Source of the DNA: Pseudomonadota bacterium
Lineage (GTDB): Bacteria; Myxococcota_A; Bradymonadia; UBA4248
Direction of reading: 5' to 3'
Length of the DNA: 64,000 bases
NCBI GenBank assembly: GCA_017464085.1
Contig: JAFUEE010000071.1
Span: 1 to 64,000, forward strand
The translations under genes and the position numbers were made by a program. The notes below the pieces were generated by a model, which was given only the letters and a program-made list of their open reading frames with translations, was not told the DNA's origin and searched no databases. Below are positions 1 through 64,000 of the stretch, in pieces (position 1 is the first letter of the stretch; each line of letters starts with the position of its first letter).

Positions 1-218
1 CATTCCTGCTCAGAGGTGCATTTGTTGTCGCAAGCGTCCGCAGTCTTGTCGACGCAGTGATTGTCGACGCAGTCCTGTTCGAGCGTGCACACTTCGTCGC
101 CGCATTGTTTGCGCGAATCGCTGGCAGTTCCAGCGCCGTCGTCGCCGCATGATGTCACGGCAAACGAAAGGGCAGCACAGCACGCAAGCGCAAGCTTTCG
201 TTTTGAGATCTCGTTCAT
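1..218 (-). CDS. Cys-rich lipoprotein, N-terminal part only
   Basis: The gene reads leftward from an ATG at 216-218 and runs off the window edge, so only the first 72 codons are visible. A Shine-Dalgarno (AGGAG on the minus strand, about 225-229) sits 6-7 bases upstream. The product begins with a basic and then hydrophobic signal ending in the lipobox VTSC, so it should be a lipid-anchored envelope protein. The visible mature part is acidic and has closely spaced Cys pairs (CGDEVC, CVDNHC, CDNKC), the style of the other Cys-rich lipoproteins in this window (26574-28082, 38857-41115). Function is unknown. Confidence 0.75.
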   Translation of the reverse strand, partial: MNEISKRKLALACCAALSFAVTSCGDDGAGTASDSRKQCGDEVCTLEQDCVDNHCVDKTADACDNKCTSEQE

Positions 219-319
219 ATCTCGCTCCTTTGAAAAAAAGCCCGTATTGGGCAACCCTTGAAAACGCGCGATATATGAGGACTTTTTAGGTGAAAATCAA
301 CTTTTGGAACTGCGTTTTT

Positions 320-368
320 AGGCAGTGGGCAGTGGTCAGTGGTCAGTAGGCAGTGGTCAGTAGGCAGT
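320..368. repeat. Heptanucleotide tandem repeat, seven units
   Basis: Seven consecutive 7-bp units follow the pattern RGNCAGT (AGGCAGT, GGGCAGT, GGTCAGT, GGTCAGT, AGGCAGT, GGTCAGT, AGGCAGT). It lies between the divergent lipoprotein and phoH. The remainder of 219-485 shows no coding signal. Confidence 0.85.
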
Positions 369-485
369 TTGGGGGAGTGAGCGGAAAGTTTTGCACCAAT
401 GGCATATCGGAGGGGAAATGCCATATCGTGTCATTTTGAGAAAGTCAGGCTTTGAGCGTGGATGAGGTTACTCAAAATGCAGAAT

Positions 486-562
486 GCCGGGCGTATTGGC
501 GGCTTGCGCCAATAGCCCGGCACCATGCGCCGCGTATCGGGCGAAGCCCGATAGCGGAGCGC
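486..562. repeat. Pair of bulged hairpins (TAT...ATA family, G-form)
   Basis: Copy 1 is 486-521: outer stem GCCGGGC/GCCCGGC, unpaired G at 493, inner stem TATTGGCG/CGCCAATA (494-501 with 507-514) and loop GCTTG. Copy 2 is 527-562: inner stem TATCGGGC/GCCCGATA (535-542 with 546-553), triloop GAA, unpaired G at 534 and a less perfect GC outer stem. The pair lies upstream of the phoH start. A longer phoH reading frame beginning at 452 would run through both hairpins, which argues against that start. Confidence 0.85.
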
Positions 563-685
563 CAAGCCACACCAAAATCGCCCAATCAACCATTCGAGCT
601 GTACTCAGAGACTAGTCAAGGCTTGCGATTTGGCGTATTCTGCACGACCGGGGGGATTTTTGGCTATTTTTATGGAGAATATCGG

Positions 686-1627
686 ATGGCACGGACGGAA
701 ATCGAATTTCCAAGTCTGCCAAGTGCACGGCTATTATTTGGATCGCGAGAGAGCAACCTGCGCTTTTTGGAAACTGAACTTGAAATCGAGATCAAAAGTG
801 ACGGCAACATGCTCCGGCTGACAGGAAGCGGCGATGCGCTTGCGGCCGCACAAAACGCGCTCGTCACGCTCTATGAAATCGCAAAGACAAACAGGGAGGT
901 CACCGTTTCCGAATTTTCTGAGCAGCTGCAGTACCAGAAAGGCTCTCAGGGCTCAGAAAACACGCGCGACGTCATCTGCATGACAAGCGACAAACGGCCG
1001 ATCCGGGCCAAAACAGAAAATCAGCGCCAATATGTCGAAGCCATACGACGCGACGACATCGTGTTCGGCGTCGGCCCGGCAGGCACCGGCAAAACCTATC
1101 TGGCTATGGCGCTCGCGGTCGATGCGCTGCTGCGAAAAAAAGTCAAGCGGATCATACTCGTGCGGCCGGCAGTCGAGGCCGGTGAACGCCTCGGCTTCCT
1201 CCCCGGCGACATGGCGGAAAAGGTCAACCCTTATCTGAGGCCGCTTTTTGACGCGCTCTATGACATGGTCGATGTCGACCGCGCGCAGCACTGGATCAGC
1301 CAGGGCGCCATCGAAGTCGCGCCGCTCGCGTTCATGCGCGGCAGGACGCTCAACAGCGCGTTCATCATACTCGATGAGGCTCAGAACACCACTCAGGAAC
1401 AGATGAAGATGTTCCTCACGCGCATGGGCTTCGGCTCGAAAGCCATCATCACTGGCGACCTCACGCAGACAGACCTCGCGGACGGCATCCGCTCCGGACT
1501 GGCTCAAGCCGTCGAAATCCTACAGGATGTCGAAGGAATCGCCATCGTCAAGCTCACTGAAAAAGACATCGTCAGACATCCGCTTGTGCAAAAGATCGTC
1601 TGCGCCTATGAAAATGCCCGGAACTGA
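686..1627 (+). CDS. phoH: PhoH family ATPase/RNA-associated protein
   Basis: 313 residues, the normal PhoH-like length. An N-terminal KH-like segment (about 1-90) precedes a P-loop ATPase domain with Walker A GPAGTGKT at about 130-137 and Walker B IILDEAQN. The downstream motifs MFLTRMG and ITGDLTQTDL are typical of the family, which is linked to RNA metabolism and ribosome maturation. The frame stays open upstream to 452, but ATG 686 has GGAG at 674-677 and matches the family N-terminus, while the upstream part crosses hairpin repeats. Its neighbour pgpH follows after 49 bp, the order seen in many bacteria; ybeY, the usual next gene, is not here. Confidence 0.95.
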   Translation: MARTEIEFPSLPSARLLFGSRESNLRFLETELEIEIKSDGNMLRLTGSGDALAAAQNALVTLYEIAKTNREVTVSEFSEQLQYQKGSQGSENTRDVICMTSDKRPIRAKTENQRQYVEAIRRDDIVFGVGPAGTGKTYLAMALAVDALLRKKVKRIILVRPAVEAGERLGFLPGDMAEKVNPYLRPLFDALYDMVDVDRAQHWISQGAIEVAPLAFMRGRTLNSAFIILDEAQNTTQEQMKMFLTRMGFGSKAIITGDLTQTDLADGIRSGLAQAVEILQDVEGIAIVKLTEKDIVRHPLVQKIVCAYENARN

Positions 1628-1676
1628 CCGGCACCTATGATCACAGAAGTCACGACATGCACCCAGCGAGGCAATC

Positions 1677-4600
1677 ATGGATGAACACCGTCAGCGAGAA
1701 TCCCTGAGTTTTGAAAAAGCAAGCAAGAAAAAACAAAGATCGCGATACCTCGCATGGAGCATCGACAACCCGCTCCTCGTCATCACAAGCATCGTCCTCA
1801 TGATGCTGGCCGTCATCTTCATTGTCGGCAGCAATTTCGAAAGCAGAAGCTCGCAGATCGAAAAAACTGAAATCGGAACAATCGCATCGCACGATTACAA
1901 GGCACCGCGAGACTTCACGTTCGACAGGATTGACCAGGAAGCCACCGAAAAAATCCGTGAACAGCGCGTGGCTGAGGTACTTCCCATCTTCAAATGGGAC
2001 AGCAACTATCAGGATGCAACGCTCAGCAAGTTCCGCTCGGCATTCGAATTCATGCGCAACGGCATGGACAGCGAGCGCATGCGGCTCGAAGACTCTCATG
2101 TGCAGAAGGACACAAAGACGCTCATCGCCTCCGAAAACGCACAGCATCAGGCATGGGCAAACGCACTCCTCGCGCCTTTCAAAGACGAATCAGTTTTTGA
2201 AAACTATATCTCCACGCGAAAACTCACCGACGAGGAAATCGCTTCGGCGCTGGTCGCATGGTGCAGCACACAGCGCCAGGCTTTCGAGCAAAAACTCGGC
2301 TACGATATGCCGGATGACCTGTTCGCATGGCTAGTCTCCGAAAGCTTCTCCTACGATCTGGAAGAAGCACTCATACAGATCTTCGATGTCACGCTCGGAC
2401 GCATCACGGTCTCAAACCGCATCGAAATCGACGAACTCGACGCCTTCGTCATGCAGTGGTTCGATGCCGGCGAAAAACGACAGAAACGCATCGACAAGAG
2501 CGAAAAAGCGAGCATCCTTTCCAGACAGTCCAGCGAGACGCTCACTCAGACTCTGCTGCGCGAAAAATTTCCGCATGCGCCCGAGTCGTTCGTCAGCTAT
2601 TTCAAGCAGTTCGTGCGCACAAATCTCGAATACGACGAAACAGCCACCCAGCGCGAACGACAAAATGTCAGCGAAAAAACTGCCGAGCTACGCGTGATCG
2701 AAGAGTTCAAAAAGGGGCAGACAATCGTCGCAAGGGGAAATCCCATACGGCAAGTGCACTACGAAATCTTTGAAAAACTCGCGCAGAGCCAGTCAGACTA
2801 TGACAACCGGACCGGCCACTGGGGCGCGCTCGGCATCATCGCTGTCCTGATATCATTCCTCTGCCACAGGTCCATCAAGGCCTCCACTGGAAGGCGCAAG
2901 AAAAACAGAGATGTCATGTTCCTCGCGACGAACATCCTCCTCTTCTCTATCTTCCTCAAGCTCTTCACGGTCATCTGCGGCGCACTCGACTCGGTCTACC
3001 ACTGGCCCTATTCCATGCTGCTTCTCTTCCCGTTCGCAAGCTCCCCAATGGTCATGCGGATTGTCGTCAACCGCTATTACGCCTACCTGTTCTCCGTCTG
3101 CAGCATCATCCTCACAGGCCTCATCATCGAAGACCTCAGCATCATCCTGCCCTACGGCATCATCAGCACAATGGCCGGATGCCTGCTCATGGAACGCCCC
3201 AAGCGAAGCAACATCCTCATGCAGCGAGGCATCATGATCGGATGCGTCTCCGCGCTCGCGGCGCTCGCGCTCTACATCTTCAGAGGCGCAAACCTCACGC
3301 AGCTCGACTATGCCATCACCGCACTGCTCGGCTTCGCCAGCGGCATGCTCTCCACCGGCGTCGTCACCATGGGGCTCCCGCTCTCTGAAAGCACTTTCGG
3401 ATATGTCACATCCAACAAGCTGCTCGAACTCTCAAACCTCGAACACCCTGCGCTCAAAACGCTCTTCCTCGAAGCCCCAGGCACTTACCAGCACTCCATC
3501 ATGGTCGGCTCGCTCAACGAAGCAGCCGCTGAAGCCATCGGCGCAAACGCCATCCTCGCGCGCGTCGGCGGCTACTACCACGATATCGGCAAAGTCAAAA
3601 ACGCTCAGTACTTCGCCGAAAATCAGCGCGGCGACAATCCACACAACCGCATCAAACCAAACATGAGCGCCCTCATCCTCAAGGCGCATGAACGCGACGG
3701 ACTCGATATCGCAAAAAAATATCATCTCCCGCAAGATATCATGGAATTCATCGCTACGCACCATGGCACAAGCCGCATCGAGGTCTTCTACCAGCGCGCC
3801 AAGGAAAACGCAAAAGACCAGCAGGACCGCGTACACGAAGAAGATTACAGATACCCCGGACCCAAACCGCAAACACGCGAAACAGGCATCTGCATGGTCT
3901 CAGATATGGTCGAGGCCGCCGTCAGGTCGCTCCCTGACAAAAGCCCTGACAAAATCCTCGTCCTCGTCCGAAAACTCATCAACCACAAGTTCACGGAAGG
4001 CCAGTTCGACGAGTGCAATCTCACACTCAAAGACCTCAATGATATCGCAAATGCTCACCTGAGCATCCTCAATGCATTCTATCACCACAGGCCTGAATAC
4101 CCTGATCAGAAAAAGGAACGCGAAAAACTTGAGGCCAAGAAACGCGAAAAACTTGAAGCCGAAAAAAATGCTCAGAACGCAAAACAACCTCAGACAGACA
4201 AGCGTTCCGAAGATGAAAAAAATACTCGCGAACTCTCCCTCTCAAAAGTAATGACTGCCCTGCAGAGCGATTCACCTGATATTAAAGAAAAACAAACCAA
4301 AGACAGCAAAGAAAAAACAGACAATATCAAAGATAAATCTAATAATAATCCAAAAGACAAATCAGATCCCAAAGAAAAAACAGACAATATCAAAGATAAA
4401 TCTAATAATAATCCAAAAGACAAATCAGATTCAAAAGAAAAGCCAGACAATATCAAAGATAAATCTAATGAAAATGACAAAGATAAATCAACAAATAACA
4501 AACCTGATAACAGCAACCCCGACAGCAATAAGGACAAATCCGATAAAACCAAATCCAAGTCTAATAAAAAATCAGATAAATCCCCCGACACAGATGACGA

Positions 4601-4826
4601 GCCGAGAAGGTCCCTCAACTCCCTGACACTTGCCACTCAGCTGGAAACTGAAGAAGTCAACGTGCTGCTCAAAGAATCCGAGGAAGCCGAAACTGCATCC
4701 GAGGCCGCTGTAAAATCGGATAAAAAGGATGCCATCCCCGCTGAGGCACAAGACCTCCCGCAGCTCCACACAGACTCATACGATCTTGCATTCTCAAGCA
4801 AAGTCGATGTGTTCAAAAAGAGCTAG
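1677..4826 (+). CDS. pgpH: 7TM-HD hydrolase, c-di-AMP phosphodiesterase type (PgpH/YqfF)
   Basis: 1049 residues. One membrane segment at about 31-52 is followed by a large extracytoplasmic 7TMR-HDED domain (about 60-380), a bundle of membrane helices (about 383-570) and a cytoplasmic HD phosphohydrolase domain (about 600-790) with His606, the His635-Asp636 pair and a later ATHHGT motif. Family members hydrolyse c-di-AMP to pApA. The last 255 residues are unusual: highly charged, rich in Lys, Asp, Ser and Asn, and containing three 21-residue repeats, so probably disordered. The usual family length is about 700-870. The Shine-Dalgarno GCGAGG precedes ATG 1677. It probably forms an operon with phoH. 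Confidence 0.93.
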   Translation: MDEHRQRESLSFEKASKKKQRSRYLAWSIDNPLLVITSIVLMMLAVIFIVGSNFESRSSQIEKTEIGTIASHDYKAPRDFTFDRIDQEATEKIREQRVAEVLPIFKWDSNYQDATLSKFRSAFEFMRNGMDSERMRLEDSHVQKDTKTLIASENAQHQAWANALLAPFKDESVFENYISTRKLTDEEIASALVAWCSTQRQAFEQKLGYDMPDDLFAWLVSESFSYDLEEALIQIFDVTLGRITVSNRIEIDELDAFVMQWFDAGEKRQKRIDKSEKASILSRQSSETLTQTLLREKFPHAPESFVSYFKQFVRTNLEYDETATQRERQNVSEKTAELRVIEEFKKGQTIVARGNPIRQVHYEIFEKLAQSQSDYDNRTGHWGALGIIAVLISFLCHRSIKASTGRRKKNRDVMFLATNILLFSIFLKLFTVICGALDSVYHWPYSMLLLFPFASSPMVMRIVVNRYYAYLFSVCSIILTGLIIEDLSIILPYGIISTMAGCLLMERPKRSNILMQRGIMIGCVSALAALALYIFRGANLTQLDYAITALLGFASGMLSTGVVTMGLPLSESTFGYVTSNKLLELSNLEHPALKTLFLEAPGTYQHSIMVGSLNEAAAEAIGANAILARVGGYYHDIGKVKNAQYFAENQRGDNPHNRIKPNMSALILKAHERDGLDIAKKYHLPQDIMEFIATHHGTSRIEVFYQRAKENAKDQQDRVHEEDYRYPGPKPQTRETGICMVSDMVEAAVRSLPDKSPDKILVLVRKLINHKFTEGQFDECNLTLKDLNDIANAHLSILNAFYHHRPEYPDQKKEREKLEAKKREKLEAEKNAQNAKQPQTDKRSEDEKNTRELSLSKVMTALQSDSPDIKEKQTKDSKEKTDNIKDKSNNNPKDKSDPKEKTDNIKDKSNNNPKDKSDSKEKPDNIKDKSNENDKDKSTNNKPDNSNPDSNKDKSDKTKSKSNKKSDKSPDTDDEPRRSLNSLTLATQLETEEVNVLLKESEEAETASEAAVKSDKKDAIPAEAQDLPQLHTDSYDLAFSSKVDVFKKS
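4312..4480 (+). repeat. 63-bp in-frame tandem repeat in the pgpH tail
   Basis: Starts at 4318, 4381 and 4444 show a 63-bp period, giving 21-residue units around DNIKDKSN and PKDKSD. The third copy is partly diverged. The period is a multiple of three, so gain or loss of a unit keeps the frame. Confidence 0.85.
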
Positions 4827-4879
4827 CAACTTCAGAATGAATTGAGCTCGCGCAGTTGCAGTTCAAGCCATTCCCCCAC

Positions 4880-4951
4880 AATGCCTTTCTTTGGGAAGGG
4901 GGTGTGGTGGAAACCCTTTCTTTTGGCACAAAAGAAAGGGTTTCCCCCACG
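4880..4951. repeat. Long GCA-loop hairpin, copy A
   Basis: A 22-bp inverted repeat has arms at 4904-4925 and 4929-4950 (one mismatch) and loop GCA at 4926-4928. A flank at 4881-4903 contains an imperfect extra copy of the CCTTTCTTT motif. The same element occurs at 22024-22093. It lies between the convergent pgpH and the RelA/SpoT-fold gene, about 30 bases past the stop codon of the latter. There is no adjacent T-run, so a terminator role is uncertain. Confidence 0.85.
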
Positions 4952-4981
4952 ACATCATCTCCCCAAAACTCTCCCCCAAAA

Positions 4982-5599
4982 CTAGGCAGCTGCGCGCATG
5001 CGGGCTTTGTATGCCTCATGTTCGGCTTCCGCATTCAGGTGCATCTGTGTCGTTCGGATCTGGAACTCCACGCGTTTTTCCTCGACTTCTGCCACCACAT
5101 GAAGGCTCTGATAGCCGGAGGCTTTCGGGGCAACGATATAGTCTTTCATGGTGCCGGGCACGACCGTGTATGTATCACAGATCATGTTCAGGCACTGATA
5201 GGCATCGAGCTCGTTGCTGACAACGACGCGCATGCCATAAAGGTCATTCAGAGACATCATGTCGACGCCCTTGCGCGCAGCTTTTTCACGCGCGCTGTCC
5301 TCAGCTTTCACGCGGCTGTAAACCGTCACATTGCGGACACCGCGAGACCTCAAATTCTGAGCCAGCCGCGTCGCTCTGCCGCTCAGCCACGAGGATTCCA
5401 CCTCCCTCCAGGTCCCCATCTGGGGCGTCGTGCGCGTCTCTTCTGAGGGAAGCACGCGCGAATTCACAGGCCGGATCTGAGGGTCACCTCCCGAGACCGC
5501 AAATAGCAACGCAAATAAGATAAATGCAAGAAACGAAAACCCCTGCTCATACAGGTGACGGGAAAACTTAAAAAGCTCGCTGATTTTGTCTGTTCGCAT
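4982..5599 (-). CDS. Small RelA/SpoT-fold nucleotidyltransferase with N-terminal membrane/export segment
   Basis: 205 residues from ATG 5599, which has the strong Shine-Dalgarno AGGGAG; an upstream in-frame start at 5752 has none. Residues 20-36 are strongly hydrophobic. From about residue 90 the protein is a single (p)ppGpp synthetase domain with an RxK...S...K motif, DLYGMRVVV, SGYQSLH and VEFQIRT, so the residues known to bind ATP/GTP and metal appear intact. HD hydrolase, TGS and ACT domains are absent, as in small alarmone synthetases. Positive charges lie before the hydrophobic segment, so by the positive-inside rule the catalytic domain would face outside the cytoplasm, which is odd for an alarmone synthetase. 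Activity and location are inferred. Confidence 0.85.
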   Translation of the reverse strand: MRTDKISELFKFSRHLYEQGFSFLAFILFALLFAVSGGDPQIRPVNSRVLPSEETRTTPQMGTWREVESSWLSGRATRLAQNLRSRGVRNVTVYSRVKAEDSAREKAARKGVDMMSLNDLYGMRVVVSNELDAYQCLNMICDTYTVVPGTMKDYIVAPKASGYQSLHVVAEVEEKRVEFQIRTTQMHLNAEAEHEAYKARMRAAA

Positions 5600-5856
5600 G
5601 CTCTCTCCCTGTAGTGGTCGCTCTATTCCCAGCCTTCGGCTGTCACTTATCTTAAACACTTTATCCAGCCCAATCCATTCCGCATGCGGAATTTTTTGAA
5701 CACATCCACTTTGTGCACGCTTCTTTGCTTGACAAGTCAAAAAAACAGTCATTCAATCCATCGGTTCCGCTGCCTGAAAACTTTCAGCGCATCACGCTGA
5801 CCAGGAAGCGGAAAACAACGGCCGATCCCCGGCCACTTTTTTCAGGGGAAGCACAC

Positions 5857-7011
5857 ATGCCGGATAAGGATCTTCTCAGCCTTTGGAACTCGCATCTGAA
5901 ACACTCAACCTCTGACGGCTCCCCCCAGAATGCATCTGTTCAGCCATCAGAACAGCCACCTTCGGACGACAGACCTGAAAAAACAAAACGAGTGCCCGAG
6001 CTGCACAAGGCAGACGCATCCCCTCAAGCGCAGACAATGCCCGATAGCGCCACGGCACCCGAAAAATCTTTTCGCGCCGCCCCGCTGCTCAGCGGCAGAA
6101 TCGCAGACTACCTCAGCGCACAGACGCCTCGCAAAATCTCCTCAGAACTGATCCCTGCCACAGACCAGAACACACCATGGATCGTCTCTGACCCGAAATC
6201 AAAGCTGTCGCTGGCGACTGCACTCATCCTCACGGCCAACCTCGCGCGCTTCTCGGGCACGGCACTTCCCGAAACCCAGCTCATCAAAGCACGCGACGAA
6301 CTCATGCGCACGCTCAGCGCAAAAGATGCCGTCAATGCTGAAGTCGAAGCATACGATATACTCAACTGGCTGGCTGGCGCGCTCAATGAAAATCTCAGAA
6401 AATCAGATGCCCCAGATGAAACAATCCCATGCTGCCCCGAAACCACCGAAGCCGCGCTCATCGACATCCTTCAAGATGCCATCCGCCACAAGCGCGACAT
6501 CACCATGCGGTATTACACCGGCTCACGCGGCGCTTTTTCCGAAAGACGCATCTCCCCGATAGAAATCACAGCCGAAAAATACCTCATCGCTTTCTGCCAC
6601 GTCCGCAATGAAGAACGCGTCTTCAGGCTCACTCGCATCGTCAGCCTCGTCCCCATCCCCAACCCCGGCGAAGCTCAGCAAGATCTGCTCTGCTATCCAA
6701 ACACCAAGGATATCGAACTTCCGCCACTTCCAAATCCCCCAGCACCTGCCCCCAGACATGACAATACGGACAACTCACGTCCGACACGGCACAGGCGCCG
6801 ATCACGCGCTTCACAAAATGCCTCAGGCTCAAAAAAACAAACAAAGTCTGCCACATCACCCCAAAACAACAAACCACCAGCCGCTCAAGGCGATTCGAAC
6901 CAGACACGGACGCTCTTTGATCTCATCGACGACTCACACACCACAAAATCTCCCCCAAAAAAGAAACGCTCCTCCAAAACACGCTTCCTCCCCGGCCTGC
7001 TTCCTGACTGA
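5857..7011 (+). CDS. WYL-domain protein without a recognisable HTH
   Basis: 384 residues from ATG 5857, preceded by AGGGGA; the frame continues upstream to 5713 without support. Residues 1-75 are polar and low in complexity. A helical region at about 80-200 is followed by a WYL-type domain (about 215-275, with ITMRYY, RRISPIEI and FRLTRIVSL). The C-terminal 100 residues are Pro-, Lys- and Ser-rich and basic. WYL domains sense ligands, often nucleic acids, and normally follow a DNA-binding HTH, which I do not see here. The gene converges on the Ppx/GppA-like gene with an 8-bp gap. Confidence 0.75.
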   Translation: MPDKDLLSLWNSHLKHSTSDGSPQNASVQPSEQPPSDDRPEKTKRVPELHKADASPQAQTMPDSATAPEKSFRAAPLLSGRIADYLSAQTPRKISSELIPATDQNTPWIVSDPKSKLSLATALILTANLARFSGTALPETQLIKARDELMRTLSAKDAVNAEVEAYDILNWLAGALNENLRKSDAPDETIPCCPETTEAALIDILQDAIRHKRDITMRYYTGSRGAFSERRISPIEITAEKYLIAFCHVRNEERVFRLTRIVSLVPIPNPGEAQQDLLCYPNTKDIELPPLPNPPAPAPRHDNTDNSRPTRHRRRSRASQNASGSKKQTKSATSPQNNKPPAAQGDSNQTRTLFDLIDDSHTTKSPPKKKRSSKTRFLPGLLPD

Positions 7012-7019
7012 ACGCGCCC

Positions 7020-7826
7020 TCAGGCACCAAAATGCTCAAAAATCCAGCCATGACGGATTCCAAAGGTGCTCACGTACACCGGCAACCCGAGCCGCTCACT
7101 CAGATCATTGACGAGCACACGGCCGGCCTGCGCCGCAAGACTCTCCGCCGCCCCGCATGCCAAAACACTCAGCCCCTCCACGCCGCCAGGCGCTGACACG
7201 CCAAGCGATTCCATCGCATACGTCGTGAACGAACTTCCCGCAGCCACGACAAACGCCGCGCGCACGCAGCCAAGTTCCCGCTCAAGCGCGCCGATCATCT
7301 CTGCACACACATCCTCAGACGCGCCCTGAAGCATATCGATCAGACGATGCTGACCAAAACCAAAGCTCTCCGCATATGCAACCGAGCCATCCGCACGAAT
7401 AATCGAACATTCCGTCGAACTTCCCCCCGAATCAATCAGCACATAAGCCTCTCCAGGCCGCGCCAATACTACACTTGAATGACGTATCGCAATCCGTTCA
7501 AGCTCCGCCTCACGCGACGCGCTCAAAATCTCAAGCGTCAGCCCCGCATCCGCAAACATCGACACAATCTCCGCACCATTGGCCGCCCTGCGCAACGCCT
7601 CCGTCCCAATGCAGCGACACGCCACTCCACCGCATGCCGACACAATATCCAGCACCGCCGCAATGTTGAACCGCACCGCATCGAGCGACATCACCCCATC
7701 CGTGCCGATATGCCGCCCAAGCTTCGTCTCCACACGCCAATTCTTCAAAAAATCACGCGTATCTGTCTCCACAAGCGACGCCTTCGTCGCATTCGATCCG
7801 ATATCAAAAATCAGAAAGTTACCCAT
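7020..7826 (-). CDS. Ppx/GppA-like exopolyphosphatase-family protein
   Basis: 268 residues with the actin-like ATPase fold of exopolyphosphatase/pppGpp phosphatase proteins. FDIGSNATK forms the N-terminal phosphate loop and VLIDSGGSSTE the second. Family members remove phosphate from polyphosphate or pppGpp. It is shorter than full-length Ppx (about 500) and has no HD-like C-terminal domain, matching the short Ppx/GppA group. ATG 7826 is chosen because MGNFLIFDIGSN matches the family N-terminus; a start at 7862 lacks a Shine-Dalgarno. A RelA/SpoT-fold gene lies 1.4 kb away, but no functional link is shown. Confidence 0.85.
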   Translation of the reverse strand: MGNFLIFDIGSNATKASLVETDTRDFLKNWRVETKLGRHIGTDGVMSLDAVRFNIAAVLDIVSACGGVACRCIGTEALRRAANGAEIVSMFADAGLTLEILSASREAELERIAIRHSSVVLARPGEAYVLIDSGGSSTECSIIRADGSVAYAESFGFGQHRLIDMLQGASEDVCAEMIGALERELGCVRAAFVVAAGSSFTTYAMESLGVSAPGGVEGLSVLACGAAESLAAQAGRVLVNDLSERLGLPVYVSTFGIRHGWIFEHFGA

Positions 7827-7886
7827 TTTGCCACTTTCCCACAACCTTGAAGTCTGAGACATTTTTACAAAGTCTAAATCCGCCCT

Positions 7887-8507
7887 TTATGGCTGCTCCG
7901 GTTCATCCAAGAATAATTCAGTGATACCGAAAAGCTCGCTACAGCTTTCCTGGATATCCATCTTCCATTTATCATGCGCATATTGCTTTACCCTATTACA
8001 AAATGCCTGAGTCTCGCTATTTTTATATTCATTCATCTCACTTAAATTTGCTAATTTACATGAATGATATTGATTATACGTTTTCGTGCAATTCTGAGCG
8101 ACATAAACCTCCCTGCATGAGATATATGTTTCCATATTATCCACCATAACCGTATTAATATCGCACCCCAATTCCGTCATCCCCCTTCTCGATTCCTTAT
8201 AATGACACGACAAATAATTCCGCCATTCCTCATCACAGGCAGGCAGCTTACTCCAATATGATACACACGCCGTGGTATATTCGCCATTTTTTAATTCAGT
8301 CATCTGCTTCTCACTTAGCTCAAATTCATCTTTTAACCCCCAATATTCCCAACCATCCTCTGGATCAACCTTATAGGTATAGCGCATACCATCAAGTTCG
8401 TGTTTATGAATATCACAGAAGTTATCAATTTCATCATTCCAATCCGTACACCCCAGGCAAGCGCCCATCAGCCATGCCACACCCAAGATACGAACAAAAG
8501 CTTTCAT
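7887..8507 (-). CDS. Lipoprotein with about ten cysteines, unknown function
   Basis: 206 residues. The signal peptide ends in lipobox CLGC, and a GGAGG Shine-Dalgarno precedes the ATG. The mature protein is acidic and Cys-containing (DNFCD, TTACVSYW, LPACDEEW, LSCHYK, LGCD, ISCREV, QNC, HSCK, FCNR, ESCSE), spaced like helix-linked disulfide pairs. It is more AT-rich than its neighbours. I recognise no family. Confidence 0.85.
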   Translation of the reverse strand: MKAFVRILGVAWLMGACLGCTDWNDEIDNFCDIHKHELDGMRYTYKVDPEDGWEYWGLKDEFELSEKQMTELKNGEYTTACVSYWSKLPACDEEWRNYLSCHYKESRRGMTELGCDINTVMVDNMETYISCREVYVAQNCTKTYNQYHSCKLANLSEMNEYKNSETQAFCNRVKQYAHDKWKMDIQESCSELFGITELFLDEPEQP

Positions 8508-8529
8508 TGCCTATCTTCCTCCCCAAAAC

Positions 8530-8598
8530 GGCCGGACGTATGCGCGCAAGCGCATAGGACGGCCCCGGGGCGTATCTGCCAACGGCAGAAAGCCCCGG
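8530..8598. repeat. Pair of bulged hairpins (G-form)
   Basis: Copy 1 is 8530-8564: outer GGCC/GGCC, then GGAC facing GGAC (tandem G-A mismatches), unpaired G8538 and inner TATGCGC/GCGCATA with loop GCAA. Copy 2 is 8565-8598: outer CCGGGGC/GCCCCGG, unpaired G8572 and inner TATCTGCC/GGCAGAAA (one mismatch) with triloop AAC. They occupy the 310-bp gap between the lipoprotein and zapA. The rest of the gap holds only a possible zapA promoter. Confidence 0.85.
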
Positions 8599-8707
8599 CA
8601 TAAAAAGTTCACATCCGAAATCGTCACCATCCAATCCCGAAGCCGAGACCGTCTATTCCTACCAAACCAGCCCGCCAAACGCAAATCCCAATGACACGCC
8701 TAACGCC

Positions 8708-8737
8708 TTGACGAAAAGACCTACATTAAAGTAAAAT
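8708..8737 (+). promoter_or_regulatory. Possible sigma70-type promoter for zapA-rny
   Basis: TTGACG at 8708-8713 and TAAAAT at 8732-8737 are separated by 18 bp, about 80 bases upstream of zapA. Called by eye from consensus only. Confidence 0.4.
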
Positions 8738-8817
8738 AGATAATGGCAGTCTGTTTCTGTTGAAACAGACACCGTAAAACGACTTTTTTCCGGTCATACC
8801 GGTAGGCATAGCATCTG

Positions 8818-9195
8818 ATGGCAGGCAACTTTCAACCAAAACCTCAAAACAATGCGCGACAAGGCGTTGCAACAGTTGAACCGCGTGAGACAAGAACCAT
8901 CCGTTCAGTCCCGCTCGTCATCGCAGGTCAGCGCATCACGATCCGTACCGATCAGAGCGAGAATTATCTCTACGCACTTGCAGATCAGGTCAATCAGCTC
9001 GTTGACACGCTCAAACAAGCATCCCCGAATTCCGGCATGCCGCAGATCATGGCTCTCGCGGCTCTCCAGCTCGCGGACAGGGCTTACGAAGCTGAACAAA
9101 TCGCCGAAAACAGCCAGATGAAAGTACAAAAACACATCGAACGGCTCAACGGAATCCTGCAGGCGCTCGGCTCTGCCTCAAACGCCAATCCCTGA
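8818..9195 (+). CDS. zapA: Cell-division protein ZapA
   Basis: 125 residues. The ZapA core (about 30-120) has VVIAGQRI-type beta strands, a predicted dimerisation helix (LYALADQVNQLVDTL), MALAALQLADRAYEAE and a long C-terminal coiled coil. ZapA binds and crosslinks FtsZ filaments at the division ring. A polar 30-residue N-terminal extension precedes the core. rny follows 101 bp downstream, a pairing common in deltaproteobacterial genomes. The Shine-Dalgarno is weak. Confidence 0.9.
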   Translation: MAGNFQPKPQNNARQGVATVEPRETRTIRSVPLVIAGQRITIRTDQSENYLYALADQVNQLVDTLKQASPNSGMPQIMALAALQLADRAYEAEQIAENSQMKVQKHIERLNGILQALGSASNANP

Positions 9196-9296
9196 TTTCA
9201 ATCGACTGGTGCGCTCGCTCGATGCGCGCAATGTATCCAGTCTGCACCCTTCACACAATCACTCACTCAAACACACAACTCTACTGGAGGTCATAT

Positions 9297-11099
9297 ATGT
9301 CTACGACACTGTCAGTCCTCGCTATCGCAGCAGGCATCGCTCTCGGCTCCTTCGTCGGAAACAAAGTCGGGCGCAAAAATTGCGAAAAAGAAATCAATGC
9401 TCAGATCGGAAGCGTCAAACAGGAAACCGAACGCATACGAAACGAAGCGTCACAAATCGAACTCAAAGCCAAATCCCTATTCGAAAAAGCTGAAACCGAC
9501 GCAAAACAGCTCCTCGAAAAAGCGGAAGCAGACGCTAAGCTGCTCCTCGAAAAAGCTGAAGCCAACGCGCTCCTGCTCACCGAAAAAGCCGAAACAGACT
9601 CCAAAGCCAAACAAATGGACGTTGAAAAACTCCAGAACGAGGCCAAGGAAAAACTCGCTCAGATCGAAAATTCTGCTCAGAAAATCCACGATGCAAGACT
9701 TCAAGAGGCAGAAATCGAAATCCAGCGAAAAACGCTCGAACGACAAACCGCGCTCGACAAAGAGGAAAAACGACGACTCGAAGGCATCGTGCAGAACGAA
9801 AGCCGCCTCGTCAAAAAAGAAGAACTCCTCGACAAACGCTCCGAAACGCTCGACACCAAGGAAAATGAACTCAAAACGGTCGAAGCAAACATCAAAAAGG
9901 CCGTCAAGCAGACTAAAAAGCGCATCAAACAAAGCGAAGAACTCCTCGAATCTGCCAAACAGAAGCTCGAAGAAATCTCTGGCATGAGCTCAGACGACGC
10001 AAAGGCAATGCTCATCGAGTCCATCACGAACGATGCAAAGCTCGAAGCCGCCAAAATCGCACGCCAGATCGAAGAAGATGCCACTGCCGAAGCTGAAAAA
10101 CGCGCCAAGATGATACTCGGCGTCGCCATGCAGCGATTTGCCGGCGATTATGTCGTCGAACGTTGCGTGCGCACCATCAGCCTGCCCTCCGACGAAGTCA
10201 AAGGACGCATCATCGGTCGTGAAGGCCGCAATATCCGAAGCATCGAAGCCGCAACGGGCGTTGACCTCATCGTCGACGATACACCCGAAACTGTCGTCAT
10301 TTCCGCGTTCGATCCCATCCGCCGCGAAGTCGCTGCTCAGACACTCAAACGCCTCATCGCCGATGGACGCATCCATCCGGGACGCATCGAAGAAACCGTC
10401 GCGAAAGTCAAGCAGGAGATTGACGAACGCATCCGCGAGGCTGGCGACCAGGCCTTCTTCGAACTCGGCATCCAGAACGTCGACCCGGAAATCATCATGA
10501 TGATCGGACGTCTCAAATACAGGACGAGCTACGGCCAGAATATCTGGCGGCACTCCATCGAAGCCGGATGGCTCTGCGGCATCATGGCGGCCGAACTCGG
10601 ACTCGATGTCAAACTCGCAAGACGCGTCGGACTCCTCCACGATATCGGAAAGGCTATGGATCACGAACTCGAAGGATCTCACGCAGATATCGGTGCCGAT
10701 TTCCTCAAAAAACACGGCGAATCTCCGCTCGTCTGCAATGCCGTTGCCGCACATCACGCCGAAGTCGAACCCGAAAGCATCTACGCTCACCTCACGATGG
10801 CCGCAGACGCGCTCTCTGGCGCTCGCCCGGGCGCTCGCCGCGAAATCCTCGAAACCTATATCAAACGGCTCGAAGATATCGAGAAAATTTCCCTCTCCTT
10901 CGCCGGCGTCGAAAAATGCTATGCCATTCAGGCCGGACGTGAAATCCGCGTCCTCGTCGAGCCCAGCATCATCGATGATGAAAAAGCTTCCGTCATCAGC
11001 CGCGATATCGCACGTCGCATCGAACAGGAGCTCACATACCCCGGACGCATCAAGGTCTGCGTCATCCGCGAGACAAGAGCCGTCGAGACCGCTCGCTGA
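9297..11099 (+). CDS. rny: Ribonuclease Y
   Basis: 600 residues from ATG 9297, with TGGAGG just upstream (an upstream in-frame ATG at 9222 lacks one). Order: N-terminal membrane anchor (about 3-22), long coiled coil (about 25-280), KH RNA-binding domain with GRIIGREGRNIR (about 290-350) and HD endonuclease domain with His448-Asp449. RNase Y starts mRNA decay from the inner membrane. It exceeds the usual length of about 520; the extra length lies in the coiled coil, which contains four 11-residue repeats (EKAExDAKxLL type, 9478-9600). It is probably co-transcribed with zapA and ends at a strong terminator. Confidence 0.97.
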   Translation: MSTTLSVLAIAAGIALGSFVGNKVGRKNCEKEINAQIGSVKQETERIRNEASQIELKAKSLFEKAETDAKQLLEKAEADAKLLLEKAEANALLLTEKAETDSKAKQMDVEKLQNEAKEKLAQIENSAQKIHDARLQEAEIEIQRKTLERQTALDKEEKRRLEGIVQNESRLVKKEELLDKRSETLDTKENELKTVEANIKKAVKQTKKRIKQSEELLESAKQKLEEISGMSSDDAKAMLIESITNDAKLEAAKIARQIEEDATAEAEKRAKMILGVAMQRFAGDYVVERCVRTISLPSDEVKGRIIGREGRNIRSIEAATGVDLIVDDTPETVVISAFDPIRREVAAQTLKRLIADGRIHPGRIEETVAKVKQEIDERIREAGDQAFFELGIQNVDPEIIMMIGRLKYRTSYGQNIWRHSIEAGWLCGIMAAELGLDVKLARRVGLLHDIGKAMDHELEGSHADIGADFLKKHGESPLVCNAVAAHHAEVEPESIYAHLTMAADALSGARPGARREILETYIKRLEDIEKISLSFAGVEKCYAIQAGREIRVLVEPSIIDDEKASVISRDIARRIEQELTYPGRIKVCVIRETRAVETAR

Positions 11100-11116
11100 T
11101 CTGCTCCGCACCCCAT

Positions 11117-11149
11117 AAAAAAAGCCGCTCCAAATGAGCGGCTTTTTTT
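11117..11149. terminator. Bidirectional Rho-independent terminator
   Basis: The stem GCCGCTC/GAGCGGC (11124-11130 with 11136-11142) has a CAAAT loop, seven T after it and seven A before it. It can serve rny on the plus strand and the convergent lipoprotein gene, whose stop codon lies inside the T-run. Confidence 0.95.
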
Positions 11150-12302
11150 ATTCCTCCCCAAGCAGTTCCAGAAGATGACCCACAACCCCGGCCACAGACG
11201 CATCTAATGAGGCACACAACCGAAGTCGCTTAAACGCCTCTGATGCCTCGTTCGCCATAAACATGGCGCGCTCCAGACGCGCTCCGATTTCTGGCGGCAC
11301 GACATCCATCTGCGCAAGCGTGCTGAAGGCTGATCTGAGCGCATCATCCTCATACGTCTTCAAATACGCCTGAAGCTTGCCGCCGAGCTCCTGACAAGTG
11401 CACGGCTCAAGCAAATACTTTTCCATCCCCTCAAACAGATCGATGATAAGCGATATTTCCTTCAGCTTCTCTTTCTCAAGCTTATCCTTGCCCGACAAAG
11501 CCTGCGCATCCTTAAATGAAGATAAAAACTTCTGATGCGTCTGCGCGGCCTTTTCTGAACGCTGAACGCATTCATAAAATACAGAATTAGACCCCATTAC
11601 GCTGTTCAGCACATTACCAAATATCTGATCATACGGTGACTCGCTAAAGCTCGGCGACTTTGCAACATTCAGCTTGAGCATCTCTATATTCTTGTCGATA
11701 TATTCGTCTAAAGCCGACGCCATCTGATCACACTCCCCCTCATGCGCCACGGCAATGCGCCCGAATGACTCAAAGAATTGCACAACAAGATCAAATGCGA
11801 CCTGTTTTCTGCGCTCAATCACGATGTTGTCCATCTCCAAAATCGCATCAAACAGTTTTCCTCGGGCATTCTTTACGCCCTCATGATCCCCGCACAGCCC
11901 GATAACCTCATCGGATGTCACATATTCCGCGCGCTTTCTCAGCCGCACCATCTGTGCCTCGACTTCTGGCTCAAGCTCATTTTCCGGAACGATCATCAGC
12001 TCGCTTTCCTGAGTATCTTTGATCAGTTCATCATGCCGGCTTGCAACAAGTGCTGACCATTTCTCTGCAAGCGCATCGCAATCTGCGGCATTTTCCTTGA
12101 CAATCTTGACCATTTCATCGTGAAAATCCACGATACGCGACACGCGTGCACGATCTGCGTCATACGCCGACTTTTCAAGCGCCTGAGCGTCAGGAATTTC
12201 AGGCGCAGCTGAAACTTCTGGGACTTCCGCCTGCTTCTTGCATCCCATCATGCCAAAACACACGCACACGCCCGCAAACACAACATAAAACAGCCGACGC
12301 AT
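11148..12302 (-). CDS. Helical lipoprotein, unknown function
   Basis: 384 residues. The signal peptide ends in lipobox MMGC, and the Shine-Dalgarno AGGGGG precedes the ATG at 12302. The mature part is almost entirely predicted alpha-helix with few prolines, suggesting a coiled-coil or helical-bundle envelope protein; Cys residues are few. The stop lies 9 bp before nothing else on this strand but the shared terminator, while cca starts upstream with only a 9-bp gap, so the two are probably co-transcribed. I recognise no family. Confidence 0.85.
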   Translation of the reverse strand: MRRLFYVVFAGVCVCFGMMGCKKQAEVPEVSAAPEIPDAQALEKSAYDADRARVSRIVDFHDEMVKIVKENAADCDALAEKWSALVASRHDELIKDTQESELMIVPENELEPEVEAQMVRLRKRAEYVTSDEVIGLCGDHEGVKNARGKLFDAILEMDNIVIERRKQVAFDLVVQFFESFGRIAVAHEGECDQMASALDEYIDKNIEMLKLNVAKSPSFSESPYDQIFGNVLNSVMGSNSVFYECVQRSEKAAQTHQKFLSSFKDAQALSGKDKLEKEKLKEISLIIDLFEGMEKYLLEPCTCQELGGKLQAYLKTYEDDALRSAFSTLAQMDVVPPEIGARLERAMFMANEASEAFKRLRLCASLDASVAGVVGHLLELLGEE

Positions 12303-12311
12303 CGCACCCCC

Positions 12312-13697
12312 TTAATTTTCAAAATGTTCACGTACCCACTTCACAAAAATCTCAACATCATCCGTCTCAGACAAACATTGATCCAAGACGGCATCACGGC
12401 ACTGCGCGATACACAGCCCTAATGTCTTCCCACGAACGCCAAGCGCCTCAGTCAATGCCTGCGACAGCGCTTTCGGCAATACGACCTCCGCTGAGGACGG
12501 ATCTGCATAATACGGCGCAAGCGCATCATCCCAGCGCGCCAGACTTTCAAGCGCCTCCGAACGATACGCTTCACTCAGCGCGGCCACCCGCACATCCTGG
12601 AACTGCCGCCAATCTCGAATCGCATTTCCAAGCAAAATTGCAAATTCTCTCGCGACCCGGCCAGAAGGAACGCCAGCAGGCAACGGCTTGAGCACTTTCA
12701 ATATCTGCTCGATGCGCGCGCTCGAAAATTTCAGGCGCAACATCAGCTCTCCTGCAAGCATCGCCGTCGTCTCATCCGCCCAAGACGCATGGTCTGAATA
12801 CGCATATCCGAGCATCGAAAATAATGACGCCCAGCGCAAGTCCCCCACCACAGGCGCATGCCCGACACGCGCAAGCGTCTGCCCCCAAAGGCTCTCCGCA
12901 TCCCCGTCAAGCTCGCGCATCAGGCCGTCAGAAAGCGACACCGGTTCTCGTTTCACATGCATCAGTATCCGAAATTCCGGCATAATCAGCGGCCAGATGC
13001 CTGTCTCCACGAGCCAAGAAATGCCAGATATAAACTCCGGCGCCCGCAGCAAACCGTCGATCTCCGCAAACCAGCGTTCATGGCTCACGGTCAATATCGC
13101 GCCGGCCATATCGGCTGCCGCCCGCGTCGCATCCACATCCGCCTCAAAACCGAGCCGCGCCTTAAAACGCGCAAGCCTCAGCATGCGCAACGGATCATCG
13201 CCAAATATGCTCAATGCCTGCGCATACGAATGACTGGGCACGCGAAGCACGCGTCGAGAGATGTCACCAAGTCCGTCATACGGATCAATAATCGTACCGT
13301 CCTCACTGGCCGCCATCGCGTTGATCGTCAGATCACGGCGCTCCAGATCCTTCGACAGCTCCCGTCCATAACACACAATCGGATGACGTGACCCGCGCGT
13401 ATAAGACTCTTTCACGCGAAACGTCGTAATCTCATACTGCTTGCGGTGTATCAATGTCGCGATCGTTCCGAACACTTCCCCGACCGGAATGACTTTCCAG
13501 CCATGCTTGGAAAGCACCGCCTTCGTCTGCTCGGGCAAGGCATCTGTCGTAAAATCCACATCTTTCGGGACTTTCCCCAACACCCAGTCGCGGACACAGC
13601 CCCCCACAGCATACAGCTGATAACCCTCTGCGCGAAATGCCTCAAACAGCTCGCGAAACGGCTCAAGCGCTTCCAATATTACCGATCGATAATCCAT
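12312..13697 (-). CDS. cca: CCA-adding enzyme / poly(A) polymerase family nucleotidyltransferase
   Basis: 461 residues of the class II tRNA nucleotidyltransferase family. VGGCVRD and the DVDF metal motif occur near residues 32-50, ERRDLTINAMA binds nucleotide, and DDPLRMLRLARF follows. It could add CCA to tRNA 3' ends or act as PcnB-like poly(A) polymerase; the motifs do not decide. The start is ATG 13697, which overlaps the stop of the 46-codon ORF upstream (TGATG), implying translational coupling; an in-frame TTG lies one codon earlier. No HD domain is seen. Confidence 0.9.
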   Translation of the reverse strand: MDYRSVILEALEPFRELFEAFRAEGYQLYAVGGCVRDWVLGKVPKDVDFTTDALPEQTKAVLSKHGWKVIPVGEVFGTIATLIHRKQYEITTFRVKESYTRGSRHPIVCYGRELSKDLERRDLTINAMAASEDGTIIDPYDGLGDISRRVLRVPSHSYAQALSIFGDDPLRMLRLARFKARLGFEADVDATRAAADMAGAILTVSHERWFAEIDGLLRAPEFISGISWLVETGIWPLIMPEFRILMHVKREPVSLSDGLMRELDGDAESLWGQTLARVGHAPVVGDLRWASLFSMLGYAYSDHASWADETTAMLAGELMLRLKFSSARIEQILKVLKPLPAGVPSGRVAREFAILLGNAIRDWRQFQDVRVAALSEAYRSEALESLARWDDALAPYYADPSSAEVVLPKALSQALTEALGVRGKTLGLCIAQCRDAVLDQCLSETDDVEIFVKWVREHFEN

Positions 13698-13837
13698 CAA
13701 GACTCGCTCGCCCCATCCTTCTCATCCGATATGCCAAGCTTCTTTTTCGCCAGCCAGCGGCAGGCGGGAAACATATTCATCAGCGCCGCAATCAGCACAA
13801 AACATATCAGCAGGACTGCCCATTCAAAACCGTTCAT
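13697..13837 (-). CDS. 46-residue single-pass membrane protein overlapping cca
   Basis: ATG at 13835-13837 is preceded by AGAGGGG at a good distance. The product has one membrane helix (about residues 6-25, WAVLLICFVLIAALMNMF) followed by a Cys-Arg segment and a charged tail. Its TGA overlaps the cca ATG by two bases. The Shine-Dalgarno, membrane helix and coupling make it likely to be translated. Function is unknown. Confidence 0.7.
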   Translation of the reverse strand: MNGFEWAVLLICFVLIAALMNMFPACRWLAKKKLGISDEKDGASES

Positions 13838-13854
13838 GCGCCCCTCTCAAAACC

Positions 13855-13898
13855 TGCGGCCCCGGCCGCATTATTCTGCCGGAGACCTAGCCCCGGCA
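13855..13898. other. Two short hairpins between the cyclophilin gene and the 46-codon ORF
   Basis: TGCGGCC/GGCCGCA (13855-13861 with 13864-13870) is followed by TGCCGG/CCGGCA (13877-13882 with 13893-13898). No T-run follows on either strand. They may be a processing or attenuation structure in a polycistronic message. Confidence 0.4.
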
Positions 13899-13906
13899 TT
13901 CGCACG

Positions 13907-14608
13907 TCACTTCGCGATTGTCATGCTCTCGATATAATCAAGGTTCGGGAAATTCGGCTTCAGATACGCATTCCCTTCTTTCTGGATGCGCATCTGATTC
14001 GGTCGCTCCCCGTATTCAAAATTCAGGCTGTCCACGATATCCATGCCTGACACGATTTTCCCGATCGGCGCAAAACCCATCCCGTCCAGGCGCGTGTTGT
14101 CCGCGAGGTTGATAAACAGCTGCGTCGTGCGCGTATCCGCTCCGGCCGTGGCAAACACGATCGTACCGCGCGCATTCGTCTCCACAACGGGATCATCCGC
14201 GATATTCGCCTCACGCCAGACACTGCTCACAAGCGGCGAACCATGAATGCCGAACTGAACCACAAATCCTTTCACCATGCGGAAAAGCGCGATATCTGTA
14301 AAATACCCAGCCTTGACGAGATTATAAAATCTGTCGACGCCCTTGGGAGCCCACGCCCGCGTCAGCTCAAGGCGAATCACGCCCTTCGTCGTCTTCACAT
14401 CGACCTGGAACTGATCCGGCGCTTTCTCATTGAGATTCTCTGGCTGCAACAGCCTGCTCAGGTCCGCGGGATCCATCGCCGCTTCTTTCGCGCTCTGAGC
14501 CTCTGCCGCCGGTGCCTGAACTGCATTCGTGTCCGCAGGCTTTTTCTGGCACGATACAAGACTCACAAGCGCAAGCGCGCATATCCCCACCAAACGTAAT
14601 AATTTCAT
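13907..14608 (-). CDS. Cyclophilin-type peptidyl-prolyl isomerase lipoprotein
   Basis: 233 residues. Lipobox LVSC follows a signal peptide, and a 45-residue Ala-rich linker leads to a cyclophilin domain (about 65-230) with VDVKTTKGVIRLEL, FYNLVKAGYF, FRMVKGFVVQFG, TTQLFINLADNTRLD and GFAPIGKIVSGMDIVD. The core Phe, Gln and Phe positions are kept. It should catalyse proline isomerisation in the periplasm while anchored to a membrane. Confidence 0.92.
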   Translation of the reverse strand: MKLLRLVGICALALVSLVSCQKKPADTNAVQAPAAEAQSAKEAAMDPADLSRLLQPENLNEKAPDQFQVDVKTTKGVIRLELTRAWAPKGVDRFYNLVKAGYFTDIALFRMVKGFVVQFGIHGSPLVSSVWREANIADDPVVETNARGTIVFATAGADTRTTQLFINLADNTRLDGMGFAPIGKIVSGMDIVDSLNFEYGERPNQMRIQKEGNAYLKPNFPNLDYIESMTIAK

Positions 14609-14673
14609 GATTAACCCACTCTGAACGAAAAAAAAGAAAAGACCGGAACTGCCTGAAAATGCTGATTTTGCGG

Positions 14674-14760
14674 GTGGGGGAAGACTCCCCCTTCGCGGCT
14701 ATTCCGCATCAGGCAGGAGACATGCCCCTTGCCTGACGCGGAATACGCCGCTACCCCCTC
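14674..14760. repeat. Composite bulged hairpin (C-form) with leading G/C hairpin
   Basis: GGGGG/CCCCC (14676-14680 with 14687-14691) precedes the main element at 14695-14751: outer GCGGC/GCCGC, unpaired C14746 and a long inner stem beginning TATTCCGC (14700-14707) and ending GCGGAATA (14738-14745), with TCAGGCA/TGCCTGA above it. TACCCCCTC follows. This layout recurs at 53145, 56556 and 62988. Confidence 0.85.
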
Positions 14761-14812
14761 GACATCAGACATGCGCTCCAAGCGGCCGGTCTTCAAAAAA
14801 CTCTGACAGCAA

Positions 14813-16054
14813 TCACTTCTTGAAATCGGTCAAAGACTTGCCGACATCCTGGGCATGATCCGCACTTTTCTTGGCATCCTCGACGCCCTTGACGAGATCA
14901 TCCAGCTTGTTTTCGCTGCCCTTCGCGCGCTCCCCTTGAACGACAGGACCGCTCGTATTGCCCGTAAATTCAAGCGCTTCCGGCTGCCCCCACACAACCA
15001 GGACATCGTTATTCGTATGCTCGCGCATCACGCTCACGACGACTTTCTGCGAAAAGCTCAAGTTATCCTTGATCTTATACGCATAATCCTCAAATCCCTC
15101 GCGATACCAGATCTGCGGCTGAAGCTCCACACGGTCGCTCTTGGAAACAGCTGCCACAGGGATATTCTTCTTCTCCAGCCTGTTCTTGATATCCTTGACT
15201 TTCTGCATGCCGACATTGCCTGCGCCGTTCACGACGACGACGCGCACATAGCCCGTGATCAGCTTGAAGTTCGGATTGTCGCGGATGTTGTCAAAATCGG
15301 GATCCGAACGCGCGTCAAGAATGCGCTTCTCCGCTACCGGATGATCCCAGCTGTTGAGCTCCTCAAGATGTCGCAACGCGCCGTTCTCATCCTCCATGAC
15401 TGCCAGCATGCTCGCCAGGTCATATTTCGCCTGGATGTTGAACGGGTTGCTTTCGAGCGCATCTTTATACAGCGAAACCGCCTTATTATATGACTTTTTC
15501 TGTCGCTGCGCTGTCGCTTTGTTGTAGGCTGAATTGGACGCTTTCTCGGCCTTGTCAGACACTTCCTCGACCTCGACCGTGCGCTTCATGCGCTCGAACG
15601 GATTCTTGGATGCCACGGCCTGACCGGCAATGCGGATATCGCCAACTGAGCTGTTGCACACGAGTTCCGATGGCATCTCTTCACGTATCTGGCCGCTCGC
15701 GTCCATCGGATGGCGAGGAATGCAGATGCGCGCAAGCGCTGCATCTGCCACGCTCCGGTCGTAGGGATCTGTTGCCTGATGGCTCACTGTGCTGAACGCC
15801 ACCGCATACATCGAACGCTCTTTGAGCGGGATATCGTCCACATAACGATACGTCTCCCACACCTTCGTGCAGTATGTGATCTGGTTCAGGCTGTATGCAT
15901 GGGGCATCTTGAGCACTTCTTCGCAATCGCCTTTCTTCTTGTCCCAGTAATTCATTGTCGTATTCTTTGGCGTCGTATCGCTCGCACAGCATGCCAGAAC
16001 AACAAGCATGCCCAGCGCGACAAAGCTGATCACCATATTTTGCAAATACTTCAT
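14813..16054 (-). CDS. TPR lipoprotein with a LytR_C-like C-terminal domain
   Basis: 413 residues from ATG 16054, preceded by AGGAGG at ideal spacing; a GTG two codons upstream is too close to it. The signal peptide ends near LACCAS. A Cys-containing N-terminal region is followed by a tetratricopeptide-like region (about 180-255, KSYNKAVSLYKDALESNPFNIQAKY). A domain at about 285-365 (VRVVVVNGAGN, WYREGFEDYAYKI, NDVLVVWG) resembles the C-terminal domain of LytR/CpsA/Psr proteins. The tail is polar. It may scaffold cell-envelope assembly; the LytR_C match is by eye. Confidence 0.8.
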   Translation of the reverse strand: MKYLQNMVISFVALGMLVVLACCASDTTPKNTTMNYWDKKKGDCEEVLKMPHAYSLNQITYCTKVWETYRYVDDIPLKERSMYAVAFSTVSHQATDPYDRSVADAALARICIPRHPMDASGQIREEMPSELVCNSSVGDIRIAGQAVASKNPFERMKRTVEVEEVSDKAEKASNSAYNKATAQRQKKSYNKAVSLYKDALESNPFNIQAKYDLASMLAVMEDENGALRHLEELNSWDHPVAEKRILDARSDPDFDNIRDNPNFKLITGYVRVVVVNGAGNVGMQKVKDIKNRLEKKNIPVAAVSKSDRVELQPQIWYREGFEDYAYKIKDNLSFSQKVVVSVMREHTNNDVLVVWGQPEALEFTGNTSGPVVQGERAKGSENKLDDLVKGVEDAKKSADHAQDVGKSLTDFKK

Positions 16055-16190
16055 AAACACCTCCTAGGCCAGAACAGACACACCAAATGTTTCAATCCGC
16101 CTCGCGAAAGGCGACCGAACACAAGCGTCCTCAGTTCATGCTACCGAATTCCGAGCCAAGACGCAACCCGAATCGCGCCAACCTGATGAT

Positions 16191-16266
16191 GCGCGACGCG
16201 TATCGCCCATCGGACGATAGCGGAGCGCGCCGGCCTGCGTATCGGCCAAAAGCCGATAGCAGGCCG
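16191..16266. repeat. Pair of bulged hairpins (G-form)
   Basis: Copy 1 (16191-16230) is imperfect: TATCG/CGATA inner arms at 16201-16205 and 16215-16219 inside GC-rich outer arms. Copy 2 (16231-16266) is perfect: outer CGGCCTGC/GCAGGCCG, unpaired G16239 and inner TATCGGC/GCCGATA with loop CAAAA. They fill the gap between the membrane-protein stop and the TPR lipoprotein start. Confidence 0.85.
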
Positions 16267-16275
16267 CTTGAAAAC

Positions 16276-16950
16276 TCATTTCCGCGCGCCGGACATATCG
16301 CGGCACAGCCATACAAGACAGGTCGCATGCAGCAGCAAAAGCACGACAAGCGGAATGCACAGGCTTCCCATCAAGCGCGCATACCACGCGCCGTCCGTCT
16401 CCAGACCATACCAAATCGCCTCCAGGCACACGCGATAGAGCGTGAAAAGCCAGTACGCCATGCTCCCGACAGACAGCGCAGAAAACAGCACAATCCAAAA
16501 CCAGGAATACCTGCGGTCAGGGGCGCCTTCGCAGCGCTCGAGGTTCGTCACCACATCGTGAAGCACCGAACGTTTCCCGGTGTCACGCGGCTTGAGCGAC
16601 GAAAGCAGGCCTGCGCGATCAAATGACTCCGAACGCACACGCGGCGCATGGAAATACCGCCCCATCATGCGGCAACCCATCGCAGACAGCGCCTGTATCA
16701 ACAGGATGAGCGATACCAAAATTACCCACGATATCGACCGATGGAAGAGAAAATCATCACACAAAGATGCCGTGCCGACCACGGCAAGCACCATCAGCCA
16801 CATCACCAGAAAGTGATTCAGCGCGCCATAAAGCACGCCTATCCAGGCGCCGCGCCAATACGGAAGGCGCGCGAGATCGACCGTCAGAGGCACACAGCCG
16901 GAATAGACACCAAAAAAGCCGGCCGCTGTGATCTGACGAAGCGTGAACAT
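16276..16950 (-). CDS. Integral membrane protein, unknown function
   Basis: 224 residues with about five hydrophobic segments: roughly 28-62 (two helices), 74-92, 146-168 and 190-214. A charged cytoplasmic-looking loop at about 100-140 separates them. The layout recalls small Yip1-like membrane proteins, but I cannot confirm this. A GGAGGG Shine-Dalgarno precedes ATG 16950. The sigma region 4-like gene lies 48 bp upstream on the same strand, so the two may be co-transcribed. Confidence 0.75.
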   Translation of the reverse strand: MFTLRQITAAGFFGVYSGCVPLTVDLARLPYWRGAWIGVLYGALNHFLVMWLMVLAVVGTASLCDDFLFHRSISWVILVSLILLIQALSAMGCRMMGRYFHAPRVRSESFDRAGLLSSLKPRDTGKRSVLHDVVTNLERCEGAPDRRYSWFWIVLFSALSVGSMAYWLFTLYRVCLEAIWYGLETDGAWYARLMGSLCIPLVVLLLLHATCLVWLCRDMSGARK

Positions 16951-16998
16951 CCGAAAGGCCCTCCATGCTGGACATCAGGCGGACGCCGGTTGACACAT

Positions 16999-17304
16999 TC
17001 AAACATCAAGCCCCTTGACAAATTCGCTCAGCACTTCGCGGCTCGCGCCTTCCACGACGGGAACCTCCCCATCGAGCTCGGCGATATTGCCGGCCTCCAT
17101 CAGGGACACGCGCATCCGCGCATCCTCGCTTGCGCCAACTGCATATTCCAGCGATTTGTCATCATTCTCTGAAAGCCCATAATGCATGCGGATGACTTTT
17201 TCCTCCACAGGCTCAAGGAGATCATACGGACCTGACTCAGTCTTCTTCTCCGTTACGACTGCCGTGGATGTCTGAGTTGTTTTTTGGGTCTTGGTTTCCT
17301 TCAC
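16999..17304 (-). CDS. Stand-alone sigma-70 region 4-like small protein
   Basis: 101 residues from GTG 17304, with AGGAGA 8 bases upstream. Residues 1-28 are Lys/Thr-rich. Residues 30-77 align without gaps to region 4 of RpoD as I remember it: LEPVEEKVIRMHYGL against LTAREAKVLRMRFGI, then SLE...ARMRVSLMEAGNIAEL against TLE...TRERIRQIEAKALRKL, about 16 of 48 identical. The end (SREVLSEF) echoes SRSEVLRSF of RpoD. Regions 1-3 are absent, and several recognition-helix positions that contact the -35 element are changed to small or hydrophobic residues. It may bind RNA polymerase without binding promoters; function is inferred. Confidence 0.7.
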   Translation of the reverse strand: MKETKTQKTTQTSTAVVTEKKTESGPYDLLEPVEEKVIRMHYGLSENDDKSLEYAVGASEDARMRVSLMEAGNIAELDGEVPVVEGASREVLSEFVKGLDV

Positions 17305-17439
17305 GAGAATCTCTCCTTACTAAACAAGGTGCGCGAACATGCGACGCGAAGAAATTACGCCTGTTTCATAATAAATCAAATTTACTGGGAAATAAACAAC
17401 GCAACACGGCGCAGACATAAAAACTGCGCCGTCAAGCGC

Positions 17440-20301
17440 TCACTTCCACGCGCTCACTTTCTGCGCGATTCCCTGCCCAGACTGCGTCAGGCCGTCGTAA
17501 GGAAACACAAACCAGAGCTCATCCTGCTGATGCTCCGGATCCTGAAGCAGAATCAGCTCCAGCGGCTTCGGTATCCGGCTCTCCGAAAGGCGCCGCACGA
17601 GCTTGCTTGCCGTATATGCCCCAAAGAATGGGCGGTCATCCGTATCCACAAACACATTCACCGTGCTGTTCAGACCGGTCGCCAAATCGCGCGCCACAAC
17701 AAGGAACTGCCTCACGCCCGCATTCCACACAAATCGCGCATCCACCAGGCGTTCATTGCGGCCGGGCGTGAACGAAAAACCGATATGCGATTCATCGCTC
17801 AAAGGCATGTCGCCGCTCTTGTGCTCCGCGTCCGAGAATATCGCAAACACCGCGCCCTGCTTCTGAAGCCCCGCGCGATATTCAGGCGATATCAGCATCA
17901 GGTCATCGTGACCATCCAGATTGACATCAGCCGATTGATGAATGATGCGAAGCCCTGAACGGTTCTGCGGCGCAGAAATCCTTATCGTCGCGATATCCGG
18001 CGATTTCACGCTGTATGATTTCGGCACTCTCCCGCCCGCTGAATATATGCCATAAATCGTCGAACGCTCTTCTCCAGAGGCATCCGGCGTATGCGCCGCA
18101 TGCACGAACAGATCCGGTCGGCGGTCCAGGTTGAAATCGAGAATCTGCCAGTCATCGCCAAATTCCTCATTCATGAACCCTTCATATTGTATGACATCCC
18201 TGCCTGTCAGCTCGTGATAGCCGGGCTTGCGCTCCGACTTGCCCATCACGATGAACACGCTGCCGCTCACATCCAGGTCTATCCGGCGCTTCGGCGCGCC
18301 GATGATCAGATCATCATAGCCGTCCTGATTCAGGTCATACCATTCGAGCTTCGCGCCGAGCATCGAGGGCGCCTCGTTGCTGAGCACGAACGTCTGCGCC
18401 TCCGTCTTGAGCGTAGTCTCCGTCAGATTCAGCACGAGCGGCTGAGTGATCTCATCCGGCAAGGGTATCACCGCCACAAAGCCGACAGCCTTCTGCACCG
18501 GCATATCGGGCACGGCGATCGTCAGCTGCGGCTTGCCCGCAGGCGACTTCGAAAACGTAAAATCTGAAATCTGATACCCCGCAGGCCCAACAATCTGGAT
18601 GTCACAGTTCTCCGGCGAAGCAATCGCATAATCGCCATCGAGCGCGCGCCCCTCTTCCATCAGGCAGATCAGGCTCCTGCCTCGCATACCCTTCGGGGAA
18701 AACCAGGCGCGATAATCCTTGTCACGATAGCGCACACGGTGGATATCAGCCTGAAGCCCGCCCCCCTTGCTCGGCGCAAGCACGGTCATGAAGTTGTCTG
18801 AAAGCGCGCTCGACTGCGGCAGTTCCGAAAAATTACTGATGACCGCAAACGCGCCAGTCTGCTGGCGATGAAAGGGATCCGCGCCAATGCGCACAACCGC
18901 ATCGAACTTGTCATCCCCGTTGAGATCGCCAAACGCGCTTCCAAGGCCAAAATTCATAAAATCACCGCCGGCAACTTCAATATCCGCGCGTCCGCTGCCC
19001 TCGAGCATCTCGACGAAATGCTGACCGCCAAGGTACACGCTCATCGTACCCGCATTGAGATTTCCGGCCCCGGGCGCTGCAATCACCAGATCAGGCCGGC
19101 GGTCGCCGTTCACATCTGCCGACTGTATCCGATAGCCAAACTGACCGCCCTTGCCAGTAATCTGAAGCGAATTCGGCTGCTCACATGACTTTTCAGGCCA
19201 ATAATTCGCATCGATCACATAAACCGCACCCTCAGATTTCGGCCCTTTCACAAGCCTTCCGGGCGCAGACACCGCCAGATCGTCACGCCCATCCCCGGTA
19301 AAGTCACCAGCCGCAAGCGAATACCCATACTGTGCGCCCGCCTGGCTCCCGCTGATCCGTATCCCGACCTTCTCATCGACCTGAGAAAGATCGACATTCG
19401 TCCCGATATACTTATACGGCTGATATACAACCGTCACGCTCCCGCTCGCTTTGCTCCCCTGCGAGGCATCCAATGGCATCCCGAGCGCTATATCCGCAAT
19501 GCCATCATCGTTGAAATCCCCCACCGCGCAGGAATGCACTACCCGGATATGGCTCGACACCGGACGCGTCAGCATCGTCTTTCCATAAAGCTTGCTGCCG
19601 ACATCATAAGAAGCTTTGTCCCATTCGCGCCGCATCGTCAACATCACAATCTGGCTTGAGTTGTTCGCAAGATTTGGGTTGTACACGACCTGTGCGACCG
19701 CAAGGTCGTCAATGCCATCGCGGTTGAAATCCCCCACACATCCCTGAATTCCAAGACTTGAGCCATTCTCAGAAGAAACAAAAGACACCGCGCTCGCACC
19801 TTTCTGGTCTATATCATAAATGCCTTTCTCACGCGCCTGGCCGCCATAAATCACATACACAGCCCCTTTTGCGCCAGGCGCAGAGACCGCAATGTCCTTA
19901 AAGCCGTCGCCGTTGAAATCGCCGGTCAGGATATTCATGCCCAGCATGCCATTGGGCGTATGGCCGTCAAAGCGATAATCAAACGACAGCCAGTCTGTCA
20001 CATCCTTACGCCCCTCAAGCGGCATCTCCTTTTTGCCGCGAATCACATACACGCTTCCGGCAGACTGCACGCCGTTCGGGCTCGCGCCGGGCGCGCCAAA
20101 CACAAGGTCTTCAAGTCCATCGCCGTCTATATCCACAAGGACCGGGTCCATCAAGCGAGCGCCTGACTCCATGCTGTTTCCGCCAATGACACGCCCAGGC
20201 TCAAGCTGCCACTCTGACGCCTTACCTGCCCCCTCCCCATACGCCATTGACGACACCACAAGCATCGCTGCCACACCAAACGGAATCACTTTTCTTTTCA
20301 T
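17440..20301 (-). CDS. Secreted FG-GAP/integrin-alpha-type beta-propeller protein
   Basis: 953 residues with a cleavable signal peptide (about 1-22). Many FG-GAP units carry a DxDGDGxxD-type calcium loop and an AxPGA motif, for example DIDGDGLEDLVFGAPGA, DFNGDGFKDIAVSAPGA, DVNGDRRPDLVIAAPGA, DLNQDGYDDLIIGAPKR and DVNLDGHDDLMLISPEY. About seven units in the N-terminal half form one propeller; a less regular middle (about 490-620) leads to a further set. Such proteins are exported and often bind partners or carbohydrate at the surface. It starts 10 bp after the stop of the SurA-like lipoprotein gene and is probably co-transcribed. Confidence 0.92.
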   Translation of the reverse strand: MKRKVIPFGVAAMLVVSSMAYGEGAGKASEWQLEPGRVIGGNSMESGARLMDPVLVDIDGDGLEDLVFGAPGASPNGVQSAGSVYVIRGKKEMPLEGRKDVTDWLSFDYRFDGHTPNGMLGMNILTGDFNGDGFKDIAVSAPGAKGAVYVIYGGQAREKGIYDIDQKGASAVSFVSSENGSSLGIQGCVGDFNRDGIDDLAVAQVVYNPNLANNSSQIVMLTMRREWDKASYDVGSKLYGKTMLTRPVSSHIRVVHSCAVGDFNDDGIADIALGMPLDASQGSKASGSVTVVYQPYKYIGTNVDLSQVDEKVGIRISGSQAGAQYGYSLAAGDFTGDGRDDLAVSAPGRLVKGPKSEGAVYVIDANYWPEKSCEQPNSLQITGKGGQFGYRIQSADVNGDRRPDLVIAAPGAGNLNAGTMSVYLGGQHFVEMLEGSGRADIEVAGGDFMNFGLGSAFGDLNGDDKFDAVVRIGADPFHRQQTGAFAVISNFSELPQSSALSDNFMTVLAPSKGGGLQADIHRVRYRDKDYRAWFSPKGMRGRSLICLMEEGRALDGDYAIASPENCDIQIVGPAGYQISDFTFSKSPAGKPQLTIAVPDMPVQKAVGFVAVIPLPDEITQPLVLNLTETTLKTEAQTFVLSNEAPSMLGAKLEWYDLNQDGYDDLIIGAPKRRIDLDVSGSVFIVMGKSERKPGYHELTGRDVIQYEGFMNEEFGDDWQILDFNLDRRPDLFVHAAHTPDASGEERSTIYGIYSAGGRVPKSYSVKSPDIATIRISAPQNRSGLRIIHQSADVNLDGHDDLMLISPEYRAGLQKQGAVFAIFSDAEHKSGDMPLSDESHIGFSFTPGRNERLVDARFVWNAGVRQFLVVARDLATGLNSTVNVFVDTDDRPFFGAYTASKLVRRLSESRIPKPLELILLQDPEHQQDELWFVFPYDGLTQSGQGIAQKVSAWK

Positions 20302-20311
20302 CTATGCTTCC

Positions 20312-21799
20312 TCACCGAATCATCCCATTCGGCTGCAATACGCCATATTTTTCCTGCACCGGCTTGATGTTGAGCGACACCATGTTCGGCATCGCATTCT
20401 CCAGCCATGACACTACTAGACTGTACGATTTATCTCCAACTTTTCGGGTCTGCCAGGCTTCCTTCTGCGCTTCAAACGCGCCTTCCTTTGGCACTGAAAT
20501 CTCCATCACACGGAAAACATACACACGCCCTCCGTCTATGATCGGATTGGAATAAAGCAACGTCTCTCCTTCATGAAGCTCAGAAAGCGCCTTTAAAACT
20601 CTCGCGCTCTCCATTACGGCTTTGTCCGACAACTCGATATGCGTCATCTCTTTGAACAGCCTATACCTGCCGCCATTCGCCTCCGTGACACGCTTCAGAT
20701 CGGCATCTTCTGCCTCAAGTGCCGGCTTCAGAACAGCCATCAAACGCGGGGAAGGCTCTACTGCATGCATCACCGCAGCACCTATGTATTGACGGTCTTT
20801 ATCGTCTTTGATGTTTCTTTTCTGCGGCGGCACGACTTCCTGAAGCACCCAGACTTCTTCACTCCCTTGCGCATGAATCACCTCAGACACGCCCCCAACA
20901 GGCATCCTGAACGCCCACGAAAGCTCGTCAGTCCGTTCCACATCATAAAGCGCATCCCGCGTGTTGAGCACCTCGCAAGCAGCATCAGACTCGCACTGCC
21001 CAAGCGCCTCATCCAACCCGCGAATAGCCGTCTTGCGAAGCTCAGACGCGCGCAAGCGCGCCGCATCCAGCCCCTCACTTGCATTCTCATAGCCATACGC
21101 CATGCGCACGAACTTCGCATGCGGCGGCGCCATCATCACTTCCTGATGCACGCCGATATATGCCGAAAACACCTCCTCATGCGTCTTCAACCAAGCATCG
21201 ACATCTTCCGGTGACGGCGCATTATCAAAGTCAGAGACCTCTACGGTATAGCGCCGAAAATCCGTCTCAAACATACGGCGAGCAACAGAATCAGAAAGTG
21301 TCGACACAAGAACACGCTGCAGAGTAGGCATTAGCAGCGAAAGCTCTACAATCCTCCCAAGCTCAGCCTCTTTCACGCCAATTTTTGACGCCAGCTCAGG
21401 CTCGCTCTGCGCATTATGCCGAACGAGCGCCGCGCGCAGCGCTGCCTGCTTGTCTGATGCCAGAAATTCTGCCCCCCCCTGATCTATCGCATCAGACATC
21501 AATTTCATCTGCAGACAGCGCTGAATCTCGTCATGCTGAAAACGCGGATTTGCCAACGCACGCTTGGAATAAAGCTGCCCCTCAAATGCATGCACTGCCA
21601 CACATTGCTCATAATCCGAAAGCGTTAAACGAACCGCATCCGACGATACGATCACTGCATCCGACGCATCCTGCGGCACAGCTACTTCCGGCGCATGCGC
21701 ATCTGCAGACGGCGCATTCTCCTGCGCCGGTCTCTCCGCCCTGCTACACGATGCGAGCATCAACCCCATCGCCACTATTGCCATCCATTTCTTTTGCAT
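20312..21799 (-). CDS. SurA/PpiD-like periplasmic lipoprotein
   Basis: 495 residues. Lipobox LASC follows the signal peptide, and an Ala/Pro-rich linker leads to a helical chaperone-like region (about 55-190). Two regions resemble degenerate parvulin (PpiC) domains: SWAFRMPVGGVSEVIHAQGSEEVWVLQEV (about 280-315) and LHEGETLLYSNPIIDGGRVYVFRVMEI (about 415-445). The usual catalytic signatures are not clear, so chaperone rather than isomerase activity is likely. Its pairing with the FG-GAP gene suggests, as inference, help in folding or exporting that protein. Confidence 0.7.
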   Translation of the reverse strand: MQKKWMAIVAMGLMLASCSRAERPAQENAPSADAHAPEVAVPQDASDAVIVSSDAVRLTLSDYEQCVAVHAFEGQLYSKRALANPRFQHDEIQRCLQMKLMSDAIDQGGAEFLASDKQAALRAALVRHNAQSEPELASKIGVKEAELGRIVELSLLMPTLQRVLVSTLSDSVARRMFETDFRRYTVEVSDFDNAPSPEDVDAWLKTHEEVFSAYIGVHQEVMMAPPHAKFVRMAYGYENASEGLDAARLRASELRKTAIRGLDEALGQCESDAACEVLNTRDALYDVERTDELSWAFRMPVGGVSEVIHAQGSEEVWVLQEVVPPQKRNIKDDKDRQYIGAAVMHAVEPSPRLMAVLKPALEAEDADLKRVTEANGGRYRLFKEMTHIELSDKAVMESARVLKALSELHEGETLLYSNPIIDGGRVYVFRVMEISVPKEGAFEAQKEAWQTRKVGDKSYSLVVSWLENAMPNMVSLNIKPVQEKYGVLQPNGMIR

Positions 21800-22021
21800 C
21801 TCAAACTCTCCTCAGGAAGCCTAACGCTTCCCAAACCTTTCTTCTTTCCCATCTTATGACGTTTTGTGCAAAAAAAACATGACATGACACTGCAAAAAAT
21901 TACCAACTCGCTTTCCCCATTCACCTCAAACCATAATCCCACCAAACAAACTCGCCAAAATCAAAACCCTCCCCAAACAAACTCACCAAAATCAAAAACC
22001 ACCAAAATCCAAACTTCCCAA
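21800..22021. other. Non-coding gap
   Basis: The upstream region of the SurA-like gene. Its distal part is C- and A-rich with low complexity (runs of CCAAA and AAAC). I see no gene and no convincing promoter. Confidence 0.5.
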
Positions 22022-22023
22022 AC

Positions 22024-22093
22024 ATGCCTTTCTTTCGGGAGGGGGTGTGGGGGAACCCCTTTCTTTGGGCACCAAAGAAAGGGGTTCCCCCAC
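22024..22093. repeat. Long GCA-loop hairpin, copy B
   Basis: A perfect 22-bp inverted repeat has arms at 22047-22068 and 22072-22093 and loop GCA at 22069-22071. The same flank (ATGCCTTTCTTT followed by GGGGGTGTGG) occurs as in copy A at 4880-4951. It lies 12 bp beyond the xerD stop codon. Confidence 0.9.
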
Positions 22094-22105
22094 CAAAAAT
22101 AAAAT

Positions 22106-23023
22106 CTACCGATGCATCCTCGGATGATGTTCGGTAAAAATCTGCTTCATGCGCTCGCGCGAAACGTGGGTATAGATCTGCGTCGAAGAGATATCCGCAT
22201 GCCCCAGCATTTCCTGAACGGCCAGCAAGTCTGCCCCATGCGAAATCAGATGTGTCGCGAACGTGTGCCGTAGTTTGTGCGGCGATAGCTCCTTGCGGAT
22301 GCCGGCTTCAAGCGCATATTTCTTCAGATTTTTCCAAAACCCTTGACGTGTCATGCCACCGCCGCGCCGTGTCACAAAGAGGACATTCACTTCAGACATA
22401 CATTTTTCAAGCAATTGCGGCCGGCTATATTCTAAGTAACGGCTGACCCACTGATGCGCGCATTCCCCCATAGGAATCACGCGGTCTTTGCTGCCCTTGC
22501 CATGTGCAGTCACGCATCCGCTGTCCAGGTCAAGGTCGCGCACCCCCAGCCCGACAAGTTCCGACACGCGAAGCCCGGTTGCATACAGCAGTTCAATCAT
22601 CGCCCGGTCACGCAATCCCTCGGGCGATCCACAGTCCGGCGCATTCAGAAGGCTCTCCACTTCCTGCTCATTCAAATACACCGGATCTTTCTGCGCATAC
22701 CTCGGAATGTCGATATGCTCACATGGGCTTTCCTCAATCACCCCATCCCCCACTAAAAAATTCATCCACTGCCGAATACTCACCAAATTTCTTGCCAAAG
22801 ACCGCGATTTCAGCGTTCCATCTTCCTCCCCATCCAGCCTGGATTCAAGATATTCGCGTATCAGATCCTCGCTGATTTCCGACACTTCCGTACATCCATG
22901 TTCGGAGAGAAATCCGTTCAGGCACTTCAGGTCTCGTCCGTAAGATGCCTGCGTGTTTTTCGCAAGCCCGCGCTCCACCTTCAGATGCGTCAAAAAAGCC
23001 CTCAAACCCTCTTCAAGCGTCAT
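22106..23023 (-). CDS. xerD: Tyrosine recombinase XerD
   Basis: 305 residues. An N-terminal SAM-like core-binding domain (about 5-90) precedes a catalytic domain with Arg in ATGLRVSEL, Lys in GKGSKDR, His249-x-x-Arg252 (HKLRH), His275 (LGHAD) and Tyr284 (QIYTH). The C-terminus RERMKQIFTEHHPR resembles XerD rather than XerC. XerD with XerC resolves chromosome dimers at dif. ATG 23023 is preceded by GGAG; the frame extends to a TTG at 23044. No dif site or XerC is seen here. Confidence 0.92.
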   Translation of the reverse strand: MTLEEGLRAFLTHLKVERGLAKNTQASYGRDLKCLNGFLSEHGCTEVSEISEDLIREYLESRLDGEEDGTLKSRSLARNLVSIRQWMNFLVGDGVIEESPCEHIDIPRYAQKDPVYLNEQEVESLLNAPDCGSPEGLRDRAMIELLYATGLRVSELVGLGVRDLDLDSGCVTAHGKGSKDRVIPMGECAHQWVSRYLEYSRPQLLEKCMSEVNVLFVTRRGGGMTRQGFWKNLKKYALEAGIRKELSPHKLRHTFATHLISHGADLLAVQEMLGHADISSTQIYTHVSRERMKQIFTEHHPRMHR

Positions 23024-23170
23024 CTCGCTATGCTCCGATTGCAAATCTCATCAATTTATGACAAAAAGCGCGCCGCCCGGAAATGACTGCCGGCATCGCC
23101 CTGCCGATTTTCCCGCGACACTTCAAATTGTCAATTTTTCAATATCACTCAGAACATAAGGATTTCCGCC

Positions 23171-23731
23171 ATGGCGCGAAGCATTCATCAGCCCCTCATC
23201 TGGATCGATTGCGAGATGACCGGCCTAGACACTCGCAAAGACCGCATCATCGAAATCGCCACGCTCATCACCGACTCCGAGCTCAACATCATCGCCGAAG
23301 GCCCAGAAATCGCCGTCAAACGCCCTCAGTCGCTTCTCGACACCATGGACGACTGGAACACCAAGCATCACACGCAGTCCGGCCTTGTCGACCGTGTCCT
23401 CAATTCCGACATCGACATCGAAGCCGCAGACCGCCTCACATTCGAATTCATCTCGCAACACACCGAGCCCCACGCCGCCCCCCTCTGCGGCAACTCCGTC
23501 TGGCAAGACCGACGCTTCATCGACCTCGAAATGCCACTCACCGCGCACCATCTCTACTACCGCAACGTCGATGTCTCCTCATTCAAAGAGATGGCGCGCC
23601 GCTGGTTCCCAAAACTCGAGCCCTACAAAAAAGAAAATCATCACCGCGCCCTCGACGACATCCGCGAATCCATCGAAGAACTCAAATACTACCGCAAAAT
23701 GATCTTCGTCCCCCAATTCCCCATTCAATGA
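23171..23731 (+). CDS. orn: Oligoribonuclease
   Basis: 186 residues, the usual length (E. coli Orn is about 181). It is a DEDDh 3'-5' exonuclease: IDCEMTGLD supplies the first acidic pair, GNSVWQDRRFID the third Asp, and ENHHRALDDIRES the His and last Asp. It degrades 2-5 nt RNAs to nucleotides, including pGpG from c-di-GMP turnover. An AAGGA Shine-Dalgarno lies before ATG 23171. It is divergent from xerD. Confidence 0.96.
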   Translation: MARSIHQPLIWIDCEMTGLDTRKDRIIEIATLITDSELNIIAEGPEIAVKRPQSLLDTMDDWNTKHHTQSGLVDRVLNSDIDIEAADRLTFEFISQHTEPHAAPLCGNSVWQDRRFIDLEMPLTAHHLYYRNVDVSSFKEMARRWFPKLEPYKKENHHRALDDIRESIEELKYYRKMIFVPQFPIQ

Positions 23732-23840
23732 CGCCATCCTCGCGCAGAGCCCTCATATTTCTTGCGCTGCGCGACTTCGCGTCACATGCGTCGGCTGAAT
23801 CCCCTATCATTAATATAGCTTTATACAGCTTCATTTTTAT

Positions 23841-23938
23841 CCGTGCCGCCCGTCCCGGACGGCACGGCTGACCGCTATGCCTCCGGCATACACGGTCAGA
23901 ACGCCCTTGCGGTCGCTATGCCTTCGGCATACGCGCCC
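23841..23938. repeat. Hairpin cluster after orn, including two C-form copies
   Basis: 23841-23867 is a plain hairpin (CCGTGCCG/CGGCACGG). C-form copies follow: 23868-23899 (outer CTGACCG/CGGTCAG, inner TATGCC/GGCATA, triloop TCC, unpaired C23891) and 23911-23938 (inner TATGCC/GGCATA at 23917-23931, triloop TTC). The remaining part of the 398-bp gap to 24130 shows no gene and becomes AT-rich. Confidence 0.8.
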
Positions 23939-24129
23939 GAATCAGTGCAACCAACGGAAAACCTGCATCTTCGATGCAAAACTATGATTTGACATGCCCA
24001 AGCTCCCCAAGCACACCAATTGTTTATCTAACATTTTCCAAAGGGAATTAAAGCCATTTCTAATTAATCTTGACCATATCAATTTATACAAACATCAGTC
24101 CAACCAAAACACATAAAAGGAAAAAAGTA

Positions 24130-24666
24130 ATGAATATAAGCATCTCAGAACTAAATATATATATTGAACACGGATATGAAATAGAATTTTCATATCTTGG
24201 GCAACAATACGCTATTGTCCATACAGAGACCGAGGAAGAACTTTTGAGCTTCGACAAAATGGAGGATCATCAATGGCGAAAACTTCATCAAGCCACCACA
24301 TTTGATGAATTGTGCTCAATGATCTCTATCGAAAGCTCCCCATTTGAAATCATTTGGCCCAAAGCTACAGACATTAGTATCGAAAAAATATCTTTAATCA
24401 CACTCATTCGCACGCTGCAATTTGGGGAGCTCGAGTTCAGGGTACATCACAAACGCTACTTTGCTGAGGGCGCTTCCGGAGGATATTATTGCATATCTCT
24501 TGACGAAATAGACGAGAATGGCGATACCATGTGTCATAGTTTTGAAGCAAAGCCATCTGCAAAGAGTTTCGATATGTTCATGAATGCACGTTTGTTTGAC
24601 GGAATGACATTCAAAGAAGCATACAACGAAATGACAATTATCAAAGGCGTATTCTTCGAGGAATAA
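24130..24666 (+). CDS. AT-rich orphan, unknown function
   Basis: 178 residues from ATG 24130, preceded by AGGAAAA. It has no signal peptide or membrane segment; the product is acidic and mixed alpha/beta with many Ile, Glu and Tyr. The N-terminal segment EIEFSYLGQQYAI resembles small proteins I associate with Firmicutes and Bacteroidota, but I cannot name a family. Codon third positions are AT-rich, unlike the neighbours, suggesting recent transfer. Confidence 0.75.
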   Translation: MNISISELNIYIEHGYEIEFSYLGQQYAIVHTETEEELLSFDKMEDHQWRKLHQATTFDELCSMISIESSPFEIIWPKATDISIEKISLITLIRTLQFGELEFRVHHKRYFAEGASGGYYCISLDEIDENGDTMCHSFEAKPSAKSFDMFMNARLFDGMTFKEAYNEMTIIKGVFFEE

Positions 24667-24741
24667 AAATAATAACAATAATACCTGTTACACCATGCTA
24701 CAGGCATCAACCACTCTTAATATCAGTATTCCATCCAAACA

Positions 24742-25200
24742 TTACTCCGGCACGCACGAGCCTTCATCCGTCCGCACATACCCAGGCTTGCAGTCAAAAT
24801 CGCAGATCATCCCCTCAAAGCCGTTGTCCAGACAAACCGGCACCATCGTCGCCTCGTCCGCAACCTTGCAATTCGCCAGATCGCTTTCCGTGCATTGCGT
24901 GCAATAGGCATCATACACCGTCCCATCCTTGAGCTTCGCCTCGTGACACACAAGCCCTTCCGACGCGCAATCATACGTCCCAAGATTCGAGCCGCTTTCA
25001 TCCACCCATTCCGCGCCAGATTTGCACACGACCCGCGTGCGCCCCGCACACTTGTACACATCATCCGTCACCGCAGGATCACACCGCGCGACTTCAACAC
25101 CAGGCTGCCCTGTGTCCGTTTCGCTTCCTGTCCCCTCACTGCTCTCCCCACATCCCGCCGTACACAGCGCGATCACGCCCAGCATCCAAAACTTTCTCAT
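24742..25200 (-). CDS. Small Cys-rich lipoprotein
   Basis: 152 residues. Lipobox TAGC follows the signal peptide, and GGAGAGG directly precedes the ATG. The mature part has about 12 Cys in pairs (CDPAV...YKCAGRTRVVC, DCASEGLVC, CTQCTESDLANC, VCLDNGFEGMICDFDC, SCVPE), implying an extracytoplasmic disulfide-knotted domain. The module style matches the repeat unit in the 26574-28082 protein. Function is unknown. Confidence 0.85.
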   Translation of the reverse strand: MRKFWMLGVIALCTAGCGESSEGTGSETDTGQPGVEVARCDPAVTDDVYKCAGRTRVVCKSGAEWVDESGSNLGTYDCASEGLVCHEAKLKDGTVYDAYCTQCTESDLANCKVADEATMVPVCLDNGFEGMICDFDCKPGYVRTDEGSCVPE

Positions 25201-25317
25201 CCTCTCCCCTCCGCAGCACTGCCATCGCCCTGTGCTTCATTTACCTTGCAGCTCATCCCAGCCACATGCCAGACGCCCGCGCCTTGATGATAACACAGAT
25301 TTCCCAGCAAAGCCCCG

Positions 25318-26157
25318 CTATTCTTCCTGATTTGCCGAAAACGATATCCCCTGCGTCAAAACGGTCAGCCTGCATCGGTCATACGTCAGGTTTTCACCAC
25401 GTCCGACGCTCACATCATATTCCAAAATAAACTTGTCCATCCGCTCGCTGACCTGAGGGGCATACGGCGGCTTCTCCCCATCTGGATTTCCGGCCTCATA
25501 CTCAGAATGCCCAAACGCCACTGTCGAAACCGCACTCGCGATTTCCCCCACAAATCTCCCCTGCTCACTCGCACCTTTTTTAGGAAATGCCGCAACAAGC
25601 GCATCAAACAAAGGCTTCGCGCGCCTGAAATCCCCCGCCTGAATCACATGTTTTTCCGCCATGTTCACCAAAAACGAACGGGGCTTCATCAAACCGAGAA
25701 CTGCGCCGCCCGGATCTTTGAATTCCTCTGGTTCAAATATGATCTGGTACCAGTCGCCAAAATGCCGCGATTCTTTTTTCATCACGCCGTCATAGCCAGC
25801 TTCCGATCTGACGATATTCTTCGCCTCCTCATAGAGCGCCACCTGCGCAGCGTCAGCCTTTCCCATCAGTTCATAAGCCCAATCCTCGGGCAACTTGGCC
25901 ATGTCACCGACATCAGTCTCATCGCTTCCTTCAGGTGCCGCTGCGGTTTCTTCACGAACGACATCCGCTGTATCCTCAGGTTTTGCCAGGACATCGGACG
26001 GCGCGTGGTCAGCGTCCACCACTGTTTCCGACGAACGCGACGATGCATCCCTATTCCCCGGGTTCTGCCCGCTCTCCGCCTGCGTCATCGCATGACATCC
26101 CCAAGCCAATATCAAACCAAATGCCGCAATCAAGCCTTTCCAATACCCATGTTTCAT
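25318..26157 (-). CDS. Lipoprotein with acidic linker, unknown function
   Basis: 279 residues. Lipobox AWGC follows the signal peptide, and AGGAGGG precedes the ATG. Residues 22-95 are a polar, acidic, probably disordered linker; residues 96-275 form a globular alpha/beta domain (EEAKNIVRSEAG, WYQIIFEPEEFKDP, MKPRSFLVNMAEKHV). No catalytic motif is recognised. It lies upstream of, and co-directional with, the Cys-rich lipoprotein at 24742-25200. Confidence 0.8.
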   Translation of the reverse strand: MKHGYWKGLIAAFGLILAWGCHAMTQAESGQNPGNRDASSRSSETVVDADHAPSDVLAKPEDTADVVREETAAAPEGSDETDVGDMAKLPEDWAYELMGKADAAQVALYEEAKNIVRSEAGYDGVMKKESRHFGDWYQIIFEPEEFKDPGGAVLGLMKPRSFLVNMAEKHVIQAGDFRRAKPLFDALVAAFPKKGASEQGRFVGEIASAVSTVAFGHSEYEAGNPDGEKPPYAPQVSERMDKFILEYDVSVGRGENLTYDRCRLTVLTQGISFSANQEE

Positions 26158-26270
26158 AAGCCCTCCTATGCAATCAGGGTTTGCCTCGTAGTTCTAACAC
26201 AGGCTCGTATTTCACAAAAGCCGACAAGGATGCGAAGACGCATTTTTCGTCCGCCCACAGAAACGGTGTG

Positions 26271-26327
26271 GCGGCGGCGTATGCAATAGCCGCCGCACGC
26301 AGGCCGTATGCGCAAAGCGCATAGGCC
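26271..26327. repeat. Pair of bulged hairpins (G-form)
   Basis: Copy 1 (26271-26296) has outer GCGGCGGC/GCCGCCGC, unpaired G26279 and only TAT/ATA as inner stem, loop GCA. Copy 2 (26302-26327) has outer GGCC/GGCC, unpaired G26306 and inner TATGCGC/GCGCATA with triloop AAA. The rest of the 416-bp gap (26158-26573) holds a possible promoter and no gene. Confidence 0.88.
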
Positions 26328-26532
26328 GCGCCCACAAAACCTATCACTTCATCGCGATTTCAACCCATTTTCGGCAGAATGCCACGCCATAACAACGTAT
26401 CGTTTTTACATCGGGATGGCGTTTCATAAATCCCTCGGCATATCCCCGATCATCAATCTGTTGCAATGCCACATCCTTGAGCCGTGATGCACACAAAAAC
26501 TTATGGAAATAGCTGTCTTTATGAACAATATC

Positions 26533-26541
26533 TGCTATAAT
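26533..26541 (+). promoter_or_regulatory. Extended -10 promoter for the Cys-repeat lipoprotein
   Basis: TGCTATAAT is a perfect extended -10 (TGnTATAAT). It lies 33 bases before the ATG, with the Shine-Dalgarno GAGGAG in between. No good -35 is seen, as expected for extended -10 promoters. Confidence 0.55.
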
Positions 26542-26573
26542 CCTGTATATAACCTCTATCGAGGAGATGTGAT

Positions 26574-28082
26574 ATGAAACCGAGACTGATGCCTTTTATT
26601 TCTTGCTTAACGCTTGTCCTTGCGGGATGCGCGAATGAGCTGGTGCCTACGCTCTACATCGAGGTCCAGCCAGAAGAGACGCCCCTTGACGAACAGCCCG
26701 AAGATCCAAGTGTAGTCATGCCGCCCAACACTCACTGCACCTCAGGCGACCGCCAATGCGCTGACGATCAAGTCTTGGAATGCGCTGACGGCAACTGGGT
26801 ATCAGTCATGCATTGTCATGGGCAGCTCGAATGCGACGGTGATACCATCGAATGCAGAACAGACACGCCGCAATGCTCACAAGACAAGTGCGAAAACGGT
26901 CAGATTTTTCATTGCCTCGATGGCGCTTATGATACAGGTGCCGCCTGCGAATCCGGACAATGCGCAGACAACACGCAATGCGCGCCTTCGTGCACCCAAT
27001 CACAATGCGATTCCGGCATGCTCAGAGAATGTTCCGATCACCGCCTGCTCGCGGCCACGCAATGCCCCTCACATGCATGCAACGCCGAAAAAACAGCCTG
27101 CGAACCGCCATGCACAAATGACCGATGTCGAGACGGCCATATTCAGACCTGCAACAGCGGCATCTACGCCGATGCTATTCCCTGCCAGTCTCATCTTTGC
27201 GCAGACGAAACAGAATGCGCCGCTCCTTGCACACAAAACCTGTGCGCAGACGGAATCATTACTGAATGTGTCCAGGGCGTCATGAACGCCCCAGTCCCAT
27301 GCGCCTCGAAACAATGCGCCAGCGAAACCGCGTGCGTTCCGCCCTGCACCCAGGATATCTGCGCCGATGGCAAACTTCAGGTCTGCAATTCCGGCATTCT
27401 GGCCGCCCCCGTCGACTGCGACATGCACATCTGCCTGGATGAGACACAGTGCAAGCCCCTGGGCGCCGAATGCGCCTCAAATGCCTGCAACGCCGGCACG
27501 CTTGCCATCTGCACAGACGGACATGTATCCGCATCAGGCGCATGCCCCAAGGGCTGCAGCGATTCCAAGCATTGCACAAAACATAAAGAAACGTTCACAA
27601 ACTTTACTTCTAAAACCTCATTCAATCAGTCCTATAAAAGCAAAGATATAAGCGGCATCACCTGGAAAATATCAAACGGAGGCAATACCGGGATGTTTAC
27701 AAGCTCTGTCCGCACCATCGAGGGTATCGGCGTATTCCTCCAATCCGATGCCGTCAAAGGGCACAAAACCTCTGAACCATGCCATCTGGACAAAGGCAAC
27801 TGCACCACGGGCACCCTGACCGCAACCATTCCCAATGGCGTTTCCGAACTCTCCATGCAGGTCATCAAGTCAACAAACTGTCCAAGAACTCAAAATGCCA
27901 TGCACATCCGCCTCTATCTCAATGACAAGCTCTGCCAAGATCTCCATTCACAACAAGGCGAACCCATGAAATGCACATTCAGCACCCAAGGCTCGACCAA
28001 GTTCAAAATAGAATTTGCTGGCAGAATTCCAGGCGTATTCGATAATATCGTTTGGTATGATTATCCGGCAGAAATTAAGTAA
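26574..28082 (+). CDS. Cys-repeat lipoprotein with C-terminal beta-sandwich-like domain
   Basis: 502 residues. Lipobox LAGC is followed by an acidic linker, then about seven tandem modules of roughly 40 residues (about 55-330), each with six Cys in the pattern C-x3-C-x2-G-x4-C-x10-C-x4-C-x5-C, for example CTQNLCADGIITEC and CTQDICADGKLQVC. Residues 335-502 form a Cys-poor domain rich in beta strands (FTSKTSFNQSY, ITWKISNGGNTG, IEGIGVFLQS) resembling carbohydrate-binding or adhesin sandwich domains, by pattern only. The architecture suggests a surface stalk with a binding head. Confidence 0.88.
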   Translation: MKPRLMPFISCLTLVLAGCANELVPTLYIEVQPEETPLDEQPEDPSVVMPPNTHCTSGDRQCADDQVLECADGNWVSVMHCHGQLECDGDTIECRTDTPQCSQDKCENGQIFHCLDGAYDTGAACESGQCADNTQCAPSCTQSQCDSGMLRECSDHRLLAATQCPSHACNAEKTACEPPCTNDRCRDGHIQTCNSGIYADAIPCQSHLCADETECAAPCTQNLCADGIITECVQGVMNAPVPCASKQCASETACVPPCTQDICADGKLQVCNSGILAAPVDCDMHICLDETQCKPLGAECASNACNAGTLAICTDGHVSASGACPKGCSDSKHCTKHKETFTNFTSKTSFNQSYKSKDISGITWKISNGGNTGMFTSSVRTIEGIGVFLQSDAVKGHKTSEPCHLDKGNCTTGTLTATIPNGVSELSMQVIKSTNCPRTQNAMHIRLYLNDKLCQDLHSQQGEPMKCTFSTQGSTKFKIEFAGRIPGVFDNIVWYDYPAEIK

Positions 28083-28090
28083 ATATAAAC

Positions 28091-28119
28091 GAATTTATAA
28101 AAATATTTTTTATAAATTC
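28091..28119. terminator. AT-rich perfect 13-bp hairpin, possible terminator
   Basis: Arms GAATTTATAAAAA (28091-28103) and its complement (28107-28119) have loop TAT. It lies 9 bases after the Cys-repeat lipoprotein stop. The stem is weak in GC, so termination is uncertain. Confidence 0.4.
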
Positions 28120-28274
28120 AAAATACCTCACAGTTTGTTACGACTCAGCCTCTGATGATTTGGCTGAAGAATTAAGGCTTTTACGAACAGGCCACAGGCA
28201 GTCGAGCATGATAAGGCTTCCGCCTTTGATTTCAACTGCATCGCTTGAATGCCGCAAACGAAACCACATCATGA

Positions 28275-28342
28275 GCGACGTATTGCCGCAGGCAATAGGC
28301 GCGAACACATGCGACGCGTATCCCCGCAGGGCATAGCGGCGC
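28275..28342. repeat. Pair of bulged hairpins (G-form)
   Basis: Copy 1 (28275-28302) has inner TATTGCC/GGCAATA (28281-28297), triloop GCA and unpaired G28280. Copy 2 (28311-28342) has inner TATcCCC/GGGcATA with one mismatch and unpaired G28318. Each outer arm contains one A-G mismatch. They lie just upstream of the ArsR-family promoter. Confidence 0.8.
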
Positions 28343-28354
28343 ACAAAAAAACTC

Positions 28355-28407
28355 TTGACCCAGATAATCATCGTGCTAGACTCGCAAATGGTTGAACAAT
28401 TGCTCAA
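28355..28407 (+). promoter_or_regulatory. Promoter and palindromic operator of the ArsR/SmtB gene
   Basis: TTGACC (28355-28360) and TAGACT (28377-28382) have a 16-bp spacer. The near-perfect palindrome TTGAACAATTGCTCAA (28392-28407) follows at the expected transcription start. Its core TGAA-N6-CTCA is close to the TGAA-N6-TTCA operators of ArsR/SmtB repressors, so autorepression relieved by metal is likely. Confidence 0.65.
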
Positions 28408-28429
28408 TCATCACACAATGAGGCAGATC

Positions 28430-28828
28430 ATGACAAAACAAGCAAAGAGCATCGACAAAATAGCGACGGCACCGCGATGCGATTGTGAGATCATCCACGA
28501 AGACAGCGTGCGCGTGGCAAAATCAAATATGCTCGAAGCGCAGACCTACGAAGACCTCGCAAGCCTGCTCAAGCATTTCGGCGACCCCACGCGCGTTCGC
28601 ATCCTCCATGTCCTCGCGAAACAGGAGCTCTGCGTCTGCGACCTCGCTGCCCTTCTCAACCTGACAAAATCCGCCATCTCACATCAGCTCAAAGCGCTCA
28701 GGCTCTCAAAGCTCATACGCTCCCGGAGAGATGGACAGGTCGTATTTTATACGGTCGCGGATGATCATGTCACTCAGATACTCAATATGGCTCTAGACCA
28801 TATCTGCGAGGACGAAAACAGATCCTAA
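28430..28828 (+). CDS. ArsR/SmtB-family metal-responsive repressor (CadC-like)
   Basis: 132 residues from ATG 28430 (GAGGCAG upstream); the open frame back to 28355 overlaps the promoter and operator and is rejected. A Cys-containing N-terminal arm (RCDCEI) precedes a winged helix: FGDPTRVRILHVLAKQELCVCDLAALLN, then recognition helix TKSAISHQLKALRLSKLI and wing RRDGQVVFYTV. CVCD plus the N-terminal Cys matches the CadC type of Cd/Pb/Zn sensor. It is followed by the P-type ATPase it probably controls. Confidence 0.92.
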   Translation: MTKQAKSIDKIATAPRCDCEIIHEDSVRVAKSNMLEAQTYEDLASLLKHFGDPTRVRILHVLAKQELCVCDLAALLNLTKSAISHQLKALRLSKLIRSRRDGQVVFYTVADDHVTQILNMALDHICEDENRS

Positions 28829-28872
28829 TATCCTGCATGATGCACCAGCGACTGCTGATGCGTACCAAACGG

Positions 28873-28919
28873 TTGAGCAATTGAGCAATCTTTACACACA
28901 AAGTTGAATAATTGAGCAA
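28873..28919 (+). promoter_or_regulatory. Two operator-like sites upstream of the metal ATPase
   Basis: TTGAGCAATTGAGCAA (28873-28888) and TTGAATAATTGAGCAA (28904-28919) are 31 bp apart, about three helical turns. They share the half-site ATTGAGCAA with the operator at 28392-28407. They are probably further binding sites for the ArsR-type repressor. Confidence 0.55.
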
Positions 28920-28945
28920 CCTTTAAAAAGATAAAGGCATCCATC

Positions 28946-31033
28946 ATGAACAAAATCCTGTATCTCAGAGGTCTCACCTGCCCAAATTGCGCAGCACGGA
29001 TCGAACATGAACTTCAAAGACTCGACTGGGTCAGAGATGCGCGGATCACCCTGCTCAAAGAAGAGCTCAGCATTGAGCTTGCGGACTCTGAACCTGAAGA
29101 CCTGCAAGCTGTCGTGCAAAAGATCGTCCACACCTTTGAGCCCGATGTCCAGGTCACCGAAACGCCAGCCACGAACGCAGCATCCACCGAAGATGCAAAG
29201 GAAGAGGAATCACAGCTTCCACAGATCATTGCCGGCGCGGTGCTCGCAATGGCAGCCGCCTGCGTCTTCTACCTGCTCCCGGAACGCCATGCCGTCGGCA
29301 TCGCTGGATTCATCCTGGCATATCTCCTGCTCGGCTATGATGTGATCATCAAATCATACAAGACAATCGTGAGCCGCCAGTTCTTTGACGAAAACCTTCT
29401 CATGACTGTCGCCACGCTCGGCGCATTCGCCATCGGCGAATATCCAGAAGCCGTCACCGTCATGCTCCTCTACCAGCTTGGAGAGTGGTTCCAGGACAAA
29501 GCTGTCGAAAAGTCGAAGCGCTCCATCGCAGAGATGCTGGACATCTGCCCGGAAACGGCATGTGTCCTGAAAAATGGCGAATTCGTGCAAGTCTCTGCAG
29601 AAGATGTGAAGATAGGTGACATCATTTTGGTCAAGCCAGGCGAAAAAGTGCCTGTCGACGGCCTTGTCAAAACCGGCGCCTCAAAGCTCGACACGCGTGC
29701 CCTTACTGGCGAATCGGCACCGAGAAGCATTCATCCAGGCGAAACGGCGCTCTCCGGAACAGTCAACATCGAGAGTTCACTGCAGATCGAAGTCACCAAG
29801 GCAAGCGGCGATTCGACGGCGGCCAAAGTCGTCAAGCTCGTGGAGGATGCCGCTGCGCACAAAGCGCCATCCGAAAAGTTCATCACCAAATTTGCCCGCT
29901 ATTACACGCCGGCTGTCGTCATTCTGGCGCTCCTCATCGCCATCGTGCCCGCGCTCATCACCGGCGGATGGGCAGAATGGCTGCGGCGCGCCTGCATATT
30001 TCTCGTCATTTCCTGCCCATGCGCGCTCGTCATCTCTATTCCCCTGAGCTATTTCAGCGGAATAGGTGTCGCCTCCAGACATGGCATACTCGTCAAGGGC
30101 GGCAATCATCTGGAAACGCTCAGCCAGGTGCGCACGTTCGTCTTCGACAAGACCGGCACGCTGACAAAAGGCACGTTTGAAGTGACCCATATCGAACCAG
30201 CCGGCAGCGAAGAAGCGCTGATTCGCGCCGCATATCTCTCCGAACAGAACTCCAACCATCCGATTGCGCAGTCAATCCGCGCCCTGGGCAAAGACATCGC
30301 CCCCGCTCAGCCGGACAGCTTCAGCGAACTGCCAGGCAAAGGCGTTTCCGCAGTCTTCGGCCCCGACACCTATCATGCCGGAAATGCCGCAATGATGCAG
30401 GCCCTCAGAATTTCATACACGCCCTCATCGCAGGAAGGCACAGTCGTCCATGTCGCGCGTAATGAAACGTATCTCGGCTCGCTGACAATTTCCGACGCGC
30501 TCAAGCCTGAAGCCAAGCCTGCACTCGAATCGCTCCGCGCCCTGAACATCAGCAAAACAGCCATCCTGAGCGGCGATGCCAAACCTGTCGTTGCAAGCGT
30601 CGCAAACGCGCTTGATATCGATGCATACGAAGCGGAACTTCTCCCGCAAGACAAAGTCAGCGGCTTCCAGAAACTCCGCCAGTCGCAGAATGCCGGAAAA
30701 ACAGCATACGTCGGAGACGGAATCAATGACGCCCCCGTGCTCGCGCTTGCAGATGTCGGGATTTCCATGGGATCGCTTGGTTCAGATGCTGCCGTCGAAG
30801 CCTCAGACATCGTCCTGATGTCAGACGACCTCTCGCTTCTCCCCAAAGGCATTCAAATCGCACAAAAAACACACCGGATCGTCATACAAAACATCGTCTT
30901 TGCGCTCACGATCAAGGCGCTATTCCTCTTCCTCGGCGCCATAGGCATTGCGAATCTGTGGACAGCAGTCTTCGCAGATGTCGGCGTCATGATACTCGCG
31001 GTACTCAACGCCATGCGCATGCTTAAAAAGTAA
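28946..31033 (+). CDS. P1B-type ATPase exporting Zn/Cd/Pb
   Basis: 695 residues. An N-terminal heavy-metal domain (about 1-70, GLTCPNCAARIE) precedes eight membrane helices. The CPC metal site lies at about 357-359 (ISCPCALVISIP), the phosphorylated Asp at about 400 (DKTGTLTKGT), then the NSNHPIA His-Pro motif and GDGINDAPVLALADVGISMG. CPC and the surrounding sequence place it in the Zn/Cd/Pb (ZntA/CadA) group rather than the copper group. It confers metal resistance by export. It is paired with the ArsR/SmtB regulator and operator-like sites. Confidence 0.95.
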   Translation: MNKILYLRGLTCPNCAARIEHELQRLDWVRDARITLLKEELSIELADSEPEDLQAVVQKIVHTFEPDVQVTETPATNAASTEDAKEEESQLPQIIAGAVLAMAAACVFYLLPERHAVGIAGFILAYLLLGYDVIIKSYKTIVSRQFFDENLLMTVATLGAFAIGEYPEAVTVMLLYQLGEWFQDKAVEKSKRSIAEMLDICPETACVLKNGEFVQVSAEDVKIGDIILVKPGEKVPVDGLVKTGASKLDTRALTGESAPRSIHPGETALSGTVNIESSLQIEVTKASGDSTAAKVVKLVEDAAAHKAPSEKFITKFARYYTPAVVILALLIAIVPALITGGWAEWLRRACIFLVISCPCALVISIPLSYFSGIGVASRHGILVKGGNHLETLSQVRTFVFDKTGTLTKGTFEVTHIEPAGSEEALIRAAYLSEQNSNHPIAQSIRALGKDIAPAQPDSFSELPGKGVSAVFGPDTYHAGNAAMMQALRISYTPSSQEGTVVHVARNETYLGSLTISDALKPEAKPALESLRALNISKTAILSGDAKPVVASVANALDIDAYEAELLPQDKVSGFQKLRQSQNAGKTAYVGDGINDAPVLALADVGISMGSLGSDAAVEASDIVLMSDDLSLLPKGIQIAQKTHRIVIQNIVFALTIKALFLFLGAIGIANLWTAVFADVGVMILAVLNAMRMLKK

Positions 31034-31104
31034 ATGCTTTCCAGCTGATCAAATCACATTTTCGACTTTATAGTTTTTAATATATTGTCTTTATAAATAT
31101 TATT

Positions 31105-31242
31105 GCCGTGCTATTTTGCCACAGACAAAATACGCACGGCTTTCGGCGCTATCGGCAAAGAGATGTTCGTCCAAACGAACATCCCTTTGCCGATACGCGC
31201 CTTTGCGCTCGTCTATGTCACTTCGTTCCATACGCCGAGCGC
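31105..31242. repeat. Three C-form bulged hairpins, one very long
   Basis: 31105-31140: outer GCCGTGC/GCACGGC, inner TATTTTG/CAAAATA, unpaired C31133. 31145-31201: outer GGCGC/GCGCC, inner TATCGGCAAAG/CTTTGCCGATA, then GATGTTCGT/ACGAACATC with a CCAA loop, unpaired C31196. 31205-31242: outer GCGCTCG/CGAGCGC with TATG/CATA inside. They lie between the convergent ATPase and Rpn-like genes. Confidence 0.88.
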
Positions 31243-31249
31243 CTGAATC

Positions 31250-32155
31250 TTATGACATTCCATCAATCATTTTTTTATATAAAGGAAACTCTTCATCAGG
31301 TATCTTCATAACGCTTGCCGCTTGCTCAAAGGAAAGCTTCAGGGCTTGCATCATATTCACGATTCCTTCAGCTTTGCCTTCCGCCTTGCCTTCAGCTTTG
31401 CCTTTAGCCATTCCCTCTTCTTCACCCTCTCGATGCGCGTCCCGGTAGACGCGCTCGTAGTGTTTCACTTCATCATATTCTGTCAGCAACATGGTACCCA
31501 CCTCAAGCTTATGTACAACCAAGAATAGTTTGAGTACAAACGAATCGGGAAGATCATCGATCACAGAATCAACAGCTGTTTTGATATCAGCTATTTTGGC
31601 ACGCTCACGGATTTCCCGGACAATCCAAGCGTATTCCATCAGCGGCTTGCATTTTTCCAGCAGAGCCTGATTCTTCCCATAGTTGATGTCGAGCATTCTG
31701 ACTCTGACTTCGACGTCTGCATCTGCTCCGGGCGGAAATGCATCGCTCAGGCGCAGTACGCTCTCTTCCGCGACTTTGCCCAATCCATTATAGAACACCA
31801 TGAACTTCGGCACAGGCAACGGAATGAGTTTTCTGCCATACTTGTCGAAGTCATTCTTTTCGACATAGGCCTCATACAGATTACCCAGATATTGAAGCTG
31901 CCGCAGAGGCATATTGGGATTATACGAAGACTGCTGTTCATAAAGATTGAGCTCATTGGCAATGATGAACGACACGTCGTTATGCATGCCGAGATAAATC
32001 ACTTCCTTGATCGTCGTGATCTCTATGGCAGACGCGTCCGTATAATGCGAATCATTCACCGCGTTATAGAGGCTGAGCGTCCACTCACGGTTCTCCTCAC
32101 TGCCAAAAATGAAGGTAAACAGCCTGTCTTTGTACTCTCTTACCGCCTGCGCCAT
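31250..32155 (-). CDS. Rpn/PD-(D/E)XK nuclease-family protein
   Basis: 301 residues. It has the features of the recombination-promoting nuclease (Rpn, transposase-like PD-(D/E)XK) family: DRLFTFIFGSEENREWTLSLYNAV, ITTIKEVIYLGMHNDVSFIIANELNLYEQQSSYNPNMPLR (with the E...Q core) and PKFMVFYNG. The C-terminus has a short GKAE repeat (KGKAEGKAEGKAEG) and a helix-rich end, as in gut-bacterial relatives. Family members promote recombination or act in defence; whether this copy is active is unknown. An AGGAG Shine-Dalgarno precedes the ATG. Confidence 0.88.
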   Translation of the reverse strand: MAQAVREYKDRLFTFIFGSEENREWTLSLYNAVNDSHYTDASAIEITTIKEVIYLGMHNDVSFIIANELNLYEQQSSYNPNMPLRQLQYLGNLYEAYVEKNDFDKYGRKLIPLPVPKFMVFYNGLGKVAEESVLRLSDAFPPGADADVEVRVRMLDINYGKNQALLEKCKPLMEYAWIVREIRERAKIADIKTAVDSVIDDLPDSFVLKLFLVVHKLEVGTMLLTEYDEVKHYERVYRDAHREGEEEGMAKGKAEGKAEGKAEGIVNMMQALKLSFEQAASVMKIPDEEFPLYKKMIDGMS

Positions 32156-32294
32156 ATACGCTCCTCTGCCGCAAAATTACACGGCTCAATAAAATTAGCA
32201 TCTGTTTCCGGGTTCGTCAACGTATCCCCCGATTCCAAATACCCCGTAGCCCCATCAAGCGCTCTTCCAGTCCCCCACTTGCACTTCCAATATC

Positions 32295-32322
32295 TTGAAC
32301 CCAATACGCCCCCTGTGATAAA
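32295..32322 (+). promoter_or_regulatory. Possible promoter of the large LRR protein
   Basis: TTGAAC (32295-32300), 16-bp spacer, then TGTGATAAA with an extended TG motif (-10 at 32317-32322). About 60 bases of leader precede the GGAG site and the ATG at 32393. Consensus call by eye. Confidence 0.35.
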
Positions 32323-32392
32323 CTAGTGTGTTTGCAGCTGGCTCCTGTCCAGTCCAGCATGATGGGGTCTATATAATTGGAGTTTTGATATT

Positions 32393-35300
32393 ATGGCAGA
32401 TAAACAATCTCCCTTTTCATCATTTCTAAAAAAATTGGGCGATCCTAAATTCATTCAAGATTTAGGCGATGCCGCCGCAAAAGCCATTGATGCCGCCACA
32501 AAAGCCATAGAAAACGTCACTGAAGCCTTAGATGCATCCGAAGACAAACGCAAAGGCGAAAACCATACGGCAAAGCCTAAACAAGCAAACGCGCAAAATA
32601 TCCAGCCTATTAAGCCCACCAACGAAAAAATCGATAACGGACGTGCCTCATACGTCTCCAATATTACACCGGCTTCACCTCCCCCAAGGCATGCCACTTC
32701 TACGCACAATGCTTCCAAACCTCAGAACCCCATCCACACATCCAAGGCATTCCCTACTTCCTCTAACAAGAACCAGAGCGATGGCTCTAGCATTTCCACA
32801 CAATATGCTCAAAACAATATAAATGACACCGTCTCAGATATTCAGTTCAAATTTCCAGAAAATGCGACTTCCACATCCTGCACCCCGATACTTCTCCCCA
32901 ACGGACTTCATATTCGACAATACCAATGGTACCAGCCTGCCACCTATCCAAACGCATGGGAAGCCCATGAAGGCCGGCCAAGCCAGGATGCCGGATGGCG
33001 CATCTGCGATGTCCTGACAGAAGCTCGGTCTGACCAGCAGACACTCATCATTGATAAGCCTGAACGAATCCTATCTGTTGAAGATAAACACTATGCATTT
33101 CATATCGCACCTTATGCTTTTCTACATGCACCTCATCTCAAATCTATTATTTTCAAGACACACAATACATCCGTTGCTGATCGCGCATTTGCAGGTCACA
33201 AATCACTCAAATCCGTCACTTTTGAACAAAGCGTCTCTCGCATCGGCAAAAAATCATTTTATGCCTGCAGTGCACTCAAGAATGTCATCTTTCAAAAAGA
33301 TATCCGAAACATCGATGAAGAAGCTTTTGCAAACAGCACTCTTAAAGCCATCATATTCAAAAGTGCACTTCTGAATATCAGCGCCCGATGTTTTGCGAAT
33401 TGCAAGCATTTGAAAAACATCTACATTCCAGATTCATGTTCTGCCCTTGGGAACGGATGTTTCGAGAACTGCACGACCTTGAAATATGCTACGCTTCCTC
33501 GATATCTTCGCATCATACCCGATAGAATCTTTGCTGGCTGTTACGCCCTGGAAGAAATCCAATGGCCTAACAGAAAAGTTTATGAAGGCCAGGAATACCC
33601 TCGCATCGGTAAAGACATTCTAGCAGACCACGAGCCCATGCCTGACAAGGTCAGGAATAATCGTGCACTTCGAGAACAATGGTTTCCAAGCACGCATTTT
33701 GAACTGATCAATGCCACAATGAAAAGAATTGAGAACTATAAAAACACATCTTTCCAAAACTATATTCAGATTATCATCGAAAAACGCAGATGGCATAATC
33801 GCCCCAAAACGCACAACAGGCCATCCAAACACCAGCCTGCATTTACCTTTACAACACCGCCTCAATACGAGATTACTTTCCCACACAAGCTTATCACGCA
33901 CACATTCCAAAGCCACAAATTCACTGCGCCCATACCAAACCAAGATAATTCATCATCAACGGCACAAACACCCTCCCAAATTCAGAATGATTTCTCAGAA
34001 ATCACAGGCCCAGTCCTCAAAGCGATCACCAATGCTTTCCAGAACCTCAAAACCAATGTGATCACCCAATCTCATTCGCTTCTGGACAATCTCAAAAATG
34101 CGTCAGCGCTCTCCTCTGAGTCAGGATTTCAGTTCACCCAGGGCAACTACGGCGTTAAGATTATCAGTTATAAGGGGTCTCAAAAAAGAATCGTCATTCC
34201 CGATGGCATCAAAGATATCGGAGCGAACGCTTTTCAAAATAATCAGACCATAGAAGAAGTTATTTTGCCCAATTCCGTGTGGAATATCGGTCAAGCGGCT
34301 TTCAAAAATTGCAAGTCACTCAAACACGTCAGCCTTCCAAATAATGAATATTTCGTCACAACGCCCTCAGAACTGTTCAAAGGCTGCACATCGCTGACGA
34401 CAATCATCTGGAATCCCAAGTTTAAGCTTATTCGGAGAGACAGCATCGAGGATTGCCCTCTGTCTGGAAAATCACTGCAATTCCTACAAAGCAAATACGC
34501 CTATTCGAGCAAGCGAAACGCATACATCTTGCCCCAAATTGCTAAATCAGACGAATTCAGCGGCACATTCACAGATGATGATCAAAAGGCCCCATTCCCG
34601 TCAGAGCGTAATGATCGCCCACAGACCGCCCAAAGCGAACAACAGCTTGATATCATGAGTAAATTCGTGTCCGCTTTTAAGGATTCATTTAGCTCCCCAC
34701 CGGATATTAAATCGCTCAAAGCAACATTCGATTTCAATCTTCCTCATTTTGGGAAATCATCCGACAGAGAAAAGCTCAACTCGAACCATCCCAACACGAC
34801 CTGGGACAGCGATTTATATGTTCAGAACAATGTCCTTGTCGGTCTCAAAGAAAACCTAACCGAACTCATTATTCCTGAATATATTAATGAAGTAGAACCC
34901 AATGCCTTCAATCTTGGCACAAAGCTCAGAAGCATCACATTTAAGGGAAAAATTAACACCATCGGAGAAAATGCATTCTGCGGTCTCGACAACCTTCAAT
35001 CGGTCATCTTTGAAGACGATGTTCAATCCATCGAAAGCTGTGCCTTCAAAGGCTGCTCAAAGCTTGAAAACGTCATTTTTAAAAAAGACCTGATTGATTT
35101 GTGGAACAACTGTTTTGAAGACTGCCGGTCGCTTAAAGAAATTGTTATTCCAGATTCATGCGAGATTATTGGCGAAAATTGTTTTGCTTATTGTATATCG
35201 CTCAGGCAAGTACATCTTCCTGCAAACCTCAAATGCCTCAGCTCAGGCACATTCAACTTCTGCTTGTCATTGGAAAGTCTCGACTGGCCAGCCACGCGCA

Positions 35301-36355
35301 CGATTGACAAGCACACATACCCCAAGCTTTCCCCGAACATCTTTACCAATGTACTGAGCGACGACAACTGGGAAAAATTTGAATTGCAGAACGGCACGTT
35401 CAGGCGCATCCTGGTGCCGGCGCTTTCCGAAGATCCAGATGGTCTGTTTGACATGATGCTGCCCGGCGAAGCAACTATCACTCGCCGCCTTCCGCAACTC
35501 GTCATGAATGCGACGCTCAATCATATCTGGGAACACAGTGCGAATGATGAACAATACGAACTGCTACTTACGCTCTTGAAGACATGTCTTTCAGTCGCAC
35601 GAGTGTTTACCATTGTGCTCGAAGACGATCGCTCCGAACGGCTCTGCATTCTGGATGACCTCAGGCTTCTCCTGCACACCATCGCTCCTGTAACGGTAAC
35701 GCCTAAAAAAATTGCAGATATCCTTCCCTCAGCGCTCTATGACACACTTTTTGCCATCTGCGGAAAAGGCAGCATCCGAAAATATTATGACAAGCAAATC
35801 TTAAAGCTGACCTGTCCTTATATGAATATCGATCCCAAAGATATAGATGCCATAACTCATGATACATCCGACAGCACGCTCAATGATATCAATCTCTTTA
35901 GAGAAAATATTTTTAAAGAATTACAAATCGGTCCTCACCAGCCATTCCGCTATGATGCCTGGCAAACAAGTCTGAATGTCATTCTCAACATGGATGATGC
36001 AGATTTTTATACTTTCAATAACTATATGTCTTCGTTAGCCGAATCAATATTCCATAAACGCCTCAGCCTTGATGTAGATATGATTGATTCTCATATAGAT
36101 TCCTGGTGTCTTGCATGGAACAATTTGCTGCATGAAAGCTATTCCCAAGATTTTCATGTCGTCATGTTAAACCCTCATGATTTTGAAAAAGAACTTGCAC
36201 ATGAGGCCGACTGCCGTTACATCGCCATACTCACCTGGGAACAGATTTACGATCTGCGCAAACTACTCAAGCCATTCGAACTCGATCGAATGATTACGGT
36301 CTATACGATGGAACTGCATTCCGATGATCACGAAGCCCCCTCGGAACACGCATAA
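32393..36355 (+). CDS. Large BspA-type (LRR_5) repeat protein without a signal peptide
   Basis: 1320 residues. The N-terminus is an amphipathic helical stretch with no signal sequence, then a polar linker to about 165. Three LRR_5 blocks follow at about 205-409, 584-702 and 808-988, with units such as IAPYAFLHAPHLKSIIF, IGKKSFYACSALKNVIF and IESCAFKGCSKLENVIF, separated by polar linkers. The C-terminal 320 residues are helical and unrecognised. LRR_5 proteins usually act at the surface in binding; here export would need a non-Sec route, or the protein is cytoplasmic. GGAG lies 10 bases before the ATG. It shares an N-terminal module with the 63119-63910 protein. Confidence 0.88.
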   Translation: MADKQSPFSSFLKKLGDPKFIQDLGDAAAKAIDAATKAIENVTEALDASEDKRKGENHTAKPKQANAQNIQPIKPTNEKIDNGRASYVSNITPASPPPRHATSTHNASKPQNPIHTSKAFPTSSNKNQSDGSSISTQYAQNNINDTVSDIQFKFPENATSTSCTPILLPNGLHIRQYQWYQPATYPNAWEAHEGRPSQDAGWRICDVLTEARSDQQTLIIDKPERILSVEDKHYAFHIAPYAFLHAPHLKSIIFKTHNTSVADRAFAGHKSLKSVTFEQSVSRIGKKSFYACSALKNVIFQKDIRNIDEEAFANSTLKAIIFKSALLNISARCFANCKHLKNIYIPDSCSALGNGCFENCTTLKYATLPRYLRIIPDRIFAGCYALEEIQWPNRKVYEGQEYPRIGKDILADHEPMPDKVRNNRALREQWFPSTHFELINATMKRIENYKNTSFQNYIQIIIEKRRWHNRPKTHNRPSKHQPAFTFTTPPQYEITFPHKLITHTFQSHKFTAPIPNQDNSSSTAQTPSQIQNDFSEITGPVLKAITNAFQNLKTNVITQSHSLLDNLKNASALSSESGFQFTQGNYGVKIISYKGSQKRIVIPDGIKDIGANAFQNNQTIEEVILPNSVWNIGQAAFKNCKSLKHVSLPNNEYFVTTPSELFKGCTSLTTIIWNPKFKLIRRDSIEDCPLSGKSLQFLQSKYAYSSKRNAYILPQIAKSDEFSGTFTDDDQKAPFPSERNDRPQTAQSEQQLDIMSKFVSAFKDSFSSPPDIKSLKATFDFNLPHFGKSSDREKLNSNHPNTTWDSDLYVQNNVLVGLKENLTELIIPEYINEVEPNAFNLGTKLRSITFKGKINTIGENAFCGLDNLQSVIFEDDVQSIESCAFKGCSKLENVIFKKDLIDLWNNCFEDCRSLKEIVIPDSCEIIGENCFAYCISLRQVHLPANLKCLSSGTFNFCLSLESLDWPATRTIDKHTYPKLSPNIFTNVLSDDNWEKFELQNGTFRRILVPALSEDPDGLFDMMLPGEATITRRLPQLVMNATLNHIWEHSANDEQYELLLTLLKTCLSVARVFTIVLEDDRSERLCILDDLRLLLHTIAPVTVTPKKIADILPSALYDTLFAICGKGSIRKYYDKQILKLTCPYMNIDPKDIDAITHDTSDSTLNDINLFRENIFKELQIGPHQPFRYDAWQTSLNVILNMDDADFYTFNNYMSSLAESIFHKRLSLDVDMIDSHIDSWCLAWNNLLHESYSQDFHVVMLNPHDFEKELAHEADCRYIAILTWEQIYDLRKLLKPFELDRMITVYTMELHSDDHEAPSEHA

Positions 36356-36556
36356 ATCATATAAACATAAGGCTGTGTTCAACGACTGTGGATATGAAAT
36401 ACAAGGCAGCAGGCAATAGAAGGCAGGCAGCAGCGCGCATGGTAAAGACAATCGCTTTTATGCGGAGAGACTATCGATGCTCGATTGCCGATAATACCTG
36501 GCATTTTTGGGCCATATCCACGCTTGTTGAACAGAGCCAAACAAAAGGACAGAAAC

Positions 36557-36898
36557 ATGGCAGAAATCAACGTCTATCAGCAATATTTCGAAGCATGCGG
36601 AGAATTTAATGGACGCTTGCGGCATGCAGTCAATGTTATATTGAAGTCTGATTCATCAGCTGGCGTAATCAGCTATGACGTTCTAGTGAGCTTCTTCCCG
36701 CATGACGAGCCGGAAGATTTTGCGATATCTTATGACGCATGTTTTATAAAAACAATATATACGGGCAAAGGGCGGCGATCTAAAAAGCGCGAAGCCGAGT
36801 TTTTGAAAGACATCCGCAACACAGCGACCGCGCTTGCCGCAGAACATGGTGCTTCGATAGCCTGGGACAAGCCGCTCTGTGACGCACGCATGGGATAA
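36557..36898 (+). CDS. Small protein, unknown function
   Basis: 113 residues from ATG 36557 (AAGGA upstream); an open frame from 36485 lacks a Shine-Dalgarno. No signal peptide or membrane helix. The product is mixed alpha/beta (GVISYDVLVSFFPHDEPEDFAISYDACF) with a basic GKGRRSKKREAEF segment. No family is recognised. The gap before it (36356-36556) holds a short low-complexity GGCAG-rich stretch and nothing else. Confidence 0.65.
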   Translation: MAEINVYQQYFEACGEFNGRLRHAVNVILKSDSSAGVISYDVLVSFFPHDEPEDFAISYDACFIKTIYTGKGRRSKKREAEFLKDIRNTATALAAEHGASIAWDKPLCDARMG

Positions 36899-36902
36899 AA
36901 AA

Positions 36903-36970
36903 GCCGGCGCGTATCGGCTCTGCCGATAGCGCCGGCCAAAGCGCCGTATGCGCCAAAGGCGCATAGGCGC
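36903..36970. repeat. Pair of perfect bulged hairpins (G-form, type examples)
   Basis: 36903-36936: outer GCCGGCGC/GCGCCGGC, unpaired G36911, inner TATCGGC/GCCGATA, triloop TCT. 36941-36970: outer GCGCC/GGCGC, unpaired G36946, inner TATGCGCC/GGCGCATA, triloop AAA. They lie between the convergent small ORF and phosphohexomutase genes. Confidence 0.92.
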
Positions 36971-37007
36971 GAACCCGAAGCGTGCCGGTGCAGCCGGCAG
37001 CCGGGAA

Positions 37008-38750
37008 TCAGAGCATTTCCTTCACTGCGGCCTTGATGCGCGCGAGCTTGGCTTCAAGCGCAGCCTTGATGACCGGATATTCCTCTTTTGAGGCATGCCC
37101 GATGACGCCGAGATAGGATTTGAGTTTTGGCTCAGTGCCCGACGGGCGCAGGGAAATCCAGCTGTTGTCGGCCAGATAGAACGTGAGCATATCCTGTTTG
37201 GGGAGATGAATGACAGGCTCAGCCGCGCCAGTTTTGAGATCGATCGTGCGCGAATTGAGGAGGTCGCGGACGCGCACCACATCGATGCCGGCAATGGCAT
37301 GCGGCGGATTGTTGCGGAGGTTTGCGAGGACATTTGCCATCGTATCTTTGCCCGAAAGGCCTTCATAGAAGCGCTCTGCGGCATCTTCGAAATGAATGCC
37401 GTTTTTGAGATAGATTTCGTCGAGGACATCGATGACGCGCTTGCCTTTTGCCTTGCAGTCTGCAGCGAGTTCGGCGAGCAGGAGAACGGAGATGATACCG
37501 TCCTTGTCGCGCGCATCGCTGTAGGTGAAGCCGAATGCCTCTTCATAAGCAAAGAGGAAATGCTGGCCGCGTTTGACGCGTTCGTCAGCGACATTTCCCA
37601 TCCACTTGAAGCCGGTAAGCGTCTCCTGGAAATCGACGCCAGCATTTTCGCAGATCGCGCGAGTGAGCGGGCTTGAAACGACCGAGCAGATGGCGAAGCT
37701 GTCTGTATTGCGCTTGTCTTCGGGGAGATTTTCGATGATGTAGTTGAGCATGAGCGCGCCGATCTGGTTGCCGCCCAATATCTTGTACTCCCCATTGACG
37801 GGAATTGCGACACCGAGGCGATCGGCATCGCCGTCATTCGCGAGGACGATTTCGGCATTGACTTCTTTTGCGAGCTTGAGTGCGCGCGGCCAGGTGTCGG
37901 GACGTTCGGGATTCGGGGCATCGAGGCCAGCGAAATCGCCCGAAGGTGTTTTCTCCTCTTCGACGACGCGAACTTTCTTGAATCCCGCGCGATCGAACGA
38001 AGCTTTTGCGCATGCCCAGCCCGTGCCTCCGAGCGGCGTATAGACAATATCGACATCGTTCGCGCCTGTGTGGACGGCGCTCTTGACGACCCAGTCCGTA
38101 TAGGCATCGATCATGTCGTCCGAAAGGATGCGTATCAGGCCGCGTTCGACGCCTTCTTCGACTGTAAGCGCGCGATTGCCGATGTCATCGAGCTTGTCCA
38201 TACGCGAAGCGACCTGGGCATCGACGGGGCTGATGATCTGCGCGCCGTTCGACCAGAAGACCTTGTATCCATTATAAACCTTGGGATTATGTGAACTTGT
38301 GACCATGACGCCAGCAAACGCGCCCATCTTGCGAATTGCGAAAGGCACGAGATTTGTGGGCGTGAGACGGTCATAAAGATAAACCTGAATGCCGTTGGCG
38401 GCGAGCACGCCGGCGGTGACGCGCGCGAATTTTTCGGAGTTATGGCGGCAGTCATACCCGACGACGACGCCGCGATGCACAGCCTCATCGCCATATTCTT
38501 CTTCGAGGCAGAGCGCAAGCGCTTGCGTGGCCTTGGCAATCATATAGGCATTCATCATCGTGCGGCCAGCGCCCATCACGCCGCGCAGGCCAGCTGTGCC
38601 GAACTGCATGCTCGCACCAAAGCGATTCTTAATCGTCTCGATATCATTCGCATCGATCAATGCCTGTACTTCCGCCCGCGTATCCGCATCGAACGGCTCA
38701 GATGCCCATTTGCGCGCGATTTCAAGTGATTGTGCTGCAATGTCTGTCAT
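37008..38750 (-). CDS. Alpha-phosphohexomutase (phosphoglucomutase/phosphomannomutase)
   Basis: 580 residues from ATG 38750, preceded by AGGAG. Four-domain phosphohexomutase: the catalytic Ser is in TSSHNPKVYNGYKVF (about 147), the Mg2+ loop is DGDADR (about 305), and a sugar-binding loop has YEEAFGFTY. RPSGTEPKLKSY near the C-terminus binds phosphate. Length fits the long PgcA-like group interconverting glucose 1- and 6-phosphate or the mannose or pentose equivalents; the substrate is not decided. Start-to-stop lies between two minus-strand genes and probably forms its own unit. Confidence 0.93.
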   Translation of the reverse strand: MTDIAAQSLEIARKWASEPFDADTRAEVQALIDANDIETIKNRFGASMQFGTAGLRGVMGAGRTMMNAYMIAKATQALALCLEEEYGDEAVHRGVVVGYDCRHNSEKFARVTAGVLAANGIQVYLYDRLTPTNLVPFAIRKMGAFAGVMVTSSHNPKVYNGYKVFWSNGAQIISPVDAQVASRMDKLDDIGNRALTVEEGVERGLIRILSDDMIDAYTDWVVKSAVHTGANDVDIVYTPLGGTGWACAKASFDRAGFKKVRVVEEEKTPSGDFAGLDAPNPERPDTWPRALKLAKEVNAEIVLANDGDADRLGVAIPVNGEYKILGGNQIGALMLNYIIENLPEDKRNTDSFAICSVVSSPLTRAICENAGVDFQETLTGFKWMGNVADERVKRGQHFLFAYEEAFGFTYSDARDKDGIISVLLLAELAADCKAKGKRVIDVLDEIYLKNGIHFEDAAERFYEGLSGKDTMANVLANLRNNPPHAIAGIDVVRVRDLLNSRTIDLKTGAAEPVIHLPKQDMLTFYLADNSWISLRPSGTEPKLKSYLGVIGHASKEEYPVIKAALEAKLARIKAAVKEML

Positions 38751-38768
38751 GTCCAACTCCTGAAAAAC

Positions 38769-38802
38769 AAAAAAGTGATACGGCATGCACTTTCGCATGC
38801 CG
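38769..38802 (-). terminator. Probable terminator of the Cys-rich lipoprotein gene
   Basis: On the minus strand, CGGCATGC/GCATGCCG (38795-38802 with 38781-38788) with a 6-nt loop is followed, after six bases, by six T. It lies 55 bases past the stop codon and before the phosphohexomutase Shine-Dalgarno. Confidence 0.5.
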
Positions 38803-38856
38803 CAGAAAACACACTTGTTTATATCAAACTCTGTATCATTCCACTCAAAAAACGAC

Positions 38857-41115
38857 TTATTGGCATGTGCCGCTCGTCATATTACATGTCTTGCCCTGAG
38901 CCTGACAATTCGTGCAGAGGAAATCTGTCGGCTTTGTCATGTTCAGATTTCGCGTTCCGCAGCATACATCTTTATGGATACAAGCGGTAATGTATTGGCG
39001 GTAATTAGCCGCACAATGATTATGTCCATTGACGCCCGTGCCATTTTCTTTGCCAATACAATAGCCCTTAGCCGAATATTTATATCCCAGACTTGAGCAA
39101 TTATACGCCGAACTGCTCGGCAAACAGGCAAAATACTTGCCCTCGTTCCTCTGAGATACCTGTTTGTAGTTGGCAAGACACTTCGTGGGATTGCAGGCAT
39201 ATTCCGAATAGTTCTTATTATACCAGCTCTTGCTCAGCAACGAACCGACTTGCACACCGGGAATACCGCCACATGCCGCGATGACACATGCATTCCCGTC
39301 AAAATTGAGCACAGTGCTGCCATCAGCGGAACAAACGCATGTTCCGTTATTGCACACTTTCTGCACGCCGTTCGCGCAGTTCGTCGTGTGAGAACTGCCA
39401 GTGGAGCCACATGCAGTATTCGTATTGGCCGCACAGGAACGTCCATCCGACGCGATATGGAAGCCATTTGCACAGGTGACAACAGAGCAGGAACCGTCAG
39501 GCTGACATTTCACATTAGAGGCATTAACGATCTGGCTCTGGCAATTCGTCGTCTGCGTGCCAGTCGATGCGCCGCATGCTGTGACCGAGTTGGCAACACA
39601 TGAGCGCTTATCCCCGGACAGATGCTGCCCGGCCGGGCATTCCTTGATTGCACAAGTCCCCGAAGGTGTGCACTCGACGGCGACAGCATTTGGAAACTCC
39701 CCCGTGCAATCCCTGACCTGCTGATCCGGCGTCATATCTTTGGATGCACAGACTCTCGGCGTGTTCTTTTCGCAACTCGTGATATCAGAACCAGAATAGA
39801 CCGGATGTTCGCCATCGTTGCACGCACTGATCACGCAACTGCCGTTTTTGCAGAAGCCATTGGAATGCTTATTTTTACAGTCAAGACAGTCCGCGCCACA
39901 CTTGTCATCCGTGCTGACGCACGAGACCTTGTCGCCCCCAAGCGGAATGGTGCACTGATTGGCCGCGCATGTCGTCGTGATGCATTCCCCGGCCTCGCAG
40001 ATCTCTTTTGCTTTGCAAGCCTTGCCGCACGCGCCGCAGTCATAGACAGAATCCAGCTTGATGCAGTGAGGATAGAGTTCATTGCCACAATTCGTATAGC
40101 CATCATCGCACTCATAGTGGCATGTCGGAATATCCTTGTTATTCTTAACACAGCTTTTGGGGTGCGCATTTTCAAAACTATGTATATGGCAGTCGTTGAG
40201 GCAGCTGCCACAGAACTTCGTGTCCGTCACAGACACGCAAGCTTTTTCATCCTCAATCATGCAGAGCTGCTTCCCTGCGCCGCACTGGGACAGCTGGCAC
40301 GCATAGGCATCGGCAGAGAGCAGCGCGCAGCTTTGCTCCTCATCGCATGTCAGCGCCTCACAATGGATTCCGTCTTCCATCAGATGTGCATTGCAAGACG
40401 CCTTGTCCTTAGGGTCATAACATCCAGGCTTTCCGTTGAGCACGCACCAGATTTCCCCCTCGCTACAGACGCATTTACCGTTGCTGCACAACGTCATGCC
40501 CGCCTCGCAGTTGTCGCCCTGATAATCCGGACTTGCAAACGCTTCACTGCTGCAAGTGCCGCGAGCACCGCAGTTCGTATTGCTGATCGATGGCGTGATG
40601 CATCGTCCGCCGCACAATACATCACCATCCGGACAGCCGCAGTAGTAGCCCTTGTCCCTGTCGCCACGGCATCTGGCGCGCCCATCAAGCGAAGCGCACA
40701 CTTCCCCTATCTCATCACAGGATTTCGCGCCACATGACTCGTCCCCCGCAGGATTAAGGCATTGAAGGTTGCCCGCTTCGTCCTTGCATGGAATCTCCCC
40801 ATAGGCGCACTGCGTGACGATCTTAGACTCTGCTTCGCAATGATAGCCTTTGTCACCTTCATTGGGCGCGCAGATGTTATAAAGACGCGGGCAGCGCTTT
40901 GCCTCAAAATACTTTTCGGGCTCTTTAAATCCTTCGCATTGCTCAAATTGGCCGTCCGTGCAATAGGGATTGCCGATATAGCTGATTTCCCCATCCTCTC
41001 CTTCAGGAGGGCAACTCTCCCCAAAGGAAAGAAGATCATCCAAGGCGCAACCAGACATCGTTCCGACAGAGATCATAAAAACGGCCCAAATCCACTGCGG
41101 AATGCAATGTTTCAT
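38857..41115 (-). CDS. Large Cys-rich lipoprotein (EGF-like/variant-surface style)
   Basis: 752 residues from ATG 41115 (GGAGAAG upstream); the frame is open to 41202 without support. Lipobox MSGC is followed by a mature protein with more than 80 Cys. Units include CGAKSCDEIGEVC, CGCPDGDVLCGGRC, CGACGKACKAKEIC and CVISACNDGEHP, with a C-terminal set of CASKDMTPDQQVRDC-type repeats. The pattern resembles tandem EGF-like or disulfide-knot modules on a surface stalk. Its partner and role are unknown. It is the third and largest Cys-rich lipoprotein here. Confidence 0.88.
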   Translation of the reverse strand: MKHCIPQWIWAVFMISVGTMSGCALDDLLSFGESCPPEGEDGEISYIGNPYCTDGQFEQCEGFKEPEKYFEAKRCPRLYNICAPNEGDKGYHCEAESKIVTQCAYGEIPCKDEAGNLQCLNPAGDESCGAKSCDEIGEVCASLDGRARCRGDRDKGYYCGCPDGDVLCGGRCITPSISNTNCGARGTCSSEAFASPDYQGDNCEAGMTLCSNGKCVCSEGEIWCVLNGKPGCYDPKDKASCNAHLMEDGIHCEALTCDEEQSCALLSADAYACQLSQCGAGKQLCMIEDEKACVSVTDTKFCGSCLNDCHIHSFENAHPKSCVKNNKDIPTCHYECDDGYTNCGNELYPHCIKLDSVYDCGACGKACKAKEICEAGECITTTCAANQCTIPLGGDKVSCVSTDDKCGADCLDCKNKHSNGFCKNGSCVISACNDGEHPVYSGSDITSCEKNTPRVCASKDMTPDQQVRDCTGEFPNAVAVECTPSGTCAIKECPAGQHLSGDKRSCVANSVTACGASTGTQTTNCQSQIVNASNVKCQPDGSCSVVTCANGFHIASDGRSCAANTNTACGSTGSSHTTNCANGVQKVCNNGTCVCSADGSTVLNFDGNACVIAACGGIPGVQVGSLLSKSWYNKNYSEYACNPTKCLANYKQVSQRNEGKYFACLPSSSAYNCSSLGYKYSAKGYCIGKENGTGVNGHNHCAANYRQYITACIHKDVCCGTRNLNMTKPTDFLCTNCQAQGKTCNMTSGTCQ

Positions 41116-41170
41116 ATCAGCTTCTCCAGTTCTTAAGCAACACAACGCCGTGCCAGAGCACGGCAAGAAC

Positions 41171-41767
41171 TTATGTTTTTTTCTCGCAGACTTCCAAGGC
41201 ATGTTCCGCCATTTCGCGAGCGCTCGGGTCAGTCTCCATTTTAAGCATCATCTCAAGATCAGGCACGAAGGCAGACCACTGCGTGATCGCTGCCGCCCGT
41301 GCAGCGCAATAGCGCGCCTTGGGAAGATCATGATCCAAAGCCGCACTGATCGTGCGGATCATCTCGGCATCAGGCTTGCGCCCGAGCAATCCCAGGCAAA
41401 TCAGAAGACGCGCATCAAAAAAGCGACGGCTGCAAAGCTCAATCAGCTCGTTGATCGTATAGCAGTCTATCAGAGTGTTGAACAATTCACGCGCACGCTT
41501 CGAAATCCACGACTGCTTCGACTTGATCGTCGCATAGCACACCTCATCGTGAAGATCACGGACAACCGAAAGCTCTGTCTGAAGCTCCTCGTCCACTGAC
41601 TGCCATGTGATCTGATGAAGATGCGTCAGCTGTGATGCCTCATCGCTCACAAGCTCCAGATGCACCCCGTCCGATGCAAGCGCCTGTATCACACCCATGA
41701 TCTTCTCAAAAAACTCAGGATCATTCGGATCCGGATTATCCCTGAAAACGCTTCTTCTGTTATGCAT
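41171..41767 (-). CDS. Helical-repeat (HEAT-like) protein
   Basis: 198 residues, no signal peptide. The C-terminal half is built of paired helices (LFNTLIDCYTINELIELCSRR, DARLLICLGLLGRKPDAEMIRTISAALDH, KARYCAARAAAITQWSAFVPDLEMMLKMETDPSAREMAEHALE), typical of HEAT/Armadillo-type solenoids used in protein binding. The Shine-Dalgarno before ATG 41767 is weak (AAGG). It lies upstream of the Cys-rich lipoprotein gene and may be co-transcribed with it. Confidence 0.7.
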   Translation of the reverse strand: MHNRRSVFRDNPDPNDPEFFEKIMGVIQALASDGVHLELVSDEASQLTHLHQITWQSVDEELQTELSVVRDLHDEVCYATIKSKQSWISKRARELFNTLIDCYTINELIELCSRRFFDARLLICLGLLGRKPDAEMIRTISAALDHDLPKARYCAARAAAITQWSAFVPDLEMMLKMETDPSAREMAEHALEVCEKKT

Positions 41768-41861
41768 AGCCTTGCTTTGTCTTGCTTTATGGTAGATATC
41801 TCTGCATCCTTGTTGCAGAAATCTTCTTTCACCTTACACCAAAATTGCGCAAAAATATACG

Positions 41862-41888
41862 TTTACAAATGCCGATTTATAGTAAAAT
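41862..41888 (+). promoter_or_regulatory. Possible promoter of the DUF285 lipoprotein
   Basis: TTTACA (41862-41867) and TAAAAT (41883-41888) have a short 15-bp spacer, in an AT-rich stretch upstream of the GGAGG site. Confidence 0.3.
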
Positions 41889-41930
41889 ATTCACTTTCCA
41901 TGAGTGGTCATTTTTTTCCTGGAGGATTTT

Positions 41931-43553
41931 ATGCTTACACCGTACACACTTCGTTTTATCAGTCTTGCCATCCCAGCGCTGACACTCTGCGGATGCCGCG
42001 CTTCCGGCACAAACGAGACAAATCTGCAACCCGCCGCCCCGGCTCAAGACTCGGCAGAGCAGGCCAGCCTCACCGCCAATAACCCCAACATCCCCGCAGA
42101 CCTCCAAGCCATCCTACAAAAACGCAAAGACCGCTCCCCCATACAAGACATCACCCAGGTCAGGCCGCTCGTCTTCGTCGTCTCAATTCCAACCGACGGC
42201 TTCAAATACTCCCTCTACAACCTTTACGCTCGCGATGAACGGGAACACATCAGCGCAGCATTCCCCGATTTCAAGCCGAATTTCGAGATCGACTTCGACG
42301 GCGATGGCATCTACGAAACGCAAAACGAGCTCAGCTTCACCTATCCCAAGGCCGGCACTTACCAGGTCTCCGTCCGTGGCGAGCTGGACACCATTATCAT
42401 CGGCACAATAAATGAGCGGATACTGGATGCGCCCCCGAGCAGATACGAACCCCCGAAGGCCGACGTGCTCGCGCTCCTCCAGTGGGGCGACATCCGCTGG
42501 AAATCCATGGATAACTTCGCAAACAACTGCAAACACATGCAAGTCGTCGCCAAAGACACGCCTGATCTCACGGACGTGCGCTCGCTCGCATACATGTTCG
42601 CGAACGCCGAGGAGATGAACGCCGACCTCAGCCTCTGGGATATCTCAAACGTCACCACCCTTGAAGGCATGTTCCAAAATGCAAGATCATTCAATCAACC
42701 GCTCAACACCTGGAACACCTCAAAAGTCACGGATATCTCCAAAACCTTCGATGGCGCGTCCAGCTTCAATCAGCCTCTCGACAAGTGGGATGTCTCGAAC
42801 GTCACCAAGATGAACCACACATTCGCCCACGCCTCATCATTCAACCAGCCGCTCAATGCCTGGAACACATCGAGACTCACCGAACTCGAACACACATTCT
42901 GGGGCGCCGATCATTTCAACCAGCCCCTCGATCATTGGGATGTCTCGAACGTCAACAGCTTCTATGAAACCTTCAGAAGCGCGGAAAGCTTCAACCAGCC
43001 CCTCGAAAGCTGGGATGTCTCGAACGCGCGCACTTTCTCCGGCATGTTCGACGACGCCGTCTCGTTCAACCAGCCCCTCGAAAAATGGAACGTCTCAAAT
43101 GCCGATTCCATGTGGTACATGTTCCAGGGGGCCGAAAACTTCAACCAGCCCCTCGAAAAATGGGACGTCTCGAACGTCGATAACATGAACGACATGTTCA
43201 ACAGGGCAATCCGTTTCAACCAGCCGCTCAACGCATGGAACACAAAATCCCTCAGATACATGAATCACACGTTCGAGCGCGCGGCCAGCTTCAATCAGCC
43301 ACTCGACAAATGGGATGTCTCACACGTCGACGAAATGTACGGAACTTTCGATTCCGCCGTCTCGTTCAACCAACCGCTCGACGCCTGGAAAGTCAGCGAA
43401 CAGGCCGCACAAACCGCCAACAAAATCCTCTCGGGCGCACGCAGCTACACCCAGAAACTCCCAGCATGGATCCCCGAACAGGACTTCCAGGCCAAAGACT
43501 GGGTCGCCGACGAAGCCATCAAAAAACTCGGTCTCAACGTCCCTGCCAAATAA
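41931..43553 (+). CDS. Lipoprotein with ten DUF285 (BspA/mycoplasma-type) repeats
   Basis: 540 residues from ATG 41931 (GGAGG upstream). The signal peptide ends in lipobox LCGC. A PKD-like or Ig-like segment (about 75-160, IDFDGDGIYETQNELSFTYPKAGTYQVSVRG) is followed by ten near-identical 25-residue repeats beginning FNQPL and containing WDVSNV (about 253-495), each probably a leucine-rich-like turn of a solenoid. Such DUF285 repeats are known from Mycoplasma lipoproteins and gut-bacterial surface proteins. A short non-repeat end completes the protein. It is likely a surface-exposed binding protein. Confidence 0.92.
   Translation: MLTPYTLRFISLAIPALTLCGCRASGTNETNLQPAAPAQDSAEQASLTANNPNIPADLQAILQKRKDRSPIQDITQVRPLVFVVSIPTDGFKYSLYNLYARDEREHISAAFPDFKPNFEIDFDGDGIYETQNELSFTYPKAGTYQVSVRGELDTIIIGTINERILDAPPSRYEPPKADVLALLQWGDIRWKSMDNFANNCKHMQVVAKDTPDLTDVRSLAYMFANAEEMNADLSLWDISNVTTLEGMFQNARSFNQPLNTWNTSKVTDISKTFDGASSFNQPLDKWDVSNVTKMNHTFAHASSFNQPLNAWNTSRLTELEHTFWGADHFNQPLDHWDVSNVNSFYETFRSAESFNQPLESWDVSNARTFSGMFDDAVSFNQPLEKWNVSNADSMWYMFQGAENFNQPLEKWDVSNVDNMNDMFNRAIRFNQPLNAWNTKSLRYMNHTFERAASFNQPLDKWDVSHVDEMYGTFDSAVSFNQPLDAWKVSEQAAQTANKILSGARSYTQKLPAWIPEQDFQAKDWVADEAIKKLGLNVPAK
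42689..43438 (+). repeat. 75-bp in-frame tandem repeat, ten units
   Basis: The FNQPL codons recur every 75 bp from 42689. Units are 25 codons, so recombination between them changes repeat number without a frameshift. The last unit is degenerate. Confidence 0.88.
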
Positions 43554-43597
43554 TCATTCGTATTTTAACGTGACGTTCAACGGAACGTCACAACTCC

Positions 43598-43768
43598 CCT
43601 ATGCGCTTTCGGCGCATACGGCTCGTGATCGCGGCCATGCGACGCATACACCGCGCGAGAGACGTTCCACGTAACGCCTCTACTTTCAGCCAATTTCGGG
43701 CACTTCGCCTATGCGCCTTCGGCGCATACGGCTCACGGTCGCGGCTATCTGCTTCGCAGATACGCCGC
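43598..43768. repeat. Three C-form bulged hairpins plus one degenerate copy
   Basis: 43598-43621: inner TATGCGC/GCGCATA. 43707-43732: outer GCC/GGC, inner TATGCGCC/GGCGCATA, triloop TTC, unpaired C43729. 43741-43768: outer GCGGC/GCCGC, inner TATCTGC/GCAGATA, triloop TTC, unpaired C43763. A degenerate copy (GCGG...GCATA...CCGC) is at about 43631-43655. They fill the gap between the DUF285 gene and the next gene. Confidence 0.85.
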
Positions 43769-43801
43769 TCCCCCTTCTTTACCTGACCAAAGGAACGCCC
43801 C

Positions 43802-45175
43802 ATGACCGACAGGAACAAAGAACACGATCTATTTGATTTTTCTTCTGCGCTTGATGGCATGAGCAATGCCAGTGACCTCAGTAACAGCCTTTCCTCTGGC
43901 AGTTTAAGCAGTTTTGATTCAGATAGTACTGGAACCCCCTTCGGCGGCTCGGACACTTTCGGTTCGAGAAGTTCATTCGGAAGCTCGGACACTTTCGGTT
44001 CGGGAAGCTCATTCGGAAGCTCGGATGCTTTCGGTTCGGGAAGCTCATTCGGCGGCTCGGACGCTTTCGGTTCGGGAAGCTCATTCGGAAGCTCGGACGC
44101 TTTCGGTTCGGGAAGTTCATTCGGCGGCTCGGACGCTTTCGGTTCGGGAAGCTCATTCGGAAGCTCGGATGCTTTCGGTTCAACCATCCCCACAGAAAGC
44201 ACCAACACACTCAATAGCCCCCCAATCGCTTCACCAGCAAATGCCCCCTCCCAAGCAAATACCCCATCGCCCAAGTCAGTCTTTGAACATGCTCGCGAAA
44301 GCGCAGATACATCAGCATCGACATTACAAGATACTGCGCATGCGGACGATTTCATCATCAGCCCAACAGTACAACCTGTCTACAGCGAGACTCAATTTTC
44401 AGCCTCCGACTTCAGACCTGGCGAAGCCGCACCAGTCACTGCCCCCCAAAAAGCCTCGGCGACACCTGCCAGCATGTCCGAGCGATGGAAAAACGCTTCG
44501 CTTGTCAACCAATACCTGCAAAAATCTAGCAGAAGCGCCACTGATCATCACACAAACACAAACGGTGCAGATACAATCGATGTCGCAGCCATCGAACAGC
44601 GCCTCAGAGCCGCAGAAGCCGCCAATCAGAATTCATCGAACAGCCCCCAGTCATCCGATTCAAAGAAATCCGGCTGCGGCTGCCTGCTCATCGTGCTATT
44701 CATATTCGTCGCACCGTTTGCTATTGCGATTATTATAACAATCTTTGCCGTCATCGGGGAGTTGCTCACATCCTCATCCTCAGATACCACATCCTCCCCA
44801 TCATTTGAGTTCAGCAATACGCAAGACGATAACGACAATACATTGCATATTGACACCTCCTCGACCACATCCGATGATATGCCGCAGCCTGTCTTCGATT
44901 TTATGAAAAATGCTGATACCGAAACGCTCTATGAATGCATCCACAACAGTCCGCATAATAAATACCAAAAAGTGCGCGCAAGCGTTGAAATTAATTTCTA
45001 CATTTCCGATAAATACCGTGCAAAGGATATATCACTGACTTCGAATGATTTCACGCTCGATACAAGCGAGATTGAAGAATGCACCGTGGAATTTTTTAAT
45101 AAACTCCCAGACTTTCCATTGAGTTCCAACCGATATCAATTATATACTTGGAAATTTGAGCTTTATATGAATTAA
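43802..45175 (+). CDS. Gly/Ser/Phe-repeat membrane protein, unknown function
   Basis: 457 residues. Residues 38-130 are low-complexity repeats of the 12-mer FGSGSSFGSSDA. A polar linker runs to about 225, and a short helical part to about 285. A membrane helix follows after a CGC motif (about 294-325), and then a 130-residue C-terminal domain (ETLYECIHNSPHNKYQKVRASVEINFYIS) that should be extracytoplasmic. No signal peptide: the long N-terminus would be cytoplasmic. The Phe-Gly-type repeat suggests a disordered, possibly self-associating segment. An AAAGGAAC Shine-Dalgarno precedes ATG 43802. Confidence 0.8.
   Translation: MTDRNKEHDLFDFSSALDGMSNASDLSNSLSSGSLSSFDSDSTGTPFGGSDTFGSRSSFGSSDTFGSGSSFGSSDAFGSGSSFGGSDAFGSGSSFGSSDAFGSGSSFGGSDAFGSGSSFGSSDAFGSTIPTESTNTLNSPPIASPANAPSQANTPSPKSVFEHARESADTSASTLQDTAHADDFIISPTVQPVYSETQFSASDFRPGEAAPVTAPQKASATPASMSERWKNASLVNQYLQKSSRSATDHHTNTNGADTIDVAAIEQRLRAAEAANQNSSNSPQSSDSKKSGCGCLLIVLFIFVAPFAIAIIITIFAVIGELLTSSSSDTTSSPSFEFSNTQDDNDNTLHIDTSSTTSDDMPQPVFDFMKNADTETLYECIHNSPHNKYQKVRASVEINFYISDKYRAKDISLTSNDFTLDTSEIEECTVEFFNKLPDFPLSSNRYQLYTWKFELYMN
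43935..44190 (+). repeat. 36-bp in-frame tandem repeat
   Basis: About seven units built from TTCGGTTCGGGAAGC and TTCGGAAGCTCGGA segments encode FGSGSSFGSSDA. The complement is also open, which creates a spurious opposite-strand reading frame. Confidence 0.85.
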
Positions 45176-45225
45176 ATTATATATGTGGAAACATCTTCGA
45201 TGTATGTTCGAGGGCATTTCTAATA

Positions 45226-45269
45226 TCTATAAATAAACTAAACAACTTTCTATAAATAAATTAAACAAC
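45226..45269. repeat. 21-bp direct repeat, two copies
   Basis: 45226-45246 and 45249-45269 differ at one base and are separated by two bases. AT-rich, in the gap before the lon 3' end. Confidence 0.75.
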
Positions 45270-45278
45270 GAAAAAAAC

Positions 45279-45463
45279 GCGCCCACAGGGCGCATCCACC
45301 AGCACCCCGTAGGGGTGCCCGAATGTAGCCCGGGGTAAGCGAAGCGCAACCCCGGGACAAAGCCCGAAGGCGTATCGGCCAGAGGCCGATAGCCGAGAAC
45401 AGGAGGCGTATCGGCCAAAGGCCGATAGCCGAGAACAGGAGGCGTATCGGCCAGAGGCCGATA
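45279..45463. repeat. Hairpin array at the lon 3' end with three tandem G-form units
   Basis: Hairpins: GCGCCC/GGGCGC (45279-45293), GCACCCC/GGGGTGC (45302-45318) and a CCCGGGG-type one (about 45329-45355). Three 36-bp tandem units then carry TATCGGCC/GGCCGATA at 45373-45391, 45409-45427 and 45445-45463, with triloops AGA, AAA and AGA and GGC/GCC outer pairs. The last unit ends 8 bases from the lon stop. Confidence 0.9.
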
Positions 45464-45470
45464 GCCGACC

Positions 45471-47927
45471 TCATCCAAACACATAAGCGATGACGTCATC
45501 AATCTTCGTGACGGGAACAAATTTAAGTTCTTCGCGCACGGAGGCGTCGACTTCCTCAAGATCGCGCTCATTCTGCGCAGGCAGGAGCACCGTCCGAATG
45601 CCGGCGCGATGCGCGGCGAGTACCTTTTCACGAATTCCGCCGACTGGAAGCACATTGCCTCTGAGCGAAATCTCCCCAGTCATCGCGAGCGTCGAGGGGA
45701 TCGGCTTATTCTTGCAAAGGCTCAGAAGCGCGCAGAATATTGCCGTACCCGCAGACGGGCCGTCTTTAGGGATCGCGCCAGCAGGCACGTGCAGATGAAT
45801 ATCGTGCTCGGAAAACCAGGCCGGATCCAGTCCAAGTTTTTCAGCGCGCGACCGGACGAGTGTCAACGCAGCGCGCGCGCTTTCCTGCATCACATCGCCG
45901 AGCTTGCCTGTGATGACAAGATTGCCCTTTCCAGAGACTTCCGTCGTCTCAATGAACAGGATATCGCCGCCTGCGGGCGTCCAGGCAAGACCAGTAGATA
46001 TGCCGGGGAGGCGGTCTTTCTCGATGCGATCGAAGTCATATTTTTTCTTGCCGACGAACGTCTCAAGATTTTTCCTACCGATCGAAACGCGCACGGATTT
46101 CTTGCCCTCTTCGGCGCCGCGCACGACACGCGCAGCGACTTTCCGGCAGATTGCGCCGATTTTCTGTTCGAGCTGGCGCACGCCCGCCTCGCGCGTGTGA
46201 TAAGCAATCAGGTCATCAAGCGCATCATCCGTGATGCTGAGGTTGGATTTTTTGAGCCCGTGTTCGGATATGGCTTTGGGGATGAGGAAATCGCGGCCGA
46301 TATGGCGCTTATCGATATGTGTATAGCTCGGAAGCTCGATGATCTCCATGCGGTCTCGCAACGGTCCAGGGATCGTATCGAGGCTGTTTGCCGTGGTGAT
46401 GAAAAGCACCCGGGATAGGTCAATCGGCGTTTCGATATAGTTGTCGACGAATGCGTTGTTGAGCTCGGGATCGAGCACTTCGAGAAGCGCGCTGGCGGGG
46501 TCGCCGTGAATATCGCTCGTCAGCTTGTCGATTTCATCGAGCAGAATGACAGGATTGCGAGTCTTGGCATGTCGCAAGGCCTGAACGATGCGCCCCGGCA
46601 TGCTGCCGACATACGTGCGACGATGGCCGCGTATCTCGGACTCGTCATGGATGCCGCCAAGGCTCACGCGCTCAAATTTACGTCCCAGCGCGCGCGCGAT
46701 GCTCTTCGTGATGCTCGTCTTGCCGACGCCAGGCGGGCCATACAGGCACAAGATCGCGCCTTTGAAATCCTTGCGCAACGCAAGCACTGACAGATGCTCA
46801 AGAATGCGCTCCTTCACTTTCTCAAGGCCATAGTGGTCTTCGTCAAGGATCCGAGCCGCATCCGAAATGCTGAGATTGTCTTCAGTCAAGACGCGCCAGG
46901 GGATGTCCAGAATGGCCTCGATATGCGTGCGCGCAACCGCATATTCCGCGCTTGCCTGCGGAAGCATCACGAGGCGGTTCACCTGCTTGAGGGCGTATTC
47001 CTTCACTTCTTTGTCCGCATCGAGCGCCTCGACTTTTGCCTTGAGCTCATCTGCATCGTTCTCGGGCGCATCCTCGATCTGCTCCTTGAGCACCTTGATA
47101 TGCTGTCGGATGAAATACTCGCGCTGCTGCTTGTCCATATCCGTGCGCACTTTCTGAGCCGTCGATGCGATCAGCTTGGCGACCTCGAGATGATTGGCGA
47201 TGATGTCAATCAGGAGGCGCAGGCGCTTCGAGATTTCGAGTTCCTCAAGAAGCGCGACGCGCTGCTCGTAAGGCATCTCGACATGGACAGACAGATAATC
47301 TGTCAGCGCAGAGGGATCCGTCATCTGATCAATCAGGCGCATGATTTCTTTTGAATCCGTGTTGATGAGCCTGCATCGCTCGAAGTACAGGCGAGCGGAC
47401 TGACGCACCTGACGGAGAAGGTTCTGGTCTGTATAGACATCTTCACCGATGATCGCGAGCGGGACTTCGAGCGCCTCCACAAGTGACATGCGAGGGATGC
47501 TGCCAGGCCCATCGCACATCAGGTTAGTCGGATGCACGCGCTTCTCCCCCTTGAGCGTGAGCTGCCAAGCCTCCCCGTTGTCGACGCGCAGGATTTTGAG
47601 GATGCGCGTATACGTGCCTGTCTTATAATATGAATTGATATCTGTCAGGTCGCGGATCGGAAACTCGTCTGTGCGCGGACGCACCGGCATCGCGACCAAG
47701 TGCTCAGACCTCTCCATCGCGCTGAGTGCAGAATTGACCTGCTCCCTTGCCGCAATCTTGATGACTGACAACCCCGTGGGGTAAATCACGATATCGTCAA
47801 GCGGCAGAATCGGGACATCATTCATATCGCTATCACTATTGCCGTCCTGTTCAAAAAGCCCCTTAATCAGATCTTCGCTCAGTATCTTTTGGGGTGACCT
47901 TCGCTTCTTTCCATCCTGAGAATCCAT
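45471..47927 (-). CDS. lon: ATP-dependent protease Lon
   Basis: 818 residues. The LON substrate-binding domain (about 35-235) is followed by a coiled coil, AAA+ domain with GPPGVGKTS (about 395-403) and sensor motifs, and a C-terminal Ser/Lys protease domain with Ser in KDGPSAGTA (about 722) and Lys in REKVLAAHRAG (about 763). Lon is a cytoplasmic protease for damaged and regulatory proteins. A 35-residue charged N-terminal extension precedes the LON domain. ATG 47927 has GGAG 7-8 bases upstream. Three tandem hairpins lie just past the stop. Confidence 0.97.
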   Translation of the reverse strand: MDSQDGKKRRSPQKILSEDLIKGLFEQDGNSDSDMNDVPILPLDDIVIYPTGLSVIKIAAREQVNSALSAMERSEHLVAMPVRPRTDEFPIRDLTDINSYYKTGTYTRILKILRVDNGEAWQLTLKGEKRVHPTNLMCDGPGSIPRMSLVEALEVPLAIIGEDVYTDQNLLRQVRQSARLYFERCRLINTDSKEIMRLIDQMTDPSALTDYLSVHVEMPYEQRVALLEELEISKRLRLLIDIIANHLEVAKLIASTAQKVRTDMDKQQREYFIRQHIKVLKEQIEDAPENDADELKAKVEALDADKEVKEYALKQVNRLVMLPQASAEYAVARTHIEAILDIPWRVLTEDNLSISDAARILDEDHYGLEKVKERILEHLSVLALRKDFKGAILCLYGPPGVGKTSITKSIARALGRKFERVSLGGIHDESEIRGHRRTYVGSMPGRIVQALRHAKTRNPVILLDEIDKLTSDIHGDPASALLEVLDPELNNAFVDNYIETPIDLSRVLFITTANSLDTIPGPLRDRMEIIELPSYTHIDKRHIGRDFLIPKAISEHGLKKSNLSITDDALDDLIAYHTREAGVRQLEQKIGAICRKVAARVVRGAEEGKKSVRVSIGRKNLETFVGKKKYDFDRIEKDRLPGISTGLAWTPAGGDILFIETTEVSGKGNLVITGKLGDVMQESARAALTLVRSRAEKLGLDPAWFSEHDIHLHVPAGAIPKDGPSAGTAIFCALLSLCKNKPIPSTLAMTGEISLRGNVLPVGGIREKVLAAHRAGIRTVLLPAQNERDLEEVDASVREELKFVPVTKIDDVIAYVFG

Positions 47928-48137
47928 TTAATTGCTCCAACTGATAATTTTAAAATTTCCCCGCTGAATCAGCGAGTGCGAAGTATCTAAGCACACTGTT
48001 CCATTTGGCAATAGCTGAAAGTGTCGAAGAATTCCCAGAAAGTCTTCCAGAGCTCGCCAGACAAACGGCCCGACACTCATCATTTTCGCAGGCTTGCGCC
48101 AGCACTCTGCCAAAAAAATCGCGCAAAGGATTTTCAT
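47928..48137 (-). CDS. Possible 69-residue ORF directly upstream of lon
   Basis: ATG 48137 to TAA at 47928-47930, so its stop abuts the lon ATG. The Shine-Dalgarno is poor. The predicted product starts with a hydrophobic stretch and ends in a beta-rich segment (LLPNGTVCLDTSHSLIQRGNFKIIS). It may be a coupled leader or chance; no family is recognised. Confidence 0.3.
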   Translation of the reverse strand: MKILCAIFLAECWRKPAKMMSVGPFVWRALEDFLGILRHFQLLPNGTVCLDTSHSLIQRGNFKIISWSN

Positions 48138-48211
48138 AGTTCCAAAAGTTGTTTAAAACGCCGTCCTTTACGGCGGCATCCTTTGCAGCCGGTCATCACA
48201 AGAGGTACTGA

Positions 48212-50131
48212 ATGAGCGAAAAGAGCGAATATACAGCAAAAGACATAGAGATTCTTGAAGGTCTGGAAGCCGTCAGGCTGCGCCCGGGCATGTATATCGG
48301 ATCGACCGGCAAACCCGGTCTCCATCACCTTCTGTGGGAGATTCTGGACAACTCCATCGACGAGGCAATGAACGGCTATGCGCGTCGCATCGGCGTGACG
48401 CTGCATGAAGACGGCTCATCCATCACAGTCTCGGATGACGGCCGTGGCATACCGGTCGATGAACACCCCGTAGCCAAGGAAAGCGTGCTTCAGGTCATCT
48501 TGACGCGCCTGCATGCCGGCGGCAAATTCAACAACAATAATTATAAGACATCCGGCGGCCTCCATGGCGTAGGCTCAAGTGTCGTCAACGCGCTGAGCGT
48601 TGATTTTCGAGTCCATGTCGAGCGCGACGGCGGAATCTTCGAACAGCGATACAGCCAAGGCCAGCCCAAGACAAAAGTGCGTCGCGTCGGCAACAGCAGA
48701 CTTACCGGGACCACGATCTTCTTCAGGCCTGATCCGGAAATTTTCCCTGAAACGACTTTCGATACAGACCTCATTCGCGAACGCCTCGAAATCAAGGCCT
48801 ACCTACTCAACGGCATTGAGATCACATACGACGACAAAGTCAATGGCACACACGAAGTGTTCTGCTTCGCAGGCGGCCTGAGCGACCTCATCACGCACAT
48901 GATCGATGCCGCCAAAACCGAAAAAATCCATAACGATATCTTCACGCTTTCGCGCGAAGACGAACAGGGGCGTTTCAATGTCGCGCTCTGCTGGTGCGAC
49001 CAGACGCATGAAGTCACGCAGAGCTTCGTCAACGCCATCCCCACCCCCGATGGCGGCACGCACGAAGGCGCCATGCGCGACGGCATACAGCGCGCCATGA
49101 AAGCCTATATGGAGACCCACAGCCAGATTCCGCGCGGCGTCACCGTCAACACGGAGGACATCCGCGAAGGGCTGTTCTCTGCAATCAGCCTGTTCATCCC
49201 AAATCCGCAGTTCCAAGGACAGACAAAAGGCAGGCTGGGAAACGTCGACATCCGGACATGGATCTCCAATGCCGTTAAATCAGAAATGGAAACATTCCTC
49301 ACGGCGCATCCCAAAGCCGGACAGACGATTGCGGACAAAATCATACTTGCCGCGCGCGCAAGGCAGGCTTCCAAACAGGCCGCGCTCAATGTGACGCAGA
49401 ACCGCACCACCAAAAAAGTCACACTCCCCGGAAAACTCGCTGAATGCTCCTCGGACAATCCGGCTGAATGCGAGCTCTTCCTTGTCGAAGGCGACTCCGC
49501 AGGCGGCTCCGCAAAACAAGGCAGAGACAGAAGAATCCAAGCCATCCTGCCGCTCCGAGGAAAAGTTCAGAACGCAGAAACAGCAGGCAGCGGCAAAGTC
49601 CAGCAGAACAAAGAACTGTGCGATATCGCAAGCGCACTCGGATGCGCGCTTGGCAAAGATTGCACACTCGATCACCTGAGATATCACAAAGTCATCATCC
49701 TCGCGGATGCAGACAGCGACGGGCACCACATCTCCACACTGCTCCTCACATTTTTTTACAGGCAGATGCGCCCCCTTATCGATGCAGGATGCGTATACAT
49801 CGGCCAGCCGCCGCTCTTCAGGGTCGATATCGGCAAAAAAACATACTGGGTCCTTGATGAAAAAGAACGCGATGAACTGTTGCGAAAAAATCACAAAAAA
49901 ATCGAAGACGTGCAGATTTCACGCTTCAAGGGACTTGGCGAAATGATGCCTCAGACGCTGTTTGAAACAACGCTCAATCCTGCCACAAGGCATCTGTTGC
50001 GCGTCGAAATCGCCCCCGAAGACGAACAAGAGACCGAAAAAGTCGTCTCCGAGCTCATGGGCAATGATCCCAAGCCGCGTTTCAAATTCGTCATGGCTCA
50101 TGCAGACAAGGCCGAAGAACTCGACTTCTAG
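48212..50131 (+). CDS. Type IIA DNA topoisomerase B subunit (GyrB or ParE)
   Basis: 639 residues. GHKL ATPase domain (ILDNSIDEA, DDGRGIPV, GGLHGVGSSVVNALS), transducer domain, then TOPRIM domain with EGDSAGGSAKQGRDR (about 427) and ADADSDGHHI, and a C-terminal FKGLGEMMPQTL segment. It works as a heterotetramer with an A subunit to supercoil or decatenate DNA. DADSDG favours ParE (topoisomerase IV), while LLLTFFYR and RGKVQNAE resemble GyrB; 639 residues without an insert fits either. No A subunit gene is adjacent. ATG 48212 lies on an AAGAGGT context. Confidence 0.92.
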   Translation: MSEKSEYTAKDIEILEGLEAVRLRPGMYIGSTGKPGLHHLLWEILDNSIDEAMNGYARRIGVTLHEDGSSITVSDDGRGIPVDEHPVAKESVLQVILTRLHAGGKFNNNNYKTSGGLHGVGSSVVNALSVDFRVHVERDGGIFEQRYSQGQPKTKVRRVGNSRLTGTTIFFRPDPEIFPETTFDTDLIRERLEIKAYLLNGIEITYDDKVNGTHEVFCFAGGLSDLITHMIDAAKTEKIHNDIFTLSREDEQGRFNVALCWCDQTHEVTQSFVNAIPTPDGGTHEGAMRDGIQRAMKAYMETHSQIPRGVTVNTEDIREGLFSAISLFIPNPQFQGQTKGRLGNVDIRTWISNAVKSEMETFLTAHPKAGQTIADKIILAARARQASKQAALNVTQNRTTKKVTLPGKLAECSSDNPAECELFLVEGDSAGGSAKQGRDRRIQAILPLRGKVQNAETAGSGKVQQNKELCDIASALGCALGKDCTLDHLRYHKVIILADADSDGHHISTLLLTFFYRQMRPLIDAGCVYIGQPPLFRVDIGKKTYWVLDEKERDELLRKNHKKIEDVQISRFKGLGEMMPQTLFETTLNPATRHLLRVEIAPEDEQETEKVVSELMGNDPKPRFKFVMAHADKAEELDF

Positions 50132-50135
50132 TTTT

Positions 50136-50172
50136 GGCACGATGTTTGAATATATTTCTCTTCGTGCTTTTT
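50136..50172 (+). terminator. Possible terminator of the topoisomerase gene
   Basis: GCACGA (50136-50141) pairs with TCGTGC (50162-50167) across a 20-nt loop, followed by TTTTT. The long loop lowers confidence. Confidence 0.4.
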
Positions 50173-50245
50173 AAGCCGATCAGTGACCTATTCAAGCGCA
50201 AAGAGACGTAAATTCACAGATATCCCCACATAAAGGAGAAGAGAT

Positions 50246-51097
50246 ATGGCATCAAAACTTAATTCGTTTTTACTCGCCGCTGCCCTGTTACTCATCCCGG
50301 TGTCCGCGATGGCAGAAGTATCCCTTTCTGACATGCTCCCCGAAGATGACTCCGTGGCCAATTTCCAGCTTTCTCCGGAACTCGATTTCAACCTGGCGCA
50401 GCCTTACCATCACCACCGCACGACCTATTACAGGTCTGCACCTGTCAGACGCCATGTGACAGTTCATCGCACCTATCGTCCTGTCCGCCCGGTCGTCGTC
50501 GTGGAACAGCCCGCCACAGTCGTCGTGGAAAACAATGATGCCGAAGAGACAGTTTCCAACCGCAAACTCGGCGCCAGATTTGGCCTTGGCCTTCGCGGCA
50601 ATGTCCTGACGACGAGCGATATCTATCTCGATGACGGTGCCAGACTTTACAGCAAAGTCTCCGGCGGCATCGGCTGGTACATCAAGCTTCGCCCCATACG
50701 CTGGATTTCTGTCGAATTTATCAACGACTATTCATTCGGAAAATTTGAAGTCAGTGAGGACCAGCCTCACGAATACTTCAGAGTGCCCGTGGTCGTCGGT
50801 CTGCGCGGACATTTCTTTGACTACGGCTCGCTCGATGTCTACGGTGTCGTGGCAGCATCCTGCACGTTCGTCACCCTTGATGACGGCAATGATCACATAG
50901 ATCGCGAAAAACGCTTCCCGCAGTTCGGCGGACAGATCGGCGGCGGCGTCAGCCTCATCGCCGGCGGCTTTGAAATCGGTCTCGATGCGCGTTACACCAT
51001 CGAAGAAGCCCCCGATGAATCCTTCTTCGGACCAGTTGACAGCGGCATCCCCATCCACGGCTTCCTCTTCAGCCTCAACATGGGCTTTGGCATCTAA
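50246..51097 (+). CDS. Predicted outer-membrane beta-barrel protein
   Basis: 283 residues. A signal peptide (about 1-23) is followed by a His/Arg/Val-rich linker (HHHRTTYYRSAPVRRHVTVHRTYRPVRPVVVVE, given here in segments: HHHRTTYYR, APVRRH, RPVRPVVVV). From about residue 105 to the end the sequence alternates hydrophobic and polar residues with Gly-turns and aromatic ends (GLGLRGNVL, WISVEFINDYSFG, GGVSLIAGGFEIGLDARY, FLFSLNMGFGI), typical of 8-strand barrels. Function is unknown. AAGGAGAAG precedes the ATG, and a strong terminator follows. Confidence 0.82.
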   Translation: MASKLNSFLLAAALLLIPVSAMAEVSLSDMLPEDDSVANFQLSPELDFNLAQPYHHHRTTYYRSAPVRRHVTVHRTYRPVRPVVVVEQPATVVVENNDAEETVSNRKLGARFGLGLRGNVLTTSDIYLDDGARLYSKVSGGIGWYIKLRPIRWISVEFINDYSFGKFEVSEDQPHEYFRVPVVVGLRGHFFDYGSLDVYGVVAASCTFVTLDDGNDHIDREKRFPQFGGQIGGGVSLIAGGFEIGLDARYTIEEAPDESFFGPVDSGIPIHGFLFSLNMGFGI

Positions 51098-51125
51098 TTC
51101 ACACAGCCTCTGCTGACGCATTCGT

Positions 51126-51156
51126 CCCCCGCATCTGATGATACGGGGGCTTTTTT
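51126..51156 (+). terminator. Rho-independent terminator of the barrel gene
   Basis: Stem CCCCCG/CGGGGG (51126-51131 with 51144-51149) with an 12-nt loop that can pair further (ATC/GAT), then C and six T. Confidence 0.85.
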
Positions 51157-51338
51157 GTAAACAGAATACCCTATATGCTCTTGCCAAATGGCACCTCAAA
51201 TGCTCATTGCACGCTTTGCAACGCATTTTGCTCAATCCGTTTTTGCATCTGTTGCCATATCTGCCACGCCGAATGGTTGACACTTTGTGCATTTAAGTGT
51301 AGGCATGATTGACTTTTCTGTTTTCTGGAGGTCTCTTG

Positions 51339-51953
51339 ATGAATTGGTGTCGTTCTTTTGGTCTTGTTGCTCTTTCCTTGATGCTTGCATCTAACGCTTT
51401 CGCCGATACGCCGAACGGTGATGCGGCTCCCGAAAAATACGACGGCGGCACTTTCTCGCTTATCCCCCCAAAAGGATGGCTCATCGTCAGCGGAAATCTG
51501 TCCGAAAAAGAAGTTCAGAAATTGCCGGAAAATGTTCGCGAACACTATACCCTGCGAAATACCGATGTCATTTATATGAACCTCGATGCGCCAGATGCAG
51601 ACACCAAAGGCTTCAAAGACAGCCTCAATATCGTCACCATCAACGAGCCAATCCCGCTCTCCGATGAACTCATCAAAGAACTCACCACGGTCCTCACTCA
51701 GCAGTATGAGACCATGTTCGAAAACTTCGAGTTCGAAAGCGCAAAACAGATTAAGCTCGGGGAGATCGATGTCCTCCAGGTCAAAGGCGGCTACAAAGTC
51801 CTCAATTACGATGTCAGAATGGAACAATACCTCGTTCCGTCCTCAAAAGAATCAGTCGTTCTGACCTGCACCTACGATGCCTCCAAGGACAAAGCTGCCG
51901 AAATCATCAAGGCATGCACCGATTCCGTCCATTCTCTCGTCATCTCAAAATAA
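51339..51953 (+). CDS. Secreted protein, DcrB/PsbP-like pattern
   Basis: 204 residues from ATG 51339 (GGAGG upstream). Signal peptide about 1-22 (SLMLASNAFA). The mature part starts with FSLIPPKGWLIV and then alternates strands and helices, ending with MEQYLVPSSKESVVLTCTYD...IIKACTDSVHSLVI. This order resembles the periplasmic DcrB/PsbP-like fold (DUF1795 group); the match is by eye. No enzyme motif is visible. It has its own terminator, so it is probably a single-gene unit. Confidence 0.8.
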   Translation: MNWCRSFGLVALSLMLASNAFADTPNGDAAPEKYDGGTFSLIPPKGWLIVSGNLSEKEVQKLPENVREHYTLRNTDVIYMNLDAPDADTKGFKDSLNIVTINEPIPLSDELIKELTTVLTQQYETMFENFEFESAKQIKLGEIDVLQVKGGYKVLNYDVRMEQYLVPSSKESVVLTCTYDASKDKAAEIIKACTDSVHSLVISK

Positions 51954-51976
51954 TCAGACGACTTCCAGCGCTGTTC

Positions 51977-52006
51977 AAAAGCACCCGCACACGGGTGCTT
52001 TTTTTT
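51977..52006 (+). terminator. Rho-independent terminator
   Basis: GCACCCG/CGGGTGC (51981-51987 with 51992-51998), loop CACA, then eight T; four A precede the stem. Ends the secreted-protein transcript. Confidence 0.95.
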
Positions 52007-52149
52007 GTATCCTCAGAATCCTGAACACCCTGGCCAAAATTTAATTGCTTTTTCGGGGAATGTGTACAGTCTGAAGCGCCGTTTATCAGGCTGTCGCCCT
52101 GGAGTCGGTCAGGGCCAGTCATCGTTTAATATCACATGGAGTTTCTTCA

Positions 52150-53127
52150 ATGAGTAGTGAAGGCGAAATTTCAAAGTTTCAGAAGCAGTTTTCCGACGTC
52201 AAGTCCGAGATCGCAAAAGTCGTCGTAGGCCAGGATGCGCTCGTCCATCGCCTGCTGATCGGCCTCATCACAGGCGGGCATGTCCTCGTCGAAGGCGTGC
52301 CCGGGCTTGCAAAGACCCTTCTGATCCGCACGCTCTCTGAATGCATGGATGCCAGCTTTTCACGCATCCAGTTTACCCCGGACATGCTTCCGGTCGATGT
52401 CATCGGGACGGAAATCTTCAACCCCAAAGACGCATCGTTCTCCGTCAAAAAAGGCCCCGTCTTCGGAAACCTCGTCCTCGCAGACGAAATCAACCGCGCG
52501 CCCGCCAAAGTCCAGTCTGCTCTGCTCGAAGCAATGCAGGAAAAACAGGTGACGATCGGACGCGAAACATTCAAACTCGAAGCGCCGTTCCTCGTCATGG
52601 CCACACAGAACCCGATCGAACAGGAAGGCACCTACCCTCTCCCTGAAGCTCAGCTCGATCGCTTCATGCTCAAAGTCATGGTCGGATACCTCAGCCGTGA
52701 CGAAGAAATCAAAGTCGTGGAACGCATGGCCGGCGGCACCCCGGTGCCCGAAGTCCGCAAAGTCATGGAGCTTTCCGACGTGCTCGCGGCGAAAAAAGCC
52801 GCCGAGACCATACTCACCGAAAATAAAGTCCTCGGCTATGCTGTCGACCTCGTTGAAATGACGCGCTACCCGCAAAAACACGGTCTTTCATCGATCGCAT
52901 CCTTCATAGAGATGGGCGCTTCCCCGCGTGCCTCGATCAACCTCGTCAAAGCCGCCAAAGCGCACGCGCTCCTCTGCGGCCGCGATTTCTGCAAGCCGCA
53001 AGACATCAAGACGATCGCGCCAGACGTCCTCCGTCACAGAATCGCCCTCTCATACGAGGCTGAAGCACAGGGAAAGACCGCCGACGACATCATCAACACG
53101 ATTCTCGAAACGTGCATCGTTCCCTGA
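52150..53127 (+). CDS. moxR: MoxR-family AAA+ ATPase
   Basis: 325 residues. AAA+ core with Walker A GVPGLAKT (about 48-55), Walker B LVLADEINRAP, sensor motif MATQNPIEQEGTYPLPEAQLDRF, and a lid domain. MoxR ATPases act as chaperones that assemble or activate von Willebrand-factor A (VWA) proteins. Here it heads the Bat locus, with a 145-bp gap before the DUF58 gene that holds hairpins. Start ATG 52150; a TGGAG motif lies about 10 bases upstream. Confidence 0.94.
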   Translation: MSSEGEISKFQKQFSDVKSEIAKVVVGQDALVHRLLIGLITGGHVLVEGVPGLAKTLLIRTLSECMDASFSRIQFTPDMLPVDVIGTEIFNPKDASFSVKKGPVFGNLVLADEINRAPAKVQSALLEAMQEKQVTIGRETFKLEAPFLVMATQNPIEQEGTYPLPEAQLDRFMLKVMVGYLSRDEEIKVVERMAGGTPVPEVRKVMELSDVLAAKKAAETILTENKVLGYAVDLVEMTRYPQKHGLSSIASFIEMGASPRASINLVKAAKAHALLCGRDFCKPQDIKTIAPDVLRHRIALSYEAEAQGKTADDIINTILETCIVP

Positions 53128-53144
53128 TTTTTTCGGTCTCCGGA

Positions 53145-53225
53145 CGGGGGATGCCCCCCGCGCGGCTATCGCATAGCGATACGCCGCTCCCCCCAGCGCG
53201 GCTATCGCGCAGCGATACGCCGCGC
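53145..53225. repeat. G/C hairpin and two C-form bulged hairpins
   Basis: CGGGGG/CCCCCG (53145-53160) is followed by 53162-53187 (outer GCGGC/GCCGC, inner TATCGC/GCGATA, triloop ATA, unpaired C53182) and 53196-53225 (outer GCGCGGC/GCCGCGC, inner TATCGC/GCGATA, triloop GCA, unpaired C53218). Confidence 0.9.
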
Positions 53226-53272
53226 CGGCTCCCCCTCCTGTGCGCCGTCCTATCCTCTGATCAGGCACTCCT

Positions 53273-54259
53273 ATGCTTACCCCTGAAATCATCAAACAGG
53301 TCAAACAAATTCAGATCCGTACTGGCCGACAGGTCTCCGATGTGCTCGCGGGCGCTTATCTCTCCGTCTTCAAAGGCGTCGGCATGGAATTCGACGAAGT
53401 CCGGCCATACGTCCCCGGGGATGACATACGAAGCATCGACTGGAACGTCACAGCTCGCACGGGCACGCCATACATCAAGCGCTTCGTCGAAGAACGCGAA
53501 CTCACAGTCCTTCTCGTCGTCGATATCAGCCCAAGCCTCGATTTCGGCAGCTCCAACCGCTCAAAGCGCGAAGCCGCCACCGAACTCAGCGCTCTGCTCG
53601 CTTTCGCCGCCATCGAAAATGACGACAACATCGGGCTGCTGCTCTTCCAGAACGGCGTGGACGAATTCATCCCGCCAAGGAAAGGCCAAAAACATGCGCT
53701 CCGCATCGTCCGCGAAGTCCTCGCGCGCTCAAAAGGCTCCGAACAGCCCTACGACGAAGCCGCAGGCGAAACAAGCTTCTGGCGAAAGATCGGCTTGCAC
53801 CTCCGGCACAAGTTCGAAGCCTTCAAAAAACGCTCAAAACACCAGGATCGACAGACAAATATCGCGCAGGCGCTGGAATTCTGCCATCAGGTGCTGCACC
53901 GGCGCGCAGTCATCTTCCTGATCTCAGACTTTCTCGATGACGGCTATATCGATGTCGCGAGAAGCGTTCACAGAAAGCACGATCTCATCAGTATTCTGGT
54001 CAACGACGCGCGCGAATTCGAAATCGCAGACGAAGGCCTTCTCACGCTTGAAGACGCGGAAACGGGCGAAATCTGCGAAGTGGACACGAGCTCAAAAGCG
54101 TTCAGGGAAATGGCTTCCGCGCAAGCGCATGCCCGAGTCAACAGGCTGCGCGATTCCTTCGAGGCCTCCGGCTTCGACCTGATCGAAGTCGATGCCACCA
54201 AGCCAATCATCGACCCGCTGCTCGCGTTCTTCAAAAAACGTCAGAAGAGATTCCGATAA
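53273..54259 (+). CDS. DUF58 protein with VWA-type domain
   Basis: 328 residues. The DUF58 signature YVPGDDIRSIDWNVTARTG...KRFVEERE is followed by a VWA-like fold with the metal-ion site DISPS (VVDISPSLDFG). It is cytoplasmic with no membrane segment. Encoded right after moxR, as usual for MoxR-DUF58-Bat loci; MoxR probably acts on this or the other VWA proteins. No strong Shine-Dalgarno is evident. Confidence 0.92.
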   Translation: MLTPEIIKQVKQIQIRTGRQVSDVLAGAYLSVFKGVGMEFDEVRPYVPGDDIRSIDWNVTARTGTPYIKRFVEERELTVLLVVDISPSLDFGSSNRSKREAATELSALLAFAAIENDDNIGLLLFQNGVDEFIPPRKGQKHALRIVREVLARSKGSEQPYDEAAGETSFWRKIGLHLRHKFEAFKKRSKHQDRQTNIAQALEFCHQVLHRRAVIFLISDFLDDGYIDVARSVHRKHDLISILVNDAREFEIADEGLLTLEDAETGEICEVDTSSKAFREMASAQAHARVNRLRDSFEASGFDLIEVDATKPIIDPLLAFFKKRQKRFR

Positions 54260-54309
54260 AACGCTGTGGCGTGCCCCAAGCGCCACAGTCCTGGATACAG
54301 CTGATTGAT

Positions 54310-55386
54310 ATGAAACGATTATTTTGTTTGATGCCGCTCATATTTTGCGCTTCTCTCGCGGGCTGCGCCCCGCAACAGAATGCGCCGACGGACGAAAAGC
54401 CCGCAATCACGGCAGACACCAATGCGACCCCCGCATTTCGCGAAACGACCCTTGGCCCAGTGCATGCCGTTGTCGAACTGAGCAACGCGCATCCCACGCT
54501 AGGCGATCCGATTCGCCTCTCGCTCACTGTCGATGCCGACAGCGAAGTCGCTGTCGTCATGCCCGACTTCGGAGACCAGCTCGGAAAATTCAGCATCGCC
54601 GACTATAAAGCAACCGACACAGTCCGCGAAGACGGCAGAAATGAATACAAGCAGTTATACACACTTGACCTGCCGATGTCCGGAAACCTCAGAACGCCTT
54701 CATTCCTCGTGGAATTCACCGACAACCGGCAAGACTCCGAACAAAAAGGCAAGCTTCAAGAGCTGCTGACTGAAGAAATCCCGTTTGAAGTCGCTTCGGT
54801 CTTTGCGGACGGACAAGTCCAGGAAGACCTTTATCCTGCCCTCGGCACGCTCGACGAACTCGTGCTTCCCAGCAGCGAAAAGACAAACTGGACACTGTGG
54901 AGTTTGCTCGGCCTCGCGGGCGCAGCGGCCATCGGCGCTTTCGTCTTGCTCCGCGCCAAAAAAGCCCAAAAGCCCGCGTTGCCCCCCGATGTCGTTGCGC
55001 TCAGCGCGATCGGCGACATGGAAAAAGCCGCCATCCCGACAGATGCACGCGAAATCGATGCCTGGTACGTCAAGCTCTCGGGCATCATGAGAACATACGT
55101 CGAAGACCGCTTCTCACTCCATGCGCCGCGACTGACAACCGAAGAATTTTTCGAGCTCGCGAAAGACTTCAAAGCGCTCAAAGAAGACGAAAAATTCCTC
55201 ATCCGAAGACTTCTCGAGCGCTCGGACCGCGTCAAGTTCGCAAACTATCTGCCCACAGAAAAGGAATCCTCTGACATGCTCGTCGATGCACGGGCTTTTG
55301 TGGAGAAAACACGTGAACTTTCTGATGCGCACGCGCAGAACACGACAGTCGTGGTAAAACATAGCAAATCCTCTGCATCCGCATAG
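54310..55386 (+). CDS. BatD-like lipoprotein with membrane helix and cytoplasmic tail
   Basis: 358 residues from ATG 54310; an upstream in-frame ATG at 54271 lacks a signal. Lipobox LAGC and a linker precede a BatD-like beta-sandwich (about 50-150, VVELSNAHPTLGDPIRLSLTVDADSE, YTLDLPMSGNLRTPSFLVEF). One membrane helix lies at about 212-232, and a helical cytoplasmic tail at about 245-345 (WYVKLSGIMRTYVEDRFSLHAPRLTTEEFF) resembles that found in DUF4381-type proteins. It probably joins the VWA complex. Confidence 0.75.
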   Translation: MKRLFCLMPLIFCASLAGCAPQQNAPTDEKPAITADTNATPAFRETTLGPVHAVVELSNAHPTLGDPIRLSLTVDADSEVAVVMPDFGDQLGKFSIADYKATDTVREDGRNEYKQLYTLDLPMSGNLRTPSFLVEFTDNRQDSEQKGKLQELLTEEIPFEVASVFADGQVQEDLYPALGTLDELVLPSSEKTNWTLWSLLGLAGAAAIGAFVLLRAKKAQKPALPPDVVALSAIGDMEKAAIPTDAREIDAWYVKLSGIMRTYVEDRFSLHAPRLTTEEFFELAKDFKALKEDEKFLIRRLLERSDRVKFANYLPTEKESSDMLVDARAFVEKTRELSDAHAQNTTVVVKHSKSSASA

Positions 55387-55523
55387 GCATCCAACGCTTA
55401 GGCATACGCCCTGTACCGCATGCGCTTTGCCCAAAGCCGCTCTGCTGCGCAAACGCTGCACAGCACACGGACAGATGACCGGCATCCCTCTTATTAAAAC
55501 ATCAATCTTTCTGGCATTATAAA

Positions 55524-56546
55524 ATGTTTGAATTTCGCGAACCATGGTTTCTGGCGCTGGCTATTTTGGCCATTCCGCTGTTCATTGTGCTGAAACGTCC
55601 CATCGGGCGCATCAGATTTTCAAGCCTGAAAATCTGGCCCGACAAGTCCCGAAGCTTCAAGGCACGCACGACATTTATACCGCCGCTCCTTCTGTCGCTC
55701 GCGTTCATCGCGTTCTGTGTCACGCTTGCCGGTCCACGCATTCCTGGCGGCGTTGTCCACAAGCACAAAGAGGGCATCTCGATCATGCTCGTCGTGGACA
55801 AGTCCGGATCGATGGAAGCGCTCGACATGTCCAAGGATGACAAGGAACAGAACCGACTGGAAGCACTCAAAGAAGTGCTGGCCGACTTTATCAACGGCAA
55901 CGGCGGCACGCTTCGCGGTCGTCCCGATGACGCGATCGGACTGGTCAGTTTCGCGCTCTATCCGGACTCCGATTGCCCGCTGACGCTCGACCATGTGACC
56001 CTGATGGAACTCATCCGCGACATCAAGATTGCTGACCGCGACGAATCTCAAACCGCGATCGGCGATGCACTCGGACTTGCGGCCGAACGCCTCCGCGATG
56101 CACCGGGAAAATCCAAGGTCATGATCCTGCTGACCGACGGCGTGAACAATGCCGGCTATGAAGACCCGCTCGAAACAGCCAGAATGGCCGCGCAGTTCGG
56201 AATAAAGATTTATACGATCGGCATTGGAACAAACGGCACAGCGCCGATATATCTGACAAACCCATTCACGGGACGCAAATATATCGACCAGATCCCCGTG
56301 GAACTCGACGAGGAAAGCCTGACTCAGATCGCAGAAATGACCGGCGGGGAGTATTTCAGGGCAAAAGACAGGACAGGGCTTGAAGAGATCTATGAAAAGA
56401 TCGACCAGCTTGAAAAGACGAAGATCAACGAAGACCGCACGCTCCACTATGATGAGAAATACGCACAATTCCTCATCATCGGCCTGATACTGGCGCTTCT
56501 GGGCGTGCTTCTCAAAGTGACGTATTACCGCCGTTCTCCGATGTAA
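55524..56546 (+). CDS. batA: BatA: VWA protein anchored by N- and C-terminal helices
   Basis: 340 residues. N-terminal Aerotolerance-regulator (BatA) motif MFEFREPWFLALAILAIPLF with two membrane helices (about 8-25 and 52-75), periplasmic VWA domain with complete metal site DKSGSM (about 92), and a C-terminal membrane helix (about 312-332, FLIIGLILALLGVLL). Bat proteins act in envelope stress and aerotolerance; the substrate is unclear. The gap before it (55387-55523) shows nothing notable. Confidence 0.94.
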   Translation: MFEFREPWFLALAILAIPLFIVLKRPIGRIRFSSLKIWPDKSRSFKARTTFIPPLLLSLAFIAFCVTLAGPRIPGGVVHKHKEGISIMLVVDKSGSMEALDMSKDDKEQNRLEALKEVLADFINGNGGTLRGRPDDAIGLVSFALYPDSDCPLTLDHVTLMELIRDIKIADRDESQTAIGDALGLAAERLRDAPGKSKVMILLTDGVNNAGYEDPLETARMAAQFGIKIYTIGIGTNGTAPIYLTNPFTGRKYIDQIPVELDEESLTQIAEMTGGEYFRAKDRTGLEEIYEKIDQLEKTKINEDRTLHYDEKYAQFLIIGLILALLGVLLKVTYYRRSPM

Positions 56547-56555
56547 CTTCAAGCG

Positions 56556-56640
56556 AGGGGGGAGCGGCGTATTTCGCGAACAGACAAGCGGCATGCCCCT
56601 TGTCTGGCGTGAAATAGCCGCGCGGGGGGAGGCTTCCCCC
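56556..56640. repeat. Composite bulged hairpin (G-form, long inner arms)
   Basis: 56564-56621 has outer GCGGC/GCCGC, unpaired G56569, inner arms starting TATTTC and ending GAAATA, with CAGACAAG/CTTGTCTG above. GGGGGG/CCCCCC at the right end (about 56624-56640) gives the same layout as the 14674 copy, read on the other strand. Confidence 0.85.
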
Positions 56641-56668
56641 CGTCCCCAACACAAAAAACAAAAGAGCA

Positions 56669-57709
56669 ATGATGAACTGGATAGAATTTGAACATGGCGA
56701 CCGCGCGATATGTCTTCTTGCGGTTCTTCTTGTCGTTTTATTTTTTACATATCAGGTATTTTCGCAGCGCAAGAAGCTGGGCTCATTTGTGGGCAAAGAG
56801 CTTCAGCCGGCGCTTGTAACGCGCGTCACATTCCGAAGCCGCGTCCTGCAGATCGCCTGCATCGCGCTCAGCGGCATTCTGTTCGTCATCGCGCTGATGC
56901 AGCCCCAGGTCGTGCAAAAAGAACATGTCATTGCCTCAAAAGACAAGGCTAATATCTTTATCGCGCTCGATGTTTCCAAGAGCATGCTTGCGACAGATGT
57001 GGCGCCCGACCGTCTGGAACGTGCGAAATCCGAGATCCGCGACATGCTTCCGTCATTTGCTGCGCATAACGTCGGCCTGCTCGCTTTTGCGGGGCGGACG
57101 ACTGTCCTCTCCCCCTTGACCATGGACCATGGCTTTTTCCGCCTCGTCCTCGACAATGCATCCCCAAGAAGCGTGACGCTGGGCGGCACAAATATTGGCG
57201 AAGTCATCCGCAAGGGCACCAAACTGCTCAGCGCGCATGAAGGCCCCAAGGCCATGATCCTGATCACCGATGGCGAAGACCACGACTCCTATCCGCTCGA
57301 AGCGGCGGAGACCGCAAGACGCGCAGGCGTTGTCATCGTCACCGTCGGTTTCGGCTCAGAGACCGGCTCAACCATCGAAGTGCTCGACAAAAAAACAGGC
57401 ATCAAGCAGCGCATCAAAGATTCTTCAGGCGCAGATGTCGTATCGCGACTCGATGGAGAGACATTGCGAAAGATCGCATCGACAACCGGCGGCGTTTATG
57501 TGCCGGCAGAAACGGGCGTACTCGATCTCGAAAGCATCATGACCACGCATATCCTGCCGCTCGTCAACGAAACAAACCAAGAAAATGTCCGCGAAGTCCG
57601 CATCGAACTCTTCCAATGGTTCGTCGGGCTCGGACTGATATTCTTCTTCGGGTTCCTCGTCAGCGATGGAAGACTTTTGAGGCGCACAAGAAAGGAGAAA
57701 AACGCATGA
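56669..57709 (+). CDS. batB: BatB: second VWA membrane protein
   Basis: 346 residues. Membrane helices at about 16-32 and 58-80, VWA domain with DVSKSM (about 100) and LITDGEDHDS, and a C-terminal helix at about 322-340. The BatA and BatB pair probably form a periplasmic VWA complex. The Shine-Dalgarno is weak, and two ATG codons lie in tandem (56669 and 56672). The stop overlaps the next start (ATGA), so translation is coupled. Confidence 0.93.
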   Translation: MMNWIEFEHGDRAICLLAVLLVVLFFTYQVFSQRKKLGSFVGKELQPALVTRVTFRSRVLQIACIALSGILFVIALMQPQVVQKEHVIASKDKANIFIALDVSKSMLATDVAPDRLERAKSEIRDMLPSFAAHNVGLLAFAGRTTVLSPLTMDHGFFRLVLDNASPRSVTLGGTNIGEVIRKGTKLLSAHEGPKAMILITDGEDHDSYPLEAAETARRAGVVIVTVGFGSETGSTIEVLDKKTGIKQRIKDSSGADVVSRLDGETLRKIASTTGGVYVPAETGVLDLESIMTTHILPLVNETNQENVREVRIELFQWFVGLGLIFFFGFLVSDGRLLRRTRKEKNA

Positions 57710-60162
57710 AACGCGGTCTGATCTGTTCACTGGCAATCCTGTTATTGACCGGGACACAAGCATTTGCACAGAGCGCTGCCCCGGCTGATCCGAATGCAGC
57801 CGCAACTGCTGAAGCAGCCGACGAAAGCGCCAAACAAATCAGCATCTATGACGATGCCTCGCTCAAACCGCGCGACATCTACAATCTCGCCGTGCAAAAA
57901 CTCGGCGCGAATGAATTTGACTCCGCCATCGAAGGCTTGGGACGCGCGCGAGACGTGGCCGCTTTCGACAACGAACTCAGATATGCCGCCGCATATAATC
58001 TGGGCTTTGCGTATGCCCAGCGCGCTGCAAGCGCCGGCGATCTGAACGCGCTCGACATGAACGCGCTTCAGAACGTCCTCAATGACCTCAACATGAGCAT
58101 CGCCTGGTTCCGCGATGCCGCGCATCAGCGGCCAAGCCTCAAAGAAGCCAAAGGAAATCTCGAAATCGTCCTCAAGCGCCAGCTCATGGTCAAAGACATC
58201 ATGGCGCAAAAATTCAACACGCTCGAACACCAGCTCGACGCGCTCATTCAGAACGAGCGCAATATCCGCGAAAATTCACGCGCACTTTCGGAACGCATCC
58301 AGGCCGCAAATGCCGGACGCGATCCGCTCGCGTTCCAAGAAGATTTCAAGAGCCTTGCAAAGCTCCAGCGTCAAGCCGTCACGGATGCCAATCAGACAGC
58401 CGAAGATCTGGCGCATGCCATCTCAAACATCGAAACAAAGCCAGAAAATGAGCGCACACAGGAAGAAGCCTTCAAGCTCTTCCAGCTCAAAAGCGCTGCA
58501 CCGTTCCTCGACAACGCGCGTCAGGCCATGGCAGGCGCGCGCAGGCAGCTGCGCGAATATTCCATGGCTGAAGCACTACGCCTCACGAACAAATCGTTCA
58601 AAGCACTCAAACAAGCGCGCGAACAGCTTGAAGATCCCCTCAATGTCCTCGGGCATATCCTCGAAGACGAGACGAATTTCGTCCGCATTGCATCCGCCAA
58701 GCACATGTTTGAAACGCCCGAACTGCTCGCGAAATACAAAGCTCAGCTCCAGCGCGAAGACCTCGAAACACCCCCGTGGCTCACGAGCGAGCTCCTCAGT
58801 GACGACCAGACGGATACCCTTGAACGCACCTCCCGCGTCTCTGCTTTCCTCAAAGCCATGGTCGATGCCGCTGCACAACAGCCTCAAAATGCCCAGCAAG
58901 ATCCCAAACAGGCCGAAGCCGCCAAAGAACAGATCGAACTGATCAAAGAAGCTCTGCCGCTCATCAACGAAGCCGCAGACGCCATGCAGCGCGCCACGCA
59001 GGCCATCGAGCGCAACGACTTCGAGGACACCGTCAAGCAAGGCTCCGAGGCCATCGAAAAACTCGCGCTCGCGATGGAACGCTTCACTGACCTCAAGCAT
59101 CTCATCGAAATCGCTTATGCCACCCAGGAAAGCCTGGCCCCCGTCATCCGTGGCGAACTCGAAGGCAACGAAAATCTGCTCAGCCGCTCGCAACAACGGC
59201 AGCTCCTCGCGCCCGCGCTCCAAAAGAATATCGCGCGCCTCGAACGACTCTCGACGCTGCTCGCGAAAGAATCTGCAAAGATGAACCAGCAGGCCATGCA
59301 GGGGGCACAAAACGGTCAGCAGATTTCCGAAGAACAACAGCAGCAGATGCAACAGCTCTTTGAAACAGCCGAAACGCTCAGAAATCAAGCCAAACAGGCA
59401 GAAGAACGGCTTCTGCAAAAAGTGACGGAACCGCCTGCCGAAGGCACGGATGAGTCCATCGTCCCCACGGTCATCGAAGATGCCACCTGGGGCGACCTTG
59501 CTGAAGATGCCGAAACTGCCAAACAATCTCTCGAACAGCTCAGAATCCTTTTCTTCACGGTCATTGAGCACATTCAGGAACTGCTCAAACAGCAGTCCGA
59601 AACGCTCGACAAGACAACAGACATCTCTTCGGCAGATGCTTCAGAACTCGAACTCAAGCTGCCTCCGGTCATCGACCGTCAGCGCATTCACGAGCTCACT
59701 GCCGAAAAGCTCTCCGAAGTACTCACGAAACAGGCAGAAAGCCTCCAGAACCAGCAACAGCAACAAGGCGGGCCTGATCCCGCAGAAATGGCCAAACGCT
59801 ATACGGAAGCCGCCAGCGAACTCCAAGTCGCCGCAACAGCCATGCGGCAAGCTCAGAGCGACATGCAGAACGATGAACACCTCTTCACAGAAGCCATCGA
59901 ACAGCAGAACACCGCAGTCGAGCACATTCAGAAAGCGCTCGAACTCCTGCAGCCGCCACAGCAACAACAAAATCAACAGCAAAATCAAGATCAGCAGAAC
60001 CAAGATCAGAACCAAAAGGATCAGCAAAAACAGCAGCAACAGAAAATGTCCAAGGAACAGGCAGACAAAAAAATCCAGCAGATACGAACGCGCGATCAAG
60101 AACGCCGAAGATCCAAGGAAAAAACTGATGCCGGCATGCCAGTCGTCGAAAAAGATTGGTGA
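57706..60162 (+). CDS. BatC-like TPR and coiled-coil protein
   Basis: 818 residues from ATG 57706 (AAAGGAG upstream, ATGA overlap with batB). Signal peptide about 1-22, TPR-like region (about 45-165, DIYNLAVQKLGANEFDSAIEGLGRAR), then a very long Gln/Glu-rich helical region, a Gln/Asn-rich stretch near the end, and a basic QIRTRDQERRRSKEKT...EKDW C-terminus of the kind known in Bat-associated TPR proteins. It is far larger than the usual BatC (about 230). It should be periplasmic and scaffold the VWA complex. Confidence 0.85.
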   Translation: MKRGLICSLAILLLTGTQAFAQSAAPADPNAAATAEAADESAKQISIYDDASLKPRDIYNLAVQKLGANEFDSAIEGLGRARDVAAFDNELRYAAAYNLGFAYAQRAASAGDLNALDMNALQNVLNDLNMSIAWFRDAAHQRPSLKEAKGNLEIVLKRQLMVKDIMAQKFNTLEHQLDALIQNERNIRENSRALSERIQAANAGRDPLAFQEDFKSLAKLQRQAVTDANQTAEDLAHAISNIETKPENERTQEEAFKLFQLKSAAPFLDNARQAMAGARRQLREYSMAEALRLTNKSFKALKQAREQLEDPLNVLGHILEDETNFVRIASAKHMFETPELLAKYKAQLQREDLETPPWLTSELLSDDQTDTLERTSRVSAFLKAMVDAAAQQPQNAQQDPKQAEAAKEQIELIKEALPLINEAADAMQRATQAIERNDFEDTVKQGSEAIEKLALAMERFTDLKHLIEIAYATQESLAPVIRGELEGNENLLSRSQQRQLLAPALQKNIARLERLSTLLAKESAKMNQQAMQGAQNGQQISEEQQQQMQQLFETAETLRNQAKQAEERLLQKVTEPPAEGTDESIVPTVIEDATWGDLAEDAETAKQSLEQLRILFFTVIEHIQELLKQQSETLDKTTDISSADASELELKLPPVIDRQRIHELTAEKLSEVLTKQAESLQNQQQQQGGPDPAEMAKRYTEAASELQVAATAMRQAQSDMQNDEHLFTEAIEQQNTAVEHIQKALELLQPPQQQQNQQQNQDQQNQDQNQKDQQKQQQQKMSKEQADKKIQQIRTRDQERRRSKEKTDAGMPVVEKDW

Positions 60163-60222
60163 GTTGTTGTGATCTGAATAGGATTAAAAGGAAATCGGGT
60201 ATAACGTGTCTGATTTCATAGC

Positions 60223-60256
60223 CCCCTCGCAGAACGCGAGGGGATTCACGTTTTTT
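60223..60256 (+). terminator. Hairpin after the BatC-like gene, possible weak terminator
   Basis: CCCCTCGC/GCGAGGGG (60223-60230 with 60236-60243), loop AGAAC. Six T follow only after seven bases, so termination may be partial and reduce expression of the next gene. Confidence 0.45.
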
Positions 60257-60333
60257 CACGATCGCAAACGGCACATTTTCATCGCACATAAAGCGATGCA
60301 ATGAAGCCAAGTTCCTGATTAGGAAAACAGAAT

Positions 60334-62943
60334 ATGCATTCGATTCACAGATATATCGCGAGCGCGGCATTCGCACTGAGCCTGTCAGCCACCCAGTTCA
60401 TCATTCCTGATATCGCCGAAGCGCAGACCGTAGAACTTCAGGCATCCGGTTCAGAAATCTATGCCGACATGCCCTTTCAGCTGTCTGTCATCGCGACAGA
60501 TTTTGACGAAAAACCGCAACCCGAAGTGCTGCCATTCGAAATCGAAGATGCAGATATCCAGTTCATCGCCGCATCTCCGCGCATATCGTCCATGACGACG
60601 ATCATCAACGGCAAGCGCACGTCCAAAAAAGATGTCTCCTTTGTCTTTACATATCAGGTCACGCCCAAGCGCGAAGGCATGTTCACGATACCCCAGGTCG
60701 TCGTTCAACAGGGCAGCCGCACCGCAAGCACAGCCAACAGCGTGCGTTTTACGGCATCCACAGTCCCGATGACGAACGACATGAAAATCGAGCTTCAGCT
60801 TCCCGACCGCAAATTCTGGGTCGGGGAGACTTTTGAAGCCACACTCGCGTGGTACCTGCGCAAACAGGTCGGCAACCGCAGCTTCAACATTCCGATTCTC
60901 CGCATGCCCGATACGTTTGATATCAGCGAGCCAGATGACGTGCCGCGCGGCGGCATCGCGCTTCAGGTCGGCAGCCGCACGATTGCTTTCCCATTCTCCG
61001 AAGATGATGTCATGGTCAACGGCATCGAATACACGCGCGTCTCCATCCCGCTCAAACTCACGCCGCTCAAAAGCGGCGTCATCAACGTCCCGGCATCTTC
61101 TGTTCAAGCAGAGCTCGTCACCGGACAGCAGCAGGATTTCTTCGGTTTCGGCAAAGCCAGCTACACGCTCTATCGCGCCACAGACATCGCGCGTACCTGC
61201 ACCGTGCGCGACCTGCCTCAGGCCTCCAAACCCGAGACATTCTCAAACGCCATGGGCAGCGATTACGCCATCGAAGTCAAGGCTGACCGCACGATTGTCA
61301 AAGCCGGCGATTCCATCACGCTCACGATCGATATCTCTTCTCCGAGCTCGCTCGACGGCCTCATCCTTCCGCCGCTCACGAAAGCCGGTCTCAGCGAACA
61401 GCTCTTCACCGTCTCGACTGACGATCCGGTCGGCGAAAATATCAAAAGCGATCAAAAGCGAAACATCAAGCGCTTCAACATCCCAGTCAGGATTCAGTCT
61501 GAGCGTGTGACAGAGATTCCGCCGATCGCGTTTTCCTATTTCAACCCCAAAACAGAGGAATTTTCGACCGTCAGAAGCCAGCCCATTGCCCTGAGCGTCA
61601 CAGCTGTCAACAAAATCAGCGCCTCTGATGTCTTCACGACAAAGCGCGAAGCCCAGCCTCAGGCACAGCCAGCCGCCGAAAACGCCCCTGCCCCCGTGCC
61701 TGTGCTCTCCAATCAGGCAGCAGCCGCGCTCGAACTCAGCCTCAACGCGACAGCGAAAGACCTCGAAGATGCCCCATCAAGCGCCCATGCGCGACTGATA
61801 CGCATCGCGTGCTACATCCTTCCGGCACTGCTCTGGGCAGGGCTTGCCACTGTGCGACGCATCCGCAAAAAACAGTCGGCACATGCACCGCAACGCGAAG
61901 CCGCGCTCGCACTCAAAAAAGCATTCGACGATGCCACGGGCATGCAGGCACGCGAAGCCTCCCCAGCCATTTCCAATGCGCTCAACGCATTCTGTCAGGC
62001 CACAGAAACTCCCGCAAAGGCATTCGACGCGCTCAACGAAGAGCTCAGCGACCTCGCTTATCGCCCCTCAACCACAGACAAACCCGTCGATAAAGCGCTC
62101 ATCGACAAGTTCCGAAGCGCCGTCAAAGAACATGTCAATCCGGCATTTGCAAAGCTCGTATCCTCCCTGTTCGCGCTCCTGTTCGCCATCGGCGTCACCC
62201 TGTCACCGCAGGCCGCGCAGGCGCAGCCCGCTTCCGAAGCCGAAACGCTCACGCTCGCGTCACAGGCCTATCACCGAGCCATGGATGCCGAAGACCGCGC
62301 CGAACGACTCAACCAGTTCAAACGCGCATACGCCCTATTCGATTCGCTGGCGCAAAAACATCCTGAAAACGCCGCGCTCCTCGTCGATTCCGGACACGCC
62401 GCACTCGGGGCGACCGACTTCGGACACGCCGCGCTCGCTTACAGCCGCGCCCTCAAAATCGATCCCACGCTCGAAGACGCACAGAAAAACCTCGCCTATA
62501 TCAAGAGCATACAAAGCGAACCCGCGCCTTCCGGCTCAAACTTCTCCTCATCTGTATTCCTCAACTCGATCTTCTCGCGCGATACGCGCCTGCTGCTCGC
62601 GGCCATCTGCTTCGCCATCGGCATGCTCCTCATCATCCCATGGAACCCCAAACACCGACGCTGGCTCAGCTACCTCGCGACGATTCCCTTCATCCTCTGG
62701 CTCTGGCTGCTCGCCGGCGCCATGCTCGAACCCAAATCCGACGACGCGATTGTCATGACCGAAACCTATCTCAAAGCCGCCGACAACACCGGCGCCGCAA
62801 ACGTCTCCCCAGCGCCGCTCGAACCCGGCTTCACCGTCGAAATCCTCAAGACATCAAACGGCTGGCATCAGGTGCGCACATCCAACCAAGACAAAGGCTG
62901 GCTTCAGGCATCCGCCGTCGAGCGCATCAGCCGAAAGCCATAA
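60334..62943 (+). CDS. BatD-BatE fusion: BatD sandwich domains, TPR and SH3-like domain
   Basis: 869 residues. Signal peptide about 1-31, then BatD-type beta-sandwich domains (about 32-460). A membrane helix follows at about 490-508, then a cytoplasmic DUF4381-like helical part to about 600. A second hydrophobic segment (about 607-625), TPR repeats (about 640-730), two membrane helices (about 748-800) and an SH3-like domain (about 820-869, VEILKTSNGWHQVRTSNQDKGWLQ) complete the fusion. BatD and BatE are usually separate; here both are in one chain. AGGAAAA precedes the ATG. It closes the MoxR-Bat locus. Confidence 0.88.
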   Translation: MHSIHRYIASAAFALSLSATQFIIPDIAEAQTVELQASGSEIYADMPFQLSVIATDFDEKPQPEVLPFEIEDADIQFIAASPRISSMTTIINGKRTSKKDVSFVFTYQVTPKREGMFTIPQVVVQQGSRTASTANSVRFTASTVPMTNDMKIELQLPDRKFWVGETFEATLAWYLRKQVGNRSFNIPILRMPDTFDISEPDDVPRGGIALQVGSRTIAFPFSEDDVMVNGIEYTRVSIPLKLTPLKSGVINVPASSVQAELVTGQQQDFFGFGKASYTLYRATDIARTCTVRDLPQASKPETFSNAMGSDYAIEVKADRTIVKAGDSITLTIDISSPSSLDGLILPPLTKAGLSEQLFTVSTDDPVGENIKSDQKRNIKRFNIPVRIQSERVTEIPPIAFSYFNPKTEEFSTVRSQPIALSVTAVNKISASDVFTTKREAQPQAQPAAENAPAPVPVLSNQAAAALELSLNATAKDLEDAPSSAHARLIRIACYILPALLWAGLATVRRIRKKQSAHAPQREAALALKKAFDDATGMQAREASPAISNALNAFCQATETPAKAFDALNEELSDLAYRPSTTDKPVDKALIDKFRSAVKEHVNPAFAKLVSSLFALLFAIGVTLSPQAAQAQPASEAETLTLASQAYHRAMDAEDRAERLNQFKRAYALFDSLAQKHPENAALLVDSGHAALGATDFGHAALAYSRALKIDPTLEDAQKNLAYIKSIQSEPAPSGSNFSSSVFLNSIFSRDTRLLLAAICFAIGMLLIIPWNPKHRRWLSYLATIPFILWLWLLAGAMLEPKSDDAIVMTETYLKAADNTGAANVSPAPLEPGFTVEILKTSNGWHQVRTSNQDKGWLQASAVERISRKP

Positions 62944-62948
62944 CACCT

Positions 62949-62984
62949 AAGCAGGGACCATGCGTTCCTGCTTTTTCTTTTTTC
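62949..62984 (+). terminator. Rho-independent terminator of the Bat locus
   Basis: AAGCAGG/CCTGCTT (62949-62955 with 62967-62973), extended by G-T and A-T pairs, followed by a T-rich run. It begins 5 bases after the BatD-BatE stop. Confidence 0.9.
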
Positions 62985-62987
62985 GGG

Positions 62988-63057
62988 CAGGGGGAAGCCT
63001 CCCCCTGCGCGGCTATGTGCTCCCCTGCGGCTGCGCGCATACGCCGCTACCCCCTCT
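62988..63057. repeat. Composite bulged hairpin (C-form) after the Bat locus
   Basis: CAGGGGG/CCCCCTG (62988-62994 with 63001-63007) is followed by 63009-63047: outer GCGGC/GCCGC, unpaired C63042, arms starting TATG and ending CATA, with a larger inner loop. TACCCCCTC follows, as at 14674. Confidence 0.82.
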
Positions 63058-63118
63058 CGGCGATACCAACATTCAGGACTCGTTTTATTCAGCAGACATT
63101 TATTGAATGGATATAAAC

Positions 63119-63910
63119 ATGAACTCCGAGCACATCCCTGCGGCACCAGCACTACAGCAACCTCTTTCCGAAATCGTGGAATCTGTCCGAAAACGATATG
63201 CAGATAGAAATAGACCAGATACTCCAACTCTCCCCCCTTGGAATATCGGGACATTCCCATCCGGTGGGCCAAATGTTCCCCCCAATGCAACCAACCTCAG
63301 ATGGCGAAACAGAAAGCTGGATATCGGCTTACACATCGCAGAATATACCTGGTCAGAGCCCCCGATCCGCGAATCCCCCGAAGCCCTGCGCGCAGGCTGT
63401 CTAGATCGCGGTGGCGACCAATACCACATCGCCATCACAGGCATAGATGAAAACGTGGGCGAACTCTATATCGATGAATATAACATTAGGGATCTCGGCA
63501 TTTCCTATGATTTTTGCAAAATCGAAGTCACACAAAATGCGTTCAGTCACGCCACGCATCTCCGCACAGCCGTCTTTGATCTCTATATATTGAATGTGCA
63601 GAAGCACGCATTCTCACAAGCAGACAATCTGCAAGCAGTCTATTTCAAGCATCTCGGCAATATCGCAGAAGAAGCCTTTTCGCATTGCAAAGCATTGCAG
63701 ATGGTCGAGTTGCGCGCCATCTGGAACGTCGGAGAGCGATGTTTTTTCGGCTGTCCGCAGCTCAGAAGCGTCACACTCACCGGTAGTTCAGACATGAAAA
63801 TTGGAAACGATTGTTTCTCAGAATGTCCGGCATTGCAAAAGCTCACTATCCCTGATGATGTTCGATATAAGAAGCCAAGATCAGGCTTTCGATATAAAAA
63901 CCAAAATTGA
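63119..63910 (+). CDS. Short LRR_5 (BspA-type) protein
   Basis: 263 residues from ATG 63119 (GGAT 7 bases upstream); ATG 63107 is possible but has no Shine-Dalgarno. A polar N-terminus precedes a module LHIAEYTWSEPPIRESPEAL...YHIAIT (about 70-110) related to the one in the 32393-36355 protein, then five LRR_5 units (about 125-250, such as VQKHAFSQADNLQAVYF and IAEEAFSHCKALQMVEL). No signal peptide. The last unit ends abruptly in a basic tail, so the protein may be a truncated relative of the large one. Nothing further is recognised to 64000. Confidence 0.8.
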   Translation: MNSEHIPAAPALQQPLSEIVESVRKRYADRNRPDTPTLPPWNIGTFPSGGPNVPPNATNLRWRNRKLDIGLHIAEYTWSEPPIRESPEALRAGCLDRGGDQYHIAITGIDENVGELYIDEYNIRDLGISYDFCKIEVTQNAFSHATHLRTAVFDLYILNVQKHAFSQADNLQAVYFKHLGNIAEEAFSHCKALQMVELRAIWNVGERCFFGCPQLRSVTLTGSSDMKIGNDCFSECPALQKLTIPDDVRYKKPRSGFRYKNQN

Positions 63911-64000
63911 TGATGGATTAAGCCTATACGCCAAGGTAAGCGAGCAAGTGACTTTTTTACGCTTACTTGATGTTCGGATGTGAACTTTTACCAGAAGCTT

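What the first reader, a model, noticed from the sequence alone, without database searches (positions are those of the whole stretch)
4982..5599. RelA/SpoT-fold nucleotidyltransferase that may face the outside
The protein has an apparently intact synthetase domain but also a strong hydrophobic segment at residues 20-36 with positive charges before it. This predicts either a signal peptide or an N-in anchor, placing the catalytic domain where GTP and ATP are absent. Known exceptions are toxins: the Tas1 effector is a RelA/SpoT-fold enzyme delivered to other cells. This may be such an effector, or a tethered cytoplasmic enzyme with unusual topology.
Basis: partly seen in the sequence, partly recalled or inferred. 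Interest (0 to 1): 0.7.

Follow-up and report, generated by a model that had tools for sequence, protein, structure and literature searches.

The report
Membrane-bound alarmone synthetase facing outward
A gut bacterium of the Myxococcota group carries, besides its normal stringent-response enzyme, a small alarmone-making enzyme with an N-terminal membrane helix that probably places it outside the cytoplasm; it looks like an unreported lineage of the recently described 'exported alarmone synthetases'.

Summary
The ORF at 5599-4982 (-) encodes a 205-aa protein with a RelA/SpoT synthetase domain (PF04607, E 5.6e-26), all core catalytic residues except one acceptor-site residue, and a hydrophobic segment (residues 20-38). 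Seven genomes of one family (44-89% identity to the window protein) share this layout. The membrane segment is under the same purifying selection as the domain (dN/dS 0.04). No downstream start is conserved. The genome also has a complete bifunctional Rel.

The delivered-toxin reading is not supported: no immunity partner is conserved, no T6SS sheath gene was found, and the gene looks vertically inherited. The better match is the 'exported alarmone synthetases' (SaEAS, VpEAS; mBio 2025): Sec-targeted, isolated genes without immunity genes.

What differs: the sequence resembles the Rel-type synthetase, the segment looks more like an uncleaved anchor than a signal peptide, and RelSeq N306 is Ser in all seven.

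Topology is the weak point. Flanking charges favour N-in/C-out over the seven together, but hardly for the window protein itself. I put a periplasm-facing domain at about 0.62. Verdict: new variant of a known kind. The substrate outside the cytoplasm is unknown; no assay was possible.

The parts
4982..5599 (-). 205-aa membrane-associated RelA/SpoT-fold synthetase
   Evidence: ORF and translation; PF04607 E 5.6e-26; nearest solved relatives are Rel/RelA SYNTH domains
5543..5599 (-). residues 1-19: N-terminal tail with 4 K/R; predicted helix 4-18
   Evidence: inferred to be cytoplasmic
5486..5542 (-). residues 20-38: hydrophobic transmembrane or signal segment GFSFLAFILFALLFAVSGG
   Evidence: KD15 2.83, 4/20,000 shuffles; dN/dS 0.04 against G002; present in all 7 family members
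5414..5485 (-). residues 39-62: variable, disordered linker
   Evidence: dN/dS 0.30; pLDDT < 50 at 37-60
4985..5413 (-). residues 63-205: synthetase domain; R96, K98, S102, K106, D119, R124, K159, Y163, H167, E178 kept; S161 replaces RelSeq N306
   Evidence: pLDDT about 95; residue mapping from the 1vj7 alignment; invariant columns
5603..5609 (-). ribosome-binding site GGGAGAG upstream of the ATG
   Evidence: read from the sequence; the same GGGAGAG in G002
4904..4950 (.). 22-nt inverted repeat, 95% complementary, 3-nt loop; likely terminator between the two convergent genes

Best explanation
The gene encodes a small alarmone synthetase sent to the membrane by the Sec/SRP route through its N-terminal hydrophobic helix. 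Its N-terminus stays in the cytoplasm and the synthetase domain hangs on a flexible linker of about 25 residues on the outer (periplasmic) side, most likely still tethered. The domain would move pyrophosphate from ATP to the 3'-OH of a guanosine or adenosine nucleotide that reaches the periplasm, for example from lysed neighbours, making an extracellular alarmone; export also keeps an unregulated synthetase away from the cell's own GTP/ATP. Shown here: the fold (by prediction and homology), conserved catalytic residues, conserved membrane segment, family-wide retention, absence of an immunity partner, and a separate complete Rel. Inferred: the outward orientation, catalytic activity, the substrate and the physiological role.
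For: RelA_SpoT domain with the catalytic residues kept and a confident AlphaFold domain closest to Rel SYNTH structures. Hydrophobic segment in 7/7 family members, beyond chance and under purifying selection. Summed over the seven, the tail before the segment has 26 K/R and 11 D/E, the 20 residues after it 17 K/R and 23 D/E, so N-in is favoured. Two proteins of the same window with topology known for their families behave as expected in the same count: RNase Y (N-out) shows 0 K/R before and 5 after, PgpH (N-in) 6 before and 2 after. No conserved partner gene. A complete HD-SYNTH Rel elsewhere in the genome. Precedent: SaEAS and VpEAS carry Sec signal peptides, sit at isolated loci without immunity genes, are active enzymes, and are toxic when kept in the cytoplasm (PMC12691689).
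Against: For the window protein and G002 the flanking charges are nearly balanced or slightly reversed. ATP and GTP are scarce in the periplasm. SignalP/DeepTMHMM were not available. Receptor-like RelA_SpoT proteins of the same phylum appear to keep the synthetase domain on the cytoplasmic side, so membrane attachment alone does not imply export.
Confidence: 0.42

Rival explanations
1. Membrane-tethered cytoplasmic synthetase: the N-terminal tail crosses to the periplasm (N-out) and the domain faces the cytoplasm, where it makes (p)ppGpp near the membrane, perhaps responding to envelope state.
For: Substrates are in the cytoplasm. The window protein's flanking charges are nearly balanced (+1 / 0) and G002's are slightly the other way (+1 / +2). 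RNase Y in the same window is such a protein. Other members of the phylum appear to place synthetase domains behind two membrane helices on the cytoplasmic side.
Against: N-tails of 17-23 residues with up to 6 K/R are poorly translocated (general knowledge of membrane insertion); six of seven have a more positive N-side net charge, strongly in G001, G003 and G007; the RNase Y charge pattern is the opposite one.
Confidence: 0.28
2. Cleaved Sec signal peptide: the mature enzyme is soluble in the periplasm or released, exactly as SaEAS. Same side of the membrane as the best explanation, but not tethered.
For: SPase-like motifs after the segment in several orthologs by eye (AFA/GS in G003, AVS/G in G000, LYA/D in G004). 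Same biology as SaEAS, whose signal peptide is removed on export.
Against: 17-23 residues before the uncharged segment are long for a signal peptide; G006 and G007 have poor cleavage motifs and very hydrophobic segments.
Confidence: 0.2
3. Interbacterial toxin effector delivered to other cells (Tas1/Apk1-like).
For: The RelA/SpoT fold is used by such toxins; exported synthetases are growth-inhibiting if placed in the cytoplasm.
Against: No immunity gene nearby in seven genomes, no VipB match in the own genome, no effector or recognition domain, single conserved copy, sequence closest to Rel rather than to toxSAS (FaRel2 E 0.67).
Confidence: 0.05
4. Catalytically dead or decaying Rel fragment with a chance hydrophobic N-terminus.
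For: The long stem in the tree (2.88 changes per column) shows fast early change; N306 is replaced.
Against: dN/dS 0.036 in the domain, catalytic residues invariant in all seven.
Confidence: 0.04

Closest known systems
Exported alarmone synthetases: SaEAS (Streptomyces albidoflavus), VpEAS/RelV (Vibrio) (PMC12691689)
   Same: Lone SYNTH domain behind an N-terminal Sec-type hydrophobic segment, isolated gene, no immunity partner.
   Different: [quoted passage not shown] this one is closest to long-Rel SYNTH domains, probably stays anchored, and is from a gut Myxococcota-type lineage. The words Myxo, Bradymonad and anchor do not occur in the paper's main text; its supplementary sequence lists could not be read.
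Long RSH enzymes Rel/RelA, SYNTH domain (1vj7, 5iqr, 7oiw)
   Same: Best sequence and fold matches; same catalytic residues D264, E323, Y308, H312.
   Different: No HD, TGS or ACT domains; membrane segment; N306 is Ser; falls outside the long-Rel clade (98/97).
Small alarmone synthetases RelP/RelQ (YwaC, YjbM; 6fgk, 5dec)
   Same: Stand-alone SYNTH domain of similar size.
   Different: RelP/RelQ are soluble cytoplasmic proteins (general knowledge); weaker sequence match (E 1e-17 to 1e-10).
toxSAS and T6SS effector Tas1/Apk1
   Same: RelA/SpoT fold; Tas1 acts away from its producer.
   Different: No antitoxin or immunity gene and no export domain; FaRel2 matches only at E 0.67 and 6OX6 is not among matches up to E 10.

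Membership tests
RelA/SpoT synthetase (PF04607) | Profile match above the curated cut-off | tested here: met
   91.5 bits against a cut-off of 27
RelA/SpoT synthetase (PF04607) | Catalytic Asp and Glu (RelSeq D264, E323) and ATP-side R/K residues | tested here: met
   D119, E178, R96, K98, S102 and K106 are invariant in the 7 family members
RelA/SpoT synthetase (PF04607) | Guanine-loop residues as in long Rel (K304, N306, Y308); a feature of the long-Rel acceptor site, not required for membership of the Pfam family | tested here: not met
   K159 and Y163 kept, but N306 is Ser in all 7; Asn in 24 of 24 long Rels compared
Exported alarmone synthetase (EAS) | Sec signal peptide by SignalP | not testable with these tools
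   A hydrophobic segment is present; SignalP was not available, and an uncleaved anchor seems likelier
Exported alarmone synthetase (EAS) | Isolated locus without immunity gene | tested here: met
   Neighbours differ between genomes and no small partner ORF recurs
Exported alarmone synthetase (EAS) | Member of the Apk1-like/SaEAS-like sequence clusters | tested here: inconclusive
   Neither 8VX3 (SaEAS) nor 6OX6 (Apk1) is among matches up to E 10; whether the copy holds 8VX3 was not checked and the published lists were not readable
Exported alarmone synthetase (EAS) | Alarmone synthesis outside the cytoplasm | not testable with these tools
   Needs fractionation and enzyme assay
toxSAS / Tas1-type effector | Cognate antitoxin or immunity gene next to it | tested here: not met
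toxSAS / Tas1-type effector | Delivery system (T6SS) in the genome | tested here: not met
   No VipB match in G000, 94% complete; other secretion systems not tested

The most novel reading that the evidence does not exclude
A whole family of Gram-negative gut bacteria keeps a periplasm-tethered pyrophosphokinase whose acceptor is not the usual guanosine nucleotide (N306 replaced by Ser in every member), so that it either senses nucleotides released by lysed neighbours or modifies another molecule of the envelope.
Probability: 0.15. Interest if true: 0.8.

Novelty: new variant of a known kind. Interest (0 to 1): 0.42.

Why it matters
Alarmone synthesis was long held to be strictly cytoplasmic. 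If this protein faces outward, exported synthetases also occur as membrane-anchored, Rel-like forms in a Gram-negative gut lineage. The gene is kept in seven of the eight genomes of the family examined (the eighth also lacks a long-Rel match, so it is probably an assembly gap), which argues for a house-keeping or sensing role rather than a weapon. The case is testable: one topology fusion and one enzyme assay decide it.

Tried and rejected
Chance hydrophobic stretch: rejected by shuffles, seven family members and dN/dS. Downstream start: Met61 is not conserved. Fragment of a longer Rel gene or assembly break: the gene is complete with its own start and a likely terminator, and a complete Rel lies elsewhere. 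Toxin-antitoxin pair or T6SS effector: no partner, no VipB. The PADLOC match PDC-S33 (E 2.7e-19) rests on the shared domain. Functional pairing with the nearby Ppx/GppA gene: kept in G002 but not in G003, where the place beyond the WYL gene is held by a peptidyl-prolyl isomerase-like ORF. The plasmid search found only matches below 60% identity and below 80% coverage, those with annotation named relA or bifunctional Rel. No sigma-70-like promoter by consensus scan, uninformative. Placing the family among the short RSHs: the tree does not resolve it (support 26/78).

Full report
What is there. The minus-strand ORF 5599-4982 encodes MRTDKISELFKFSRHLYEQGFSFLAFILFALLFAVSGGDPQ... (205 aa). Pfam RelA_SpoT covers residues 95-199 (E 5.6e-26). 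Sequence searches of the PDB put it closest to the synthetase domains of Rel/RelA (phmmer 1vj7 E 4.4e-14; family profile 5iqr E 9e-23). AlphaFold from the seven-sequence alignment gives a domain at pLDDT about 95, a helix at 22-35, and a disordered linker 37-60; Foldseek again finds Rel SYNTH structures first (7oiw, 1vj7).

Is it real and conserved. Homologs with the same layout occur in the same genus (G001-G004) and family (G006, G007), 44-89% identical. G005 lacks a match to this and also to long Rel, so its absence there is probably an assembly gap. Outside this family, the nearest-relatives search found only long Rel ORFs, mostly of about 720-790 aa. A wider search of the phylum did find other short RelA_SpoT proteins, but none matched over the N-terminal part of the profile. 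The family is one clade (support 100/99) outside the long-Rel clade (98/97); its relation to other short proteins is unresolved. Record titles of the relatives are mostly rumen and gut MAGs, one called 'uncultured Myxococcales'.

The hydrophobic segment. All seven have a 16-21-residue uncharged segment with a 15-residue mean hydropathy of 2.4-3.05, reached by 1-47 of 20,000 shuffles. Between the window and G002 the segment has dN/dS 0.04, the linker 0.30, the domain 0.036 (the segment is only 19 codons). So it is translated and selected as a hydrophobic element. Met61, the only methionine that could start a protein without the segment and with a whole domain, is absent in the orthologs.

Topology. 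K/R before the segment against the 20 residues after: 26 to 17 over seven proteins; acidic residues 11 to 23. Net charge is more positive on the N side in six of seven, clearly so in G001, G003 and G007; the window protein is nearly neutral on both sides (+1 / 0) and G002 slightly reversed (+1 / +2). Two window proteins of known topology (RNase Y N-out, PgpH N-in; from established knowledge of those families) show the expected opposite patterns in the same count. I therefore favour N-in/C-out at about 0.62 when the seven are taken together (0.42 anchored plus 0.20 cleaved), without claiming proof. The 17-23-residue tail and weak cleavage motifs in G006 and G007 make an uncleaved anchor likelier than a signal peptide.

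Active site. From the 1vj7 alignment RelSeq R241, K243, S247, K251, D264, R269, K304, Y308, H312 and E323 correspond to R96, K98, S102, K106, D119, R124, K159, Y163, H167 and E178, all invariant. D264 and E323 are the catalytic pair, and Y308, N306 and A335 are named as key residues of the loop that contacts the guanosine ring (PMC7983052). N306 is Ser in all seven, Asn in 24 of 24 long Rels, and Ser in 4 of 12 other short and 1 of 2 receptor-like proteins of the phylum. The effect on acceptor choice is not known.

Context. The gene is convergent with PgpH (1677-4826, 7TM-HD), separated by a 22-nt inverted repeat, and divergent from a WYL-domain gene (5851-7011). WYL-like and PgpH-like neighbours are kept in G003; in G002 the WYL-like and PgpH-like genes also flank it, with one further ORF (L003:8918-10333) in between. 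In G006 and G007 the neighbour is a Kef-type antiporter, and in G001 and G007 a cluster of a universal-stress-like protein, a lipoprotein and a WD40-like protein (these names are from reading the sequences). No small partner gene recurs. The genome has a complete bifunctional Rel with an intact HDVVED motif and no match to VipB.

Comparison with the known. Ahmad et al. 2025 (PMC12691689) describe exported alarmone synthetases with Sec signal peptides, encoded at isolated loci without immunity genes, active outside (SaEAS, with low Km for ATP and GDP) and toxic if retained in the cytoplasm. They propose sensing of nearby lysis or antagonism. The present family fits this kind in architecture and gene isolation. 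It differs in being Rel-like in sequence and probably anchored. [quoted passage not shown] I could not read their sequence files.

Confidence and limits. Everything about activity, substrate and side of the membrane is inference. No signal-peptide predictor was available.

Noticed in passing
L068 (G149, 540-aa ORF), L066 (G080, 521-aa ORF), L065 (G182): Receptor-like RelA_SpoT proteins in three other families of the phylum: membrane helix, about 120-residue presumed periplasmic part, second helix, a weak HAMP-like stretch (E 0.035 in L066, below cut-off), then a synthetase domain without HD. They look like membrane receptors that make alarmone in response to an outside signal; the one paper search tried was too broad to show whether they are described.
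   Followed up: partly
L048, L049, L051, L052, L054-L057, L059: Short (170-290 aa) HD-less RelA_SpoT proteins in the phylum, several in family f19, with a short hydrophobic N-terminus; L052 has a clear signal-peptide look (STAYA/AVS). Possibly further exported synthetases.
   Followed up: partly
window 7020-7862 (-): Short Ppx/GppA-family protein (280 aa, PF02541 E 1.5e-12) two genes away; kept next to the WYL gene in G002 but not in G003.
   Followed up: partly
window 4307-4490 (+): 63-bp tandem repeat (2.9 copies) giving a Lys/Asp/Ser-rich repetitive tail in the PgpH protein; G003 has a different repetitive SDKADK tail at the same place.
   Followed up: no
L037:1227-7814 (G004): 2195-aa protein of repeated Cys-rich CGNG..CDG-type units, convergent with the synthetase gene in G004.
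   Followed up: no
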